NCBI GenBank assembly: GCA_028280225.1
Contig: JANQMF010000086.1
Span: 1 to 64,000, forward strand
DNA length: 64,000 bases
DNA from: Pseudomonadales bacterium
GTDB taxonomy: Bacteria; Pseudomonadota; Gammaproteobacteria; Pseudomonadales; Azotimanducaceae
Reading direction: 5' to 3'
How positions within the stretch are numbered: position 1 is the first letter of the stretch; every line of letters begins with the position of its first letter. Below, one piece after another: positions 1-64,000 of the stretch. The position numbers and the translations under genes were made by a program. The notes beneath the pieces were generated by a model that did no database searches, was not told where the DNA came from, and worked only from the letters and a program-made list of their open reading frames with translations.

Positions 1-59
1 GCTTGCTCTCCGTCCCGCGTTTGCAGTTCGATCCAATTAAACTCTCCGTGCTTGGTCAT
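1..59 (-). CDS. VOC (glyoxalase/bleomycin-resistance fold) family protein, N-terminal fragment
   Basis: The minus strand opens at an ATG (bases 57-59) preceded by GGAG five bases upstream and runs off the left edge of the window. The 19 visible codons start MTKHGEFNWIELQTRDGEQ. The pattern G-x-F-x-W-x-E-L-x-T followed by D/G-x-x-x-A is the usual opening of VOC proteins, which bind a metal or small ligand between paired beta-alpha-beta-beta-beta units. An in-frame ATG 60 bases further upstream (117-119) is possible but has no better ribosome site. With so few residues the family call is an inference and the substrate is unknown. Confidence 0.45.
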   Translation of the reverse strand, partial: MTKHGEFNWIELQTRDGEQ

Positions 60-335
60 ACCCACTCCGTCGACTAACTTCTGGAGGCCAAGTGTAAATA
101 ATTCGCGATTCGCGCCCATACGGAATACCCGAGGGGCTTCTATAGTCCCGCAGAATATCTGGCACCGATTCGAAACAAACGGCGTGAAAATTCTGACCAT
201 AACCCCACAACCCACAGATCATTATTCTGGCGATGTCCCAGAGGAATAGAAATGTCGGCAACGGATCGATTGCGACCATTTCCATGAAATCGCCGCATCG
301 GCTGCCTTCCTGGGAAAGATCAACCGGGTTTGCGA

Positions 336-1076
336 TCAGTTGCGCGATACGCTGAAGATCATCTCTCTCGATGAATTGGGGTTAAAAGTAGTGCAATCCC
401 AATCTCCGAATACGTCTATGAGCACTAGATCTGCTTTCGAGATTAGCCCTTCTACCGTGTGCATCGACGGAAATCGAATGGTGCTGACAGACCTTAGAGA
501 TTCTGTTCCAAACTCATAAGAGTGCTCGAACGTCATCAAATCTCCGTCGAGTTGCAGAACGTTTGTTGACATTGTGAACCTACTGGCCTGGTACTCGATC
601 ACCGAGGATAAGCCTTGCCACTCTCGTTTCCAGTCCATGTGGGGGTTTCTGGACTCGAATACAAATGTTCCGTCCGGCTTTAACAGGGTGCGTATGTTGT
701 TTAACAGCTGCGATACATCTTGGTCGTTTAGAAGACACTGGAATGCATGACCTGTCATCAAAATCAGATCATATTTTCGATTGCAGACGAAACTCTGACC
801 GTTGGACTTAACCCAAGTGACGAGATGGCCGTTCGGTTTTTTCTTAGCTTGCTCAAGCATTGCCTCGGCAGGATCAACGCCCACCACGCTGTGCCCGCGA
901 GCCGCGTAAGCGCAGCACAAAAGGCCCGTTCCGCACCCAAGATCAAGTATGTCAAGATTCGAAGCTGACGCGAGGGATAGATAAAAATCACTGTCTTTGG
1001 CCCAGCCCGAAGTGGCGTCGTAAACGGCAGCAAGTGTCGGATGTTCGTACAAGCTATCTTGTGATGTTTCTATCAT
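336..1076 (-). CDS. Class I SAM-dependent methyltransferase
   Basis: A 246-residue protein with the Rossmann methyltransferase signature. Motif I, DILDLGCGTG, lies at residues 42-51. The acidic residue that binds the SAM ribose is D68 in VVGVDP, and the motif IV region YDLILMTGHAFQCL starts near residue 102. This layout matches the Methyltransf_11/25 group of small-molecule methyltransferases; nothing identifies the acceptor. The ATG at 1074-1076 is the only sensible start. The gene stands alone, about 280 bases downstream of the start of the VOC gene on the same strand and 130 bases from the WYL regulator. The first 1.2 kb of the window looks more AT-rich than what follows, so it may have been acquired separately. 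Confidence 0.85.
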   Translation of the reverse strand: MIETSQDSLYEHPTLAAVYDATSGWAKDSDFYLSLASASNLDILDLGCGTGLLCCAYAARGHSVVGVDPAEAMLEQAKKKPNGHLVTWVKSNGQSFVCNRKYDLILMTGHAFQCLLNDQDVSQLLNNIRTLLKPDGTFVFESRNPHMDWKREWQGLSSVIEYQASRFTMSTNVLQLDGDLMTFEHSYEFGTESLRSVSTIRFPSMHTVEGLISKADLVLIDVFGDWDCTTFNPNSSREMIFSVSRN

Positions 1077-1207
1077 CCCAAGATTCTAATGAATGGGTCG
1101 ATGGTCTGTCAGTGGCCAAAAGTGTGAGTAGTGAGCTGTCGATTTCGGATTGGTCTTTGATCCGCTGTTTTCGAAATGCGGTTTTCGGCTGGGTGCCAAC
1201 CCGCCGC

Positions 1208-1906
1208 CTAACAGTCGTCCCCAACCTGGGCAAAATAATCCTCCAGGCGTTTGCCGGCTTCGTCGGGGTACACGGTAGTCAAACTGCGGGCTTCGACAAT
1301 GCGATCCACCCGAAAATTGCGGAAATCCTGGCGCAGTTCACACCAGGCGCCCACCGCCCAGGAATAACCCCAGTACAGCAAGGTCAGGGGCCAGACGATG
1401 CGTTCGGTCGGCTCACCCGCCGCGTCGGAATAAGACAAATACAGGCGGCGGCGGTCGTTAATGGCGTCGCGGACCTCGCCTAAACGCTGGGTGGTGTGTT
1501 CCGATTGAAAGCTGGCCATTTCCGGGACAACCACGGTGTTTGCCGTGAGTTCGCCGCGTAAATTTTCGGGCAAAACAGCGTCAATTTTATCGAGAATACG
1601 TTCCGCGCCGGCGGCCAGGGCGTGATCACCCCAGCGTTTGGCCACCTGGGCACCAAAGATAAGCGCCTGCAGTTCATTCTGGTCGAACATCATGGGTGGT
1701 ACCTGATAACCCCGGTGCAGGCGATAACCCACCCCGGCTTCACCATCGATGGGCACCCCGGATTCCATCAGGTTTTGAATATCCCGGTAAATGGTCCGCT
1801 CGCTGACCTCCAACTTCTCGGCCAGGGCCTGGGCGGTAATGACCCGCCCCCGGCCCAGTTGCAGGACAATCTGAAATAGTCTGTCAGCAGGTCTCATGGC
1901 CCGCAT
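1208..1906 (-). CDS. WYL-domain transcriptional regulator (YafY/DeoR-type HTH)
   Basis: A 232-residue one-component regulator. Residues 5-60 form a winged helix-turn-helix (ALAEKLEVSERTIYRDIQNL is the recognition region), and residues about 141-210 form a WYL ligand-sensing domain (RRLYLSYS, then the WPLTLLYWGYSW strand region). WYL regulators bind small ligands or nucleic acids and usually control neighbouring genes. Two near-identical inverted repeats (1939-1960 and 2005-2022) lie in the divergent intergenic region just upstream, which suggests autoregulation and control of the small ORF starting at 2073. ATG 1904-1906 is used here; the ATG at 1895-1897 (MRPADRL) is equally possible because neither has a clear ribosome-binding site. 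Confidence 0.85.
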   Translation of the reverse strand: MRAMRPADRLFQIVLQLGRGRVITAQALAEKLEVSERTIYRDIQNLMESGVPIDGEAGVGYRLHRGYQVPPMMFDQNELQALIFGAQVAKRWGDHALAAGAERILDKIDAVLPENLRGELTANTVVVPEMASFQSEHTTQRLGEVRDAINDRRRLYLSYSDAAGEPTERIVWPLTLLYWGYSWAVGAWCELRQDFRNFRVDRIVEARSLTTVYPDEAGKRLEDYFAQVGDDC

Positions 1907-1938
1907 AGTAACAGCAAAAAAGCCCTGTGCATCGTCCC

Positions 1939-1960
1939 TACTGACAACCCGTTGTCAGTA
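1939..1960. promoter_or_regulatory. Perfect inverted repeat, candidate WYL-regulator operator 1
   Basis: Two perfect 10-base arms (TACTGACAAC and its complement GTTGTCAGTA) flank a 2-base spacer. It lies 33 bases upstream of the regulator start, between it and a divergent small ORF. Its near-copy is centred 64 bases away, about six helical turns, so two dimers could bind the same face of the DNA. The link to the regulator is inferred from position. Confidence 0.6.
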
Positions 1961-2004
1961 ATGATTGGAAAAATCCGCAAATTACGGGGTTTTCTGATCT
2001 CTTC

Positions 2005-2022
2005 CTGACACCACGTTGTCAG
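2005..2022. promoter_or_regulatory. Inverted repeat, candidate WYL-regulator operator 2
   Basis: CTGACACC-AC-GTTGTCAG: eight-base arms with one mismatch. It differs from the core of operator 1 at only two of 18 positions. It sits 51 bases upstream of the best start codon of the divergent small ORF at 2073, so it could control that promoter. Confidence 0.55.
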
Positions 2023-2072
2023 TAGGTGGCGGTTATGCTGTCACCATCGCAGCAGCCACTACCAGGAGCCTG

Positions 2073-2366
2073 ATGATGGAACGTCTTCCCCAAACACTTC
2101 GCCATTGGCTGGTTTCGTTTAATGCCGCGGCCCAGCGCAGGCAGTTGCGCCGGGTCAGAATGTGGGGAGATACCCCCAACCAGAGGGTGTTTCAGCAATT
2201 GCAGCACTGTGCCACCCAGGCAAGCCTGAGTACCCAGCATGGCCTGGGTACCCAGCCTGGCCTGGATGATGGATCAGTCAAGAAGGAAGATCGTTGCGGT
2301 ACTTTCTGCCCTGATAGTCCGGCTCAAGCAATCGCCGGGGGTGTTGGCCGTCAACATAGCCCATAA
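2073..2366 (+). CDS. Small hypothetical protein divergent from the WYL regulator
   Basis: A 97-codon reading frame opens with two consecutive ATGs (2073 and 2076). AGGAG at 2064-2068 gives good spacing to the second. The product is basic (Q-R-R-Q-L-R-R-V-R near residue 20) and resembles no family I recognise. Codons 51-67 lie in an imperfect 18-base tandem repeat (2224-2259) encoding SLSTQH then GLGTQP. The frame overlaps the 3' end of the convergent PhyH gene by 89 bases, so the true protein may be shorter or absent. Support comes from the ribosome site and the two operators upstream, not from homology. Confidence 0.35.
   Translation: MMERLPQTLRHWLVSFNAAAQRRQLRRVRMWGDTPNQRVFQQLQHCATQASLSTQHGLGTQPGLDDGSVKKEDRCGTFCPDSPAQAIAGGVGRQHSP
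2224..2259. repeat. Two-copy 18-bp tandem repeat
   Basis: GCCTGAGTACCCAGCATG is followed directly by GCCTGGGTACCCAGCCTG (16 of 18 identical), and a third partial copy begins GCCTGGATGATGG. It lies inside the small ORF, just before the 3' end of the PhyH gene. Confidence 0.7.
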
Positions 2367-3090
2367 AACCCGGATCAATGACATTGTAGCCCAGCATGCT
2401 CTGAATCCGGGGGCTATAACCCTTAGCCAACTCTCCAGGCACCGCCAGGACCATATTTTCTATCTGGCGCAATCCGGGGGCGCAGTATTGGGGGGTGATG
2501 GCCAGGCGTTTGGTCGAGCTGCGGTTAGCCCCGCCCCGGTGCAGCAAGGTGCCCTGGAAAACCAGCACCGAACCCGCGGGCATGATTACCTGGTGAATAT
2601 CCGCGTCGGTGGGTTGGCGCTGGTCATCCCACAGGTGGCTGCCCGGCACAATTTCGGTTGCACCGTTTTCCTGGGTAAAGTCATCAAAGGCCCAAATGGT
2701 GCTCATACCAAAGGCTTTACGGGGTTTGGGAATCCCCAGGCCACCGGCGCCGTCGTCAATGTGCCAGGGTTGTGGGGTTTCTCCGGGATGTACATTTATG
2801 GCCAGGGCAGCGGACAGCAGATAGTTTTTTGGCAGACACTGATCCAGCAGGGCCAGAACATCGGGATGCTCGATCAACCGCGCCATGGATGGTGACTTTG
2901 CCAGCAGGGCGTAAACCCTTTCCGTTGCATGGCCCTCAAAGTTATTCCGCCCCATAAGCTTTTGTTGAAAATACGGTTCAAGCTCATCACGTATTTGCGC
3001 CATGAGGCTGGGGCTGATCAAGCGTTGCAGAATGGTATATCCCTGTTTTTCCAACGCCTTAAGGTGAATGTCTATGTCAAAGGCCATCAT
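2278..3090 (-). CDS. Phytanoyl-CoA dioxygenase (PhyH) family protein
   Basis: A 270-residue Fe(II)/2-oxoglutarate oxygenase of the PhyH family. The 2-His-1-carboxylate triad is visible: H110 and D112 in PWHIDD, and distal H184 in LLHRGG. R195 (STKRLAI) is placed to bind 2-oxoglutarate. These enzymes hydroxylate acyl-CoAs, small acids or natural products; the substrate here is unknown. The frame could open at a TTG overlapping the LLM gene by three bases, but the ATG pair at 3085-3090, with AGGGG upstream, gives a family-like N-terminus (MMAFDIDIHLKALEKQGYTI). It is the last gene of the oppA-oppB-oppC-LLM-phyH operon, so its substrate may be what the transporter imports. Confidence 0.85.
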   Translation of the reverse strand: MMAFDIDIHLKALEKQGYTILQRLISPSLMAQIRDELEPYFQQKLMGRNNFEGHATERVYALLAKSPSMARLIEHPDVLALLDQCLPKNYLLSAALAINVHPGETPQPWHIDDGAGGLGIPKPRKAFGMSTIWAFDDFTQENGATEIVPGSHLWDDQRQPTDADIHQVIMPAGSVLVFQGTLLHRGGANRSSTKRLAITPQYCAPGLRQIENMVLAVPGELAKGYSPRIQSMLGYNVIDPGFMGYVDGQHPRRLLEPDYQGRKYRNDLPS

Positions 3091-3140
3091 AGTCCCCTGG
3101 GGTATGCCGGATAGATATTCACGCTTTGCACCGGGTGAAG

Positions 3141-4073
3141 TCAATTGGTGATGTTGAGAGCATCGATGGCGGGAATCAATTTTTCAACCATCAACCGGGT
3201 CTGGGCCAGCATTTCCTCCGTACCCGATGCAATGGGGCGTAAAATAAACTTGTGTACCCCTGCATCCCGGAACTCATGCACCAGAGCCATCATGTCTTCC
3301 ACACCCCCCACGGCGGTGAAGCCGCTGGGTTCGCGTCCCAGACGTTTTGTCAGCAGGCTGTTGTACCGCTGCACAATGGGCTCATCCGGGCGGCCGAAGC
3401 GGAAGCTGAATCCGGCCCCAAAGTGATCGTCGTCTATTTTGCGATTGAGTTCTGCCGCGCGCTTTTTGATGGCGCTGATCACGGGTTTTACATCAGCCGC
3501 ATTCTCTATGCCCGCCTGCCAGCCGGTACCCCAGGTAGCGGTCCGTTCTATGGCTTTGGCAGCAGATCCCCCAACCCATAACGGCAAGGGGTTTTGGACG
3601 GGTTTGGGTGCAATGGTGGCCTCGTCCAGCTGATAATAGTCACCGCTGAAAGATACCCGGTCTTCGCGCCACAGCCGGGACATGATTTCCAACCCCTCGT
3701 CCGTGCGTTTGCCGCGGCCCCGGGTTGGTGTTCCGGTGGCGCTGAAATCTTTAGACAGGGCGCTGCCCACACCAAAGGCGGGTAACAGGCGGCCTTCGCT
3801 GAGCACATCGATGGTGGCACATTGTTTTGCCGTCAGCACCGGGTTGCGCAGGCCCAGACTGGCGACATTCATGCCGAACTTCAGCCTTTTGGAACCGCCG
3901 GCCAGCGCGGCCATGACACTCATGGTTTCCAGATTGGGGACAGGGTCGATAATGCGGTCACTCTGCCAGATTGAATCGACCCCGCCGTTGTCACAAAGGT
4001 CCACCCAGCGCCAGAATCCGCGTGCGTCATCAAAAGTGAAATTTGCAATACCAATACCCGCACCAATTCCCAT
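3141..4073 (-). CDS. LLM-class flavin-dependent oxidoreductase
   Basis: A 310-residue bacterial-luciferase-like TIM barrel. Recognisable stretches are a barrel-strand opening (GIGIANFTF), the DSIWQSDRI region, RLKFGMNV, LSEGRLLPAFGVGSA, and the C-terminal PLPLWVGGS loop that contacts flavin phosphate. The family uses FMNH2 or F420 to oxidise or monooxygenate organic substrates; the cofactor cannot be told from sequence. Its ATG follows the oppC stop codon with no gap, and the next gene is a PhyH oxygenase. Two oxidoreductases therefore share a transcript with a peptide-type permease, which suggests uptake coupled to oxidation of one compound. Confidence 0.85.
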   Translation of the reverse strand: MGIGAGIGIANFTFDDARGFWRWVDLCDNGGVDSIWQSDRIIDPVPNLETMSVMAALAGGSKRLKFGMNVASLGLRNPVLTAKQCATIDVLSEGRLLPAFGVGSALSKDFSATGTPTRGRGKRTDEGLEIMSRLWREDRVSFSGDYYQLDEATIAPKPVQNPLPLWVGGSAAKAIERTATWGTGWQAGIENAADVKPVISAIKKRAAELNRKIDDDHFGAGFSFRFGRPDEPIVQRYNSLLTKRLGREPSGFTAVGGVEDMMALVHEFRDAGVHKFILRPIASGTEEMLAQTRLMVEKLIPAIDALNITN

Positions 4074-4892
4074 TTATCTAGCCTCCTTTATTTGTATGGC
4101 GTGTTGTTTGTCTATCATATCGCGCAGTTGGTCACCCAGGGTATTACAAGCCCAAACGGTTATCCCCAGGGTAGCCGCCGGATAGATGATCAGCCAGGGT
4201 GACGATTCCATGGTTTGCACACCATCCGCCACCAGCACCCCCCAACTGGTATCCGGCTCCTGCACCCCCAGGCCTAAAAAACTGATAAAACTTTCGGCCA
4301 AAATGACGCCGGGAATGGCCAGGGTGGCGTAGACGATGACCGGCCCGGACACATTGGGCAGAATATGGCGCAAGATGATCCGCCCAGGGCTTGCGCCCAT
4401 GGTTTTTGCGGCATCGATAAAGGCGGAATTACGAATACTCAGGGTTTGACCCCGCACAATGCGGGCAATATCCAACCAGAAGAATGCGCCCAAGGCGGCA
4501 AACAGCAAGTATTGATTGCGGCCAAAAACAACCACCAGCAGTATAACAATGAGTATCAGTGGCAAACTATAAAGCGCATCCACAACACGCATCATGATCT
4601 GATCGGTCATGCCTCCGCTGTACCCGGCAATAATGCCCCAGGGCACGCCAATACAAAGACTGACACATATCGCAATCAGGGCAACGGCAAGAGACACCCG
4701 GGCGCCGTACATGGTGCGCACAAAAAGATCCCGGCCCACAAGATCGGTGCCAAACCAGTGGCCCGCGGAGGGGGGTGCCTGGATGGCACTCCAGTCCATA
4801 TCCTCGGGGCCCCAGGCGGAAAAGCCGGGGCCAAAAACCGCAGCGGCAACAATGACAACCAGCAGGGTCAGGGCCAGCCAGAATATCTTCAT
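4074..4892 (-). CDS. Peptide/nickel-type ABC transporter permease (OppC/DppC-like)
   Basis: A 272-residue inner-membrane protein with one N-terminal segment, the HWFGTDLVGRDLFVRTMYGA stretch typical of DppC/OppC, and a BPD_transp_1 core of five segments. The cytoplasmic EAA loop AAKTMGASPGRIILRHILPN, which docks the ATPase, is intact. It should pair with the OppB-like protein encoded immediately upstream (3-base gap). No ATPase gene (OppD/OppF) occurs in this operon or elsewhere in the window, so the transporter must borrow ATPases from another locus or be incomplete. Confidence 0.88.
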   Translation of the reverse strand: MKIFWLALTLLVVIVAAAVFGPGFSAWGPEDMDWSAIQAPPSAGHWFGTDLVGRDLFVRTMYGARVSLAVALIAICVSLCIGVPWGIIAGYSGGMTDQIMMRVVDALYSLPLILIVILLVVVFGRNQYLLFAALGAFFWLDIARIVRGQTLSIRNSAFIDAAKTMGASPGRIILRHILPNVSGPVIVYATLAIPGVILAESFISFLGLGVQEPDTSWGVLVADGVQTMESSPWLIIYPAATLGITVWACNTLGDQLRDMIDKQHAIQIKEAR

Positions 4893-4895
4893 GGA

Positions 4896-5813
4896 CTAAC
4901 CCACGCGCAGTCTTGGATCCAACCAGCCATAAGTCAGATCCACAAGCAGATTAAAGGTCAAAATAGCCAGGCTGTAGACCACCACAACCCCCATCACCAG
5001 GGTATAGTCCCGGGCCAGGGCCCCCTGTACAAAATAGCGGCCGATGCCGGGCAGGTCGAAGATCTGTTCAACCACAACAGAACCGGTCACCAGGCCTGCC
5101 GCGGTGGGGCCAAGAAAGGAGATCACCGGAAGCGCTGCCAGGGGCAGGGTGTGGCGCAGAATTATGCGGGTTTCGTTTAACCCCTTGGCCCGGGCAGTGG
5201 TGATGTGAGGTTGAGTTTGTGCTTCCACCATGCTGCCGCGGATCAGGCGTGCAATCGCTGCGGTATAGGGCAGAGCCAAGGCTGTTACCGGTAGCACAAA
5301 GTGTTGTACAGACCCGATCCCACCAGCGGGGAGCCAGCTCAGGGTTACGGCAAATACCAGCACTAACAAGGGGGCAACAATGATTGTGGGTATGGCCAGA
5401 GAAATATTGTTTACCGCCATCAGCAAAATATCTGCCGCAGAACCCGGTTGTCGGGCGGCAGCAATGCCAATGACCATGCCCAGGGCAACAGCCACAACCA
5501 GAGCGCTTAATCCCAGCCGCAGACTGGTGGGCAGGCCAAGCCGGATCAAGTCGTTAACTGAAAAGTCTTTTTGTCTGAACGAGGGCCCCAGGTCACCCTG
5601 CACCAGCCGGCCGAGATAACGGATATATTGATGATGCAGGGGGGCATCCAGATGGTAGACGGCCTTTAAATTGGCTTCGATCTCCGGCGGCAGGGCTCGC
5701 TCACCATCGAATGGGCCGCCGGGTGCCAGGCGCAGCAAAAAGAATACCGCGGTCACCACAAATAAAAGGGTGATCAGGGCAAAGAGGCTGCGCTCAGCGA
5801 GATAACCGGACAT
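4896..5813 (-). CDS. Peptide/nickel-type ABC transporter permease (OppB/DppB-like)
   Basis: A 305-residue inner-membrane permease. It has an N-terminal membrane segment (SLFALITLLFVVTAVFFLLR), then the conserved periplasmic APGGPFDGER region, then the BPD_transp_1 domain with EAA loop TTARAKGLNETRIILRHTLP. It forms a heterodimer with the OppC-like subunit. Its start overlaps the end of the binding-protein gene by 20 bases, which points to translational coupling. Substrate class (peptide, nickel, sugar or other) cannot be decided from a permease alone. Confidence 0.88.
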   Translation of the reverse strand: MSGYLAERSLFALITLLFVVTAVFFLLRLAPGGPFDGERALPPEIEANLKAVYHLDAPLHHQYIRYLGRLVQGDLGPSFRQKDFSVNDLIRLGLPTSLRLGLSALVVAVALGMVIGIAAARQPGSAADILLMAVNNISLAIPTIIVAPLLVLVFAVTLSWLPAGGIGSVQHFVLPVTALALPYTAAIARLIRGSMVEAQTQPHITTARAKGLNETRIILRHTLPLAALPVISFLGPTAAGLVTGSVVVEQIFDLPGIGRYFVQGALARDYTLVMGVVVVYSLAILTFNLLVDLTYGWLDPRLRVG

Positions 5814-7449
5814 TAACGTTGTGGTTTAGCGCAAGCTGATCCTGCCACGATAGATAACGGCTGGGGTGAATATCCCGTCCGTTTTCCACCCACCCCTTAA
5901 GTTTTGGCGAAACCAGGCGGCGCACGGTGACAGTGTATAGCGGGATGACCGGGTAATGGTGGACCACCGCAGCCTCGGCGATATGCAGTTGTCTATTTCT
6001 TTTTATCAGGTCGGCTTCGCGCTGAGCGGCGCGGATGTGGTTGTCAAATTCTTCGTTGGTAAAACGGCCGTAATTGACATTGCCGATATCAGACTTAAGC
6101 AGGGTCAAATAGTGTTCGGGATTGTTTTCACCCACCCATCCGGCCCAGGCGACCTGGAAGTTCCCCTGGCGCAGGTCCGCAAAGTGATTCCGCAGTTCGG
6201 CTTGTTGCAGAACACCCTGCACGCCGATTTGCCGCCACATACCCAGAACAGCCAGATTGACCTTTTTGCCCTCGATACCCGCAACGTGGCGCAAGACCAG
6301 CTTTAAGGGGTTGTTTTGGTCAAAACCGGCTTGTGCCAGGAGCTGTTTTGCGCGGGTAATACGTTGTGCATAAGGCTGGTTGAAATGAGGTATTTTTGCC
6401 GGTGTATACCCCTCAATCAGGGTGGGGGCAAAACTGTGGGCGGGCCGGTTTCCCGAACGCAGGACTTTTTCCGTAAGGGTGTGCTGATCCACAGCCAGGG
6501 ACAATGCCTGGCGCACCCGCACATCGTTGAATGGCGGATGCCGGGTGTTAAAAACCAGATACATCATCGACAGCAGATCGGACATCCTCAAACTGTCCGG
6601 GTATTGGCGGCGGGCTGTTTCCAGCTCGCCCGCGGGGAAGGAGCCTATGGCGTGCAGCTCTTTGTTACGAAAACGATTGTAGGCGCTTTGTTCGTTCACC
6701 ACCGGGTGATACCGCACGTTCCGGATCGGCACCGGCGAGATAAACTCCGGGTTTGCCCTTAAGTGGACAAAGGCGTTGGGTTGCCAGGCCTGCAAGGTGT
6801 AAGCGCCGTTGGATACCCAGTTTTCAGGTTTTACCCAGGCATCGCCAACAGCGTCTATCTGATGTGCCGGGACCGGAAAAGCGGTGGGGTAAAGAAGGCG
6901 TTCGGCAAGGTAGGGATAGGGTCTGCTCAGGGTCAAAATCAGCCGGTAAGGCCCGTCAGCGGCAACCCCCAGGGCGGATGGCGGCAATTCTCCGCGATTG
7001 ACTGCCGGGGCGTTGTCTAACATGTACATAAAGTAGGCCAGGGAGGCAGCGGTTTTGGGGTCCAACAGGCGCCTGAAGGAGTAAACAAAATCGTTGGCGG
7101 TGAGGGCCTTGCCGTCGGACCACTTCAGATCCCGGCGCAGTTCAAATGTCCAGGTGAGGCCGTCTTTGCTGGTCTGCCACCGCATCGCAGCACCCGGTAC
7201 AATTTGGCCCGCCGGATTAAAGGTGGTCAAACCCAGAAACAGGTCGTTAAGGAGGGTTTCTTCCAGGCGCAGATTATAGCGGTGAGGATCCAGGGTCTGA
7301 GGTTCTCCGGCATTGGCCAGGTGCAGGGTCTGCGCCTGATCGGAAGATGCCCGGGCGGCAGGAACAACGGCAAGGGTCACGGCCCAGCCGATCAGGAGGG
7401 TACCTGATAGATACCACATCCATCTAAACGGTCCGCCAAAAAGTGTCAT
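5794..7449 (-). CDS. ABC transporter periplasmic substrate-binding protein, family 5 (OppA-like)
   Basis: A 551-residue SBP_bac_5 protein. Residues 1-35 form a signal peptide (hydrophobic core LSGTLLIGWAVTLAVV, probable cleavage after ARA). The mature part starts with the family hallmark LHLANAGEPQTLDPHRYNLR, followed by LTWTFELRRDLKWSDG and NDFVYSFRRLLDP, which line OppA-type pockets. Such proteins bind di- to oligopeptides and sometimes other solutes. It is the first gene of a five-gene minus-strand operon, and its promoter should lie in the 71-base gap before the divergent glucokinase gene. Confidence 0.9.
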   Translation of the reverse strand: MTLFGGPFRWMWYLSGTLLIGWAVTLAVVPAARASSDQAQTLHLANAGEPQTLDPHRYNLRLEETLLNDLFLGLTTFNPAGQIVPGAAMRWQTSKDGLTWTFELRRDLKWSDGKALTANDFVYSFRRLLDPKTAASLAYFMYMLDNAPAVNRGELPPSALGVAADGPYRLILTLSRPYPYLAERLLYPTAFPVPAHQIDAVGDAWVKPENWVSNGAYTLQAWQPNAFVHLRANPEFISPVPIRNVRYHPVVNEQSAYNRFRNKELHAIGSFPAGELETARRQYPDSLRMSDLLSMMYLVFNTRHPPFNDVRVRQALSLAVDQHTLTEKVLRSGNRPAHSFAPTLIEGYTPAKIPHFNQPYAQRITRAKQLLAQAGFDQNNPLKLVLRHVAGIEGKKVNLAVLGMWRQIGVQGVLQQAELRNHFADLRQGNFQVAWAGWVGENNPEHYLTLLKSDIGNVNYGRFTNEEFDNHIRAAQREADLIKRNRQLHIAEAAVVHHYPVIPLYTVTVRRLVSPKLKGWVENGRDIHPSRYLSWQDQLALNHNVNVRLSR

Positions 7450-7490
7450 AATCAGGCCTAAACGTCGCCGGCAAATCAGCGCGCACCTTA

Positions 7491-7517
7491 CTAAAAGTAC
7501 CCTGAGGCTAAAAGTAC
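7491..7517. repeat. 10-bp direct repeat in the oppA-glk intergenic region
   Basis: CTAAAAGTAC occurs at 7491-7500 and again at 7508-7517, with a 17-base period. It lies directly upstream of the glucokinase ATG (7521) and within the divergent control region. It could be a tandem operator or a small duplication; function not shown. Confidence 0.5.
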
Positions 7518-7520
7518 TCT

Positions 7521-8477
7521 ATGACAGGACAATATGATCTGGTTGCGGACATTGGGGCAACCCATGCCCGTTTCCAGCTTGCCGACCGGGAACGGCTGCT
7601 TGAACAGCCGCTGATCCTGAAAACCGCCCAATTTGATTCAGCACAGACTCTGTTGGCACAGGTTCGCCGGGAGCTGGGGGTATCCAGTCTGGGCCGGGTA
7701 CTGTTTGCCATTGCCGGACCCGCGGATGAGCAGGGTAATATCCGGGTCACTAACACGGGGTTGATGTTTGACCAGGCGGTTTGCCGGCAGATATTGGCCG
7801 CACCGACGCGCCTGGTGAATGACTTTTACGCCCTGGCTCATGGTGTTCCCCATTTTGTTAACACCCACCAGCTGGGAGGTGGGGCAGTGATACATGGCAA
7901 CAAGGCGTTGTTGGGTCCGGGGTCCGGCCTGGGTATGGCGACCCTGGTGCCGGAGTTGTCCGCGCGGCCGGGTTGGCGGGTGGTTGCCTCGGAAGGGGGA
8001 CATGCCAATTTAGCACCAGCCAGTGCGCTGGAAACCGAGCTGTTGCAATGGTTGATGGCGGAACATAGTCATGTTTGCTGGGAAACGGTGCTGTCCGGGA
8101 GCGGCTTACAAAATCTGTATCGCGCGGTTGCCGCAATCTGGGGAACTCAACCCGAAGACTTAACACCCAGTGACATCAGCACACGGGGGCAAACGATGCA
8201 GGATCCGGTTTGTCATCAGACGTTAGAGACCTTTTGCAGTCTTCTGGGTAGTGCAGCCGGAAACTTAGCCCTGACGGTTACGGCGGTGGGTGGAGTCTAC
8301 ATTGGCGGCGGTATCTTGCCCCAGATCAAAGAATTTGTGCAGTCCAGCCCCCTGCGCCGCCGCTTTGAAGAGCGTGGGCAAATGTCTGACTATGTGGCCC
8401 AGATTCCCATCCTGCTGGTAGCCGATCCCCACCCCGGACTGCTGGGGGCCTTTCACTGTTTACAGGCAGCAGACTAG
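7521..8477 (+). CDS. glk: Glucokinase (ROK-independent, bacterial Glk family)
   Basis: A 318-residue cytoplasmic kinase that phosphorylates glucose to glucose 6-phosphate with ATP. The landmarks of the E. coli Glk family are all present: phosphate-1 loop DIGATHARF at residues 10-18, LVNDFYALAHGVP carrying the catalytic Asp, LGPGSGLG, SEGGHANLAP contacting glucose, and VGGVYIGGGI near the C-terminus. The first motif departs from the common DxGGTNxR: Ala replaces Gly and His replaces Asn, which may affect ATP binding or may be a clade variant. The gene is single, divergent from the opp operon and convergent with the enoyl-CoA hydratase. Confidence 0.88.
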   Translation: MTGQYDLVADIGATHARFQLADRERLLEQPLILKTAQFDSAQTLLAQVRRELGVSSLGRVLFAIAGPADEQGNIRVTNTGLMFDQAVCRQILAAPTRLVNDFYALAHGVPHFVNTHQLGGGAVIHGNKALLGPGSGLGMATLVPELSARPGWRVVASEGGHANLAPASALETELLQWLMAEHSHVCWETVLSGSGLQNLYRAVAAIWGTQPEDLTPSDISTRGQTMQDPVCHQTLETFCSLLGSAAGNLALTVTAVGGVYIGGGILPQIKEFVQSSPLRRRFEERGQMSDYVAQIPILLVADPHPGLLGAFHCLQAAD

Positions 8478-8496
8478 CCTGTTGATCAAGCGACTT

Positions 8497-9294
8497 CTAG
8501 CGGGCGGTTGATTGGCTGCGGCCGCGATCCTGAATGCCTGCCCGGCGGGCCGCAACCTTTTCCGCCCGCACTTCGTTTTTGGCGTGGATGCGATTTGCCT
8601 GATCCTCAATATCCAGTCCCGTGGCCAGGGTATCCGCCCAACCTTCGTCCATAATCCGGCGTATCTCCTTGCGGGTCTGGGGGTCTGTGGACAGAATGTC
8701 CCGGGCCAGTTGTTTACAGGTTGGCAGCAGTTGATCCGCGGCAACCACACGATTGACCAGGCCCCAGGCACAGGCCTGGTCAGCTTCAAGGTAATTGCCG
8801 GTCAGGGAAAGCTCCTTGGCCCGATTAATGCCGATCAACCGGGGCAGGCGTTGAGACAATCCCCATCCGGGGACCACCCCCACCCGGGCATGGGTGTCGG
8901 CAAATTTCGCCTCGGGGCTGGCAATCAGAAAATCGCACATCAGGGCAATTTCAAATCCGCCGGTGATGGCAAAACCGTTAACGGCACCAATTATGGGTTT
9001 GTTCACTTGACCGATAACCCGGCCCAAATTCTGGCTGGTCCCGGTCACATCCGGTGTGGTTTCGCCGCCCAGTTCTTTTAAATCCAAACCCACGGTAAAG
9101 GCCCGGCCGGCACCGGTGAGAATAATCACCTCAACACTGTCATCTTCACCCAGGCTGGTGAATACCTCGCTGATCCGGCTGCGCAGGGCAGCAGACAGTG
9201 CGTTTAACGCTTGTGGACGGTTCAGGGTCACCACGGCCAAGCCGCCGTCGCGCTCCACCAGAACCAGGTCTGCCTGGGATGTACTGTCGGTCAC
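8497..9294 (-). CDS. Enoyl-CoA hydratase/isomerase family protein
   Basis: A 265-residue crotonase-fold protein. The oxyanion hole regions are TVGLDLKE and VNGFAITGGFEIAL. The first catalytic Glu (E115, in TGGFE) is present. The second, expected in the FGQPE region, is H135 (FADTHARVGVVPGWG). This DTHARVG...PGWG variant is common in one branch of EchA proteins, so it may be an isomerase, a thioesterase-like enzyme or a hydratase with altered chemistry. The start is GTG at 9292-9294, with AGGGGG upstream. The C-terminal tail after residue 240 is basic and low in complexity. No operon partner is adjacent. Confidence 0.85.
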   Translation of the reverse strand: MTDSTSQADLVLVERDGGLAVVTLNRPQALNALSAALRSRISEVFTSLGEDDSVEVIILTGAGRAFTVGLDLKELGGETTPDVTGTSQNLGRVIGQVNKPIIGAVNGFAITGGFEIALMCDFLIASPEAKFADTHARVGVVPGWGLSQRLPRLIGINRAKELSLTGNYLEADQACAWGLVNRVVAADQLLPTCKQLARDILSTDPQTRKEIRRIMDEGWADTLATGLDIEDQANRIHAKNEVRAEKVAARRAGIQDRGRSQSTAR

Positions 9295-9482
9295 CTATAA
9301 CCCCCTGTATTTTCTAGCTTTTTGTTCACGCTTTGATGAATTGCCGGGTTTATTGCCCCCACGGACAGGCTACCGGCAGCGCCAGTTTAACATTGCTCGC
9401 ATAAACACCCAGAAAACGCTAGCATCTATGGGTTTGGTTCGTTAATCAGTCGTGTACACCAGCCTGTTGCTAAGGGGGGACT

Positions 9483-10565
9483 GTGCGTCTGGCGGATGTC
9501 ATTGTCAGTTACAGTCTGCAAATCAATAATCGTTGTTTGCGTTATCTTGCCGAATGTGAGGCCAACGGGCCCGTGGTTGGGGATAACAAAGGTGATCCGG
9601 GGGAAGATGAGCTGCAAAGCGCAGCCATAGCCGGGGCCAAGCCTGAGCCTTTACAGGCTGAAATGCACACGGTGTATGCCGAAAGCCTGCTGGCCAGAGA
9701 TAGCCGGCGGTTGTCCAGTATGTGGCAACTGATTGGGCTGGAGGATCCCGGGCTTAAACCTCATGTGCAAAAACTCAGCGACGTCTCCAAAAAAATTGCG
9801 GAGGTGGCATCCGCCCAGCGGCTGGCCATGCGTCTGGCTTCATTGGCTCAGGATGAAGACGACGCGAAGGCCATGTTACGGATGGCGCGCCAGATGCCTG
9901 CTGATGAGTTGCCGGGATGGGGCGTTTTGAACGAACTTTTTGCGGCGGACAGTCATTTTTGGCGTCAGCCTGAGTATTTCAGTCACCTGGATGATGAACA
10001 GCTGGTGAAAAGGGTGGCGCGCAGTTACCGCAAGGCTTACCGGCTGGGCAGAGAATTGCGGGAACTTAACTCGAACGGCCGCAAATATGATTGGTTGAGC
10101 AAGCGGCACCATAAGTTGCTGTTCTGGACACAAGCGTGTGCACACCAGATGGAACTTCTGCGGCGTGGACTGTCAGAAAAGAACAAAGCCCAGCTGTGGT
10201 ACATGGACAAGTTGGCGGATACGTTACGCATGCGGGCGGGGTTGGCTGATCTGCTGACCCGGGCGGATGAGATTGGCCTTGGTGAGCTTGGCACGGGTGA
10301 ATTGCGTGCAGCCAAACTCCGCCAGCCGGATGGCAGGAAAAAGTCCGGCAAGCTGCACAACGATGCGCAACAGGCACGCCTGTATGTATTTGAACAAATT
10401 GCCAAAATGGACAAGCGCACTTTGCGGTTGATCGACAACTGCCTGTTGGTTAAACCCAAAAAGTTTGCGGCTTTGTTAGACGCATGTGTTGCCGGTCTTG
10501 TGGTAGATAAGATTCGTCTTACGGCGCCTGGGGGAAACCCGGATGCCGGACAACAATCGGCATGA
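9483..10565 (+). CDS. CHAD-like domain protein, function unknown
   Basis: A 360-residue helical, strongly basic protein. The start is GTG 9483, preceded by the run AAGGGGGGA (9472-9480). Residues about 165-250 (RKAYRLGRELRELN, then KRHHKLLFWTQACAHQMELL, then MDKLADTLRMRAGLADLL) follow the pattern of the second half of a CHAD domain: conserved basic helices with a K/R-x-x-K-x-x-x-W core. CHAD proteins bind polyphosphate granules and other polyanions. The N-terminal half would contain the first CHAD helix bundle, but the conserved histidines are not clear, so this is a divergent member or a look-alike. No enzymatic motif is visible. Stand-alone gene, 85 bases upstream of the selenoprotein gene. 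Confidence 0.5.
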   Translation: MRLADVIVSYSLQINNRCLRYLAECEANGPVVGDNKGDPGEDELQSAAIAGAKPEPLQAEMHTVYAESLLARDSRRLSSMWQLIGLEDPGLKPHVQKLSDVSKKIAEVASAQRLAMRLASLAQDEDDAKAMLRMARQMPADELPGWGVLNELFAADSHFWRQPEYFSHLDDEQLVKRVARSYRKAYRLGRELRELNSNGRKYDWLSKRHHKLLFWTQACAHQMELLRRGLSEKNKAQLWYMDKLADTLRMRAGLADLLTRADEIGLGELGTGELRAAKLRQPDGRKKSGKLHNDAQQARLYVFEQIAKMDKRTLRLIDNCLLVKPKKFAALLDACVAGLVVDKIRLTAPGGNPDAGQQSA

Positions 10566-10596
10566 TCAGTACATGATCAATGGTTGAATGATCAAC
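10563..10596. promoter_or_regulatory. Cluster of three TGATCA palindromes upstream of the selenoprotein gene
   Basis: TGATCA occurs at 10563-10568, 10574-10579 and 10589-10594. The last sits inside a larger inverted repeat, GTTGA-ATGA-TCAAC (10583-10596), and ATGATCAA is directly repeated at 10573 and 10588. Three copies within 32 bases just upstream of the gene at 10651 suggest a regulator-binding region; no factor is assigned. Confidence 0.4.
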
Positions 10597-10650
10597 AGGT
10601 GGCCATTCAGGACATAATAATTGAACAAATACGCTAACCGGGAACGTTTT

Positions 10651-11238
10651 ATGCCTCTTAAGTGGATACGAATGAAATGGCTGCAAACCGCAGCCGCGGC
10701 CGCTGTCCTTGCCCTGGCAGCCAGTACCTTTGCGGATGACTATGTTGACCAGTGGGGACCTGCGGTGGGTACTATGCTGCCGGGTATCAATGCCGCGGAT
10801 CATAGCGGTACCGTGCAAAATCTGGCCAGCCTGACCGGCAATCAGGGACTGCTGCTGTTTCTTAACCGTTCAGCGGACTGGTGACCCTTCTGCAAACACC
10901 AGTTCGTGCAACTGGAGGAATGGAGAAGTCAGTTCGAGGCCATGGGGGTTAACGTTGCGGGGATGACCTACGACGGCTTGGATATCCTGAACGCCTTTCA
11001 TAGTGAACAAAATCTGGGTTATCCGCTGTTGCGGGATGAAAATGCGGTTCATGTGAATGCCTGGGGTGTGCGTAACGAAGATTATGAAGAAGGCCATCAG
11101 GCTTATGGCATACCCCACCCCGGGATATTGCTGATCAGCGCGGATGGCCGGTTGATCGCCAAGTATGCGATTGCCGGGTATCGCCGCAGACCGCCTTTTG
11201 ATGCACTGCTTGAGGATGTAAAGAACAAACTCAACTAG
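10651..11238 (+). CDS. Secreted peroxiredoxin/thioredoxin-like selenoprotein (UxxC, in-frame TGA)
   Basis: One frame of 196 codons is split only by TGA at 10882-10884, and reading continues without interruption to TAG at 11236. With TGA read as selenocysteine the product has 195 residues and the active site SADW-U78-PF-C81-K. This is exactly the redox motif of redoxin-family relatives, which normally read DWCPYCK. Residues 1-28 are a signal peptide (MPLKWIRMKW, then Ala/Leu core, STFA/DD), so the protein should act in the periplasm. Downstream parts are redoxin-like: GMTYD, GYPLLRD, then IPHPGILLISADGRL with the cis-Pro region. A SECIS-like hairpin follows the TGA at the proper distance. The ATG at 10672 is an alternative start. 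A frameshift or nonsense explanation is unlikely because frame and homology are intact on both sides. SelB, SelA, SelD and tRNA-Sec must be encoded elsewhere. Confidence 0.85.
10887..10928 (+). promoter_or_regulatory. Bacterial SECIS element candidate
   Basis: Directly after the in-frame TGA lies a hairpin with upper stem CCAGTT/AACTGG (10899-10904 with 10910-10915, six perfect pairs) and apical loop CGTGC. A second helix, CTTCT/AGAAG (10887-10891 with 10924-10928), closes it below. The loop starts 20 bases after the TGA and has G at its second position. This fits the published bSECIS rule: loop 16-37 bases from UGA, a G among the first two loop bases, and an upper stem of at least four pairs. 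Confidence 0.75.
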
Positions 11239-11266
11239 CAGTCTGCTTAAAGTGCACTGCTGGCTT

Positions 11267-11291
11267 CCCGCCGGGGTCAGCTTCCGGCGGG
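11267..11291 (+). other. GC-rich hairpin between the selenoprotein gene and the TRAP operon
   Basis: A perfect eight-pair stem, CCCGCCGG/CCGGCGGG, around a nine-base loop, 28 bases after the selenoprotein stop. No T-run follows, so it is not a standard intrinsic terminator. It may stall transcription, protect the upstream mRNA end, or act in the leader of the TRAP operon. Confidence 0.45.
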
Positions 11292-11413
11292 ATGTCTGGA
11301 GATTCCCGCAGCCTGGTGGTGGGGTGAAAAACTATTTATCGACTAGGTTTTCAACAGATGCGGGCGCTGTTGATTTACCAGTGGCTCATGGATTAAATGC
11401 GCAGCACATGGTT

Positions 11414-12268
11414 ATGAACATCTACAAATGTGGGCTGCTGGCTTTGCTTGTTGGGCTGGTCAGTGGCTGTGCCAGTCTGGTCGGCTCGGTGACCCGGGGA
11501 TTTGCGGAAGATTTGTCCACAGCGATCCTGGACAATCAGGACATCGCCATGGTCCGCGATGGCGCGCCAGCCTACCTGATCCTGATTGACAGTATGGTCG
11601 CCCGCTCTCCGGATGATGCCTTTATGCTGCAACAGTCGGCCACCTTACACTCGGCTTATGCGGCAGCCTTTGTTGCGGACGAAAACCGGGCCAGGTTGTT
11701 ACATACCAAGGCCCGCGCTCAGGCCCTGGAAGCAGCCTGTTTAAGTTTGCAAGATGGCTGTGATTTAAACCGCCGCCCCTATAAAGAGTTTGCCCAATGG
11801 GTACAAGCCAGACAGGTTAAGGATGTGCCCATCATGTACACCCTGGCCACGGCCTGGACCGGTTGGATTCAAAGCCACAGCGATGACTTTTCTGCCATTG
11901 CCGATCTTGCCCGGGTCAAGGCCCTGATGGTGCGCACCAGCGAATTGCAACCGGAATATCAGGAGGGTGGGGTATTTTTGTATCTGGGCATATTTGAAAC
12001 CCTTTTCCCACCCTCGATGGGGGGTAATCCGGATGCCGGTAAACGCTATTTTGAACAGGCCATCGGTTTTTCCGGAGGGAAAAATCTGTTGGCCAAGGTA
12101 GCCTATGCAGAAGAATATGCCCGGCTGGTTTTTGATCGTGCGCTCCACGACCGTCTGCTGGAGGAAGTGCTTGCAGCGGATGTCCGCCAGCCCGGATTAA
12201 CCCTGATGAATACAGTGGCCAAAGAACAGGCCCAACTACTTCTGGAGTCGGCAGATGACTATTTTTGA
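11414..12268 (+). CDS. TRAP transporter T-component (TatT-like) lipoprotein
   Basis: A helical TPR-like lipoprotein of 284 residues. The lipobox LVSGC places the lipidated Cys at residue 19 when translation starts at the ATG at 11414 (ATG 11408 is two codons earlier). The longer open frame from 11252 adds an untypical N-terminus and would bury the signal sequence, so it is not used. The body (TLATAWTGWIQ, then VFLYLGIFETLFPPSMGGNPDAGKRYFEQAI) matches the TatT family. In Treponema TatT (Tp0956) forms a trimer with its partner TRAP binding protein, with a channel suited to hydrophobic ligands. It overlaps the TRAP SBP gene by 14 bases and heads an eight-gene operon. Confidence 0.85.
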   Translation: MNIYKCGLLALLVGLVSGCASLVGSVTRGFAEDLSTAILDNQDIAMVRDGAPAYLILIDSMVARSPDDAFMLQQSATLHSAYAAAFVADENRARLLHTKARAQALEAACLSLQDGCDLNRRPYKEFAQWVQARQVKDVPIMYTLATAWTGWIQSHSDDFSAIADLARVKALMVRTSELQPEYQEGGVFLYLGIFETLFPPSMGGNPDAGKRYFEQAIGFSGGKNLLAKVAYAEEYARLVFDRALHDRLLEEVLAADVRQPGLTLMNTVAKEQAQLLLESADDYF

Positions 12269-13277
12269 AATCCCCAGGCTGGTTTTATCGCTGCGGATGT
12301 TTATTTTCCTGGCCGGGCTTGGGTTGGTGAACCCAGCCTATGCGGTGACGCTAAAACTGGCCACTGTCTCCCCGGAGGGTTCCGGTTGGATGAAGGTACT
12401 GCGCGAACGTGCCAAAGCCATCGAAGCGCAGACCAACGGCGAGGTGAAATTTAAAATATATCCCGGCGGGGTCATGGGAGATGACAAAGCTGTCCTGCGT
12501 AAAATCCGCGTTGGGCAGCTCCACGGTGCGGTACTTACCGCGGGTGGCCTGGTGCAGACCTATCCGGACATCGTTTTATATAACCTGCCCTTGTTGTTTC
12601 GCAACAACGAAGAGGTGGACTACGTGCGCAGCAATCTGGATGCCCAGCTGATCGAAGGGTTGCGCAAGAAAAAATTTGTTGGTTTTGGTTTTGCCGAGGT
12701 TGGCTTTGCGTATCCCATGACCCAGACGCCGATTACCGGTGTTGCGCAAATGCGCGAGCGTAAGGTATGGACACCGGACAATGATCAGGGTGCCATTGAA
12801 GCTTTTGCCGCCTTTGATATCTCACCCATCCCGCTGCCCATTGCGGACGTTCTGGGTGGGTTGCAGACGGGGCTGATCGACAGTGTCGGCTCGCCGCCCA
12901 TTGGTACCATTGCCCTGCAGTGGCACACCCAGGTTCAATATGGCCTGGATCTGCCGCTTATCTATGTGTATGGCACCCTGGCCATTGCCGAGCGCGCTTT
13001 TAACAAGTTGACCACGGCCCAGCAGGCGATTGTCACCCGGGAGCTCAATGCCGCTGTTGATGCGGTGAATATAACCGCACGTAAAGATCATGTCAGCGCC
13101 AAACAGGCGATCAGCAATCAGGGTATTCAGTGGCTTGAGCCGTCAGCGGCAGAGATGGAGGAATGGCTGACCCTTGCGGCCGCGGCCCGGGATGTCACTG
13201 TGGCGGATGGGTATATTTCTTCCCAACTCTACGCCCAGGTAGAGGCGTTGTTGCAACAGTATCGAAATAGTGACTAA
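12255..13277 (+). CDS. TRAP transporter periplasmic substrate-binding protein (DctP family)
   Basis: A 340-residue DctP-type binding protein. The signal peptide ends at about residue 30 (PAYA/V). The mature protein has LKLATVSPEGSGWMK, KFKIYPGGVMGDD, LPLLFRNNEEVD and the GLIDSVGSPP hinge. The position that in most TRAP proteins carries the carboxylate-binding Arg (KIRxP) is K170-V-W172-T-P, so a Trp stands there. With the T-component partner this argues for a ligand other than a simple carboxylate. It overlaps both neighbouring genes (14 bases with TatT, 8 with DctQ), so synthesis is probably coupled. Confidence 0.9.
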   Translation: MTIFEIPRLVLSLRMFIFLAGLGLVNPAYAVTLKLATVSPEGSGWMKVLRERAKAIEAQTNGEVKFKIYPGGVMGDDKAVLRKIRVGQLHGAVLTAGGLVQTYPDIVLYNLPLLFRNNEEVDYVRSNLDAQLIEGLRKKKFVGFGFAEVGFAYPMTQTPITGVAQMRERKVWTPDNDQGAIEAFAAFDISPIPLPIADVLGGLQTGLIDSVGSPPIGTIALQWHTQVQYGLDLPLIYVYGTLAIAERAFNKLTTAQQAIVTRELNAAVDAVNITARKDHVSAKQAISNQGIQWLEPSAAEMEEWLTLAAAARDVTVADGYISSQLYAQVEALLQQYRNSD

Positions 13278-13731
13278 GCAGGCGGTACTTTGGCTCAGGC
13301 GCGTTGAAGACGGGCTGTTAGCACTTCTTCTGACCGCCATGATCAGTGTTGCCGCCGCCCAGGTAGTGTTGCGCAACCTTTTTGATACCGGACTGTTTTG
13401 GGGGGACAGCGCGGTGCGGGTGATGGTCTTATGGGTGGCCATGATTGGGGCCATGGTGGCCTCCCGCAACGACGAACATATCCGTATCGACATTGCCGGG
13501 CGTTATATCACCGGGAAGTTACGACCGTTGCTGGCCCGGGCGGTTCATGCCTTTACCGCAGCGGTGCTGGTCATCTTTGCCTGGTACAGCTTTCAGTTTG
13601 TGCACTTCGAATATGTTGATCAAACCATCGCTTTTGGCGTGGTCCCCGCCTGGCTGTGTGAAGCGATCATGCCCGTTGGCGCGGGGGTGATGGCGTTGCG
13701 CTATGTTCTGCACACGATCTCGCCACCATGA
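13270..13731 (+). CDS. TRAP transporter small permease subunit (DctQ family)
   Basis: A 153-residue inner-membrane protein with four predicted helices, at about residues 12-35, 52-72, 90-112 and 125-145. The DctQ hallmark R-N-L-F-D-T-G-L-F-W-G-D (residues 38-49) and the loop SRNDEHIRIDI after helix two are visible. It starts at a GTG that overlaps the SBP gene by eight bases. With the DctM subunit it forms the cation-driven membrane part that takes ligand from the binding protein. Confidence 0.9.
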   Translation: MTKQAVLWLRRVEDGLLALLLTAMISVAAAQVVLRNLFDTGLFWGDSAVRVMVLWVAMIGAMVASRNDEHIRIDIAGRYITGKLRPLLARAVHAFTAAVLVIFAWYSFQFVHFEYVDQTIAFGVVPAWLCEAIMPVGAGVMALRYVLHTISPP

Positions 13732-15008
13732 TCTGGGCGGGTATTGCACTGTTGATCCTTATGGCTGCAGCCGGTGCACCGCTGTTTGCCGTGCTCATGG
13801 GGGCGGCAATGTTAGGCTTTTACAGTGCTGAGATTGATCTGGCCATTATTGCCATCGAGCTTTATCGGATTGTCGATACCCCGCTGCTGGTAGCCTTACC
13901 CCTGTTTACCTTCAGTGGCTATTTACTGAGTGAATCCAATACCAGCACGCGTCTGGTCAATCTGGTACAGAGCCTGTTCGGATCACTCCCCAGCGGGCTT
14001 GCCATTGTCGGTTTTATGGCTTGCGCGGTGTTCACTGCGTTAACCGGCGCATCCGGGGTGACCATTGTTGCCTTGGGCGCACTATTGCTGCCGGCCCTGC
14101 AGTCTGCGGGCTTTTCCGAACGATACAGTGTGGGTCTGGTGACCACCTCCGGCAGCTTGGGATTGCTGCTGGTGCCCTCTGTGCCGCTTATCCTTTATGG
14201 GGTGATTGCCCAGCAATTGGATGTTGGCCCCTCCTTTACCATTGTTGAGCTATTTGTTGCCGGGGTATTGCCCCTGACCCTGATGCTGGCGCTGTTGATT
14301 GGGTGGACGCTGTGGATACATCGGGGGGGTGTTATCCCCAGAGTGCCCTTTAAGACCATCAATGTGTGGCATGCGCTGAAGGATGCACGCTGGGAGTTAC
14401 CGCTGCCCTTTGTTGTGCTGGGTGGGGTATTCAGTGGTTTTTTTGCCGTTTCCGAAGCGGCTGCGGTCACCGCCCTGTACGTGATAGTTGCGCAGGTATT
14501 CCTTTACCGGGAAGTTTCTCTTAAACAGCTCCCCGGGGTCATGGTCCAATCCATGAAGATGGTGGGGGGTATCCTGTTGATTCTGGGGATTGCCCTGGCA
14601 TTCACCAATTTTCTGGTGGACGCCGAAGTGCCCCAGGCGTTGTTTGCGTTTATGCAGGAGCACGTACAGAGCCCCCTTGGCTTTCTGTTGTTGCTGAACA
14701 TTCTATTGCTTGCCCTGGGCGCGGTACTGGATATCTTTTCCGCCATTGTCATTATGGTGCCCCTGTTGTTACCGGTGGCGGTAGGGTATGACATTCATCC
14801 GGTGCACCTAGGTATTATATTTTTGGCGAACATGCAGATCGGCTACTTTACACCCCCTGTGGGTATGAACTTGTTTATCGCCAGTTACCGGTTTAAAAAA
14901 CCGTTGGTGGAACTCTATAAGGCAACCTGGCCCTTTATGGTGGTGTTGTTGATTGCCCTGGTCATCATCACGTATGTGCCTGCTTTGAGCCTGGGATTGA
15001 TTACATGA
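13728..15008 (+). CDS. TRAP transporter large permease subunit (DctM family)
   Basis: A 426-residue protein with about twelve hydrophobic segments. DctM motifs are clear: FTALTGASGVTIVALGALLLP at residues 103-123, GLVTTSGSLGLLLVPSVPLI, and IGYFTPPVGMNLFIAS near the C-terminus, which lines the Na+/substrate sites in elevator-type TRAP permeases. ATGA overlap with dctQ and again with the following mlaC-like gene ties it into one transcript. TRAP permeases use an ion gradient rather than ATP. Confidence 0.93.
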   Translation: MIWAGIALLILMAAAGAPLFAVLMGAAMLGFYSAEIDLAIIAIELYRIVDTPLLVALPLFTFSGYLLSESNTSTRLVNLVQSLFGSLPSGLAIVGFMACAVFTALTGASGVTIVALGALLLPALQSAGFSERYSVGLVTTSGSLGLLLVPSVPLILYGVIAQQLDVGPSFTIVELFVAGVLPLTLMLALLIGWTLWIHRGGVIPRVPFKTINVWHALKDARWELPLPFVVLGGVFSGFFAVSEAAAVTALYVIVAQVFLYREVSLKQLPGVMVQSMKMVGGILLILGIALAFTNFLVDAEVPQALFAFMQEHVQSPLGFLLLLNILLLALGAVLDIFSAIVIMVPLLLPVAVGYDIHPVHLGIIFLANMQIGYFTPPVGMNLFIASYRFKKPLVELYKATWPFMVVLLIALVIITYVPALSLGLIT

Positions 15009-15586
15009 AACGGCTGGCCTGGGTGCTCCTGAGCGTGGCGGGTTGTCTGTCAACGGGATGGGCCCACAGTGATGACCGGGCCGCCGGGGTGGAACAGCTC
15101 CACGAACTTCTGCTGACCGCCATGACGTTGCCCGAGCAAAGCGCCCGGGAGAATTTACTGGGCCAACACGTGTTGGCGTTGTTCGACGTCCAGACCATTG
15201 CCCGTATCAGCGCGGGACAGTCCTGGCGATCCCTGCCGGAAGAAAAACGCAGAGAATATGTGGATTTGCTGAGCCAGCTTATTGTCGCCACTTATGCTGA
15301 TCGTTTTGACGCCTTCAACGGGCAGTCCTTTGTCACCGAAGAGATCAGACCCGCCCGGTCCGGCCACGTAGTCCTGACACGCCTGCTGCGGCCGAACGAT
15401 ACCCCGGTCAGCCTGGATTACTATCTGCGTGACAACAAGGTATTCAACGTGGTTGCGGACGGGGTCAGCGATCTGTCCCTGCGCCGGGCGGATTACAGCA
15501 GCATTATCAAAAACGAGGGATTTGACAGCCTGTTAACGCATCTGGCCCGCAAGGTCGCCCTGGCGCGTGGTGAGAGCAATCCGTAA
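15005..15586 (+). CDS. MlaC/Ttg2D-like periplasmic phospholipid-binding protein
   Basis: A 193-residue secreted protein (signal peptide to about residue 20, WA-HS) of the MlaC/toluene-tolerance Ttg2 family. Characteristic stretches are LFDVQTIARISAGQSW, RREYVDLLSQLIVATYADRF, and the C-terminal VVADGVSDLSLRRADYSSII, normally followed by GFDSLLTHLARK. MlaC proteins carry phospholipids across the periplasm between MlaA at the outer membrane and the MlaFEDB ABC complex. Here the gene overlaps dctM by four bases and no MlaFEDB genes follow; TRAP subunits precede it instead. Confidence 0.88.
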   Translation: MKRLAWVLLSVAGCLSTGWAHSDDRAAGVEQLHELLLTAMTLPEQSARENLLGQHVLALFDVQTIARISAGQSWRSLPEEKRREYVDLLSQLIVATYADRFDAFNGQSFVTEEIRPARSGHVVLTRLLRPNDTPVSLDYYLRDNKVFNVVADGVSDLSLRRADYSSIIKNEGFDSLLTHLARKVALARGESNP

Positions 15587-16326
15587 TGCGATGGCTTCTG
15601 GGGCTGACGATATTTATGGGGGGATGCGCCGGCCTTGACGGCGACAACTATGCTGCCTTTGATCAACAGGAGTCCTTAAACCGCAAGAGTTATCAGCTTT
15701 CCGACGCCGTTGACCGCAGCGTGGTTCTGCCTGCGGCCAGGGCTTATCACCGGATAATGCCGGATTGGGTAGAGCGGGGGGTGCTGAATTTTTTCCTCAA
15801 TCTGCGCACCGTGGCCAGTGCGGCAAACGGCTTTTTGCAAGGCAAACCCAAGTCCGGTGCCATTGATCTATCCCGGGTGGCGATTAATTCCACCCTGGGT
15901 CTGGGTGGGGTAATCGACTGGGCCAGTAAGTGGAACCTGCCTTATCAGGAGGAAGACTTTGGCCAGACTCTGGCGGTTTGGGGTTATAAGAAGAGCCGGT
16001 ATGTATACGTACCCTTTATGGGCCCTGCCACGGTCCGGGATCTACCCGGCTTACTGGTGCGCAGCACCTTGCCCCGGATTATTCTGGGCAGGGACTATCA
16101 TCTGGCCATATCCGGGTTGGACCTGATCAGCGTCAGGGCTGATCTGGTTACCGCAACGGATGTACGTGACGTCAGTGCCCTGGACCCTTATGCCTTTACC
16201 CGAGATGCCTATTATCAGCGGCGCAAATACCTGATCTACGATGGTGAACCGCCGGTAGATGACTTTTTTGACAGCTTTGCTGAAGACGACGCGCTGGAGG
16301 ATGATGCCGCGGCGTCAGATCCCTGA
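15586..16326 (+). CDS. MlaA/VacJ-family outer-membrane lipoprotein
   Basis: A 246-residue lipoprotein with lipobox MGGC at residues 11-14, and a VacJ body: NRKSYQLSDAVDRSVVLPAA, NFFLNLRTVASAANGFLQGK, INSTLGLGGVIDWASKWNLP, EDFGQTLAVWG, and YVYVPFMGPATVRDLPG. MlaA is a donut-shaped protein that removes phospholipids from the outer leaflet of the outer membrane and passes them to MlaC. The gene shares one base with the mlaC stop (TAATG) and is two bases from the RND gene. The acidic tail (residues about 228-244) is longer than in E. coli MlaA. Confidence 0.9.
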   Translation: MRWLLGLTIFMGGCAGLDGDNYAAFDQQESLNRKSYQLSDAVDRSVVLPAARAYHRIMPDWVERGVLNFFLNLRTVASAANGFLQGKPKSGAIDLSRVAINSTLGLGGVIDWASKWNLPYQEEDFGQTLAVWGYKKSRYVYVPFMGPATVRDLPGLLVRSTLPRIILGRDYHLAISGLDLISVRADLVTATDVRDVSALDPYAFTRDAYYQRRKYLIYDGEPPVDDFFDSFAEDDALEDDAAASDP

Positions 16327-16328
16327 CT

Positions 16329-18896
16329 ATGCAAGGTATCCTGACAGGCTGGGTCCGGTGGGTCAGTACCCATGCCAGGTTGACGCTGCTGCTTTTGGTG
16401 GTTGCCACCCTGGGTCTGGCCTGGGTGGCGGTGGACCGTTTTCACCTGAATGCAAATCTCAGTGACCTGATCCAGCAGGATGCCCCTTGGCGCACAGACT
16501 TCGACACCTTTGAGGCCAAGTTCCCGGACCTTGTGCGCACCGGCGTAGTGGTCGTTAAGAGCCGGTCCCTGGATCAGGTTGAGCGGTCCACATCCCGGAT
16601 TGTATCGGCCCTGCAGGATCATCCGGATACTTTCCGGGCAGTGGCGGCGCCGGGCAGCGAAGCTTTCTTTCGCAACCACGCCTTGTTGTACATGGGTTTA
16701 GAGGCGCTGGACAATCTTGCGGACCGGCTGGCGGAGGCACAACCCTGGCTGACCGCGGTGGCTCAGGATCCGAGTTTGCGCGGCATATTGGGGTTGGTGG
16801 GGGAAGGTGTCGGCGCCGAAGCTGATCTGCCGGCAGGATTTGCCGATGTGGTTAGCCTGCTGGCCGGATCAGCCCGGCGGCATCTGAATGACCAGGATGC
16901 CCACATTGCCTGGACGGACAAAATATTTGCGCAGGATGATGTGCGTTATCAACTGATCTACTTCAAGGCGCAAACCGTTGCGGGCCAGCCCCTGCCGGAC
17001 GCCCGGGTGGTGGGCAAACTGCGGGAGATTATCGGCTTATTACAACTGCCCCGTGGTGTAGACGTCAGCTTAACCGGAGAAATTCCGTTACAGCATGAAG
17101 AAATTGAGGCAGCGGTGAGTGGGGTCACTCTGGCCGGTTGGCTGTCCTTAGTGCTGTTATTTGTGGTTATGCTGGCTGGGGTACGCTCCGGCAAGATTAT
17201 TGCCGGTACCTTTATCATGCTGGCCATAGGGATCATCTGGACATCCGCTTATGCCATGCTTGCAGTGGGGGAATTCAACACCCTGTCGGTGGTATTTGTG
17301 GTCATGTTTTTTGGCCTTGGGGTGGACTTCGCCTTACACTTTTCCCTGCGTTATCAGGAAGCGGTAAATCACGGGGACGTCACCACATCCCTGCTGGACA
17401 GCACACAGAGTGTGGGCCGGGCTATTTCCCTGTGTACGCTAACAACAGCTATTGGCTTTTTGGGTTTCTGGCCAACAGCTTATGCAGGCCTGGCTGACCT
17501 GGGGGTGATCTGCGCCGGCGGCATGGTAGTGGCCTGGTTGTTAACCTTTACCTTCCTGCCTGCCTTTTACACGGTGGTGGGCGCGCCTCGGGTGCACCAA
17601 ATGGATCTGCCGACCAGCAACCGTATTGTGCAGGCTTTGCTGTTGCGGCGTAATTATGTTGTTGGTCTGGTGGCGGTGGGTGGTCTGCTGGCGGCGGGTC
17701 TGGCGGCTCAGGCAAAATTTGATTATTCGGTATTGGCGTTAAAAGATTCCAATTCCGAGTCCATGCGGGCCTTGCGTGAATTGCAGGCGCAAGGCCTGTC
17801 CACCGACTATCAGCTATTTGTGGTGAGTGACAAGCCAGTGGATGTTGCCCGGGTTGAACAACTGGATGTGGTTGCCGAGGTGCGCACACCCAACCGGCTG
17901 GTACCGACGGAACAAGAGGAAAAGTTAGCGGTGGTACAAGACCTGCAAGGCCTCTTGTACAGTGCCTTGGAACCCCAGCGCCGCTCACCGGTGCCCGATG
18001 CTGTGCAAATCCGCCTGAGTATTCAGGAACTGATTGAAATTATTGATACCGCCTTGGCGGAAGAGGCGGGTCCGCTTGGTAAGCCGCTGGCACAACTTCA
18101 AGAAGATTTGGCGATCCTGATCCAGGCTGATGATACAGCCCTGATGTCCTGGCAGGAGGCAGTGGTCGACGGCTTAGTGGATGAGTTGGAATGGTTAAAT
18201 ACCGCCTTGTGGGTTGACCCGGTTACCTTTGACCAACTGCCCCAATCCACCCGGCAAAGGCTAACGTCCACCACCGGAGAGCAGCTTACGCTCATCCTGC
18301 CCCGGGAAGATATTGCGGATGTCAGCGCACTGTCCGCCTTTATTACCGGGGTGAGGGGGGTGGTTGCCAACGCCACCGGACGTCCGGTCATCGAGTGGGG
18401 TGTGGGCCAAATTGTTGTGGAAGCCTTCCGGCAGGCACTATTGTTTGCGGTGGTGGGCATCTGCCTGGTTTTGGTGGTGGCGCTGGGCCGTTTGAAAACC
18501 GTGGCCATGGTTTTGCTGCCACTGTTATTAACCGCCCTGTGTGCTTTTGCGGTTGGGGTTGCCCTCAATCAGCCGGTGAATATGGCAAGCATATTGGTGT
18601 TGCCGCTGATATTTGGCCTGGGCGTGGATAATGGCATTCATGTGGTCGACCGTTATCTGCATGAAAGTAGCGGTGGTCAGGGGGTAGAAAGGCTGATGCA
18701 TTCCAGTACGCCTCGGGCGGTGCTGTTGTCCACGCTGACCACCATCGGCGCCTTTTCCGCACTCTCCCTGTCCCCACATGCGGGAACCGCCTCCATCGGC
18801 TTTCTGCTCACGGTTTCGGTGGGCTTTTTGCTGCTCTTCACCGTATTTCTGTTACCGGTCTTGCTGGGTGGCCGGGGTAAGTCCGTGTCTCAATGA
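16329..18896 (+). CDS. RND/MMPL-family lipid transporter (HpnN-like)
   Basis: An 855-residue twelve-helix protein built from two similar halves. Each has one helix, a large periplasmic domain and five more helices. Proton-relay aspartates are visible in the paired motifs GLGVDFALHF (D near residue 331) and GLGVDNGIHV (D near residue 765). The first helix and the NLSDLIQQDAPWR stretch match the hopanoid-transporter HpnN branch. HpnN moves hopanoids to the outer membrane in Rhodopseudomonas and Burkholderia; other members move other lipids. No hopanoid synthesis gene is in the window, so the cargo is unknown. Operon position after MlaA and MlaC supports a lipid cargo. Confidence 0.85.
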   Translation: MQGILTGWVRWVSTHARLTLLLLVVATLGLAWVAVDRFHLNANLSDLIQQDAPWRTDFDTFEAKFPDLVRTGVVVVKSRSLDQVERSTSRIVSALQDHPDTFRAVAAPGSEAFFRNHALLYMGLEALDNLADRLAEAQPWLTAVAQDPSLRGILGLVGEGVGAEADLPAGFADVVSLLAGSARRHLNDQDAHIAWTDKIFAQDDVRYQLIYFKAQTVAGQPLPDARVVGKLREIIGLLQLPRGVDVSLTGEIPLQHEEIEAAVSGVTLAGWLSLVLLFVVMLAGVRSGKIIAGTFIMLAIGIIWTSAYAMLAVGEFNTLSVVFVVMFFGLGVDFALHFSLRYQEAVNHGDVTTSLLDSTQSVGRAISLCTLTTAIGFLGFWPTAYAGLADLGVICAGGMVVAWLLTFTFLPAFYTVVGAPRVHQMDLPTSNRIVQALLLRRNYVVGLVAVGGLLAAGLAAQAKFDYSVLALKDSNSESMRALRELQAQGLSTDYQLFVVSDKPVDVARVEQLDVVAEVRTPNRLVPTEQEEKLAVVQDLQGLLYSALEPQRRSPVPDAVQIRLSIQELIEIIDTALAEEAGPLGKPLAQLQEDLAILIQADDTALMSWQEAVVDGLVDELEWLNTALWVDPVTFDQLPQSTRQRLTSTTGEQLTLILPREDIADVSALSAFITGVRGVVANATGRPVIEWGVGQIVVEAFRQALLFAVVGICLVLVVALGRLKTVAMVLLPLLLTALCAFAVGVALNQPVNMASILVLPLIFGLGVDNGIHVVDRYLHESSGGQGVERLMHSSTPRAVLLSTLTTIGAFSALSLSPHAGTASIGFLLTVSVGFLLLFTVFLLPVLLGGRGKSVSQ

Positions 18897-20704
18897 CGGC
18901 GCGGTTTTTGTGGCGTTGGCTGGTACTTTGGCTGGTCCTGGGCACGGTCATGCGGCTGCTGTTTTTGTACCTGTATCCCCAACAGAGCACCCCCTTACAG
19001 GGCGCCGGACTGCTGATGGGGCTGTTTACCGGATTGTTAAATGACCTGCTGGCCTTTGTATTTGCCCCGGGTGTTGTAGCCTTAATTGCGCTGCTTTATG
19101 CCAAGCTGATCCGCCCCGCCTTTGTCCTGGTGATGGCGGTGACGGTGCTGGTGTTTATTGCAGAGATTTTTTTCTGGGTTGAATTTGAGGGCAGGATTGA
19201 TCGTCTGCTGTTCCACTATCTGGCCTATCCCAGGGAAGTAGCGGTATTTTTGGAAGAACAATTTTTCCTCAGCCTGTTTTTTATTCCCTTTGTGCTGGTG
19301 GTGCTGCTGCTTTGTTATTTAGTGGGATGGCCGTCCGCGGAGGTGGCGGGGCAAAACCGGGGGCGTTGCGCTCTGGTGCTGCTTGTGGCGGTAGCCGGGC
19401 TGATGTGGATGATGCCCATTCTGCCACAGGGTTTGGAAACCTCCCGGGTGGCCCGGGAATTTGCCCACAACGGTTATCTCAGTGTTCTGCAGGCGGCCCG
19501 TTACGATGTGGAGCAGATACCCTGGCTGGCCCAGGCCCCGGGTCGTGTTGAGTCCAAGGCTGCGGGTGGCGTTGCTCCGGGTGAGCTTGCCCGGGACATT
19601 CGCCGGCAACTTGCTGACAAACGCCACCTGGTGCTGATTGTTGAGGAATCCCTGGCCGGGCCGGTATGGCTGGATAAGCGTCTGCGGCAGACTTACCTGC
19701 CGAATCTTGACCGTTTACAGGCCAATAGTGTGTTTTTTTCCAACGTATATGCGACGGGAAGCCGTACCACCCGGGGACTGGAAGCCATTTTGAACGGCTT
19801 TCCCCCGCTGCCCGGCATTTCCACCACCCAGCGTCAGGGCGTGCGGCGACTGCCCTCCCTGGCCCGGGCGTTATCCGCCAACGGCTTTCATCCGGTTTTT
19901 GTCTACGGCGGGTGGCCGGGATTTTCCGACTTTTCCGCTTACTGGCACCACACGGGTTTTCAACAGATCCGCTCCCGGGATGATTTTGACGAAGCGTTTG
20001 AAACCTCCTGGGGGGTTTCCGATGGTGCGCTGTTTGCGCGGGTTGAAAAGGAAATGAATACGCTCACCCGTCAACATGCCCGGGTTTTCCTCAGTACGTT
20101 GACGGTCAGTCATCACCGCCCCTACGACTTCCCGCCGGGTGCCGTACCCTGGCCGTCAACCGAGCGCAAATCTGCGCACGCCATGGCGTATGCGGATCAC
20201 AGCCTGGGGAACTTCTTAGAGCGTGTGCAACAGTATCCCTGGTATCAGGATACGGTTTTTGTTGTGGTGGCTGATCACGGTCCAACGCCCCGGGGAGATG
20301 CCCTGATTCCCGCCGACAGTTTCCGTATTCCCCTCCTGGTTTTTGCACAAGGCCTGCAACCACAACAGTTGGATGGGCTGGGTTCCAGCATGAGCCTGCC
20401 CCGGACCGTCCTGGATATGTTGTCGTTGTCCAGTGACGAAACCTTTTATGGCAGCAGCCTGTTATGTAACTGCACAACCCAGGTGCCCCTGGAGTATGGT
20501 TACCACATAGGCCTGTTAGAGCCCGGACAGCTCTGGGTGTGGACCAAGTACGGCAAAATACGCCGTTATGCCCATCTGGGCCCGGGCCGGTTTAAGCTTG
20601 TTGGGGATGCCGGTGAGAGCGAGGGGGCCAGAACCAGGCTGTTGGCGTTATTCGGCAGTGCTTACAGGTGGTATTATCCCTCAAGCACTGTTGTCCATAA
20701 TTGA
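18893..20704 (+). CDS. LTA synthase/sulfatase-family membrane enzyme
   Basis: A 603-residue protein with five N-terminal membrane helices (to about residue 170) and a periplasmic alkaline-phosphatase-fold domain (about 240-560). The nucleophile Thr is in YATGSRTTRGLEA, and metal ligands are in HHRPYDFP and VVADHGPTP. LtaS-family enzymes move phosphoglycerol or phosphoethanolamine from phospholipid headgroups onto glycans or lipids. In this Gram-negative, headgroup transfer to periplasmic glucan, LPS or lipid is more likely than teichoic acid synthesis. It overlaps the RND gene by four bases and ends the operon. Its last 24 bases overlap the convergent GGDEF/EAL gene. Confidence 0.85.
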   Translation: MTARFLWRWLVLWLVLGTVMRLLFLYLYPQQSTPLQGAGLLMGLFTGLLNDLLAFVFAPGVVALIALLYAKLIRPAFVLVMAVTVLVFIAEIFFWVEFEGRIDRLLFHYLAYPREVAVFLEEQFFLSLFFIPFVLVVLLLCYLVGWPSAEVAGQNRGRCALVLLVAVAGLMWMMPILPQGLETSRVAREFAHNGYLSVLQAARYDVEQIPWLAQAPGRVESKAAGGVAPGELARDIRRQLADKRHLVLIVEESLAGPVWLDKRLRQTYLPNLDRLQANSVFFSNVYATGSRTTRGLEAILNGFPPLPGISTTQRQGVRRLPSLARALSANGFHPVFVYGGWPGFSDFSAYWHHTGFQQIRSRDDFDEAFETSWGVSDGALFARVEKEMNTLTRQHARVFLSTLTVSHHRPYDFPPGAVPWPSTERKSAHAMAYADHSLGNFLERVQQYPWYQDTVFVVVADHGPTPRGDALIPADSFRIPLLVFAQGLQPQQLDGLGSSMSLPRTVLDMLSLSSDETFYGSSLLCNCTTQVPLEYGYHIGLLEPGQLWVWTKYGKIRRYAHLGPGRFKLVGDAGESEGARTRLLALFGSAYRWYYPSSTVVHN

Positions 20705-23700
20705 ATCCTGGGCCAGTAGCCGGGAAATTTCATCCAGGCGTACAGCCTTGCTGAACAGCCACCCCTGGGCGTATTCACAATTGTGTTCTTTCAGGAAATT
20801 GAACTGGGGCATGGTTTCGACACCTTCCGCAACCACTTCCATTTTCAGTTGATGGGCCATGGCGATAACAGCGCGGGTAATGGCCATATCATCCGGGTTG
20901 GTGGGAATATCCATTACAAAGCTGCGGTCAACCTTGACGGTATCGATGGGAAAACGTTTTAAATAGTTAAGGGAGGAGTAGCCGGTACCAAAGTCGTCAA
21001 TGGCCAGACTGACACCCAGGTCAGCCAATCGCCCCACCGTGGCTTGGGCAGCGGCGACGTCATGCATCAACATGGTTTCGGTAATTTCAATTTCCAGATG
21101 TTCCGGGTTCAGACCGGTTTCGCGCAAGCTGCGGCGCACGGTGGTGATCAGGTTGGGGTCGCGGAATTGCCTGGGCGAAATATTGATGGCTATCTGAATG
21201 GGGGAACCGTGCTCGGACCCCAGCTGCTGCCCCGCCCGGCAAGCGGTTGATATGATCCAACTGCCGATATCGATAATGCTGCCGGTGTCTTCAGCGATAG
21301 TAATGAATTCATCGGGCATAAGAATGCCCCGCTCCGGATGATTCCAGCGTATCAAACTTTCAACACCCACAATTTTGCCGTGTTCAATGGATATTTTTGG
21401 CTGGTAATATAATTCGAACTCGTCATTTTCCAGAGCCTGACGAATTTCATATTCGGTACGCAGGCGTTTAACCGCATTGGTGTTAAAGTCCTGACTATAA
21501 AACTGGTAGTTATTGCGGCCGTGTTCCTTAGCCTTGTACATGGCCAGGTCAGCGTTACGTAACAGCAGGTTGGGATCCAGACCGTCCCCGGGAACCACGG
21601 TGATACCGATGCTGGTGGTCACAATCAGCGGATGGTTTGAGATGGTAATGGGTTCGCGCAGGTGGTTGAGGATTTTCTGAGCGACCAGCCCCGCATCACT
21701 TGGAGTGCCGATTTCCGTCAGTAGAATGGTAAATTCATCTCCCCCGGTCCGGGCCACGGTATCTTCCTTGCGGACACATTGTTGCAGCCGGGTGGCAACC
21801 TCGCGAAGCAGATTGTCACCCACCTGGTGGCCCAGGGTATCGTTGACCCGCTTGAAGTTATCCAGATCCAGAAACAGCAGCGCGCTGGCCCGGTTCGTGC
21901 GCAGGCTGTGCTCAATGGCCTGATTAAGGCGGTCCTGGAACAGGCGGCGGTTGGCCAGATTCGTCAGGGTGTCATAGAAGGCCATCTGTTCCATGCGTTG
22001 CTGACCCTGCTTGATATCGGTGATGTCCGCAATTTGCACAATGTAATAAATGGGCTCACCTTGGCTGGAGTGTTGTAACACAACGTGAAAGTTCACCCAC
22101 ATTTCTAAACTGTTTTGACAAACCATCCGACGTTCGGACTTATGGATGGAGCTGCGGTGGATCATGCCGGTGAGGGTTTCTTTCAGGTTGGCCCTATCTT
22201 CGGACGGTACCAGCCTGGATATGTGGATACCGTTCATGTGTTGCTCGTCATAAGCCAGCAGATTGGCGGCCATATGGTTGGACTGAAAGATGTGTCCCTG
22301 CATATCGACCAGCATGATGCCAATGGGTGCGCTTTCAAAAATACCCCGAAAACGTTCTTCGCTACCCCGCAGCCGCTCTTCGGTGGCCCGCTGCCGGCTG
22401 ATATCTTTGGAGATCGCCATAATGTAGGCCTCTCCGGACAGCTCCAGAGTGGTTGCGGATACCAGGCACGGGATGAGGTCGCCCCCCTTGGTGGTGAGGT
22501 TGATCTCATGATTGTTTATCGTGCCACTTTCGGTGAGTTCCTCGGTTGCCGAGTCCATAAACTCGGAGGTTAAGAATATTTCCGAAGCAAATATGGACGT
22601 GCCGACGAGTTCGTCCCGGCGATAACCGGAGCGTTTGATGGCTGCGTTGTTGGCATCGGTAACCACGCCGTCGCTTTGCCGCAGAATAACAATACCGTCC
22701 GGGCTGCGGCTGAAGATTTTTTCGAACTTCTCTTCACTCTCCACCAAGGCGGCTTCCGCTGAAATGCGTTTGGTGATGTCTCTGCCGATGCACAAGGTGC
22801 ACAGCTCGTTGTCGATTTCGATGTAGCGCAACGAAATTTCGACGTGTACCAATTCTCCGGCGGTGTTGCTCAAAGTGGTTTCGTAAGCGATGACTTCTTT
22901 GTCTTCCCGCAACTGCTGGACCACGGCATTACGTTCAGCCCCATTTTTCCAGAAGTTCAGGGTGTTGACGGTTTCGCCGATGGCAACCTCTCGGCTGAAC
23001 CCCAGCAGTCTGCTGAAACCTTCGTTAAAGTCGATCACCACCTCATCGCTGGCGCGCAGGATCAGGATCGCGTCGGGACTGCTGTGAAAAACCTGGCTGA
23101 AGCGGGCCTGGGCGCGTTTTTGTTCTTCCAGGGCAGCACGGTGCGCGTTGGAGGTTTGCATGATCACCGCGTAGGCGGCCTGTCCAATCTCGCCAAGGCG
23201 TACGATTTGCATGTTGACGGATGGATTGTGCTGCCCCAGCAGGGAAATTTCGGCGATGTTGGCGGTGTTGCGGGAGGTGCGGGTGAAAGCTTCCAACGCT
23301 TTCATGAAGTTGCGCCGGTGAGATGTTTTTATGCAATTGTAGATAGGCTGTCCAACCAGATTGCCGAACTCCCGCTCCAAAGCTGTGGTGGCCTTGTTGT
23401 TGGCAAAGGTGATGTGCAGTTTTGGACTGATCAGCAACACCATATCCGAAGTGTTGGTTAAAATTCTCTGTAATTGGGTGGAGGCTGCCTCAAGAGCGGT
23501 CTGGGTGGTTGAACTGGCGCTGGGTTCGGAAAACTGGATGACATAGTAACGGGGGCGGCCGGCGGAATCCCGCGCCAGCTTGCCGTGTCCACGTACCGTG
23601 GTTACTCGATTTTCGTCGTTGGTAATTTCACACTCTATATCCAGCGCCTGGCCCTCAACCAGGTCCTGTGCGTGTTCCTGAATAAGTTGCCAGCTCTGTT

Positions 23701-24172
23701 CGTCTAACAAGGTATTCAGGCTTTGTCCCGCCAGCTTTTCTCCCGGGCGCTGCAGCAATTTGGCGGCCTGGTAGTTGGCGGTCAAAACCCGGCCGGCAAA
23801 ATCCGTAATCAATAATCCGGTGGGGGCCTGATCCAGGGCGTTGCGCAGTTCCCCAATACTCAGCGCGTTGTTCTTCGGGTCCCACTTCAGCAGCAGAACG
23901 GTAAGCCACAGACCACCTATCCACAACGACTCCCCATAACTGGGTAGCGTCATATGGGTCGCGTGGGGCAGAGCAAGGCTCAGGGTGGCCAGACCGGCCA
24001 CAATGGGTGGAATGAAAGGTTGCCCCAATAGGGAAGAGCTGACCACGGCCAGGATCAGCAAACCCATGGCAATGCTTGCCTCGGGCATAATCCAGTTCAC
24101 CGCCGAGCCTACCGTTAGAAAAAACAACGGTATGGCAAAGGCAAGAACTAGCCGTACTCGAGAAAAATTCAT
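20681..24172 (-). CDS. Membrane-anchored PAS(x5)-GGDEF-EAL cyclic-di-GMP signalling protein
   Basis: A 1163-residue bifunctional c-di-GMP protein. Three to four hydrophobic segments fill residues 1-95. Five PAS-like sensor domains follow at about 105-215, 230-345, 355-470, 480-595 and 605-722. The GGDEF domain (730-895) has an intact GGDEF at 810-814 and an RxxD inhibition site (RKED, 801-804), so diguanylate cyclase activity with product feedback is expected. The EAL domain (905-1155) has ESL in place of EAL at 938-940 and intact IDDFGTGYSSL and EGVET motifs, so phosphodiesterase activity is plausible too. No haem or flavin PAS signature stands out. It is transcribed alone, convergent with the lipid operon. 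Confidence 0.92.
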   Translation of the reverse strand: MNFSRVRLVLAFAIPLFFLTVGSAVNWIMPEASIAMGLLILAVVSSSLLGQPFIPPIVAGLATLSLALPHATHMTLPSYGESLWIGGLWLTVLLLKWDPKNNALSIGELRNALDQAPTGLLITDFAGRVLTANYQAAKLLQRPGEKLAGQSLNTLLDEQSWQLIQEHAQDLVEGQALDIECEITNDENRVTTVRGHGKLARDSAGRPRYYVIQFSEPSASSTTQTALEAASTQLQRILTNTSDMVLLISPKLHITFANNKATTALEREFGNLVGQPIYNCIKTSHRRNFMKALEAFTRTSRNTANIAEISLLGQHNPSVNMQIVRLGEIGQAAYAVIMQTSNAHRAALEEQKRAQARFSQVFHSSPDAILILRASDEVVIDFNEGFSRLLGFSREVAIGETVNTLNFWKNGAERNAVVQQLREDKEVIAYETTLSNTAGELVHVEISLRYIEIDNELCTLCIGRDITKRISAEAALVESEEKFEKIFSRSPDGIVILRQSDGVVTDANNAAIKRSGYRRDELVGTSIFASEIFLTSEFMDSATEELTESGTINNHEINLTTKGGDLIPCLVSATTLELSGEAYIMAISKDISRQRATEERLRGSEERFRGIFESAPIGIMLVDMQGHIFQSNHMAANLLAYDEQHMNGIHISRLVPSEDRANLKETLTGMIHRSSIHKSERRMVCQNSLEMWVNFHVVLQHSSQGEPIYYIVQIADITDIKQGQQRMEQMAFYDTLTNLANRRLFQDRLNQAIEHSLRTNRASALLFLDLDNFKRVNDTLGHQVGDNLLREVATRLQQCVRKEDTVARTGGDEFTILLTEIGTPSDAGLVAQKILNHLREPITISNHPLIVTTSIGITVVPGDGLDPNLLLRNADLAMYKAKEHGRNNYQFYSQDFNTNAVKRLRTEYEIRQALENDEFELYYQPKISIEHGKIVGVESLIRWNHPERGILMPDEFITIAEDTGSIIDIGSWIISTACRAGQQLGSEHGSPIQIAINISPRQFRDPNLITTVRRSLRETGLNPEHLEIEITETMLMHDVAAAQATVGRLADLGVSLAIDDFGTGYSSLNYLKRFPIDTVKVDRSFVMDIPTNPDDMAITRAVIAMAHQLKMEVVAEGVETMPQFNFLKEHNCEYAQGWLFSKAVRLDEISRLLAQDSIMDNSA

Positions 24173-24212
24173 ATTACAATCTGTCCAGCGTCGCTGCTAA
24201 ACGGAGTCATCC

Positions 24213-24620
24213 ATGAACACCATTGTCAACCTATCTGTGGACAGCCAGGGGCTCTATGACATCACGCACAAAGTCGGGGAGGCGTTGTCGGACAACACCT
24301 TGAATGAGGGATTGGTCACACTTTTTATCCGCCACACCTCAGCAAGTCTGCTGATTCAAGAGAATGCGGATCCGGCGGCACGCGGGGATCTTGAGCGGTG
24401 GTTGAACCGGCTGGTACCGGAGGAGGATCCGTTGTACACCCATGTTGAGGAGGGTCCGGATGATATGCCTGCGCATATTAAGGCTGCCCTCACCGCCACA
24501 TCCCTGTCCATCCCCTTGCTTGACGGGCGGCTTGCCCTGGGCACCTGGCAGGGAATATTTTTGTGGGAACACCGGCATCACCCGGGCACACGCCAATTAG
24601 TGGTGAATGTGCTCGGTTAA
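24213..24620 (+). CDS. yjbQ: YjbQ-family (UPF0047) protein, secondary thiamine-phosphate synthase
   Basis: A 135-residue single-domain protein of the UPF0047/YjbQ family. The conserved residues are in FIRHTSASLLIQENADP, HVEEGPDDMPAHIKAAL and the C-terminal LWEHRHHPGTRQLVV, which supply the metal-binding histidines. E. coli YjbQ has weak thiamine-phosphate synthase activity, but the in vivo role of the family is not settled. The gene is divergent from the GGDEF/EAL gene (40-base gap) and convergent with the next gene. Confidence 0.88.
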   Translation: MNTIVNLSVDSQGLYDITHKVGEALSDNTLNEGLVTLFIRHTSASLLIQENADPAARGDLERWLNRLVPEEDPLYTHVEEGPDDMPAHIKAALTATSLSIPLLDGRLALGTWQGIFLWEHRHHPGTRQLVVNVLG

Positions 24621-24675
24621 GCGCGACCGGATAGTGAGCGGATAAAGGGCAGCGGCGTGCTTTCTGCTCAACCCG

Positions 24676-25071
24676 TTACTTCTGCTGCTCCCGAATGTGA
24701 TCCATGTATCGTTTGTGGCCTTCGGGGTCGATGATCATGCTGGCAAAATAGCTCAGCAGATCTTTGTGGGATTGGTTCAGGCGAGCTTCCTGCATGGCCC
24801 GTTCACCGTCTTTGGAAACTATAAATTTAAATAGTTCCTGCATGGTACAGGCACCTATGGCATCAGCGGTCTCCGCCAGGATCACATCGTGTAAGTCTTC
24901 GATATTGTCCTCGTCCAGGCCCACATCCTCCGGTGACAGAACCACGTTGGACCACAGGGTTGCCATGTAGACCCGATAAAGATCCCGGTTGATAAAGCGG
25001 TCGGCAACGGTGGCGCGGTGGCGAATATCCGCAAACACCGGAGCAAATTGATCGAGGAGCTTCCCATGCAT
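24676..25071 (-). CDS. Conserved hypothetical helical protein
   Basis: A 131-residue soluble, acidic, probably all-helical protein. I do not recognise its family. Visible features are an aromatic N-terminal half (DRFINRDLYRVYMATLWSNVVL), a short acidic turn (EDVGLDEDNIEDLHDVI) and a helical C-terminus ending in DHIREQQK. It has no signal peptide, no Cys cluster (one Cys) and no enzyme motif. It is divergent from the acyl-CoA dehydrogenase pair (87-base gap), so it may share their control region and have a role linked to that pathway, but this is only a guess from position. Confidence 0.65.
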   Translation of the reverse strand: MHGKLLDQFAPVFADIRHRATVADRFINRDLYRVYMATLWSNVVLSPEDVGLDEDNIEDLHDVILAETADAIGACTMQELFKFIVSKDGERAMQEARLNQSHKDLLSYFASMIIDPEGHKRYMDHIREQQK

Positions 25072-25158
25072 TTAAACGTCCCAGGACAGTAGTTGTGATC
25101 TGGATAGCATTCTATTGCATCTGGTCCTTTTGACCAGTAGGGTTGCGCGGCTAGCAAA

Positions 25159-26304
25159 ATGAGTGTGGTAAATATGTTGCAGTTTGATCGCGTTAATTTG
25201 GATGCACAGACAGAAAAATTACGCGCGGAGGTCAGGGCGTTCCTGGCGGACAACAAAGCTCATCTCACCCAGCCGAATTCCGACTTTGTCACCGGCCATG
25301 ACCCGGCCTTCAGCCAGAAGTTAGGTGAACGGGGCTGGATCGGCATGACCTGGCCCAAAGAATACGGCGGCGGGGAGCGGTCCTTTTTTGAACGTTACGT
25401 CGTGACGGAAGAAATTCTCGCCGCGGGTGCTCCGGTCAGCGCCCACTGGATTGCCGACCGGCAGAGCGGACCACTCCTGCTGCGCTACGGCACACATGCC
25501 CAGCGGCAAACCTACCTGCCGCAGATTGCCGGCGGCCAGGCTTTCTTCTCCATAGGCATGAGCGAACCGGATACCGGTTCTGACCTGGCGTCGGTGCGAA
25601 CCACCGCCATTCGTGAGGGTGATGCGTACCGGGTCAACGGGACCAAAATCTGGACCACCGATGCCCATCGCAACCACTTTATTATCTGCCTGGTACGCAC
25701 CGAGGCGGCGGCGGAAAATCGCCACGCAGGTCTATCGCAAATCATTATTGATCTAAAAAACGACGGTGCACAGATTCGGCCCATTGCCAATATGGCCGGC
25801 GGGGAAGATTTTAACGAGGTGGTATTTGAAGATGTTGTGATTCCCGCGGACCGGGTGGTTGGGGAACCCGGTAATGGCTGGGAGCAAGTGACCTCGGAAC
25901 TGGCTTATGAGCGCAGCGGTCCGGAACGTTTTTTGTCGTCTTTTCGTGTTTTTGTTGAACTGATTCGAGCCTGTGGGGATGATCCGGCGCCGCACCAGGC
26001 TGCGGCTATCGGCCGGATTGCGGCGCATATTATGACGATGCGGCGCATGTCGATTTCCGTGGCCGGTATGCTGGAACAGGACAAAGATGTTGGCGTTGAA
26101 GCTGCCCTGGTTAAGGAGCTGGGTAACAATTTTGAAAAGGTGCTGCCGGAGATCGCGCGTCTGGCCGCGCCGGAAAGGGGGGCGGTGCAGGCATTCCGCA
26201 AGACCTTTGAAGAAACCCTGCTGTTGTCGCCGTCCTTTACCTTGCGCGGAGGCACACGGGAGATTTTGCGTGGTGTTATCGCCCGCGGTCTGGGTTTGAG
26301 ATAG
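25159..26304 (+). CDS. Acyl-CoA dehydrogenase (first subunit of an adjacent pair)
   Basis: A 381-residue FAD-dependent dehydrogenase of the ACAD family that introduces an alpha-beta double bond in an acyl-CoA. Family landmarks are GWIGMTWPKEYGG, FSIGMSEPDTGSDLASV (FAD contact), IWTTDAHR, and the C-terminal GGTREILRGVIARGLGLR. An ELAYERSG stretch in the middle matches the position where some side-chain dehydrogenases carry the catalytic Glu. It is followed 17 bases later by a second, shorter ACAD. Such adjacent unequal pairs are typical of alpha2beta2 dehydrogenases for bulky (steroid- or ring-bearing) acyl-CoAs, so a heteromer is likely. Confidence 0.9.
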   Translation: MSVVNMLQFDRVNLDAQTEKLRAEVRAFLADNKAHLTQPNSDFVTGHDPAFSQKLGERGWIGMTWPKEYGGGERSFFERYVVTEEILAAGAPVSAHWIADRQSGPLLLRYGTHAQRQTYLPQIAGGQAFFSIGMSEPDTGSDLASVRTTAIREGDAYRVNGTKIWTTDAHRNHFIICLVRTEAAAENRHAGLSQIIIDLKNDGAQIRPIANMAGGEDFNEVVFEDVVIPADRVVGEPGNGWEQVTSELAYERSGPERFLSSFRVFVELIRACGDDPAPHQAAAIGRIAAHIMTMRRMSISVAGMLEQDKDVGVEAALVKELGNNFEKVLPEIARLAAPERGAVQAFRKTFEETLLLSPSFTLRGGTREILRGVIARGLGLR

Positions 26305-26321
26305 AACAGGGCAGGAAAATT

Positions 26322-27284
26322 ATGACAGATGCCAATACAGAAGTACGCCAGCTGATTCTCGACAGTGCGGCAAAGATTTTTACCGATCACTGTGACAAGC
26401 CGTTGTTGGACGCTGCGGAACAGGGGCAATTTCCCGGCGGGTTATGGCAATTGGTGGCGGACAATGGTTTTGACCAGTTGGGCACCGCCGGGTCGGGGAC
26501 CAGCGCGGGTGACATGTATGCCTTTATTCAGCTTTGTGGGGAACATGCCGTCCCCCTGCCCATTGCGGAAACCCTTATCGTCAACAGCTGGGCGCCCGGA
26601 CAAGGGATAGCCAGTTTTGGCGAACTTAGCGGTGATGTCATTAAGGGGGTGGCCTGGGGCCGGGAAGCGGCCAGGGTTGTGGGTCTTGCCCGGGACAGCC
26701 TGGAAGTGACGGTGGTCGAAACCCCCGAGGTAGTCGAACAAGGTGTCAGCCTGGCCGGGGAACCCAGGGACACGGTGAGTGCCGCGGGTGGTGCAACCAT
26801 CACCTTGTCAGCAGACCCATATGCCCAGGCGGCCCTGACGCGAATCTGTCTGATGGCGGGTGGTCTCCAGACGGTATTGGACCTGGGTTTGCAATTTGCC
26901 GCTGAGCGGATTCAGTTTGGGCGCGCGATCAGTAAATTTCAGGCCATCCAGCATAGCCTGGCGGTGGTGGCGGCGGAAGTGGCAGCCGCCAAACGTGCCG
27001 CTTATTCCGCGGTGGATGCCCTTGACGACAACCGGTTTGTCTTTGAGGTTGCCGCATCCAAGGCCAGGGTGGGTGAAGCGGTGGGCATTGTTGCCGAGCA
27101 GGTCCATCAAATCCACGGTGCCATGGGGTTTACCCACGAACATCGCCTGCATCACTATTCCCGCCGTATCTGGTCCTGGCGGGACGAGTGGGGTAATGAA
27201 TTTTATTGGCAGAGTCTGTTAGGGCAACATCTTGCACAACTGGGGGCGGATCAGGCCTGGCCCTTTATCGCCACCCGGGGGTAG
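26322..27284 (+). CDS. Acyl-CoA dehydrogenase (second subunit of an adjacent pair)
   Basis: A 320-residue ACAD-like protein, shorter and more divergent than its neighbour. The N-terminal domain is weakly conserved. The C-terminal helical domain is clear: RIQFGRAISKFQAIQHSLA, then QIHGAMGFTHEHRLHHYSRR. Many members with this ending lack the catalytic Glu and form the non-catalytic or half-site partner in alpha2beta2 ACADs. A GGCAGGAAA ribosome site lies just before the ATG. Substrate is unknown; the region carries no thiolase or CoA ligase to complete a pathway. Confidence 0.87.
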   Translation: MTDANTEVRQLILDSAAKIFTDHCDKPLLDAAEQGQFPGGLWQLVADNGFDQLGTAGSGTSAGDMYAFIQLCGEHAVPLPIAETLIVNSWAPGQGIASFGELSGDVIKGVAWGREAARVVGLARDSLEVTVVETPEVVEQGVSLAGEPRDTVSAAGGATITLSADPYAQAALTRICLMAGGLQTVLDLGLQFAAERIQFGRAISKFQAIQHSLAVVAAEVAAAKRAAYSAVDALDDNRFVFEVAASKARVGEAVGIVAEQVHQIHGAMGFTHEHRLHHYSRRIWSWRDEWGNEFYWQSLLGQHLAQLGADQAWPFIATRG

Positions 27285-27290
27285 TGTTTA

Positions 27291-28274
27291 GTGGGTGATG
27301 ATACTTTTCCGGAGCGGCCCCAGGGGCCGCTCAAGGTTGGTATCAGCCAGTGTCTGCTGGGCCAGGCGGTGCGTTACGATGGCACCGGCGCACGTTCTTC
27401 CCTCCCCCATGACCGGCTGGAGGGTCTGTTTGAGTATCAGGATTTTTGCCCGGAGGTTGCCATTGGCATGCCGGTGCCTCGTGAACCCATCCGGCTGGTG
27501 GGTGATCCGGATAACTTCCGGGTTATTGGCGTAAAAGATGCCCGGGTAGACAAGACTGATGAGTTGATCGGCTATGCCCACAGCGAAATTAGCAACATTG
27601 CCCGGCTGTCAGGTTATATTTTTATGCACAACTCGCCGAGCTGCGGATTATTCCGGGTAAAACTGTATCCGCCAAAGCCCGATGTGCCGGCCCGGCGCAT
27701 TGGCCGTGGGGCTTTTGCCGGGGCTGTTGTTGATGGGCTGCCTGACTTACCCGTGGAAGAGGCGGGCCGCCTGTTTGATGATGTGCTCAGGGAGAACTTT
27801 GTTACCCGGGTATTCGCCTACGCCCATTGGCAGCAGGTGATCCGGCGCGGGGACAATGTTCAGGCGGGTGATCTGGTGGCCTTTCACAGCCGCTACAAAT
27901 ATCTGTTAATGGCCCACAGCATCAGTGCCTATAAGGTGGCCGGGCGTTTGTTGAGCAATTTGCGGAACAATGTTGCCGGCATCGCGGACCAATATATCAG
28001 CGTGCTGATGGAGGGTTTGCGCCAACCGGCCACTACCCGGGGCCACGCCAATGTCATGTCCCATTTGCAGGGTTATCTGAAAAAGCACATTGACGGTCCC
28101 AGCCGGCAGGAACTGGCGGCTTTGATTGATGCTTACCGGCGCGGCGAACAACCCCTGTTGGCACCTTTGACGTTATTGCGGCACCATTTTCAAAAGTTTC
28201 CGGACCAGTATGTACTGCAACAAAGCTATCTGGACCCACATCCTGCGGCTGCCGGACTGCGCCGCAGCTTGTAG
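27291..28274 (+). CDS. DUF523-DUF1722 (YbgA-type) protein
   Basis: A 327-residue fusion. Residues about 15-160 are DUF523, with the conserved Cys in VGISQCLLGQAVRYDG and another in HNSPSCGLFRVKLY. Residues about 185-310 are DUF1722/YbgA (WQQVIRRGDNVQAGDLVAFH, then SRYKYLLMAHS). The family is widespread near DNA photolyase and phr-like genes, and its biochemical role is not established; the paired cysteines suggest metal or Fe-S binding. The GTG at 27291 is the only start that keeps the whole first domain. It lies seven bases after the ACAD stop, which suggests co-transcription. Confidence 0.85.
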   Translation: MGDDTFPERPQGPLKVGISQCLLGQAVRYDGTGARSSLPHDRLEGLFEYQDFCPEVAIGMPVPREPIRLVGDPDNFRVIGVKDARVDKTDELIGYAHSEISNIARLSGYIFMHNSPSCGLFRVKLYPPKPDVPARRIGRGAFAGAVVDGLPDLPVEEAGRLFDDVLRENFVTRVFAYAHWQQVIRRGDNVQAGDLVAFHSRYKYLLMAHSISAYKVAGRLLSNLRNNVAGIADQYISVLMEGLRQPATTRGHANVMSHLQGYLKKHIDGPSRQELAALIDAYRRGEQPLLAPLTLLRHHFQKFPDQYVLQQSYLDPHPAAAGLRRSL

Positions 28275-28315
28275 GCTATACGGCATTATCCTTTGCTGAT
28301 CTTGCGGACCTGCTC

Positions 28316-29947
28316 CTATTCGTTGGAGATCGCAATTTCCTGTGCGGTAATAAACTCCAGCAAAGCCGGCTGACCTTGTTCGGTTGCGGCGATGCCCCGT
28401 TTCAGGGCTGCCACAATATCATCAGGCTGGGTGATCCGCTCACCGTATCCGCCAAACGCCACCGCCATGTCCGCATAGTTGCCGGATATTTCAATGGCGC
28501 CGTATTTCTCCTGGGATACCGGCATGATCGGGATTTCGATGGCCATGGAAAAATTGTTAAACAGAATGGACAAAATAGGGATACGTTCCCGCACCGCCGT
28601 TTCGAAATCCATGCCGGTGAAACCAATGGCGGCATCCCCCCAGACATTGATACAGAGTTTGTCCGGAGCCGCCATTTTGGCTCCCATTGCCAAACCCAGG
28701 CCATAGCCTAACTGGGTGGTTTTACCCCAACCGATATAGGATAGGGGTGTGGTGGCTTCCCAGAACGGTGTGGTTTGATCTCTGGGGCTGCCGGCGTCGT
28801 GGGTGATAATGGTTTTATCCTTATCCACCAGTTGATTCAGTTCCCACAGAACGCGATAGGGGTTAATGGGGCTGTCGTTGCTGGTCAGCTTGGGTAGCCA
28901 TTCATTAAGCCAGGCTTCACGCAAGGCGGCAATCCGCTGTGCATCGTTGCTGCGCGCATCTGCCCGGGAGCGGTCCAGGCCGTGCATGGCGGTGCTCAAG
29001 GCCGCCAGGGTGAGTTTTGCATCCCCAATTAAACCCTGTTGTACCGGTACATCTTTGTTCAGATCCATGGGGTCCAGGGTGGCGTGGATGATGGTTTTGC
29101 CCTTGGGCATCTGCACGCCAAATCCGGTGAGGGCAAAGCTGCATCCAATACCCAGAATGACATCTGCTTCATCCAGAAAATGTTTTACCGGCCGGGGATT
29201 TGCCCGCCCACCGCTGCCCAGGGAGAGGGGATGATTTTCCGGGAAGGCACTTTTGCCTTCAATACTGGTGGTGACCGGAATATTCCAGGTTTCGGCCAGG
29301 GTTTTCAGCTCTTCCCAGGCTTTGGCATAGTGCACACCCTGTCCGGCATAAATAACCGGGTGCTCTGCCTCGGCCAAAACCTGTGCCGCGGCGACAACAT
29401 CTGCCGGGTCCGGTGCTGTTTTGGCTTGAAACGCAGGTGTATGGGACCAGCCTGCGGGTACGTCTTCCTCAAAAACATCCATGGGTACTTCTAACAGCAC
29501 CGGTCCGGGGCGGCCGTTGCGGAGTTGGAAAAACACCCTGCGCATCACCTCCGGAATGGCGCGTCCCATGGTCAGAGGTTCGGCCCACTTGGTAATATGC
29601 TGCATGTTAAGGGTTGAATTGAAGTTAGGATAATAGTGGGCCAGGCGCCGGGGATAGCCGGCGGGAATAACCAGGATAGGCACAGATTCCGAGAACGCTT
29701 GCGCTACCCCGCCAAAGGCATTTTCCGCACCGGGACCATGCTGCATGCAGAACACCCCAATGCTGTTGCCCGAGGACAACCGGGAGTAGGCATCTGCCAT
29801 ATGTAAACCAATTCTCTCCTGGCGCACGATCACGGTACGGATATCTACCTTGGCGGCGGCTTCGATCAGGGGGTTAACGGGGTAGGCAAATAATACCTCT
29901 ACTCCTTCCGCTTGCATGGCATGGGCAATGGCATCTACAACTTTCAT
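28316..29947 (-). CDS. Thiamine-diphosphate-dependent enzyme (acetolactate synthase-like)
   Basis: A 543-residue ThDP enzyme of the AHAS/pyruvate-oxidase fold. The N-terminal pyrimidine domain has the catalytic Glu in VIVRQERIGLHMADAYSR. The central domain covers about 190-330 (VIYAGQGVHYAKAWEEL). The C-terminal pyrophosphate domain carries WGDAAIGFTGMDFETA and then FNNFSM, the GDG-x(n)-NN metal-binding motif with Ala for the third Gly. The sequence differs enough from IlvB and IlvG, and there is no regulatory IlvN neighbour, that an oxalyl-CoA, benzoylformate or other 2-oxoacid substrate is also possible. It lies 36 bases downstream of the TPR lipoprotein stop on... the same strand's upstream neighbour, so it may be co-transcribed with 29984-32532. 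Confidence 0.85.
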   Translation of the reverse strand: MKVVDAIAHAMQAEGVEVLFAYPVNPLIEAAAKVDIRTVIVRQERIGLHMADAYSRLSSGNSIGVFCMQHGPGAENAFGGVAQAFSESVPILVIPAGYPRRLAHYYPNFNSTLNMQHITKWAEPLTMGRAIPEVMRRVFFQLRNGRPGPVLLEVPMDVFEEDVPAGWSHTPAFQAKTAPDPADVVAAAQVLAEAEHPVIYAGQGVHYAKAWEELKTLAETWNIPVTTSIEGKSAFPENHPLSLGSGGRANPRPVKHFLDEADVILGIGCSFALTGFGVQMPKGKTIIHATLDPMDLNKDVPVQQGLIGDAKLTLAALSTAMHGLDRSRADARSNDAQRIAALREAWLNEWLPKLTSNDSPINPYRVLWELNQLVDKDKTIITHDAGSPRDQTTPFWEATTPLSYIGWGKTTQLGYGLGLAMGAKMAAPDKLCINVWGDAAIGFTGMDFETAVRERIPILSILFNNFSMAIEIPIMPVSQEKYGAIEISGNYADMAVAFGGYGERITQPDDIVAALKRGIAATEQGQPALLEFITAQEIAISNE

Positions 29948-29983
29948 AGGGTGTCCTTAAGGGTTAATCAGTTTGTCCGCGGT

Positions 29984-31678
29984 TTACCAGCTTACTGCGG
30001 GTGGTATATCTGCATTGCGCCATGCATGGTTGCGCCGGTGTCTGATTTCAGCGGTGTCTTCACCCAATTGCGTCCGGGCAAGCTCGGTACCGTATAACGA
30101 CCATGGATTGTTGGGGAAGTGCTTAAGATCTTCAGCAAAACTGATCATGGCCAGATCCGGTTTACCGTTGCGTAACTGGGCCTCGCCCAAGGATTGGCGT
30201 ACCGGATAATGCCACAGGGGAGGTTCGGCATAAGGCAGGCGATCCTGATGGTTAACCGCCCGGTGCAAGGCGGACAATTCTCCTGCCGGGTTGCTGAGAC
30301 TGCGCTGGATACGCGCTTGAATCAGTTCGGCGGCGATGCCCAGCAGATCTTTAATCACATTGGGGCGGCGCATAGACATACTTTTTAGCGCGTCGGTGCC
30401 GGCCAGTGTCTGCAGCGCGGCAAGTTCCGCCCGGGCCGCTTCAATATCACCGTTTGCCGCAAAGGCTAAGCCTCTGCCGTAGTGGTGCATGGCCTGGGTG
30501 AACGGTAAGCCGGCGGGCGGATTGTCCAGGGCCAGCACCTCATCCCACATGCCAAAACGCACATAGGTATATACGGGCACCGCAATATAGCTCTGTAAAG
30601 GCCCCATCTGTTGGGCGACTTTAACGGGCACCCGGGCGGCCAGTTTAGCGGCACTTTCAATAGCCAGGGTTTTGCGGCCTTCCATCATGGCGGCGTACCA
30701 CAAAAAGTGAATATTGTGCGGATAGTAGGCAGCGGGGTAGAGGCCCTGGGCATTACACTGGGCAATATAGTCCTCGTCCGCTTCCGCGGCTTGGATATTG
30801 GCCTGGACAGCATCGGCATAACGGCCCAGACGTAAATAAATGTGTGAAGGCATATGCACCAGGTGGCCGGCCACCGGCACCAGGCCACCCAGGGTGTCCG
30901 CGGCAATCTCAGCTTTTTCAGGCTGGAAACGCTCCATGACGTGAATATACAAATGCAGGGCCCCGGGGTGGGTGGGATCAGCGGCAATGACCGTTTCCAA
31001 TTCGTCAACCAGGGTCAGGGTATGATGGTTGGTCGGCTCGCCGTTGTCCTGCCAGTAGGCCCAGGGCATCAAGTCCATTAAGGCTTCCGCATGCAGGGTG
31101 CGGATATGGTAGTCATGGGGATAACGTTCGGCTAACCCGGACATGGCTCCGGCATAAACCAGATCCAGGGTGGTCCGGTCCTGACCGTCCTGGGAATAAC
31201 GGGTCGCGATGGCATCAATCAGGGCCTGTTCCTTCGGGTTTTCGAACTGGCGCAGCGCTAAAGCCTGCCGGGTGGCCGCCCAGGCCGGGGCAATGGCTTG
31301 TTCGGACATGGGGGCGTTAATATTTGGTCCCAGGGCCAGGGCGGCGCCGGCCCAGCAGATCCCGCAGGTAACATCCCGGCGGGCGGCTTCCTTGAAGGAA
31401 CGTACCGCTTCTGCGTGATTAAAGCCGAAGGCCAGGGTGAGGGCCTGATTAAAATACTGTTGGGCCGCCGGGTTGTTGGTGCTGATGGGAAAATTAAGCG
31501 GGCCAATACCGGTCAGCAGCGGGGCGGTGGTTAAATCACCCGTTGCTGACACGGGGTCGATAACTGCGGGTTTGACCGGGGTATTTGTCTGACTGCACCC
31601 TGTTGTGACAACAAAAACTATAAGGGGTAGCAGCCATTCGTGGGTGCCGGGTGGTAAGGCGGTGAACCGTATTTTCAT
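29984..31678 (-). CDS. TPR-repeat lipoprotein, function unknown
   Basis: A 564-residue secreted protein. The ATG at 31676-31678 (MKIRFTALPPG) gives a signal sequence with lipobox VTTGC. A TTG eight codons earlier would overlap the upstream gene. The body is a long array of tetratricopeptide-like helical hairpins: YFNQALTLAFGFNHAEAVRSFKEAARRD, then the CGICWAGAALALGP motif, ALHLYIHVMERF, and AGHLVHMPSHIYLRLGRYADAV. The HLVHMPSHIY block with paired histidines is a strongly conserved signature of a proteobacterial TPR group without known function. It may act as a scaffold or as a metal-dependent protein in the periplasm. It follows the TIGR03084-type gene closely. Confidence 0.8.
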   Translation of the reverse strand: MKIRFTALPPGTHEWLLPLIVFVVTTGCSQTNTPVKPAVIDPVSATGDLTTAPLLTGIGPLNFPISTNNPAAQQYFNQALTLAFGFNHAEAVRSFKEAARRDVTCGICWAGAALALGPNINAPMSEQAIAPAWAATRQALALRQFENPKEQALIDAIATRYSQDGQDRTTLDLVYAGAMSGLAERYPHDYHIRTLHAEALMDLMPWAYWQDNGEPTNHHTLTLVDELETVIAADPTHPGALHLYIHVMERFQPEKAEIAADTLGGLVPVAGHLVHMPSHIYLRLGRYADAVQANIQAAEADEDYIAQCNAQGLYPAAYYPHNIHFLWYAAMMEGRKTLAIESAAKLAARVPVKVAQQMGPLQSYIAVPVYTYVRFGMWDEVLALDNPPAGLPFTQAMHHYGRGLAFAANGDIEAARAELAALQTLAGTDALKSMSMRRPNVIKDLLGIAAELIQARIQRSLSNPAGELSALHRAVNHQDRLPYAEPPLWHYPVRQSLGEAQLRNGKPDLAMISFAEDLKHFPNNPWSLYGTELARTQLGEDTAEIRHRRNHAWRNADIPPAVSW

Positions 31679-31698
31679 GCTTGCGATGGTCCTGATGT

Positions 31699-32532
31699 TC
31701 AACGGCTGTGTTTGGGTATTCTGCTACCCGGTGCCGGAGGGTCTTCCGGGGGGCCGGCAAAACATTGGGCTATTTCCATCCACGCCCTGGCGTTGTCACC
31801 CTGGACCCGTAATTGAGTGTCCTCAACGTGGCGAACCTGGGTAACCACCTGGCAAAATTCCACGGCATCTCCCTCAATACGGTGTTCCGTATCCGGATCG
31901 TTGAAGGTCCAGGTTGCCCCGGAGGGTGCTTGCAAGACCACATGGGGTACATCTTCGGGCACTTCTAACTTGCGGTTGGCAAACGTCCAGCCATAGGTGC
32001 GCACACCGATGGCGACGATATTGTGGATGCGATCGGTATGTACCCGGGGCTTGTTCATCAGGTCATATATTTCCCAGCCATGGGCCCAGGTTTCCATCTG
32101 CCGGGCGGTGGCAAACATCCGCGCCTTCATGCCCGGGCCAAACCAGGCAAAACGTTGTGTGGGATCTGCTGCACCCAGGGCATGACAAAGTTGTTTGAAG
32201 GTGTTCCGCCAGCGTTCCAGCAGGTCGGGCCCGGTGATGGAGGGACCGTCTTGGGCCAACCACTGGTTGACGTACTTAAGTCCAGCCTTTGAGGCGGCAA
32301 TTTCTTCAGCCAGGGCGCGAAATGCCGCTTTGCCGGACAGGGAGGTCAAAGCGATGTAGTCGGAAAAGTGTAGGTGGGCAATCACATCCCAAACCGTCCA
32401 GTCTTTGAAGCTGGAGGTTTCTGTCCAGAAGCCGGTGTCGGTGTCTTTTAACAGTGCGTACAACTCGTCACCTTCCGCGGTCAGGTCTTCCACCACGCGG
32501 GCCAGTGCAATATCTGCATCGGTACTTGTCAT
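31699..32532 (-). CDS. TIGR03084-type DinB/MDMPI-fold metal-binding protein
   Basis: A 277-residue protein. Its N-terminal four-helix bundle matches the mycothiol-dependent maleylpyruvate isomerase/DinB fold: WTVWDVIAHLHFSDYIAL supplies one metal His, and RQMETWAHGWEIYD supplies the others. The C-terminal alpha/beta part (VPHVVLQAPSGATWTFND) resembles the SCP2-like or MDMPI_C half. The layout matches the TIGR03084 family. These proteins are presumed metal-dependent thiol transferases or isomerases; the thiol cofactor here is not known. First gene of a probable minus-strand group 32532-28316. Confidence 0.8.
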   Translation of the reverse strand: MTSTDADIALARVVEDLTAEGDELYALLKDTDTGFWTETSSFKDWTVWDVIAHLHFSDYIALTSLSGKAAFRALAEEIAASKAGLKYVNQWLAQDGPSITGPDLLERWRNTFKQLCHALGAADPTQRFAWFGPGMKARMFATARQMETWAHGWEIYDLMNKPRVHTDRIHNIVAIGVRTYGWTFANRKLEVPEDVPHVVLQAPSGATWTFNDPDTEHRIEGDAVEFCQVVTQVRHVEDTQLRVQGDNARAWMEIAQCFAGPPEDPPAPGSRIPKHSR

Positions 32533-32686
32533 TGTTGCCTCCGGATCCTCGTCTTTGCCACGAGCAGATTGAATTTACCAGGGAAGTCTAAGGCTTTCGA
32601 GAGTTGCCGTGCCGGGATTGCCTATTTGGCGGTTGCCTGTCCATAATGACCGGCAGGGGAGTGTTCAGTTCGAGTTGGGAATTTTT

Positions 32687-34180
32687 ATGCGCAAAACGTT
32701 GATCACCTTGGTGCCCGTTATTTTCTTTGCCTGCCTTATCTGGTGGTTTCGCCCCGAGCAAGGTGATGAAGGTTATGGCCTGTGGTCATTATTGCCGGCC
32801 CTGCTAACTGTTGCGGTCTGTTTTATCACGCGTAACGTTATTATCGCGTTGCTGCTGGGTATATTTGCGGGCGGCCTGATTGTTGGCCAGGTCAATATCC
32901 TGAATACCTTTCTGATTCCCAGCCTGGCGACGGAAAACTATGCACAAATCCTGCTGGTTTACCTGTGGGCGTTGGGTGGCCTGCTGGGCATGTGGAACCG
33001 AAATGGTGGTGCCCGGCACTTTGCCGAAACCCTGGCCCGGCGTTTTGTCAACTCGCGCACCACGGCTAAGCTGTTCGCCTGGGTGCTTGGCGTGTTGTTT
33101 CACCAGGGGGGTACCATTTCCACAGTGCTGGCCGGCACCACGGTCAGGCCCATTGCTGACAAACACAAGGTAGCCCACGAAGAACTGGCCTATGTTGTGG
33201 ATTCCACAGCTTCCCCAATTGCCACCATTATTCCCTTTAATGTGTGGCCAATATATGTGGCCGGCCTGATTGTGATTGAACCCCTGGCCGGCATTATCAC
33301 CACCACTGAGGATGCGGTGGGGTTGTTTATGCAGGCGATTGCGTTCAACTTTTATGCCTGGATTGCGGTAACGATGACCTTGCTGTTTGCCCTGGATCGT
33401 CTGCCGCTGTTCGGCACGCCCATGGCACGAGTGCTTACCCGGGTAAAAACACAAGGCAAACTGGATCGTGACGGTGCCCGGCCGGTAATGAGTGAAGAAC
33501 TCACTGCGGCAAACGTGCTGCCGGAGTATAACCCCTGGATGGCGGATTTTATTGTCCCCATTGCAACCCTGTTGGGCTTTTGCATCGTGCCCTGGTTGCT
33601 GGGTGGTTCACCCATGGTATTTGAGGGTTTTGCCCTGGCGGTGGTCAGTGCGGTGGTGGTCAGCCTGGTGCGCGGTATGCAGCTTAGCGAGGCGGTGGAC
33701 GCCATCATTACCGGCATTAAGGGGGTGACGATCGGTGCGGTGATATTAGCCCTGGCGGTCACCCTGGCCACGGTCTCTGAACAACTGGGGACATCGGACT
33801 ATGTGGTGAATGCCACCAGCGGGGTCTTATCGGCAGCTCCCTACATTCTGCCGGCGTTGTTGATGTTGCTGTGTATGGTGGTGGCATTTTCCATCGGCTC
33901 CTCCTGGGGGACCTATGCGGTGGTCTTTCCCATCGCCTTACCCCTGGCCCTGAGTTTGTCCCCGGACCCCGGTTTTCTGCTTCTGAACTTTGGCGCCATT
34001 ATGGGTGGGGCGGTTTTTGGTGATCAGTGCTCTCCGATATCGGATACCACCATATTGTCGTCCCTGGCCTGTGGCTCAGACCTGATGGACCACGTGACTA
34101 CACAAATGCCCCTGGCGCTGATTGCCGCCGGTTTGAGCGCCGTCTTGTATGTGGGTCTGGCGCTGATATTTGTCGGCTGA
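32687..34180 (+). CDS. NhaC-family Na+/H+ antiporter
   Basis: A 497-residue membrane protein with about twelve hydrophobic segments. Conserved NhaC stretches are visible: TRNVIIALLLGIFAGGLIVG, GVLFHQGGTISTVLAGTTVRPIADK, VVDSTASPIATIIPFNVWP, FSIGSSWGTYAVVFPIALPL, and GAVFGDQCSPISDTTILSS. These are the residues of the ion path in Na_H_antiporter (NhaC) proteins. ATG 32687, with TTGGGA upstream, is preferred to a GTG 26 codons earlier, because the latter adds an untypical hydrophilic leader. Some members exchange malate/lactate or amino acids instead of cations alone. Confidence 0.88.
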   Translation: MRKTLITLVPVIFFACLIWWFRPEQGDEGYGLWSLLPALLTVAVCFITRNVIIALLLGIFAGGLIVGQVNILNTFLIPSLATENYAQILLVYLWALGGLLGMWNRNGGARHFAETLARRFVNSRTTAKLFAWVLGVLFHQGGTISTVLAGTTVRPIADKHKVAHEELAYVVDSTASPIATIIPFNVWPIYVAGLIVIEPLAGIITTTEDAVGLFMQAIAFNFYAWIAVTMTLLFALDRLPLFGTPMARVLTRVKTQGKLDRDGARPVMSEELTAANVLPEYNPWMADFIVPIATLLGFCIVPWLLGGSPMVFEGFALAVVSAVVVSLVRGMQLSEAVDAIITGIKGVTIGAVILALAVTLATVSEQLGTSDYVVNATSGVLSAAPYILPALLMLLCMVVAFSIGSSWGTYAVVFPIALPLALSLSPDPGFLLLNFGAIMGGAVFGDQCSPISDTTILSSLACGSDLMDHVTTQMPLALIAAGLSAVLYVGLALIFVG

Positions 34181-34204
34181 CGCCTTGGTATGCGCCTTGG
34201 TATG
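34181..34204. repeat. Perfect 12-bp tandem duplication after nhaC
   Basis: CGCCTTGGTATG is present twice in direct succession, immediately after the antiporter stop codon. It is probably a small replication-slippage duplication. Confidence 0.8.
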
Positions 34205-34233
34205 AGTCCGGGGGTCTGCTGTTATCAGCAATT

Positions 34234-34593
34234 TTAGCCCTGATTGTGCTCCCGGAGTTGGCGCACGAGATAGGCGGAACAGCCGCACAACAATACGGAA
34301 AAAAGCACTTCAAAAGCGCCGAACAGCTTAAGTTCGGGTTCAAAGAGCAACAAGATGCCGTGCACAAAATACAGCAGGGAACCCATACACAGTAAAAATG
34401 TGCTGTTGACCTTAAGGCGTAACAAACCGGGTAACGGTACCAGCAGCGGTAACATCTGGATGATAAACCAGACCAGGTTGACCCCGGGATCGCTGAGCGG
34501 GGAAACAAAAAACTGCCGCAGGCCAATAATGCCAACCAGGCTGCCGATCAGCGGCAGACATAAAAACAGCAGACCGCGGGTTGAATTATTCAA
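34234..34593 (-). CDS. DUF2069 membrane protein
   Basis: A 119-residue inner-membrane protein with four hydrophobic segments (about 7-28, 38-58, 64-84 and 88-108). Size, topology and its place directly downstream of wrbA identify it as DUF2069, which lies beside wrbA and arsC in Pseudomonas. No function is established. It is the last gene of the arsC-wrbA-DUF2069 group. Confidence 0.8.
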   Translation of the reverse strand: MNNSTRGLLFLCLPLIGSLVGIIGLRQFFVSPLSDPGVNLVWFIIQMLPLLVPLPGLLRLKVNSTFLLCMGSLLYFVHGILLLFEPELKLFGAFEVLFSVLLCGCSAYLVRQLREHNQG

Positions 34594-34620
34594 GGGTGTT
34601 TTTCCGCACTGACATTGTGG

Positions 34621-35579
<959 letters not shown>

Positions 35580-35638
35580 AAGATTCTCAATGGTCTGTAA
35601 GGTATAAATTATATAGCCAAAATAGTAACGTAGCGCAG

Positions 35639-36892
35639 GTGACAACCGCTAATGCAAAACAAAGTACCGATAAGCCACCCCAATCCATGCAAAACCGGCT
35701 GAGGCTCGCCTGGGAGGTGGTTCGTTGGCACGGTATGCAAACGTGGCATCAGTTTTTTGAGCACAACTGCATGGCCTCCGCGGGTGCCCTGACCTATACC
35801 ACCCTGTTTGCGGTGGTGCCCATGATGACAGTGGCCTATACCATCTTCTCGCTGATGCCGGACTATGCTGAGGTGGGTGAGTCGGTGCAGAGTTTTATAT
35901 TTCAGAATTTTGTGCCCGGCAGTTCCGACGTGGTGCAGGATAAGTTGAACGAATTTGCCGATCGCGCCCGGGGCCTGACCACCATCGGCTTGGCCATCCT
36001 GTTCGGCACCGCCTTTATGATGCTGGTGACCATTGAAAAGACCTTTAACACCATCTGGCATGTGGCGGAACCCCGCCGGGGACTGCAACGTTTTTTGTTG
36101 TATTGGGGGGTGTTGTCCCTGGGTCCGGTCAGTGTTATTGCCGGGATTGTTTCCAGCCTTTACCTGTTCAGTTTGCCCCTGGTTTCGGACCTGGACGCCT
36201 TTGGCCTGCGCGAGATCTTGCTGGGGTATTTGCCCTCCCTGATCAGTGCCGGCGGTTTTACGGTACTTTATTATGCGGTGCCGAATTGTCATGTACCCCT
36301 TAAGCATGCCGTGTTGGGTGGGGTGGTCACCATGCTGGTATTTCAAACCGCATTGTCGGTTTTTGCCCAGATGTCCAAAGGCTTCTCCTATGATGCGGTG
36401 TACGGCACCTTTGCCGCCATGCCGGTGTTTCTGGTGTGGCTGTATCTGGTGTGGGTCATTGTGCTGTGTGGTGCTATTTTTGTTCGCTCCCTGTCCCTGT
36501 CCAGGGGCGACGACGATACCCGGGAACCCATTATGATCAAGGCTGCGCGAATTTTGCGCCTGTTGCACGATGCCCACATGGAAGGAGCTTCGGTTACCGA
36601 CAAGGAAATTAACGCCACGGTATTGTTAAGCCAGCACGAGCACGACCGGGTTTTTGAGGTATTTCAGGACCTGAAACTGTTGGGACAAACGGAAAACGAG
36701 CAATGGGTCCTGGGGCGTAACCTTAAAGGGGTCACGTTGTGGGACTTGTATCGTCTGCTGCCGGAAGGTTTGGAATTGGAACGGCTAAACCATATCAAAG
36801 ACTTACCGGGGGTGGTGGAACCGCTGATTGCCATTACCCAGTTTGGTTCCAATGAAATGTCGGTCAGCCTGGATGTTGTATTTAGCTCATGA
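35639..36892 (+). CDS. yihY: YihY/virulence factor BrkB family membrane protein
   Basis: A 417-residue protein. Six hydrophobic segments occupy residues about 45-285 (ASAGALTYTTLFAVVPMMTV, TTIGLAILFGTAFMMLVTIE, and VFLVWLYLVWVIVLCGAIFV). They contain the conserved helix-end TFNTIWHV. A 125-residue cytoplasmic C-terminal domain follows, as in Pseudomonas. The family was once linked to RNase BN in error; its role is unknown. Starts at GTG 35639, though ATG 35687 (MQNRLRLAWEV) also fits. ATGA overlap with the tlpA-like gene. Confidence 0.87.
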   Translation: MTTANAKQSTDKPPQSMQNRLRLAWEVVRWHGMQTWHQFFEHNCMASAGALTYTTLFAVVPMMTVAYTIFSLMPDYAEVGESVQSFIFQNFVPGSSDVVQDKLNEFADRARGLTTIGLAILFGTAFMMLVTIEKTFNTIWHVAEPRRGLQRFLLYWGVLSLGPVSVIAGIVSSLYLFSLPLVSDLDAFGLREILLGYLPSLISAGGFTVLYYAVPNCHVPLKHAVLGGVVTMLVFQTALSVFAQMSKGFSYDAVYGTFAAMPVFLVWLYLVWVIVLCGAIFVRSLSLSRGDDDTREPIMIKAARILRLLHDAHMEGASVTDKEINATVLLSQHEHDRVFEVFQDLKLLGQTENEQWVLGRNLKGVTLWDLYRLLPEGLELERLNHIKDLPGVVEPLIAITQFGSNEMSVSLDVVFSS

Positions 36893-37335
36893 AAAAAGTT
36901 GTTTGCCTGCTTGTTTGTTTCAGTCTTGGTTTACCTGGGTGTTCCCTGGATGAGCAGATTGTTTTTGCTGACGGCACCCACTCACAAATGTCCCACTGGC
37001 AGGGACGGTGGCTGGTGATCAACTATTGGGCTGAATGGTGTGCCCCCTGTCGTCACGAAATACCTGAATTTAACGACCTGCACAGGGACCGGGTAGCGAA
37101 CGGCCTGGTCATGTTGGGGGTGAATTACGATGGTTTGCAGGGTGAAAAATTGCGCGAGGTTATAGCGCGTATGGAGATCAACTTTCCGGTGCTGGCACAG
37201 GATCCGCAACAGCGTTACGGCTATGACCGGGCACAAACCCTGCCCATGACGGTTATTATCAACCCTGACCGCCAAGTGCACGATGTTCTGATTGGGCCCC
37301 AGACCAAGGCCAGCGTTCTGGCTGCCTTAAACTGA
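36889..37335 (+). CDS. TlpA-like thioredoxin-fold lipoprotein
   Basis: A 148-residue envelope protein. The signal sequence ends in LGLPGC, so a lipidated Cys lies at about residue 18. The thioredoxin fold has the active site WAEWCAPCRHEIPEF and the cis-Pro loop TLPMTVIINPDR. This is the TlpA/ResA pattern, which reduces or isomerises disulfides in the periplasm (for example in cytochrome c maturation). The gene is coupled to yihY by a four-base overlap, as in Pseudomonas. Confidence 0.88.
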   Translation: MKKVVCLLVCFSLGLPGCSLDEQIVFADGTHSQMSHWQGRWLVINYWAEWCAPCRHEIPEFNDLHRDRVANGLVMLGVNYDGLQGEKLREVIARMEINFPVLAQDPQQRYGYDRAQTLPMTVIINPDRQVHDVLIGPQTKASVLAALN

Positions 37336-37365
37336 TGCGTTGTGCTCTGCTTTCTCCGGGTGCGC

Positions 37366-38031
37366 CTACAGGTAGCGGCAAGCCTTAAGGCTGTAGTTTG
37401 TACAGCTATGAATCAATTGCGGCAGGTCAGCCCGGGTTTTGTTACGCCAGCGGGTACGCCAGGCGGTGATCACCTTGTCCGGGTATTTCAGCTTGCCACG
37501 GCTGCCGTTGTAGCGGCCCAGGGCGTCGACCAGATCATTTTTTGATACCTTGATGTAGTGGGCCAGAATTACGGTGCCGTAACGAATATTGGTTTCCACG
37601 TGGGTCAGGTTGTCGTGCGGGCGGCCAATTTCCAAACGCCAGAAAGGCATCACCTGCATCAACCCCTGGGCGCCGACCCTGGAAATGGCAAAGCGGTTGA
37701 AGCTGCTCTCGATCTGCATGACGGCCAAAACCAGATCCGGGTCCAGCTGTTGGCGGGTGGCTTCGGAATAGACGAGTCGCAGCAACTCAAGGCGTTCGTT
37801 CTGGGAGGGCATATATCTTTGTAGGCGCTGATCGGACACCTGCAGCCATACTTGAGCATCAAATTGATCAATTTCGGTATATTGTTTCGCCAGGTGCTCC
37901 GCCAGCTTGTCGCGCAAGACAGGGTCAACCTCGGGTTCCGGCCGCGCCTGCAGGCTGGGGTTAAGTAGAACCCACAAAGTCAGCGGCACGAAAATGCGCC
38001 ATAACTTTGCTGCCGGCCGGCGGCGCTTCAT
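37366..38031 (-). CDS. Lytic transglycosylase, SLT domain
   Basis: A 221-residue secreted murein hydrolase. The signal peptide covers residues 1-29 (LQA/RP). The SLT domain (about 80-200) has the catalytic Glu in [13 protein letters not shown], then [12 protein letters not shown], then [12 protein letters not shown] and the ALGRYNGS end. It cleaves peptidoglycan to 1,6-anhydromuropeptides. It overlaps the proS stop by four bases, the same arrangement seen next to Pseudomonas proS. Confidence 0.9.
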
Positions 38032-39722
38032 GTCAGCAAGGACAATACTTGATCTATGGGGACTTCTTGAGGGGCTTTATCCAGCCGTTGTTTATATTCC
38101 ACAACATCATTCTTCAGACCTCGCTCGCCTATGACAATACGGTGAGGCAGACCAATCAGGTCAGCGTCGGCAAATTTAACGCCCGGGCGTTCGTCCCGGT
38201 CGTCCAACAAGACCTCAATACCCAATTCCAGCGCCGCGTTGTACATCTTGTCAGCCGCCGTTTTGACAAGGTTGGACTTGTGGTAGTTCAAAGCCAGCAG
38301 ATGCAGGTGATAGGGTGCCAGCGGAACGGGCCAGGCAATGCCATGCTCGTCATGATTCTGCTCAATCACCGCTGCCACCAGGTGGGTGACCCCCATGCCG
38401 TAACAACCCATCATGGGGGTGATGTTGCGGCCATCCTGGTCCAACACGCTAACGTCCATGGCCTTACTGTACGTTGTGCCCAGCTGAAAAATGTGACCCA
38501 CCTCAATTCCGCGCAAAAACTTCAGGGTGCCGGCTCCACCGGGTGCCGGATCACCTTCCACAACATTGCGGACGTCAACAATTTGACTGTCTTCAAGGGC
38601 ACAGTCCCTGGACCAGTTGACCCCGGTAAAATGCAAGCCGTCTTCGTTGGCGCCGCAACAGAAGTCCGCCAGCGCTGCCGCCTCACGGTCCACGTAAAGG
38701 GGTATCGGGCAGTTCACCGGCCCCAGGAAACCGGGATGGGCACCCATGGCCTGGGTGATATCGATATCCTTGGCGAATTGCAGCGGGGCCACAACCCCCG
38801 GCAATTTTGCCGCCTTAACTTCGTTCAGTTCATGATCACCCCGCAAGATGATTGCTGTCAGGCCATTTTCGCCGGCTACCACCAATGTTTTCACGGTTTG
38901 CTGTGCGGATATCGACAATTGGTCACACAGTTGGGTAATGGTTTTTACCCCGGGGGTCGGCACTTTCACCAAATTGTTACAAGGTGCCGGGGCGGGCCCG
39001 GGTTTGGCGGCTTCCGCCTTTTCCAGGTTGGCAGCATAGTCACCTGCCGAGGCATAGACGATGGTATCTTCTCCGGAAGACGCCAGTACGTGGAATTCAT
39101 GGGAGTTTGCACCCCCGATATTGCCTGTGTCGGCTTCGACGGGTCTGAAATCCAACGCCATGCGTTGCAGAATTCGCCCGTAACAATCGAACATAGCCTG
39201 ATAGGTTGCATCAAAAGACGCCTGATCGGTGTGAAATGAATAACCGTCCTTCATGGTAAATTCCCGGGCGCGCATCACCCCAAAGCGGGGTCGCCGCTCA
39301 TCGCGAAATTTGGTCTGAATCTGGAAATAGTTCACGGGTAGTTGCCGGTAACTCTGAATTTCACGGCGAAAAAGGTCTGTGATGACTTCCTCGTGGGTGG
39401 GGCCCAGGCAAAAGTCACGTTCGTGACGATCCTGCATGCGCAACATCTCGGCGCCCATTTTTTCCCAACGGCCGGACTCTTGCCAGAGTTCCGCCGGCTG
39501 CACCACGGGCATTAATACCTCTTGGGCCCCGCTGGCTTGTAGTTCTTCGCGAATGATGGCTTCTATCTTACGCAGCACGCGCAAGCCCAGGGGCAGCCAG
39601 GTATACAGACCACTGGCCAGTTGTCGAATCAGTCCCGCGCGCAGCATCAGCCGGTGGCTGATGACGTCCGCATCCGCGGGATTTTCTTTCATGGTGGGTA
39701 ATAGCAGGTGGCTTTGACGCAT
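38028..39722 (-). CDS. proS: Prolyl-tRNA synthetase
   Basis: A 564-residue class II synthetase of bacterial type. Motif 1 is near [16 protein letters not shown], motif 2 is [21 protein letters not shown]-like at about 145, and motif 3 is [15 protein letters not shown]. An editing (INS) domain sits between motifs 2 and 3 at about 230-390, and the anticodon-binding domain is at the C-terminus. The ATG at 39720-39722 ([13 protein letters not shown]) is the family start; the frame extends 21 codons upstream without family resemblance. It is followed by the transglycosylase gene. Confidence 0.95.
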
Positions 39723-40047
39723 GTAAATGACAGTTGGTAAATGGCAGGGTGCAAGCTTACCTTGACGGTGCGGTAACGGACACAAAAAAGGGCCGCTTGG
39801 ATGTCCAATCGGCCCCTTACAGCTTGTGCTCGAGGATGAGATTTAGTTTATCTGTCTAAGAAAGAGGACTAGTTGTTCCGCACTTTCGAAGACCAGCGAT
39901 TCCCGGGGGAACCGTCGGCGGGACACAAACTAATCAGTGCCATATAAGGCGCTGGTTTCTGTCCGGAAATTGGCATCCCTGCCAATTTCCTCTTACGAAT
40001 TTCCTGCGGAAACCTTCGCCCCGAATGCCGCGCATTCTGGACAGAGA
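39723..40047. other. Intergenic region between proS and the HU gene
   Basis: About 325 bases. It holds the minus-strand terminator at 39784-39817 and should include the proS promoter just to its left. The stretch 39930-40045 is not clearly coding or structured. No RNA gene or mobile element is seen. Confidence 0.5.
39784..39817 (-). terminator. Rho-independent terminator downstream of the HU-type gene
   Basis: Read on the minus strand, a GC-rich hairpin (GGGGCCGATTGGA pairing with TCCAAGCGGCCC, with one bulge and one mismatch) is followed by TTTTTTG. It points toward proS and lies about 230 bases beyond the HU stop, so it would end HU transcription with a long 3' tail. Confidence 0.7.
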
Positions 40048-40563
40048 CTAATTAATCATATCCTTGAGTTTCTTCAATGCTGTAACGCGCACACGTGTAG
40101 TTGCCGGTTTGGCCGGGATCACAATTTCTTCTCCGGTGGCCGGATTTCTGCCCATGCGCTTTTTGGTTGCCGGGCGCTTGGCCGCCTTGATTTTCAACAA
40201 TCCGGGCAAGGTGAACTCACCTGCGGCACGCTTGCGAATATGGCGCTCAATAATGGATTCCAATTCATCAAGGACCGAACCGACTTGAGCACGGGTTAAA
40301 TCTGTGCTCTCAGCAATTGTGTTCAGTATTTGAGTTTTGGTCATTTTACTGGAAATACCAGGCTTTCTGGCCGGGGCGGCTGCTTTTTTGGCCGCAGGGC
40401 GGCGCTTGGCAGCTGCTTTCTTCTTCGCGGCTGGCTTCTTAGCGGCTGGCTTCTTAGCTGCGGGTCGCTTTGCAGGCGCCTTCTTTTTGGCGGGTGCTTT
40501 TTTACGAGCGGCGGCCTTTTTTGCGGGCGCTTTTTTGGCTGGTGCTTTTTTGCGGGTTGCCAT
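40048..40563 (-). CDS. HU/IHF-family DNA-binding protein with an N-terminal histone-H1-like tail
   Basis: A 171-residue protein with two parts. Residues 1-73 are a tail of Lys/Ala/Pro-rich repeats (KKAPAKK, KKPAAKK, KRRPAAKK) like eukaryotic H1 and bacterial AlgP or Hc1. Residues 74-171 are a complete HU fold: MTKTQILNTIAESTDLTR, then the flexible arm KKRMGRNPATGEEIVIPAKP and C-terminal helix VTALKKLKDMI. The tail should bind DNA without specificity and add charge to the HU dimer. In most bacteria with both parts the H1-like segment is at the C-terminus or on another protein, so order and length deserve a look. Repeats vary at DNA level, which limits recombination. Confidence 0.9.
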   Translation of the reverse strand: MATRKKAPAKKAPAKKAAARKKAPAKKKAPAKRPAAKKPAAKKPAAKKKAAAKRRPAAKKAAAPARKPGISSKMTKTQILNTIAESTDLTRAQVGSVLDELESIIERHIRKRAAGEFTLPGLLKIKAAKRPATKKRMGRNPATGEEIVIPAKPATTRVRVTALKKLKDMIN

Positions 40564-41049
40564 GAACTAATCCTTCTTTCAGTCATTCAGTTGTAAACTG
40601 CGCAATTCCTCGCTAATAGACCAACGGGCAGGCTGCGCCCAAGGCCCAAGAGGGGTTTCGCAACGTCTCTTAAACTTGATCATGCTGACTTTGTGAATGC
40701 GATATCGGGCCTGCCTATGGCAAATACCCTAAAATCCCTGTGTTTTCTGCGTTTTTTTGTCTTTTACGCAAATCCTGGAAGAATTGCTTAGATTAACAAA
40801 ACTGCTAACAGAAAATTTACATGGATAGAATAAGTGCCGCGTGAGACAACTTTAGACGCTGACAAGAGCTGATATAGCGATTTCCCAATAGTGAGTATGA
40901 CCGTCTCAGACTTTAGGGGTCTGATGACCGCGCTTTATAGCTTATCGATTGCACCCTCGCAACAAAAAGTGTGCAAAATCACTGTATTTTTATTGGTTTT
41001 TTTAAGATCATGCGCCGCTGTTTTAAAAGCGTGGTGAAAAATTAGCGAA
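40564..41049. other. Intergenic control region between the HU and fmdB genes
   Basis: About 485 bases between divergent genes. It is AT-rich in its right half. One small hairpin, TCAGAC-TTTAGGG-GTCTGA (40906-40924), stands out. It should carry both promoters; no convincing -35/-10 pair, RNA gene or ORF is picked out by eye. Confidence 0.45.
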
Positions 41050-41397
41050 ATGCCGATCTATGAGTATCGTTGTGACAATTGTGGGCACGAACTTGAAGCG
41101 TTTCAAAAGTTAAATGAAAGTCCGCTGCAAACGTGTCCCCAGTGCGACACCGACAATTTGATTAAGAAAATTTCCGCTGCCGGGTTCCGCCTTAAGGGTG
41201 GCGGTTGGTATGAAACCGATTTCAAGTCCGGCAACAAGAAAAATGTTGCGGGTTCTGACGGTGCAAGCACTAAAGAAAGCAGCTCCGGTGGGGATAGCAG
41301 TGATGCTTCGGGTGCCAAAGATAAAACAGGCAGCGACAGCAAATCCACCACATCAACTAGTGCGTCCGACAAAACGAGTGCCGGTTCAGGCGACTGA
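41050..41397 (+). CDS. FmdB-family zinc-ribbon protein
   Basis: A 115-residue protein. The N-terminal zinc ribbon (residues 1-45) has the four metal ligands in YRCDNCGHELE and QTCPQCDTDN. The remaining 60 residues are Ser/Thr/Asp/Lys-rich and disordered. FmdB-type proteins are found before aspS in many gammaproteobacteria as here; their role is unknown although related CxxC-FmdB proteins are proposed regulators. AspS follows 72 bases later, in the same direction. Confidence 0.87.
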   Translation: MPIYEYRCDNCGHELEAFQKLNESPLQTCPQCDTDNLIKKISAAGFRLKGGGWYETDFKSGNKKNVAGSDGASTKESSSGGDSSDASGAKDKTGSDSKSTTSTSASDKTSAGSGD

Positions 41398-41469
41398 GGG
41401 CGTTGCGATATAATCTATGCCTGGGCAGGTAATTGCTGCCGGGCCCCTTAAAATACAGGAATGGTGTTA

Positions 41470-43236
41470 ATGCGAAGTCACTATTGTGGGACGATCAGTA
41501 CGGCCCACGACGGAGATCAGGTAGAGGTTTGCGGATGGGTCCACCGCCGGCGCGACCATGGCGGGGTCATATTCCTCGATATCCGGGATCGAACCGGTAT
41601 TGTGCAGGTTGTATTTGATCCGGATACCCGGGAGAGTTTTGCCACGGCAGACCGGGTGCGCAACGAATATGTCTTACGTGCAACGGGCAAGGTCCGCCCG
41701 CGCCCGGAAGGTACGGTGAATCCGGACATGCCCACCGGCGAAATTGAAGTTCTGGGTCATGAGTTGACTATCCTTAACAGCGCGCAAACACCACCTTTTC
41801 AGCTTGATGAACATTCTGAAGCGGGTGAAGACGTTCGTTTGCGTTTTCGCTATATGGACTTACGGCGGCCGGAGATGCAGGAAAAAATGCAAATGCGGGC
41901 AGCCATTTCGTCCCGGGTGCGAAATTATCTGGAAGCCGATGGATACTGGGAAATTGAAACCCCAACCCTGTCCCGGGCGACGCCGGAGGGTGCCCGGGAT
42001 TATCTGGTGCCCAGCCGCACCCATCCCGGTGAGTTTTTTGCCTTACCCCAATCACCCCAGGTCTATAAGCAGCTGCTGATGATGTCGGGTATGGACCGCT
42101 ATTATCAGATTGCCCGCTGTTATCGCGATGAAGACTTGCGCGCCGACCGGCAGCCGGAGTTCACGCAAATTGATATTGAGGCTTCTTTTGTCAGCGCGGA
42201 ACAAGTCATGGCTTTAACCGAAGGCATGCTCAAAGAAGTATTTAACGATCTGTTAGACGTGGCCTTGCCTGATTTTCCCGTTTTGACTTGGGACGAGGCG
42301 ATGCGGGATTTTGGCAGTGACCGCCCGGATCTGCGTAACCCGTTACGTTTGGTGGATATTGCTGACGTCATGCAGTCTGTTGAGTTTAAGGTATTTAACG
42401 GACCGGCAAACGACCCCAAGGGACGTGTGGTGGCCCTGCGCGCGCCGGGTGGGGCTGAATTGTCCAGGAAGGTGATTGATGACTACACCAGCTTTGTCGG
42501 GCGTTACGGTGCCCGGGGGTTGGCCTACATCAAGATTAATGACATGGCGGCAGGCGCGGATGGGCTGCAGTCGCCGATTCTGAAGTTTTTACCGGAAGAA
42601 GTGACCCAACAGGTGTTGACCCGGGTGGGTGCCCAGACCGGTGACCTGGTGTTCTTTGGTGCTGACAAATCAGGTGTGGTGAACGACGCCATGGGTGCCC
42701 TGCGCAATGAACTGGGACGCGACCTGGGTCTGTTGGAGATGGACTTTGCACCCTGCTGGGTGGTTGATTGGCCCATGTTTGCAGAAGGGCGGGATGGCAC
42801 ACTGAGTGCGGAACATCATCCCTTTACCCAGCCCATCGGCAGCCCCGAGGCCTTGTTGGCAGATCCTCTGGCGGCCAAGGCGGCTGCTTATGATGTTGTC
42901 CTTAATGGTTATGAACTGGGTGGCGGCTCCTTGCGGATCCACGATACGACCATGCAGTCTGCGGTTTTTGAGGCCTTGCGGATGGGCCAGGAGGCGCAGT
43001 CAAAGTTTGGCTTCTTGTTGGATGCACTGCAATATGGCTGTCCCCCTCATGGTGGTATTGCCCTGGGTTTGGACCGGCTTGTCATGTTAATGACGGACAG
43101 TGCCTCCATCCGTGACGTGATTGCCTTTCCAAAAACCCAAACCGCTTCCTGCCTGATGATGGCTGCCCCGAGCCCGGTTGATGAACAGCAGTTGCGGGAC
43201 CTGCATATCCGGCTGCGCAAGAGCGAAGGTCAGTAA
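41470..43236 (+). CDS. aspS: Aspartyl-tRNA synthetase
   Basis: A 588-residue class IIb synthetase. It has an N-terminal OB-fold anticodon-binding domain ([20 protein letters not shown]), then the catalytic core with the motif 2 stretch [19 protein letters not shown], a GAD insertion at about 290-420 typical of bacterial AspRS, and motif 3 [12 protein letters not shown]. The ATG at 41470 (MRSHYCGT) is the family start and has AGGA ten bases upstream; the ATG at 41461 lies too close to that site. Heads the aspS-yebC-ruvCAB group. Confidence 0.96.
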
Positions 43237-43290
43237 GTATGCCTGGGCGGTTTTGCTACCATAGAAATGTCGATAGCGCAGAGGTGAACG

Positions 43291-44028
43291 ATGGCAGGAC
43301 ATAGCAAGTGGGCAAACATCAAACACCGCAAGGCAGCCCAGGACAAAAAGCGCGGCAAACTGTATACAAAAATTATTCGTGAGATCACCGTGGCTGCCCG
43401 CCTGGGAGGCGGCGATGTTAACGACAATCCCCGCCTGCGGGCGTCGGTAGAAAAGGCGCTGGCGGCCAATATGCCCAAGGACACCATCGACCGGGCGGTG
43501 CAGAGGGGTGCCGGTGGTGGTGAAGGCAGTGATGTTGAAGAACTGGTTTATGAGGGTTATGGACCGGGTGGCATTGCCATTCTTATCGAAGCGATGACCG
43601 ATAACCGTAATCGCACGGTGGCGGAGGTCAGGCACGCCTTTTCGAAACATGCCGGCAACCTGGGCACCGATGGTTCGGTGGCTTATTTGTTCAGCAAGCA
43701 GGGTATGATCAACTTTGCCCCCGGAGCGGATGAGGAGCAGATTATGGACATTGCCTTGGAAGCCGGTGCGCAGGACATTGAGGCGGAACAGGACGGTGCC
43801 TTGTCTGTGGTGACACCCTGGGAGGACCTGGCTGATGTGGTTGCGGCGTTGCGGCAACAAGATTTGGAGCCCGACCACTCCGAAGTCACCATGGTACCGT
43901 CGACAACCACAGCTTGTGATGTGGATCTGAGTCAGAAAGTGCTGAAGCTGATCGACGCGCTGGAGGAATTGGATGACGTTCAGGAAGTTTATAGCAATGG
44001 CGAATATCCGGCGGAAGCTTATGAGTAA
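43291..44028 (+). CDS. yebC: YebC/PmpR-family transcriptional or translational regulator
   Basis: A 245-residue protein of the YebC/TACO1 family. The hallmarks are [21 protein letters not shown] at the N-terminus, [16 protein letters not shown], and [23 protein letters not shown]. Members have been described as DNA-binding regulators and, more recently, as factors that relieve ribosome stalling at proline-rich stretches. It is encoded just upstream of ruvC, as in many gammaproteobacteria. Confidence 0.95.
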
Positions 44029-44043
44029 CCCCTGCCGCTGATC

Positions 44044-44622
44044 ATGCCGGTTGTTGACTCTATGCCGCCGGTATTGGTGAATAAACGCCGCCGGGTGCTG
44101 GCAATCGATCCCGGTTCGCGCAGCACCGGTTATGGGATAGTCGATATACACCCAGGCCAACTTAACTATGTGGCCAGCGGGTGTATTCAGGCAGCGCGCA
44201 AAGGGGATCGGTTTACCCGTCGTCTGGGTGAAATTTATTCCGGGATTTGCGAAATAATTGAATCCTACGAACCTGATGAATTTGCCGTTGAAGAAGTATT
44301 TATGGCTAAAAACCCACAGGCTGCCCTGAAGCTGGGACAGGCCCGGGGGGCGGCCATTGCCGCCGGAGTGGCGGCTGAACTGCCCATCCACGAGTATGCG
44401 GCGCGCCAGGTTAAACAAGCGGTGGTCGGTTCCGGCAAAGCCAGCAAAGAACAGGTGCAACATATGGTCCAGGTGATGCTCAAACTTTCCGGCGTGCCTC
44501 AAGCGGATGCGGCGGACGCCCTTGCCATTGCCCTGTGCCACGCCAATTTTCAAGAGGTGACGCAAAAACAGCAACACAATCTGGCGGTTCAGGGTGACCA
44601 CTCCGGGGAGACCCGGTCATGA
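44044..44622 (+). CDS. ruvC: Holliday junction endodeoxyribonuclease RuvC
   Basis: A 192-residue resolvase. Catalytic acidic residues are in [13 protein letters not shown] (D22), [13 protein letters not shown], and the C-terminal [14 protein letters not shown] pair. It resolves Holliday junctions with the RuvAB motor. Start ATG 44044 is taken; ATG 44062 is possible. It overlaps ruvA by four bases (ATGA). The basic tail after residue 175 is longer than in E. coli. Confidence 0.95.
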
Positions 44623-45248
44623 TTGGGCGTTTAACCGGCCAGCTTGTCGCCATTACCGATGGATTTGTTCTGGTTGATGTGGGTGGGGTGGCATACGAAG
44701 TAGAAGTATCCAGTGGCGTCTTGCAGGCCTTGCCCCAACTGAATGAGACCCTGGTTTTACATACGCACTTTGTTGTGCGCGAAGACGCCCAATTGTTATA
44801 TGGTTTTCCCAGCCAGACCGAACGGGATCTTTTCCGGGCTTTTATCAAGCTGAATGGGGTGGGTCCCAAACTGGGTCTGGCGTTGATTTCCGCTTTGTCT
44901 CCGGCTGATCTGGTGACAGCGGTACGCAACAACGATGTATCCATGCTCACCCGGGTACCGGGGGTGGGCAAGAAAACCGCTGAACGTCTGTTGTTGGAAC
45001 TTAAGAGCCGGGTCGACAGTCTGACCGAAAGTGGTGTGGTGCCGGTTACGGTGGCTGAAGTGGAAGGTGTGACGGTCCACCGCAACGGCGTGGTGGAAGA
45101 AGCGGAAAGTGCCCTGGTGGCATTGGGGTACCGTCTGCCGGAAGCCCAGCGGGCGGTTGGGCTGGCTTGTAATGGCAGGGATCTGGCTGGATTAACAGCG
45201 GAAGAACTGGTGCGCCTGGCTTTACGTAGTTTTGTGACGACAGGCTAG
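44619..45248 (+). CDS. ruvA: Holliday junction branch-migration DNA-binding subunit RuvA
   Basis: A 209-residue protein with the three RuvA domains. Domain I is an OB fold ([20 protein letters not shown]). Domain II has paired helix-hairpin-helix motifs ([30 protein letters not shown]). Domain III (residues about 155-205) contacts RuvB. It forms the tetramer that binds the junction and loads RuvB. ruvB is separated by 230 bases, which hold no clear gene. Confidence 0.95.
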
Positions 45249-45478
45249 GAGAATCTTCGCGGCCTGGTGGCTTTTACGGCTAACGGGTGCTTAAGAGTGC
45301 TTAAGAGTTGGGCCGGTTAATGGTACATGAAGTTAATGGTGCAGAAGTTGTGGAGCAAGTTAGACGGGGATGTTTTATACTGACGGTTTATACAGTGGTC
45401 CCAGCATCTGTCACCCGGTAGTGAGGGCGGGGATGCCAATTTTCCGGACAGGAACCAGAGGTTCAGCGTAAGTTCAAT

Positions 45479-46552
45479 ATGAGTATAGAACCAGACCGCC
45501 TGCTTTCCGCCCAGCCGGCACCGGGGGAAAACCGGCATGATCAGGCGCTGCGGCCCGTCAAACTCAACGAATACATTGGTCAAAGCGCGGTTAAGGAACA
45601 AATGGAGATATTTATCCAGGCTGCTCTTGGCCGTGGTGAATCTCTGGACCACACCCTGATTTTTGGCCCTCCGGGGTTAGGCAAAACCACCCTGGCCAAT
45701 ATTATTGCCCGGGAGATGTCCGGGGCAATCAAGTCAACCTCCGGCCCGGTGCTGGAAAAGCCTGGCGACCTGGCCGCCATGCTGACGAATCTGGATGCCG
45801 GCGACATCCTGTTTGTGGACGAGATTCACCGCCTGAGTCCAATTATTGAAGAAATTCTCTATCCGGCCATGGAAGATTTTCAACTGGATATTTTGATTGG
45901 CGAAGGCCCGGCAGCCCGATCGCTGAAGTTGGAGTTACCACCGTTTACCTTGGTGGGCGCAACCACCCGGGCGGGTTTGTTAACCAGTCCGCTCAGGGAC
46001 CGTTTTGGCATTGTGCAACGGCTGGAATTTTACAGCGAGGCTGAGCTGACGGAAATTGTCACACGCTCAGCGCGCAAGCTGGCGCTGGAAGTGGACGAGC
46101 AGGGGGCCAGAGAAGTGGCCCGCCGCAGCCGCGGGACCCCGCGTATTGCCAACCGGTTGTTACGGCGGGTCAGGGATTTTGCCCAGGTTCGTGCTGACGG
46201 GCGGGTCAGCGCGGGGGTGGCGGATCAGGCTCTGGACCTGTTAAAGGTTGACCATCTTGGCTTTGATGGCATGGACCGCCGTATGTTGTTAGCTATCCTG
46301 GATAACTTTGCGGGTGGGCCGGTTGGCCTGGATGCCCTGGCTGCCTCCATTGGTGAGGAAAAAGATACCATTGAGGATGTGATTGAACCCTATCTGATTC
46401 AACAGGGGTATCTGATGCGCACGCCCCGGGGTAGAGTAGCCACCGCCAAATGTTATCGTCACTTTGGCGTATCGGTTCCGGAACATTTAGCTGGGCTTCA
46501 AGACGAAGCGCAAAAGACCACCGGACAACAGTCGAGTCTAAATTTAGATTGA
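45479..46552 (+). CDS. ruvB: Holliday junction branch-migration ATPase RuvB
   Basis: A 357-residue AAA+ motor. Walker A is [11 protein letters not shown], Walker B is LFVDEIHRL, and sensor 1 is [19 protein letters not shown]. The arginine finger region is CRNANR-like, here [16 protein letters not shown] (sensor 2). The C-terminal winged helix binds DNA ([17 protein letters not shown]). It drives branch migration with RuvA. Ten bases separate it from tolQ, so tol expression may read through from ruv. Confidence 0.96.
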
Positions 46553-46562
46553 GGAGCAATCT

Positions 46563-47249
46563 TTGACTGACCAACTTTCGATCTATGAACTCATTGCCAA
46601 CGCCAGTCTCCTGGTTCAGCTGGTTATGGCCATCCTGGTGCTGGCGTCGGTGGTATCCTGGATGATGATATTTCAGCGCTGGGTCTTTCTCAGCCGGGCC
46701 TTGGGAGAGATCGACAGCTTCGAAGATCATTTCTGGTCCGGCATCGATTTGCGCAAGTTTTGGAGCGAATTGGACGGAGAAGAGGGGCTGAACGGCATAG
46801 AAAGCATTTTTGTTGCCGGATTCAGGGAGTTTACCCGACTGTCGGAACAGGGTGGGGCGGATGCGGAAGCCATCATGCAGGGGGTGCAGAGGGCAATGCG
46901 GGTTGCCGTCACCCGTGAAGAAGCTCGTTTGGAAACTCATTTGCCGTTTTTGGCAACGGTAGGTTCCACCAGTCCCTATGTGGGGTTGTTTGGTACCGTG
47001 TGGGGTATCATGAATTCTTTTCGTTCCCTGGCCAACATGAGTCAGGCTACCCTGGCCTCGGTGGCACCGGGAATTTCGGAAGCCCTGGTGGCTACCGCAA
47101 TGGGATTGTTTGCAGCGATTCCCGCGGTGATTGGCTATAATCGCTTTTCAGCGAGAGTTGAAGTGTTGATGAAACGGTATGATGCATTTAGTGACGAACT
47201 CACCACCATATTGCACCGTGCGGCCCACTCACGCGGGGTACCGGCGTAA
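46563..47249 (+). CDS. tolQ: Tol-Pal system inner-membrane proton channel subunit TolQ
   Basis: A 228-residue MotA/TolQ/ExbB protein. It has three helices: about 14-36, 135-160 (in GLFGTVWGIMNSFRSLA) and 170-195 (EALVATAMGLFAAIPAVIGYNRF). The start codon is TTG at 46563, with GAGGAG five bases ahead, because no in-frame ATG lies near the N-terminus. With TolR it uses the proton gradient to energise TolA during cell constriction. Confidence 0.94.
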   Translation: MTDQLSIYELIANASLLVQLVMAILVLASVVSWMMIFQRWVFLSRALGEIDSFEDHFWSGIDLRKFWSELDGEEGLNGIESIFVAGFREFTRLSEQGGADAEAIMQGVQRAMRVAVTREEARLETHLPFLATVGSTSPYVGLFGTVWGIMNSFRSLANMSQATLASVAPGISEALVATAMGLFAAIPAVIGYNRFSARVEVLMKRYDAFSDELTTILHRAAHSRGVPA

Positions 47250-47349
47250 TCTCTTGCACACTATGCCGGTCAACAAAGATGCCACGAAGATGCGATACAA
47301 AGCGACAACACATCGCTATAACACAAGAGACTTAACAGGTTTATAAACA

Positions 47350-47787
47350 ATGGCTCAGCGGCGTAAACCGATGTCCGAAATCAATGTTGTACCCTACATC
47401 GATGTGATGTTGGTATTGCTGGTGATTTTTATGGCAACCGCGCCGTTGCTTACCCAGGGTGTTGTTGTTGATCTGCCCGAAGCACCGTCTGAACCCATAG
47501 AAGACACACAAGACGATCCGTTAGTGGTTTCCATGCGGGCAGACGAAGCCATATTTCTTAACCTGGGTTTACAGGATGCGGACGATGAGGGCACTCGCGT
47601 TACTGTATTTTCGTTAGAAGACCAGGCCGGCAAAATTCTGCGCGCAAGACCAGACGTTCCGGTATATATAAAGGCAGACCACAGCCTGGGTTATGGCAAA
47701 GTGGTCGTCGTCATGACTGTATTACAAAAAGCGGGGGCTAAGAGCGTGGGGTTGATCACCGACCCACCACAAATTGGTAGTAGCTGA
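47350..47787 (+). CDS. tolR: Tol-Pal system protein TolR
   Basis: A 145-residue ExbD/TolR protein with a short cytoplasmic tail, one helix (about 15-37) and a periplasmic domain. The helix holds the conserved Asp of the proton path in NVVPYIDVMLVLLVIFM. The C-terminal YGKVVVVMTVLQKAGAKSVGLIT region is typical. Its stop shares a base with the tolA start. Confidence 0.94.
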   Translation: MAQRRKPMSEINVVPYIDVMLVLLVIFMATAPLLTQGVVVDLPEAPSEPIEDTQDDPLVVSMRADEAIFLNLGLQDADDEGTRVTVFSLEDQAGKILRARPDVPVYIKADHSLGYGKVVVVMTVLQKAGAKSVGLITDPPQIGSS

Positions 47788-48524
47788 TGTACGTGCTGCG
47801 TCAGTATACGTTGCCCCTGATGCTTGCGTGTCTGTTGCACGCAGCCGCCGCCTGGGCGCTGTATCAGGGGTGGCATCCGCAGCAGGAAATTTCTGACTTT
47901 GTAAAACCCAGACCGGTGGTTGCTAACCTGATTGTGATGGAAGCCAAGGCCAAACCGGCACCGCCACCCAAGCCCGTACCCAAGGCGGCCCCTCAGCCCA
48001 AACCCGCCCAGCCTGACCCCAACCTAGCGCAAAAAAAGAAGGCGCAGGAAGATGCGCGCAAAGCAGCGGAAAAGGCAGCGGCAGAAAAAGCCGCGGCGGA
48101 AAAAGCGGCGGAAGCGGCCCGGGAAAAAGAACGGCTGGAGCGTCTGGCGCGCTTAAGCGAACTGGCCAACAGCTCCTTTGATCAGGCCATTGCTGAAGAA
48201 AGTGCCAACCTGCAAAGCGGCAGCGAAGACATGGTGGCGCAATCTTACCGTCTGGAAATTTACCAGCAGATTTTGCAGAACTGGTCGCGGCCCCCCAGCG
48301 CCCGCAACGGTATGAAAGCGACATTGCTGGTCGAACTCATCCCCAACGGCGAAGTCCAGTCCGTGACCATTACCGAGTCTTCGGGGAATGTGGCTTTTGA
48401 CCGGTCCGCAGAAAATGCGGTCAGGCGGGTGCGGCGTTTCAGCGTACCTAAAGAAAACCACATTTTTGAACGGCATTTTCGAAAAGTGTATCTACTATTT
48501 CAGCCAGAGGATTTACTAAGATAA
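47787..48524 (+). CDS. tolA: Tol-Pal system protein TolA
   Basis: A 245-residue protein, shorter than E. coli TolA (421). Domain I is a single helix near residues 8-27. Domain II (about 55-120) is a Pro/Lys- then Ala/Lys/Glu-rich helix (KAAEKAAAEKAAAEKAAEAA). Domain III (about 150-245) carries the TonB/TolA C-terminal fold (YQQILQNWSRPPSARNGMKA, then VQSVTITESSGNVAFDRSAE). It spans the periplasm to Pal and TolB. The central helix is only about a third of the usual length. Confidence 0.92.
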   Translation: MYVLRQYTLPLMLACLLHAAAAWALYQGWHPQQEISDFVKPRPVVANLIVMEAKAKPAPPPKPVPKAAPQPKPAQPDPNLAQKKKAQEDARKAAEKAAAEKAAAEKAAEAAREKERLERLARLSELANSSFDQAIAEESANLQSGSEDMVAQSYRLEIYQQILQNWSRPPSARNGMKATLLVELIPNGEVQSVTITESSGNVAFDRSAENAVRRVRRFSVPKENHIFERHFRKVYLLFQPEDLLR

Positions 48525-48527
48525 GTT

Positions 48528-49847
48528 ATGAATAAATGGTATTTGCGGTCTTGTTCCGTAGTTTTGTTTTTACTTGTGTTGCCCCTGTCAGCCAATGTGT
48601 TGGCCAATACGTTAGACCCGATTCTGATCGACCGGGGTATGGATGAGCCTATTCGTATTGCGGTGGTACCGTTTAAGACCGACACCCGTCTGCAAAGCAA
48701 AGCCAATATGGCTGATATCATCGGCTTTGATCTGGCCCGCAGTGGCCAGTTTTTTCCCATGGAAGCGGAGAACATGCTGTCCCACCCCCACGAAGCCAGA
48801 GCTGTCTTCTATCGGGATTGGCGTGTCATCAAGGCGGCATATTTGGTGATCGGCAACGCCAGGTTAAATGCCGACGGCCGTGTGGACGTGAACTTTGAAC
48901 TGTTTGATGTGGTCAGTGGACGCCGCATGGACGGTAAACGCTACACCATTGCGCAAAGTCAGTGGCGGGAGGCAGCACACCGGATGTCTGATGTGATTTA
49001 TGAGCAAATTACCGGAGTGCGGGGCGCGTTCTCTACCAAAATCATGTACGTCCTAGCCCAGAATGCCGGCACCCCCCAGGCCAATTACCGCTTGGAAATT
49101 GCGGATTCTGACGGTGAACAGTCGCGCACGCTGTTGAACTCAAAGGAACCGATTTTATCCGCAAATTGGTCCCCGGACGGTAAACGTGTGGTGTATGTCA
49201 CCTTCGAAACCGGGCGCCCCAGTATCGTTCTGCAAGACGTCAACGGCCCCTATCGTGAGCGTTTAACCAACTTCAGGGGGATCAATAGCTCACCGGTGTT
49301 TTCCCCGGACGGCAAAAAGCTGGCCATGGTGCTGTCCAAGGACGGTGATCCGGAGATTTTTGTCATGGACATTGCCACCCGCTCGCTGCGCCAGATTACC
49401 CGTCATCACGCCATTGACACCGAACCCAGCTGGACTCCGGATGGAAAGAGTATTGTTTTTACCTCGGATCGGGGCGGCCGGCCGCAAATATATCAAGTTG
49501 AACTGGCTACCAATTTTCTTGAGCGCTTGACCTTCCAAGGAGACTATAATGCCCGTGCCAGATTGCTGCCGGATGGGAAACACCTTGTTTTTGTCCACCG
49601 TACAAATGGTGTTTTTCATATTGCATGGCAGGACTTAGAGCGAGACAATTTGCAGGTATTAACAGAAACATCATTGGATGAATCTCCTTCCTTGGCGCCT
49701 AACGGTCAAATGCTGATATATGCCACACAGCATCAAGGTAGGGGTATACTTGCAGTGGTATCGATTGACGGCAGTGTGAAGTACCGGCTGCCGTCATCGT
49801 CTGGGGATGTAAGGGAACCGGCGTGGTCACCTTATTTAGGTGGATAG
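48528..49847 (+). CDS. tolB: Tol-Pal system beta-propeller protein TolB
   Basis: A 439-residue periplasmic protein. Signal peptide to about residue 24. An N-terminal alpha/beta domain is followed by a six-bladed propeller made of WD40-like PD40 repeats, each ending in SPDGK or a variant (WSPDGKRVVYV, FSPDGKKLAMV, WTPDGKSIVFT, LLPDGKHLVFV). It binds Pal and the TolA/OmpA network. Three bases separate it from tolA. The 223-base gap before pal is longer than in most relatives. Confidence 0.95.
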   Translation: MNKWYLRSCSVVLFLLVLPLSANVLANTLDPILIDRGMDEPIRIAVVPFKTDTRLQSKANMADIIGFDLARSGQFFPMEAENMLSHPHEARAVFYRDWRVIKAAYLVIGNARLNADGRVDVNFELFDVVSGRRMDGKRYTIAQSQWREAAHRMSDVIYEQITGVRGAFSTKIMYVLAQNAGTPQANYRLEIADSDGEQSRTLLNSKEPILSANWSPDGKRVVYVTFETGRPSIVLQDVNGPYRERLTNFRGINSSPVFSPDGKKLAMVLSKDGDPEIFVMDIATRSLRQITRHHAIDTEPSWTPDGKSIVFTSDRGGRPQIYQVELATNFLERLTFQGDYNARARLLPDGKHLVFVHRTNGVFHIAWQDLERDNLQVLTETSLDESPSLAPNGQMLIYATQHQGRGILAVVSIDGSVKYRLPSSSGDVREPAWSPYLGG

Positions 49848-50070
49848 TTATTTGGGTGGATAATTCTGTTGTGATGAGTTTGGAAAAACGCATTCTGACG
49901 GGGCGAAAAACATTTAACACTATTGAAAGGGGCTAATCCCAATAGACAAAATCTTGCGGGATACTTAGGCGATAAAGCCAAAATATATAAGAAACTAAAA
50001 CCTATACATAAAAGCGGTAAATTAACAAACCGAAACAAATTGCTGCACGAAGCAACTGAGGAGATATTTG

Positions 50071-50619
50071 ATGCAGATGCGTACACAACCCCGATCATTA
50101 GGCCTGGTTGGTCTATTGTTGGCTTCTTTTATAATTGCCGGCTGTTCCAGCACCGGATCGTCGGATGAGCCGATAGAGCCCCAGGAACCCGTGGCGGAAA
50201 CCCAGGCCCCGGTTGCTCCGGTAGAACCGATTGAAGAAGAAACCGCGGACTTTAACGCCGCTGGTGAGCCGCTGGACCGCAACGGCAACATATTGGATCG
50301 GACCTTTTACTTTGCTTATGACAAAGCGGTTTTGAAACCCAACGATCTGGCTGCCTTACAAGTGCATGCACAAATCCTGCGCCGCAATTCAGATCGCAGT
50401 GTGGTTATTGAAGGCCACTGTGATGAGCGTGGTACCCGGGAATACAACCTGGCTCTGGGGGAGCGTCGGGCTGATGCCGTACGCAGCTTTTTGCTTTCAG
50501 CCGGCGTATCTTCGCGACAGATAGAAACGGTTAGCTATGGCGAAGAGCAGCCGGAAGATCCGGGCCACAATGAGGCAGCATGGTCGCGCAATCGTCGCGC
50601 GGTAATGTCTTACCGGTAA
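50071..50619 (+). CDS. pal: Peptidoglycan-associated lipoprotein Pal
   Basis: A 182-residue outer-membrane lipoprotein. ATG 50071 is preceded by GAGGAG at seven bases. Signal sequence ends in lipobox IIAGC. After a disordered, Pro/Glu-rich linker (about 28-60) comes an OmpA-like domain ([16 protein letters not shown], then [20 protein letters not shown]) that binds meso-diaminopimelate of peptidoglycan. A 15-base gap leads to cpoB. Confidence 0.95.
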
Positions 50620-50634
50620 CAAGAGGATGCAGGC

Positions 50635-51543
50635 GTGTTGTTTAAGTCAGTGAGTACTCCTGCATTTTTTGCTTCGTGTTTCTGCGCGGTGCTGGCCGCG
50701 CAGGGTTCTTTGCAGGTCAGTGCCGCGGTTCCCGTTGAGGAGTCGGTGCAGGCATCGTCTCAAAGCTCATCATCCCAGCGGGGTTATGGCGGGGCATCCA
50801 GCAGGAGGGCGCTGGATATTCCACCCACCATAGAACCCGGTGCCCCATCTTCGCAGCCGCGGCCAGTTGCGGGGGTGCAAAGCGCGCCGCCAGGCTTAAA
50901 TGCGGATTCTGTTGCTCCGGATACAGCGGATGCGGGGCAGTTGGGGCAGATTTTCTATCAAGTGCAGTTGTTACAGCAGGAAGTGCAGGAACTGCGCGGC
51001 CAGGTGGAACAACAGGACTATTTGATTAAGCGCTTGCAGAGAGACCAGAAAGAGCAGTATCTGGATCTGGATCAACGGGTGGTGGCCTTGTACAACAACA
51101 AGCCCGCACCCGCGCCTTCAACCAGCATTCCCAAACGTACGGCACCCCGCGCCGGTGGCGGCTCTTTGTCCGAGCGGGATGCGTATGAGGCAGCCTTTGA
51201 TGCCATGCGCAACCGGGAGTTTGAAGAGTCGTTGTTTGGTTTTCGGCAACTTATCGAAAACTATCCCAACGGGCAGTATACGCCGAATGCGTATTACTGG
51301 ATTGGTGAATTACACCTGGCAGCCCAGTCCGAACCCGAGCAAGCTCGCCAGTCTTTTATGCAGGTGGTAAACCTGTACCCGGATCATCAGAAGACGCCGG
51401 ATGCGCTGTATAAGCTGGGGGTGGTCTATCACTCCCTGGGCGATACCCAGCGTGCCTTGGAGTATTTAGACCGGGTGCAGCAACAGTACCCGGGCTCTTC
51501 CGCGGCGGGGCTGGCCGCTAAGTTTGCCGCAGAACTGCAGTAG
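50635..51543 (+). CDS. cpoB: Cell division coordinator CpoB (YbgF)
   Basis: A 302-residue periplasmic protein. The GTG at 50635 begins a signal peptide cleaved near VSA. A long low-complexity Ser/Pro linker (to about residue 95) is unusual. Then a trimeric coiled coil (QLLQQEVQELRGQVEQQDY, about 103-145) and three TPR units (DAYEAAFDAMRNREFEESLF, then AYYWIGELHLA, then DALYKLGVVYHSLGD) follow. CpoB links Tol-Pal with PBP1B activity. Its last 20 bases and the queE frame overlap unless queE begins at GTG 51545. Confidence 0.92.
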   Translation: MLFKSVSTPAFFASCFCAVLAAQGSLQVSAAVPVEESVQASSQSSSSQRGYGGASSRRALDIPPTIEPGAPSSQPRPVAGVQSAPPGLNADSVAPDTADAGQLGQIFYQVQLLQQEVQELRGQVEQQDYLIKRLQRDQKEQYLDLDQRVVALYNNKPAPAPSTSIPKRTAPRAGGGSLSERDAYEAAFDAMRNREFEESLFGFRQLIENYPNGQYTPNAYYWIGELHLAAQSEPEQARQSFMQVVNLYPDHQKTPDALYKLGVVYHSLGDTQRALEYLDRVQQQYPGSSAAGLAAKFAAELQ

Positions 51544-51544
51544 T

Positions 51545-52225
51545 GTGGCCGCGACGACCTTGACCTTGCCGGCTGAGGACAAGGTCAGCTTAAGAATTAC
51601 GGAAATTTTTCTTTCCCTGCAAGGCGAAGCCAATACCGTAGGTTGTCCTACGGTATTTGTGCGTTTGACCGGGTGTCCCTTGCGGTGTCATTACTGCGAC
51701 AGCGCGTATGCCTTCAGCGGTGGGGAAAAAATACCGCTGTCGAAGATTGTTGAACAAGTACAGGCCTATGAGGTGCCCCGGGTAACGGTCACCGGGGGTG
51801 AACCCCTGGCCCAGCCCGAGGTTCACGTGCTGATGAGGCACTTATGTGATGCCGGTATGTTGGTCTCTTTGGAGACCAGTGGGGCTTTGAGCGTTGAGGA
51901 TGTTGACCCGCGGGTTGTTAAGGTGGTGGATTTTAAAACCCCGGATTCGGGGGAGAGTCACCGTAATCTATGGGACAACCTGCGCTGGCTGAACCCGGAT
52001 GATCAGATTAAATTTGTGCTGTGCAGCCGGCAGGATTACAACTGGGCTAAGTTAATGTGTGATCAGTATCAATTGTGTGACAAGGTTACCGACGTTCTGT
52101 TTTCTCCCAGCCACGAGCAACTGCCGCCACGCGACCTGGCGGATTGGATTGTGGAAGACCGCCTCAGGGTGCGCATGCAGTTGCAGATGCACAAACTGCT
52201 GTGGGGGGATGTGCCGGGACGCTAA
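51545..52225 (+). CDS. queE: 7-carboxy-7-deazaguanine synthase (radical SAM) QueE
   Basis: A 226-residue radical SAM enzyme that forms the 7-deazaguanine ring in queuosine synthesis. The 4Fe-4S cluster motif is TGCPLRCHYCDSAYAF (Cx3Cx2C). Substrate and SAM residues lie in EIFLSLQGEANTVG, VTGGEPLAQPEV and SLETSGAL. GTG 51545 keeps the family start (LRITEIFLSLQGE) and puts one base between this gene and cpoB; a TTG at 51524 would overlap cpoB by 20 bases. Confidence 0.93.
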   Translation: MAATTLTLPAEDKVSLRITEIFLSLQGEANTVGCPTVFVRLTGCPLRCHYCDSAYAFSGGEKIPLSKIVEQVQAYEVPRVTVTGGEPLAQPEVHVLMRHLCDAGMLVSLETSGALSVEDVDPRVVKVVDFKTPDSGESHRNLWDNLRWLNPDDQIKFVLCSRQDYNWAKLMCDQYQLCDKVTDVLFSPSHEQLPPRDLADWIVEDRLRVRMQLQMHKLLWGDVPGR

Positions 52226-52243
52226 CCTGCGTCCGCAAATGCC

Positions 52244-52975
52244 ATGACCAAGGAGCACAAGGAAAACCAGGATGTTGTCCGGACCGGGAGTAGCGGCGGC
52301 AAAAAAGCGGTGGTTCTGGTCTCCGGCGGGTTGGATTCTGCCACCACCCTGGCCATTGCGGCACATCGCGGTTACGAGTGTTTTGCACTGTCTTTTGACT
52401 ACGGTCAACGCCATGCCGCGGAGCTGCAGGCCGCCAACGCAGTTGTAGCGGCAAATCGGGTGGTCTATCACCGGGTGGTTGCCATTGACCTCAGCCAGTT
52501 GGGAGGGTCGGCCCTGACGGACCAGGCCATTGCCGTACCCACCTCGGGTGCGGGAGATCCGGGTATTCCCATTACCTATGTGCCCGCCCGCAATACGGTC
52601 TTTTTGTCCTTTGCCCTGGCCTGGGCGGAGGTCCTTGGGGCGAAAGACATATTTATAGGGGTCAATGCGGTGGATTACTCCGGGTACCCGGACTGCCGGC
52701 CTGAATACATTGCAGCTTTTGAGACGATGGCCAATTTAGCCACAAAGGCCGGGGTGGAAGGGGATGGGCTGGCCATTCATGCCCCCCTGATAACGCTGAC
52801 GAAGGCGGAAATTATTCGACAGGGGAGCAGGTTGGGGGTGGACTACAGCCTTACCGTGTCCTGCTACCAGGCTGATCCCGACGGGCGGGCCTGTGGCATT
52901 TGTGATAGTTGTCACATCCGCCGGGAGGGTTTTTTCGCAGCAGAAATTGCGGATCCGACCCGCTATTTGACTTGA
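52244..52975 (+). CDS. queC: 7-cyano-7-deazaguanine synthase QueC
   Basis: A 243-residue ATP-dependent enzyme that converts 7-carboxy-7-deazaguanine to preQ0. The PP-loop is [14 protein letters not shown]. Other conserved parts are [31 protein letters not shown], and [16 protein letters not shown]. The C-terminal zinc site is [19 protein letters not shown] (four cysteines). A 15-residue polar N-terminal extension precedes the PP-loop. The stop lies 50 bases before the tRNA-Lys gene. Confidence 0.94.
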
Positions 52976-53000
52976 GTTAGGCACGGTACATGACTACAAT
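52972..53000 (+). promoter_or_regulatory. Sigma-70 type promoter of the tRNA-Lys gene
   Basis: -35 TTGAGT (52972-52977) and -10 TACAAT (52995-53000) are separated by 17 bases. The next bases, CGCGCC, form a GC-rich discriminator as in promoters under stringent control. The predicted start lies about 18 bases ahead of the mature tRNA end, and the -35 box overlaps the queC stop codon. Confidence 0.65.
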
Positions 53001-53024
53001 CGCGCCTCGATTTTTTGCCGCTAT

Positions 53025-53100
53025 GGGTCGTTAGCTCAGTTGGTAGAGCACCGGGCTTTTAACCCGTTGGTCCTGGGTTCGAGCCCCAGACGACCCACCA
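53025..53100 (+). tRNA. tRNA-Lys (anticodon TTT)
   Basis: A 76-base cloverleaf with encoded CCA. The acceptor arms are GGGTCGT and ACGACCC. The D arm is AGCTCAGTTGGTAGAGCA and the T arm contains GGTTCGAGCCC. The anticodon loop CTTTTAA gives TTT at 53058-53060. It follows queC, as in Pseudomonas, and has its own promoter. Confidence 0.95.
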
Positions 53101-53105
53101 TTGAT

Positions 53106-53122
53106 CTCGCGCGTGGCGCGAG
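53106..53122. repeat. Short GC-rich inverted repeat after tRNA-Lys
   Basis: CTCGCGC-GTG-GCGCGAG, seven perfect pairs around a three-base loop, six bases after the tRNA 3' end. It has no T-run, and may be a tRNA processing/stability hairpin or a repetitive extragenic element. Confidence 0.65.
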
Positions 53123-53125
53123 CTC

Positions 53126-53168
53126 TGTCGAGTTTTGCGCGGAGCGCAAAACGTCGCTCTGATCGACA
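53126..53168. repeat. Extended inverted repeat after tRNA-Lys
   Basis: The inner stem GTTTTGCGC/GCGCAAAAC (53132-53140 with 53144-53152) pairs perfectly around GGA. TGTCGA (53126) and TCGACA (53163) form outer arms. It lacks a terminator T-run. It is a candidate REP-like sequence or a site used by an integrase. Confidence 0.6.
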
Positions 53169-53413
53169 AACTTTCTCAAGTGTTCTAGATGGAATTGGTT
53201 CGAGGTTTGTCCTTTGGGCAAAACGTTACCCAGCTCGATTGGCGATCTTCCAGGTACCGGAGCATAAGAAATCCTGGTGGTTCGAGGTCCCGCTGAGTCA
53301 TTCTTGTATTTGGCTCCGCTTAGGTCCTTCCGGCGAAATTTGATGGTGCTGTTAAAACCCATCTTGGACATTCCGACAACTTGTGGGGTCCTCCACAGTA
53401 GGGGCACTTTGGG

Positions 53414-53986
53414 TCAACCATCCAGGCCCAACAAGGTCTCTAAATCGCAGTTAAATTCCCGACAAAGGTTGAGCAACGTATCCAGGTTGTATTGTTTGCA
53501 ACGGCCTGACTCGAGCTTGGATATGTATCCCTTGACCTTGCCGATCCGTGCCGCCAACTCAGCGCCGGTTAGTCCCCGGGACCTTCTGAGTTCCCTGACA
53601 CGTCTGCCAATGGCTTTTTCGGCAACATAGTTGATCGGAACCCTGGGGGCCTGATTTTTAAACATACTTTCGCTGGCTTCTAATATTAATTCCGGATTGT
53701 TGTGGTCACCTGTCTCCTCCGGCGGCGTAAGGTGCCCCGACACCTGGTGGCCCTCCCGGGCAGCACGTCTGTTCCGCCTGCTGATACAGGTCCTCAGACA
53801 ATTCTTTGCCGCCACTATGCAATAGCTTTCTAAAGAATGAGCGGTTGCCCGTTTTAACGCGTGCAGCTTTAGCCAGGTTTCCTGAATCACATCCTCAGCA
53901 TCTTCACGAGAGATATTCTGGGCGTGGATATAGTTGGCCACAGCCTTGTGGTGATTCTTATACAACTGTTCGGTTGTAAGGCGCAT
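53414..53986 (-). CDS. Sigma-70 region 2 / XRE helix-turn-helix hybrid regulator
   Basis: A 190-residue protein. Residues about 5-72 match ECF sigma region 2: LYKNHHKAVANYI, then DAEDVIQETWLKLHA, then YCIVAAKNCLRTCISRRNRR at the 2.3-2.4 position, with Ala/Asn where many ECFs have Asn/Asp. No region 4 is present. Instead, residues 127-187 form an XRE/Cro-type HTH (LRRSRGLTGAELAARIGKVK, then GYISKLESG). The two domains are joined by a polar, acidic linker. ATG 53986 has AGGA upstream and is preferred to a TTG eight codons earlier. The gene stands divergent from a 3.5-kb M60-like gene with a 600-base gap, so it may regulate it. Whether it binds core RNA polymerase is unknown. Confidence 0.8.
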   Translation of the reverse strand: MRLTTEQLYKNHHKAVANYIHAQNISREDAEDVIQETWLKLHALKRATAHSLESYCIVAAKNCLRTCISRRNRRAAREGHQVSGHLTPPEETGDHNNPELILEASESMFKNQAPRVPINYVAEKAIGRRVRELRRSRGLTGAELAARIGKVKGYISKLESGRCKQYNLDTLLNLCREFNCDLETLLGLDG

Positions 53987-54586
53987 GGGTTCCTGATTTA
54001 CCGCTGGCAAGTCCCTGCAGGCGTCAACACGGTGCGGGTGGGACGGTGAAATATTTAAGTCAGGCTTGTTTGACGGCTAAGGGGACCTCAAGTGAAGTGG
54101 CAAGCGTCTTAAGTGTGCTGTTTATCCTATGGTGGTAAACGGGTGAAGCAGAATTGGGGAATCGGTAAATACTGATTAAACCGTTGTGAGATTTTGACAA
54201 CGGATTTGGTTCGAAGCCAAATTTCAGTTCAGCCTCGCCATCCTGATGGTGATCTGGCCCGCCAGTTTAACAAACTATCGATGTTCCTTATTTGTGGCCG
54301 CGACAGTTATAAACAAAAAAGTCCAATAGTTGGTATTAGTGGTTGCTTATAACGAAGTATTAACTTGATTCGTTACTAAATAGTTGAATTTTTGTTGAGA
54401 CTTAAGGTGGAACCTTTCAATAGTGTACTTCTTCTTGCCAGCAGATGGTCGAGGCTTTAACACACACAACTAACACACACAATGGACACGATGTAAGGCG
54501 AATAGTGAGCAGGCCCGAGAATTGGCCACAGTTGATTAACGCTTTAATCCAATCCCATTCCTGTAGCAGTACTAAAGGAAAACACC
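53987..54586. other. Long intergenic control region upstream of the M60-like gene
   Basis: About 600 bases, AT-rich in its middle (54290-54430). A perfect 12-base tandem repeat TAACACACACAA is at 54458-54469 and 54471-54482. No ORF, RNA or clear promoter can be named. The length suggests multiple control sites, probably for both the hybrid regulator and the M60-like gene. Confidence 0.5.
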
Positions 54587-57500
54587 ATGAATGAATCGTT
54601 ATCGGGACGGCCTGTATCCGGCCTTCTCCCAGTTATCATAATCGCCCTGTGCGTGCTGAGTACCAGCTTGTCGGGTTCGGGGCACGCGGCAACACTAGTT
54701 GATCTGGATTTTGCCAACAGTTTAACCAACACAGGGACCACGGGGACGGCAACCTATAAAAATTATCTGGATTCCGGTCTTAACCCAAATCCGGTGTACC
54801 GCGGCGGTGGTGAATATCTATTGCTGGTGCCCAACGAAGGCGTTGAGTTGAGTGGTGTTGCCACGGAACTGATCGAGAATGATTTTATCAGCGTGAGCGG
54901 CCGCTTCATGATTAAGTCTCTGCCGGAATCCGGGCGGGGGGCCAAACCTTTATTTGACCTGATTGGGCGTAAAGTTGGCACAAGATCCAAGGAGGATGGA
55001 GCAGAAATTAACTTCTACGGCGGTGTACGTGTCATGTTAATGCGTGATGGTGAAGGCCTGGGGTGGGTAAAACTTACCATCAGTGACGCCGATACCAACG
55101 GTTTGAAGGACAATCGCAACAGTAACAGCCGGGTTGCTGAAGGTTTACCGCTGAATAAATGGATTGACATGCGGGTTACGATAGACATCGAGCAGAGGTT
55201 TCTGACGACACAGTTTAATGATCAGTACTTCGTTAAACGAGTGCAAAGCGAGCGATTCAATTGGGAGACCATGTTCAACTGGGTCGATTCGGCAAGTACG
55301 GTAAAAATTGGTTGGAGTGAGCAGTTCAACTCTCGAGAAGTGGAAAAAGAGCAGCGGATGGTCGACTCCACAATATGGCTTGATAACTATCAATTGGTTA
55401 ACGCCAGACCAGCCCCGGTTGCCGGCGATATATCCGGCTATACCAATGCCCTGGCAGAGTTTACCAACCGCGCCTTGCAAAACTCTCTCTCCGAGGATGA
55501 TATCAGCACGCTGGAAGCTGCTTATCTGGACATACAGCGCTTTATCACAACCTTTGGACATGGGCACTATCTGGATGCCGGCATTAAGGCCAGCGTTGAT
55601 AGTTTTATGCAGGCGGTGGAAGCAAGCCCTATATATCCGGATCCCGTCTATGCAAACCTTGGCAATCGGCGTGACCGGTCCCGTCTGGAGGATTTGCCTG
55701 TGATGCTTAGAGCGCTGGTTGTGGTCCAGCAGGACATTCTGTTGCACAATTTTACTAACCCCGTGGTACCGACGGGTGAAACCGCGGACGGCAAAATTGA
55801 TCCGGACGGCAACCTGCTGCCGCTGGCTTTTAAGGCGCACCGTTTTTTTCCGGGAGAGGTAACCGGAGTAACGAATCACGATACGCATAATCTGGCTGGG
55901 TCGTTCTGGATAAACGGGACTTATGAACGCTTTGAGGGTGTCAGCAAATATGCCTATGTCAGGCGCCCCACGGGTTACTACGTTCTGCCGGGACAGATTG
56001 CGAAAGTATGCCTGCCGGTAAGTGACGGGGTTAACATAAGTGATTTCAGGATTTTTGTGGGGGCCCATCAGGACTTTATCGGCAGCGCCGCAGCGAGCCG
56101 CTACCGTAAAATAGGTACTCGTTTTAATTTTGATACCCACTGCCAGGAAGTTGCCAATCCTTTTGGGGGTGGACTATATATTGGAGTAAGACCGGAGACG
56201 CAGAGCGGTTGGTTTGAAGTTGATGTAGACGGCGGTGTGGTCGAAGCGCCGTTCTTTGATGTCCGCAGCAACAATCGCCCGCAAGCACTACCTGCAAAGA
56301 GTACGGATGCAGACTGGTCTGTTATGGTTAATACCGCAAAAGCGCCATGGACGGATCTGGAATCGGATAATTTTCAGATCACCGTGCCTACTGCCACTGC
56401 AAAACAGGTGACCGACCCCACGGCAGTGATGCAAAAGTGGGATGAGATGTGGGGGGCGGTATCGGTTTTCACCGGAAGAGGTGACCAGAATCTGGTGCGA
56501 CCACGTCCAGAATGGGCTTTGGTTGACAACTATTTCCGCAAGCATGGTTATCCCAACGTCATGGAATCTCCCCGGGCGCTGCTCGGTAACCCCAGGGGCA
56601 GCTATCCGCATAATCTGACGTACAAATATGGATACCGTGTATTCAACATCACTCAGGCTCCCGACGCTTTTCAAAAACTCGATATCTTGTTGCATGGATT
56701 TGGACATGGCCTGCGTAGCCCCATGATCGGGTCTGAGGGTGAGTCCCATCCCAATCTGGTGGCTATTGCGATGTCAAACTCCGCACTGGGCATCTCTCTG
56801 GATGAAGCCATTAAATACTCCAATGGGCAGCGCTATGGCCGGGATCATACAGCCATTGACTGGATGATTCGTGACAAGTTCCGCAACGGTGCCTCCAGCT
56901 TGGTGCCGTTACACGGTGTGGCTGATCTTAAACTGTTGCAGTCCGATTCCCTGGAGTTCAAAAATGCGGATATGACAGGCACGTTTAAACACCTGGACCT
57001 AACGGGTAGTGTTTATGGATTACACCATCTTATGTTTGACGGTGGTTTGGATGACTTGGGTGTTGCCTTCAGGGTGCGGAATAATGGGCGCGTGTTGGAA
57101 AGCGGCCGCATGCCGGGAGGTTTGCGCAGCTACGCCAACAGGGCGTTGGGTAAGTATCTTGACCTGGTAGACATTTATGGCTGGAGCATACTGGGTGATG
57201 TTGCCAAGGAGTTTTACACCGAATGGGATAAGCCAGGCAACATATATGAACTGTATGCCAACTCTGATGTGCAAACCTGGCGGCGCCATGATGATTGGGA
57301 ATATATCGACATGGCCATCCGGGCATTTGCCAAACTGCCGGAGCGGCCTAATCCGTTGCCGCTGCTGGAGTTTTGGGGTGTTGTGCCTACGGCAACCCAG
57401 ATTGAAGAGGCGAAAGCGATGGGCTTGGTGGAAAGCACCGAGATATACGACCGTTTGCGATACTACGAATCGCTTATCCCCGCAACAGAATTGGAGTTTG

Positions 57501-58063
57501 ATGTTTATCGGCAGTTTGTTCTGGCAAACATGGGCAAAACCGTCCAGGGGTTGTATGAGGATGCGTATACCAACTGGAATACCGATTCCGGTTATGCCGC
57601 ACAAATGCAAAAACGGTTGAACGACTTGTTCAGCACGTATTTCTCGGGCAACAACACCCCGCTGCAACCGAGAGTTTTGCAGGATGTAGGGTGTTCGGAT
57701 ACGCCGGTTTACATCCATACAGTGAAACTAACTATTTGTAATAGTGCTGTAGGTGACGTGCCGATGACAGATGTCTCCGTTGTGCTCACTGATACGGCCA
57801 ACAAGGTTGTTTACGATTCCGGCGTGATTGCCGGCCCCTTTGATCAAGACAAAGGTGTGCGGGTGTATCACAACACGCTGTTGAAGTTGATTGAAACGAG
57901 TCAGGTAAAGCACCGGGTCAAGGCCCAGATCACGGCAAAAATTGATGGCGTGGCCCGGAATTGCTCAACCAGAATCAACTTGGCCAGGAAAAGGGATCTC
58001 AGCACGCCCAAAAACGTGAACATAGAATTCTCTATGGACGAAAACGGCTGCACGGCCAATTAA
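54587..58063 (+). CDS. Large secreted M60-like peptidase-fold protein with altered catalytic motif
   Basis: An 1158-residue exported protein. The signal peptide runs to about residue 34 (GHA/A). Residues about 40-275 look like a LamG/concanavalin-type domain (DFISVSGRFMIK, KWIDMRVTIDIEQR, DSTIWLDNYQLV). From about 435 to 740 the pattern is M60/enhancin-like: TGYYVLPGQ, ETQSGWFEVDVDGG, APWTDLESDNFQITVP, PTAVMQKWDEMWGAV, and the metal site LLHGFGHGLRSP at residues 701-712. The two His ligands (H703, H707) and a third-ligand Glu (E717 or E719) are present, but the usual catalytic Glu in HExxH is Gly704. Two Cys near residue 1020-1035 and one at the C-terminus could form disulfides. M60 proteins act on mucin-type glycoproteins. 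Protease activity here is doubtful; ligand binding is plausible. Confidence 0.78.
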   Translation: MNESLSGRPVSGLLPVIIIALCVLSTSLSGSGHAATLVDLDFANSLTNTGTTGTATYKNYLDSGLNPNPVYRGGGEYLLLVPNEGVELSGVATELIENDFISVSGRFMIKSLPESGRGAKPLFDLIGRKVGTRSKEDGAEINFYGGVRVMLMRDGEGLGWVKLTISDADTNGLKDNRNSNSRVAEGLPLNKWIDMRVTIDIEQRFLTTQFNDQYFVKRVQSERFNWETMFNWVDSASTVKIGWSEQFNSREVEKEQRMVDSTIWLDNYQLVNARPAPVAGDISGYTNALAEFTNRALQNSLSEDDISTLEAAYLDIQRFITTFGHGHYLDAGIKASVDSFMQAVEASPIYPDPVYANLGNRRDRSRLEDLPVMLRALVVVQQDILLHNFTNPVVPTGETADGKIDPDGNLLPLAFKAHRFFPGEVTGVTNHDTHNLAGSFWINGTYERFEGVSKYAYVRRPTGYYVLPGQIAKVCLPVSDGVNISDFRIFVGAHQDFIGSAAASRYRKIGTRFNFDTHCQEVANPFGGGLYIGVRPETQSGWFEVDVDGGVVEAPFFDVRSNNRPQALPAKSTDADWSVMVNTAKAPWTDLESDNFQITVPTATAKQVTDPTAVMQKWDEMWGAVSVFTGRGDQNLVRPRPEWALVDNYFRKHGYPNVMESPRALLGNPRGSYPHNLTYKYGYRVFNITQAPDAFQKLDILLHGFGHGLRSPMIGSEGESHPNLVAIAMSNSALGISLDEAIKYSNGQRYGRDHTAIDWMIRDKFRNGASSLVPLHGVADLKLLQSDSLEFKNADMTGTFKHLDLTGSVYGLHHLMFDGGLDDLGVAFRVRNNGRVLESGRMPGGLRSYANRALGKYLDLVDIYGWSILGDVAKEFYTEWDKPGNIYELYANSDVQTWRRHDDWEYIDMAIRAFAKLPERPNPLPLLEFWGVVPTATQIEEAKAMGLVESTEIYDRLRYYESLIPATELEFDVYRQFVLANMGKTVQGLYEDAYTNWNTDSGYAAQMQKRLNDLFSTYFSGNNTPLQPRVLQDVGCSDTPVYIHTVKLTICNSAVGDVPMTDVSVVLTDTANKVVYDSGVIAGPFDQDKGVRVYHNTLLKLIETSQVKHRVKAQITAKIDGVARNCSTRINLARKRDLSTPKNVNIEFSMDENGCTAN

Positions 58064-58134
58064 ACCGGCGTTTCAGGGCCTGTGTAGACAGGCTCTGAGG
58101 CCCGTTCTAGTTTAACAAGTTAAGGAAAATCGTG

Positions 58135-61100
58135 ATGTTGGATTGGACCCTTGTCGAAATAGTTGGTGAAAAAGTCTATCAGTTAAACCCGGACAATCCG
58201 CTTGTGCTTTCCGCTCAATCCGGTGGGCAATATAGCCTCAGGGCACCCGGAGAAAGCGGTGAAGAAGATGCAAATGGCACATTGGAGAACGTTCAGGTTC
58301 GCCGGGATGCGGACAATCTGGAGGTTGTGGTCGGCGATGTGATTTTGCTGCGGATAACAGACTTTTTTGTTTCCGGTGAACACGTTGAATTTGAGCTTAA
58401 GATTGACGGTGCTAGCGTGAGGATTGATTCCGACGAAGCGCGCGGCGATCAGAGCCGGGAAATTCTCTGGTCATCCGGATCAGTGGAAGCAGATGACGGC
58501 GAGAATAGTACCGCCACCTGGTTGGGCCTGGCGTTGGCGGTGGGTGGCGCGGCGGGGTATGCAGCCAATGATGAAGAGCGGGACAATGTGATTGTACTGG
58601 ACGATTCCCGGGAACCGCCGGAACCACCCGTCCAGCCTGAGACCATTGAGCCCCCATCTGTGACCTTGGTCAACGATACCGGTAACAAAACGGACGATGG
58701 CATTACCAATGACGGCAGTTTGTCTCTGGACGGGGTACTCCCGGGTGCCACTGTGGAATACAGTACCGATGGGGGCGTAACCTGGTCCCGGCAGTTTGCC
58801 GCGAGCGAGGGATTTAACACCGTACAGGTGCGGCAGACCGATGCGGACGGCAATGTCAGTAATGCCAGCCAAATGCTGGGTTTCTTCCTGGATACCACCC
58901 CCCCGGCCCAGTTGACCAATATCCGTCTGCAAACCGATTCCGGACTGTATGGGGATGACGGGCTGACCAATCAGGCAGTGTTGTTATTTGACCGCCTGGG
59001 TGATGGGAACCAAGTTGAATACCGTTTTGCCGGTGAAGATGACGAGGCATGGTCAACCACCTTTGTGCCTGTACAGGGGGAAAATCAGGTTGAAATTCGT
59101 CAGGTGGATGCTGCCGGGAACGGCAGTGAACCCGCTAGTTTCACCTTTACCTTCGATAATGTAGCACCCCAGGCGTTAATCCTTTTAAGCGCCCCGGGTT
59201 TGTTCGAACCTGTGGTGCAGGGGCTTGAAGAAGGGGCTACGGTTGAATATCGGGTGGATGGCGGGGACTGGACCACCAACTGGCGTGCCCTGACCCACGG
59301 TGAGATGCAGGTACGCCAGGTGGACCTGGCGGGAAATTCGAGTGTGCCGTCAAATAGCGTGGGCGTTTCGGATCCCGCCCTTGCTGTAATATTTGACCTA
59401 AGCCAGGGTACCAGTTCGGATTTCAACAACCGGGAATTTGCAGCGGACGCCACCTACCATATCTATATCGTGGTGGACGCGGATGGCACCGAGGGATGGC
59501 CTCCCGATAGCATCAATAACTGGGATCAAGCCTGGTCCGGCGCGGAAAATCTGGGGGCTGACGACAAGATTGTTCTGCTGTCCGGCGACGGGAGTCCTAT
59601 CCTGGGTTTTAGTGGTAATCTGGTCACCAACAGTCGTTTTGGCGTGGGAGAATTCCTGACCCCAATCCATTTCTGGTCATCGAGTATCTCCTTTGCGGCC
59701 ATGTTGCAGGACAATGGTAGATTGCTGCGTAGTGTTGCGGGTACGACGGTTTCAGTGGATCTATGGGACGGCAGCTTCCCGACTCAGGCCAATACTCCGG
59801 AATTTGGGTATTCCCAATACTGGGTAGAACTGCAGACCGCCAGCGGCGCGGCTGTTGGCGGCAATGTCACCGCTGACAGAGGTTTTCAGTTGCAGGAGCT
59901 GGCGCCCGGTAGTTTTGATGTTCAATTTAACAATGATCCCAATAACCTGCATGATGATTCAAGTTGGGATACGGACATCGCCAACGCCTACACCCCGGAC
60001 CAGCTTGGGCAGCAGACCATTTATATGCGCCTGGAGATGGCGCCGGGTATATACAGCGATGTGTTGACCTACACCTTTGATATTCAACCCCCGGAATTAG
60101 CGGAGATTGTCTTCTTTGATCTGACCGCGGGCACTTCAAGTTCAACACAGGGTGCGGATCGTGAATTCAAGGCGGATACTGAGTACTACATCTACATTGT
60201 GGTGGACGCCAACCTCCGGGAGGTGGATCTGGATCCTGCACATCAGTGGACAGGCAGTGACAACCTGGATGACGACGACCATATTATTTTGATATCCGAT
60301 AAAGGACATGGTGTTATTGGTGAGGATGGTAACCCAGCCCCCACCTACCCGCCTCTGCCGATCGACACGGTGGAAGTGACCAACAACCACTGGCGCTGGG
60401 GGTATGGTGGGAATGATCTGGCCGCCCGGTTGAATCTAAACGGTGGCTTCGATCGCTATGCGGACAACGGCCTCTCCCGGTTTGTGGATTTGTGGGGAGG
60501 TTCAGGGCCCACTTCCGCGACAACTGTAAATGCTCATTTTTCCGAGTATTTCGTCAACATCACTGATCCTGATCCGACGGATACAGCCTACGACATTGTT
60601 GCCGGGCGGTATAAGGCTGACAACGGCGACTTTGCCGGATTCAACATCACCGCGGCAACCAGCATTGCGGGATGGAACTTTGCTGCCGAGGGCTGGGAGG
60701 TAGAGTTCTCCACAGACGGCAATATCTGGAATACCGATGCCTCCGCCGTGGGGGTGGCAGCCTCCTCCATGTTTTTCGCCCGGCTCAAACACGTCGGTGG
60801 TCAGACATCGGAAGCTCAGGAATTTATGGTCTCTCCCCGCCTGGATGTCGTCATTTTCGACTTAACCAGCGGCGATTCATCGTCACATTCCGGCAGGATC
60901 TTCCAGGATGATGTGGCCTACAAGATCTTTATCGTGGTTGAACACAACAGTGCGCAGATTGATTTGGATCCAGGGCAGCGATGGGCGGGTGCGGAAAAAC
61001 TGGGCAGCGACGACCAGATTATTCTGGTGTCCGCAACGCAGAATCAGGTGCTGGGCGGTTTTAGCCAGACGGTGACCAATGTTTTCGTTGGACCTACTTA

Positions 61101-61308
61101 TGCAAGCTGGCAGACCGTGACTTCATTTGCATTGGGATTAAATAGTACGGGTGTAGTGACCCGTTTGTTCTCGTCGAGTATCGAAACGGCGGATTTGTGG
61201 GGCAGCAGTAGTTGGGTGCCCGTACCCGGGTTTGCCCATTCCAACTCGCTAAACTACGCGGACGATCTGCAACACCTCTACAATCCCACCAGTCAGGGTC
61301 TGGCATAG
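58135..61308 (+). CDS. Bap-like multidomain surface protein with three novel repeats
   Basis: A 1057-residue acidic protein. ATG 58135 with AAGGA eight bases ahead. N-terminal residues 1-110 resemble the BapA-prefix domain (ILLRITDFFV), then a Gly/Ala hydrophobic stretch at 129-144. Three bacterial Ig-like domains occupy about 175-255, 256-342 and 343-410, each with a calcium-rich DxDGN or DxAGN hairpin. Three copies of an unrecognised 150-240-residue module start at 417, 656 and 905. No N-terminal signal peptide; such proteins use type I secretion, but no HlyB/HlyD/TolC gene is in the window. It lies 71 bases downstream of the M60-like gene and is probably co-expressed with it. The role is likely adhesion or matrix. 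Confidence 0.72.
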   Translation: MLDWTLVEIVGEKVYQLNPDNPLVLSAQSGGQYSLRAPGESGEEDANGTLENVQVRRDADNLEVVVGDVILLRITDFFVSGEHVEFELKIDGASVRIDSDEARGDQSREILWSSGSVEADDGENSTATWLGLALAVGGAAGYAANDEERDNVIVLDDSREPPEPPVQPETIEPPSVTLVNDTGNKTDDGITNDGSLSLDGVLPGATVEYSTDGGVTWSRQFAASEGFNTVQVRQTDADGNVSNASQMLGFFLDTTPPAQLTNIRLQTDSGLYGDDGLTNQAVLLFDRLGDGNQVEYRFAGEDDEAWSTTFVPVQGENQVEIRQVDAAGNGSEPASFTFTFDNVAPQALILLSAPGLFEPVVQGLEEGATVEYRVDGGDWTTNWRALTHGEMQVRQVDLAGNSSVPSNSVGVSDPALAVIFDLSQGTSSDFNNREFAADATYHIYIVVDADGTEGWPPDSINNWDQAWSGAENLGADDKIVLLSGDGSPILGFSGNLVTNSRFGVGEFLTPIHFWSSSISFAAMLQDNGRLLRSVAGTTVSVDLWDGSFPTQANTPEFGYSQYWVELQTASGAAVGGNVTADRGFQLQELAPGSFDVQFNNDPNNLHDDSSWDTDIANAYTPDQLGQQTIYMRLEMAPGIYSDVLTYTFDIQPPELAEIVFFDLTAGTSSSTQGADREFKADTEYYIYIVVDANLREVDLDPAHQWTGSDNLDDDDHIILISDKGHGVIGEDGNPAPTYPPLPIDTVEVTNNHWRWGYGGNDLAARLNLNGGFDRYADNGLSRFVDLWGGSGPTSATTVNAHFSEYFVNITDPDPTDTAYDIVAGRYKADNGDFAGFNITAATSIAGWNFAAEGWEVEFSTDGNIWNTDASAVGVAASSMFFARLKHVGGQTSEAQEFMVSPRLDVVIFDLTSGDSSSHSGRIFQDDVAYKIFIVVEHNSAQIDLDPGQRWAGAEKLGSDDQIILVSATQNQVLGGFSQTVTNVFVGPTYASWQTVTSFALGLNSTGVVTRLFSSSIETADLWGSSSWVPVPGFAHSNSLNYADDLQHLYNPTSQGLA

Positions 61309-61331
61309 GGGAATCTAGATAGATGGTCAGG

Positions 61332-62906
61332 TCAAGAACTGCACGATAACATGGAACACCCCGCCCGGGTGCGTGCCCACTCCGGGCGCTTGGCGGCGTA
61401 GTTTTCGTGCTCGGGTTGTTCGTCGTAGGGATGCCGCAGCACCTCCAACGTTTGGTTCACGCGGCTGTAGTCACCTTGTTCAGCCGCGTCGATGGCTAGT
61501 TGAGCCAGGTAGTTCCGAAGCACATACTTCGGGTTCACGGCGTTCATTTTGTCCCGGCGTTGTTCCGGCGACACACCTTGCTGGTCCAAGACCTGATGAT
61601 ATTGGCCCAGCCAGGCCTGCCAGCTTTTAATCAAGTCAGGTTGCCGGGGGGCACCCTGATAGTAAGCGGGATTAAGATGCTGCCAGGCATCCGGCTGTGC
61701 TGGATTGACGGTGGCCAGCAGCCGGAAACACCAGGTCATATCCATTTCTTCCCGGGGCAGGATGTTCAGCAGGCGGGTTACCAGGTCAGCATCATAAGCC
61801 GGTAACCCCAGTTTTTGCGCCATCATCTCCTGCCATCGCCTCTCGTAATATCTGGCATAGTCGGTAAGGGCAGTCTCCAGCGGCTTGGGGCTGTCCAGCA
61901 ACGGGGCCAAGGCGTTGGCCAGTTGCAGCAGGTTCCACTGACCAATGGCGGGTTGTTGGGCATACCGATACCGGCGGTGTTGGGCGTCGGTGGTATTGGG
62001 GGTCCAGTTGGGATCAAAGTCCTCCAGCCAGCCATAGGGACCGTAGTCGATGGTTTCTCCAATAATGGACATATTATCGGTATTCATCACGCCATGGACA
62101 AAACCCACCCGCATCCAGTGCACCATTAAATCCGCGGTGCGTTCACAAACCTCGTTAAAAAATCGCACATACCCATCCTGGGGGTTTGCGGGGCGGAGGT
62201 GCGGAAATTCGGTTTTAATGATGTAGTCTGCAAACTGTCTTAGCAGATCAATCTCGTTGCGCGCCGCCAGCATTTGAAAGTGGCCAAAGCGGACAAAAGA
62301 GGAACTGACCCGACAGACCACGGCGCCCGGTTCCAGGGCGGGGTGTCCGTCATACAATACATCACGCATCACCTGTTCCCCGGTGCCGATCAGAGACAGG
62401 GCGCGGGTGGTGGGAATTCCCAAATGATACATGGCCTCGCTGCACAAAAATTCCCGCACGGATGAGCGCAGCACAGCCAGCCCGTCAGCGCTCCGGGAAT
62501 AGGGGGTGGGCCCCGCACCCTTTAATTGCAACATAAGATGCCCATCATCCGTGGCAACTTCACCCAGGTTGATGGCCCGGCCGTCACCCAGCTGTCCTGC
62601 CCAATTGCCGAATTGGTGACCGCCGTAGCAGGTGGCGTGGGGGTCCATGCCGCTTAAGATCTTATTGCCGGAAAACACCTGGGTAAAGGTTGGGCTGGTG
62701 ATATCCTCCTGGGAAAGCCCTAACTGTTGAGCAACCTCATGGGAGAAAGCGATCAGATGTGGTGCGGCCACCGGCTGGGGCCTGACTCTGGAATAAAGGG
62801 CATTTTGCACTTGCCGCCGGGTGTTCTCCGTCTCCGGGTCCGCCGGCAGAGCCTGGGTAAATGGGTTGGTAAAAGTAAGAGTATTTTCGATCATTTGCAT
62901 CTGCAT
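61332..62906 (-). CDS. selO: Protein adenylyltransferase SelO (YdiU family), cysteine form
   Basis: A 524-residue pseudokinase that AMPylates proteins in bacteria. Landmarks are QLKGAGPTPYSR (nucleotide and Lys), SSVREFLCSEAM, FVHGVMNTDNMSI with the metal-binding Asn/Asp, and TIDYGPYGWLEDFDP. The C-terminus, AGCSMLSCSS, has Cys at the position that is Sec in eukaryotic SELENOO. The chosen ATG is 62904-62906; ATGs at 62898-62900 and 62892-62894 follow at two-codon steps. It is divergent from the NTF2-like gene. Confidence 0.93.
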   Translation of the reverse strand: MQMQMIENTLTFTNPFTQALPADPETENTRRQVQNALYSRVRPQPVAAPHLIAFSHEVAQQLGLSQEDITSPTFTQVFSGNKILSGMDPHATCYGGHQFGNWAGQLGDGRAINLGEVATDDGHLMLQLKGAGPTPYSRSADGLAVLRSSVREFLCSEAMYHLGIPTTRALSLIGTGEQVMRDVLYDGHPALEPGAVVCRVSSSFVRFGHFQMLAARNEIDLLRQFADYIIKTEFPHLRPANPQDGYVRFFNEVCERTADLMVHWMRVGFVHGVMNTDNMSIIGETIDYGPYGWLEDFDPNWTPNTTDAQHRRYRYAQQPAIGQWNLLQLANALAPLLDSPKPLETALTDYARYYERRWQEMMAQKLGLPAYDADLVTRLLNILPREEMDMTWCFRLLATVNPAQPDAWQHLNPAYYQGAPRQPDLIKSWQAWLGQYHQVLDQQGVSPEQRRDKMNAVNPKYVLRNYLAQLAIDAAEQGDYSRVNQTLEVLRHPYDEQPEHENYAAKRPEWARTRAGCSMLSCSS

Positions 62907-62953
62907 AGACTACCTGACACCCTACCGGCTGGGAATGGGTAGCCGGACGTCAC

Positions 62954-63343
62954 ATGACCCTGCAACTGGAGCAAGCGGAATTTGCCAATGAAGCCTTTTA
63001 CCTGGCCTTTGAGGCTAAGGACTATGCGGCCATGAGTCATTTATGGTCCCGCCGGGAACAGGTGGTTTGTTTGCATCCCGGGTGGCCGGCTCTGGTCGGC
63101 AGAGACGCGGTGTTGGAAAGCTGGCAATCTATTTTGACCAATCCCCAACAAGGTCAGGTCAGCTTTTTTAACGCCACCGCCACCCAATTGACCCCGGGCT
63201 GCGCTGCGGTAGTTTGTTATGAACAGGCCGGCGGCACGGTGATGGTGGCCACCAATGTATTTGTGGTGGAAGAGGAAGGGTTGCGCATGGTCTGCCATCA
63301 GGCGGGATATTGCGCTAATCCGCCGGCGGACCTGATGGGGTAA
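62954..63343 (+). CDS. NTF2-like (SnoaL/DUF4440-type) protein
   Basis: A 129-residue cone-shaped alpha-beta fold protein. Typical parts are NEAFYLAFEAKDYAAMSHLW, CLHPGWPALVGRDAVLESW and a four-strand C-terminal sheet (VMVATNVFVVEEEGLRMVCHQ). The NTF2 fold covers isomerases, dehydratases and oligomerisation subunits. The family with SHLW, then HPGW-like loops is often called SnoaL_3 or nuclear transport factor 2 family. It is followed by a Rieske oxygenase gene at 24 bases; small NTF2-like beta subunits accompany some ring hydroxylases, but this one differs from their typical sequence. Confidence 0.78.
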   Translation: MTLQLEQAEFANEAFYLAFEAKDYAAMSHLWSRREQVVCLHPGWPALVGRDAVLESWQSILTNPQQGQVSFFNATATQLTPGCAAVVCYEQAGGTVMVATNVFVVEEEGLRMVCHQAGYCANPPADLMG

Positions 63344-63366
63344 AATATTCAGCATTGGAGGGTGCT

Positions 63367-64000
63367 ATGACGATTGAAATTGTAAACCACACGGAAAATC
63401 CGGTGGAAATCCGCAACTTTGATAAGCAGCGTTATGTCGATCAGGACTATATGGCCCGGGAATGGCGCCGGGTTTGGCAAAAATCCTGGTTGCTGGCGGG
63501 GCTGGTCAGTGATGTCAAAGATCCGGGAGACTACTTTGTTTTTGACCTGGGGCGGGAACAGATCTTAATCACCCGTACCCGCCAGGGGTCTATTCAGGGT
63601 TTCTATAATGTTTGTCAGCACCGGGGTAACCGCCTGGTCACCACGGAACGTGGACATGCGGATACCTTCCGTTGTGCCTATCATGCCTGGACCTACAATA
63701 TCGACGGTGAGCTGACCATTGTGCCTTACGAGGAACGGTTTGCCCGGGGTGTGCCCTGTGCGGAACGCTCATTGCGCAAAGTTCACACCCAAACCTGGGC
63801 GGGATTTGTCTTTATCAGCATGGATGCCCAGCCTGTATCCCTGGAAGAATACCTGGGGCCGGTGGCGGCGATGCTGGCGCCTTATCGTTTTGAGCACATG
63901 ACCCTGATCGAAGATCAAACGGTGCATCTGGAATGTAATTGGAAAGCGGTGGTAGACAACTTCAGCGAACTCTACCATGTTGACTTTTTGCACCCCCAGC
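63367..64000 (+). CDS. Rieske aromatic-ring-hydroxylating oxygenase alpha subunit, 5' part
   Basis: The gene is cut by the window end after 211 codons. The Rieske 2Fe-2S site is CQHRGNRL then CAYHAW (CxH-x(n)-CxxH) at residues about 83-105. The catalytic domain opens with NWKAVVDNFSELYHVDFLHPQ, in which the Asp and two His would bind mononuclear iron. The ATG 63367 has GGAGG nine bases ahead (63357-63361). Ring-hydroxylating oxygenases insert O2 into aromatic rings, sterols or quaternary amines; substrate cannot be told from this part. Likely co-transcribed with the NTF2-like gene. Confidence 0.88.
   Translation, partial: MTIEIVNHTENPVEIRNFDKQRYVDQDYMAREWRRVWQKSWLLAGLVSDVKDPGDYFVFDLGREQILITRTRQGSIQGFYNVCQHRGNRLVTTERGHADTFRCAYHAWTYNIDGELTIVPYEERFARGVPCAERSLRKVHTQTWAGFVFISMDAQPVSLEEYLGPVAAMLAPYRFEHMTLIEDQTVHLECNWKAVVDNFSELYHVDFLHPQ

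Follow-up and report, generated by a model that had tools for sequence, protein, structure and literature searches.

Selenoproteins of a 'Prx-like' kind with a UxxC motif were reportedly described in 2005, from ocean data. In the portion of PMC1088965 available to us, 22 'Prx-like' selenoprotein sequences are given, 21 of which have UXXC, and the bacterial SECIS element is described as a hairpin right after the UGA whose small apical loop includes a G; the available portion of PMC13188914 (Table 1) lists Prx-like thiol:disulfide oxidoreductase selenoproteins with PF00578 and UxxC or UxxU. The gene analysed here likewise combines PF00578, UxxC, and a bacterial SECIS hairpin after the UGA, and in this kind UxxC stands where Sec peroxiredoxins have TxxU. 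Since Prx-like UxxC proteins are listed in both of these sources, the redoxin is of an already known kind, a point on which a preliminary description of this DNA went too far. The subfamily found here has signal peptides and often lies 5' of a TPAT-type TRAP operon, published Prx-like members, which have WP_010940744.1 as their reference member, being compared by description only.

The features below lie in the window, i.e., the whole 64,000-nucleotide stretch of DNA that was analysed.

10651..11238, + strand: Prx-like redoxin selenoprotein gene, 195 aa with U78, predicted to be exported
10651..10734, + strand: probable signal peptide, 28 codons, ...AAASTFA/DDY, cleavage site placed by eye
10882..10884, + strand: predicted Sec codon TGA, U78 in W-U-P-F-C, compared across 85 distinct homologous loci
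10891..10893, + strand: codon of C81, the partner Cys of UxxC, invariant across a 26-sequence alignment
10899..10915, + strand: SECIS hairpin, stem 10899-10904/10910-10915, loop 10905-10909, invariant GU at loop positions 2-3
11408..12268, + strand: TatT, T-component lipoprotein of a TPAT-type TRAP transporter (PF16811, E 3.7e-67; synteny)
12255..13277, + strand: DctP solute-binding protein (PF03480, E 5.7e-33)
13270..13731, + strand: DctQ small permease (PF04290, E 9.9e-25)
13728..15008, + strand: DctM large permease (PF06808, E 1.5e-77)

The redoxin frame probably opens with ATG 10651 (in-frame TTG 10621 and ATG 10672 may serve as starts instead) and closes with TAG 11236-11238. Its sole in-frame stop is TGA 10882-10884, and both the coordinates and the sequence are as the preliminary description gave them. 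With the TGA translated as Sec, the sequence across it is ...FLNRSADW-U-PFC-KHQF..., and 117 residues follow. Translation table 11 yields two ORFs, one of 87 aa that starts at TTG 10621 and one of 110 aa, in keeping with the earlier expectation that standard gene calling would split or drop the gene. Both strands of the window were scanned for a TGA with open frame on either side, close to a Cys, and accompanied by a hairpin of at least 5 bp; this was the sole site returned, the criteria having been chosen after the feature was already known.

Homologues were assembled from three overlapping sources: the window gene, 29 loci from a genome scan (30 loci were kept out of 76 matching places), and the best 80 of 143 named loci. 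The resulting 110 loci were reduced to 85 distinct ones by dropping exact duplicates over a 210-nt stretch, near-duplicates being retained. At the site under study, TGA is present in 59 distinct loci, TGC or TGT in 25, and TGG in one. Among the best 80 of the 143 named loci, homologues come mostly from uncultured Pseudomonadales and Gammaproteobacteria, e.g., HTCC2089, the K189A clade, and Candidatus Azophilus (Candidatus Azotimanducaceae). The redoxin is matched at E<=1e-10 in 53 of 97 genomes, our own included. Exactly one in-frame TGA was counted by eye in 73 of the 76 matching places in the 97 genomes (paralogues included); the exceptions are one copy that carries TAG and TAA (genome G055), one that is the latter half of a split copy (G041), and a stop-free one (G083). 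A candidate on contig C187 (E 0.16) was judged from its DNA to be a chance match and was set aside.

No homologue ends at the TGA; the frame continues, and a sequencing error, another objection that had been anticipated, is excluded by the 58 other distinct loci with TGA. Downstream of the TGA, dN/dS was 0.045-0.18 in 8 of 12 comparisons, dS being saturated in the other four; judged from these sequences, the post-TGA frame is under purifying selection. Replacement of Sec by Cys, which the preliminary description had asked to see in homologues, was found in 25 of the 85 distinct loci, with DWCPYC, DWCPFC, or KWCPFC at the site. Cys forms occur in Halieaceae, Pseudohongiella-like bacteria, one further Gammaproteobacterium (L111), and Alphaproteobacteria (Kordiimonas, Robiginitomaculum, and others), and their grouping in the tree requires three changes when rows L049, L052, L060, and L115 are excluded. 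The single TGG belongs to locus L049 of genome G055, which retains a complete SECIS stem and where selA is present only as two fragments, alongside a tRNA-Sec. This copy looks decayed by its sequence, and since it has TAG and TAA downstream of the TGG, the redoxin gene can evidently be lost. An altered code, in which TGA would stand for tryptophan or some other residue, could appeal to this TGG, but the sole copy that carries it has those two further stops, each of the 25 stop-free homologues with a sense codon there has Cys, and SelA, SelB, and SelD are all present in the genome; we consider such a code extremely improbable.

The hairpin loop starts 20 nt past the TGA and is closed by a 6-bp stem. 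The whole stem is present in 59 of 59 Sec loci (ungapped 60-nt sequences, 354/354 cells paired), and all 336 cells pair in the 56 distinct Sec rows; in the Cys homologues 83 of 150 stem cells are paired, and the stem is complete in none of 25. Three of the six stem pairs vary on both sides, and three are constant. When the alignment was compared with 500 shuffles, which related rows can outscore, none reached the observed share of paired cells, number of double-changed cells, or covariation score, while 200 reached the observed number of pairs changed on both sides and 459 the number of further pair types. Shifting the partner by 1-3 columns lowered pairing to 5-49%. The invariant loop G fits the bacterial SECIS criterion in the available portion of PMC1088965. 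Single-sequence folding of the hairpin was unexceptional (z of -0.07 to -1.46), and Rfam matched nothing at E<=5 in the gene, in two paralogue loci, or in the contig with selA and selB, so the evidence for the hairpin is comparative. The SECIS-like hairpin claimed in the preliminary description is thus at its expected place, with a complete and covarying stem in the 59 Sec loci; of the covariance check proposed there, covariation in the alignment was obtained (three of five measures exceed the shuffles), and a match to an Rfam model was not.

The genome from which the window derives is a draft assembly (4.44 Mb, 242 contigs, 96.7% complete). The selenocysteine genes that the preliminary description called for were recovered in part: selA, selB, and selD score over their cut-offs, and tRNA-Sec was not found in the assembly, the best Rfam hit being below cut-off at 42.5 bits and called tRNA-Ser by ARAGORN. 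The selA gene adjoins selB on contig C49, which runs out at codon 382 of selB, 1193 nt past the selA match; ARAGORN found zero tRNA on this contig. Both selA and tRNA-Sec are present in 47 genomes, on the same contig and strand in 35. In 34 of these 35 relatives the tRNA-Sec follows the selA match at 180-6327 nt (median 2062; one at 180 nt, all others at 1916 nt or more), and in the remaining one at 12.3 kb. Because C49 ends before the position of the tRNA-Sec in relatives, a contig gap is the simplest reading of its absence. Overlap of tRNA-Sec with selB is described for Alphaproteobacteria, and similar traits for Gammaproteobacteria, in the available portion of PMC9312934.

Across the 97 genomes, the redoxin orthologue (E<=1e-25, decayed L049 included) and SelA occur together in 44, the orthologue only in 5, SelA only in 13, and neither in 35 (Fisher p 1.5e-10, a value that ignores relatedness). 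The five orthologue-bearing genomes that show neither SelA nor tRNA-Sec speak against the Sec reading, but all are drafts, with 90-520 contigs and a completeness of 58-96%. Among 28 selected genomes, all 6 with the Sec form have SelA, as do 3 of the 22 with the Cys form. As a separate observation, locus L029 (contig C181, 1411-3555, minus strand) encodes a 714-aa protein in which SelD is the C-terminal part and the N-terminal half resembles, by eye, an NAD(P)/FAD-dependent oxidoreductase; such a fusion is a known type.

That the TGA is instead a genuine stop, in a split or dead gene or between two neighbouring genes, would agree with the two ORFs under the standard code and with the lack of a detected tRNA-Sec in this genome. 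Against it, TGA, intact frame, and hairpin recur together in 59 distinct loci, one of which (L076) has a second stop inside the aligned stretch, and we consider a true stop very improbable. The comparative evidence points to decoding of the TGA as Sec, which we regard as nearly certain.

Export of the product was evaluated from its N-terminus. Six of the 59 Sec homologues were set aside; of the other 53, 50 have a hydrophobic segment ahead of the mature start and three fall below the threshold. The signal peptide claimed earlier is therefore probable, and we predict with high confidence that the protein is exported to the periplasm through it. For the main reading, Sec insertion and export taken together, we estimate a probability of about 0.88.

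In Pfam searches the protein matched AhpC-TSA (PF00578) with 67.6 bits (cut-off 26) and Redoxin with 43.3 bits (cut-off 26.6). The fold is of the peroxiredoxin type, peroxiredoxins being the best fold matches, so that of the "thioredoxin-type" designation used previously the Trx-like active-site motif can be kept, and the fold, which is closer to peroxiredoxins than to thioredoxin, cannot. The protein has the Prx fold in common with peroxiredoxin Q/BCP/AhpE, from which it differs by the Trx-like W-U-x-x-C motif and the signal peptide. TlpA/ResA/DsbE thiol-disulfide oxidoreductases are exported and have a WCxxC-type motif; sequence similarity of the window redoxin to them is weak (ResA, 32.6 bits against a cut-off of 170; DsbE, 22 against 123). 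The SelL-related redox protein family NF040769 is matched at E 4.3e-07, but the score of 29.7 bits falls short of its cut-off, 120. Altogether, 15 NCBIfam models match the window protein at E<=1, none at its own cut-off.

In the proposed mechanism, SelB with Sec-tRNA would bind the hairpin just 3' of the UGA and Sec would be inserted at residue 78, a step suggested by the machinery genes together with the conserved hairpin. Once the signal peptide had directed the preprotein into the periplasm, the U78 selenolate, placed where a long helix of the Prx-fold domain begins, would serve as the nucleophile and C81 as the resolving residue; a U78-C81 selenenylsulfide would form, and the protein would work as a thiol/selenol-disulfide oxidoreductase, probably re-reduced via the DsbD-type protein that this genome encodes. 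Other exported selenoproteins include formate dehydrogenase-N and NiFeSe hydrogenases.

Hallmarks of Prx catalysis are the PxxxTxxC signature and an active-site Arg. Neither was found in the window protein: in a low-identity alignment with PrxQ, U78 and H156 align with T45 and R123. These substitutions at the catalytic Thr and Arg positions argue against an exported selenoperoxidase, i.e., an atypical peroxiredoxin in which either U78 or C81 would reduce periplasmic hydroperoxides and the other would resolve, as does P157, which is close to the active site, invariant in 26 sequences, and the candidate counterpart of the cis-Pro of Trx-like oxidoreductases. Because the protein has a Prx fold, peroxidase activity keeps some plausibility, and we rate the selenoperoxidase as possible though rather unlikely. 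We favour a periplasmic selenol/disulfide oxidoreductase, because the signal peptide is probable and, within a peroxiredoxin-type fold, Sec occupies the Thr position of PrxQ; that the protein acts in this way and not as a classical peroxidase is predicted with modest confidence. The periplasmic selenoenzyme envisaged in the preliminary description, in which Sec is the first residue of UxxC, is upheld as a predicted oxidoreductase.

Directly downstream of the redoxin gene lies tatT, which heads a TPAT-type TRAP operon; the tatT ORF opens at GTG 11252, and its likely start is ATG 11408. Linkage was scored as a same-strand TatT within 1300 nt past the redoxin gene, in loci whose downstream flank is at least that long (53 of 59 Sec loci, and 23 Cys loci): 37 of the 53 Sec loci have it, and none of the 23 Cys loci does. 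Among the TatT-linked loci, 15 have an upstream flank of 3.7 kb or more, and in 7 of these the enoyl-CoA hydratase gene that is an upstream neighbour was not found; the upstream linkage is weaker than the downstream linkage to TatT. A 360-aa protein without a Pfam match, encoded at 9483-10565 of the window, also lies upstream of the redoxin gene in some TatT-linked relatives. Counts in a promoter and terminator scan near the redoxin gene were within one standard deviation of shuffles. The solved structures closest to TatT are 8g52 (E 6e-15), presumably BstC, and Tp0956 (3u64, E 3.6e-06); the sterol-binding protein BstC resembles Tp0956 (available portion of PMC10942540, on bacterial sterol-binding proteins).

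The redoxin-TatT linkage suggests a shared role, and a functional tie to the TRAP transporter is put forward tentatively. Stated most specifically, the redoxin would be a dedicated partner of the TPAT-type TRAP transporter, setting the redox state of TatT, of another transporter part, or of the substrate. In addition to the downstream linkage, and to its being kept in the 7 loci where the hydratase was not found, this is consistent with a CxxxxxxC pair present in 39 of 39 redoxin-linked TatT and with single Cys columns in DctQ (14 of 16; further columns, 8 and 7 of 16) and DctM (15 of 16; a further one, 7 of 16). The Cys pair, however, is equally conserved (25 of 26) in TatT of the same order without a redoxin within ca. 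1.5 kb, a sample drawn from the 30 TatT loci with the best scores in 77 matching genomes (4 of the 30 are linked to a redoxin); the TatT disulfide is therefore not specific evidence and was dropped as a specific client. DctP has zero Cys columns that reach 40% among 33 sequences, a gap of ca. 170 nt separates the redoxin gene from tatT, and relatedness alone may keep neighbours together. A second Sec clade (L102, L104, L107, L109, L093, and L056-L058) also speaks against a dedicated partner, having no TatT in the flanks examined; a conserved protein of ca. 135 aa, without a Pfam match, is encoded next downstream there. Overall, we find a dedicated partner rather unlikely, and less likely still the bolder form of the idea, in which Sec chemistry of a periplasmic selenoenzyme dedicated to the transporter would act during uptake, controlling the substrate, TatT, or a thiol of a permease.

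PF00578 matches occur at 19 places in the genome, seven of which, the window gene included, have one internal TGA. The six further AhpC/TSA-fold TGA genes are on contigs C54, C99, C195, C138, C51, and C60 (L008, L007, L027, L212, L214, and L213, respectively). Six of the seven read UxxC and one WAPYUGC, the latter resembling, by eye, the WAxxUGC type. The stems that follow the TGA have 6-8 bp in six genes and 3 bp in the gene on C51. A second AhpC/TSA-domain gene of the window (36970-37281) has no in-frame TGA.

With seven AhpC/TSA-fold genes that contain one in-frame TGA, this genome leans heavily on selenium. Standard annotation would split or lose the redoxin gene, and since, in addition, no NCBIfam model reaches its cut-off with the window protein, a Sec-conserved subfamily may hide in public annotation. 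What looks new is the frequent position of the redoxin beside a nutrient-uptake transporter in related bacteria; we know of no coupling of a selenoenzyme to TRAP uptake. A literature search that covered titles and the beginnings of abstracts, most subscription papers lying outside it, returned no report of a selenoprotein-TRAP transporter link and nothing on the present redoxin group. The roles of most selenoproteins are described as unclear in the available portions of PMC13188914 and PMC9312934, and the linkage of the Sec form to the TRAP operon is a testable lead to the role of Prx-like selenoproteins. Were the transporter under the control of Sec chemistry, the supply of selenium would act as a gate on the nutrients that these bacteria import.
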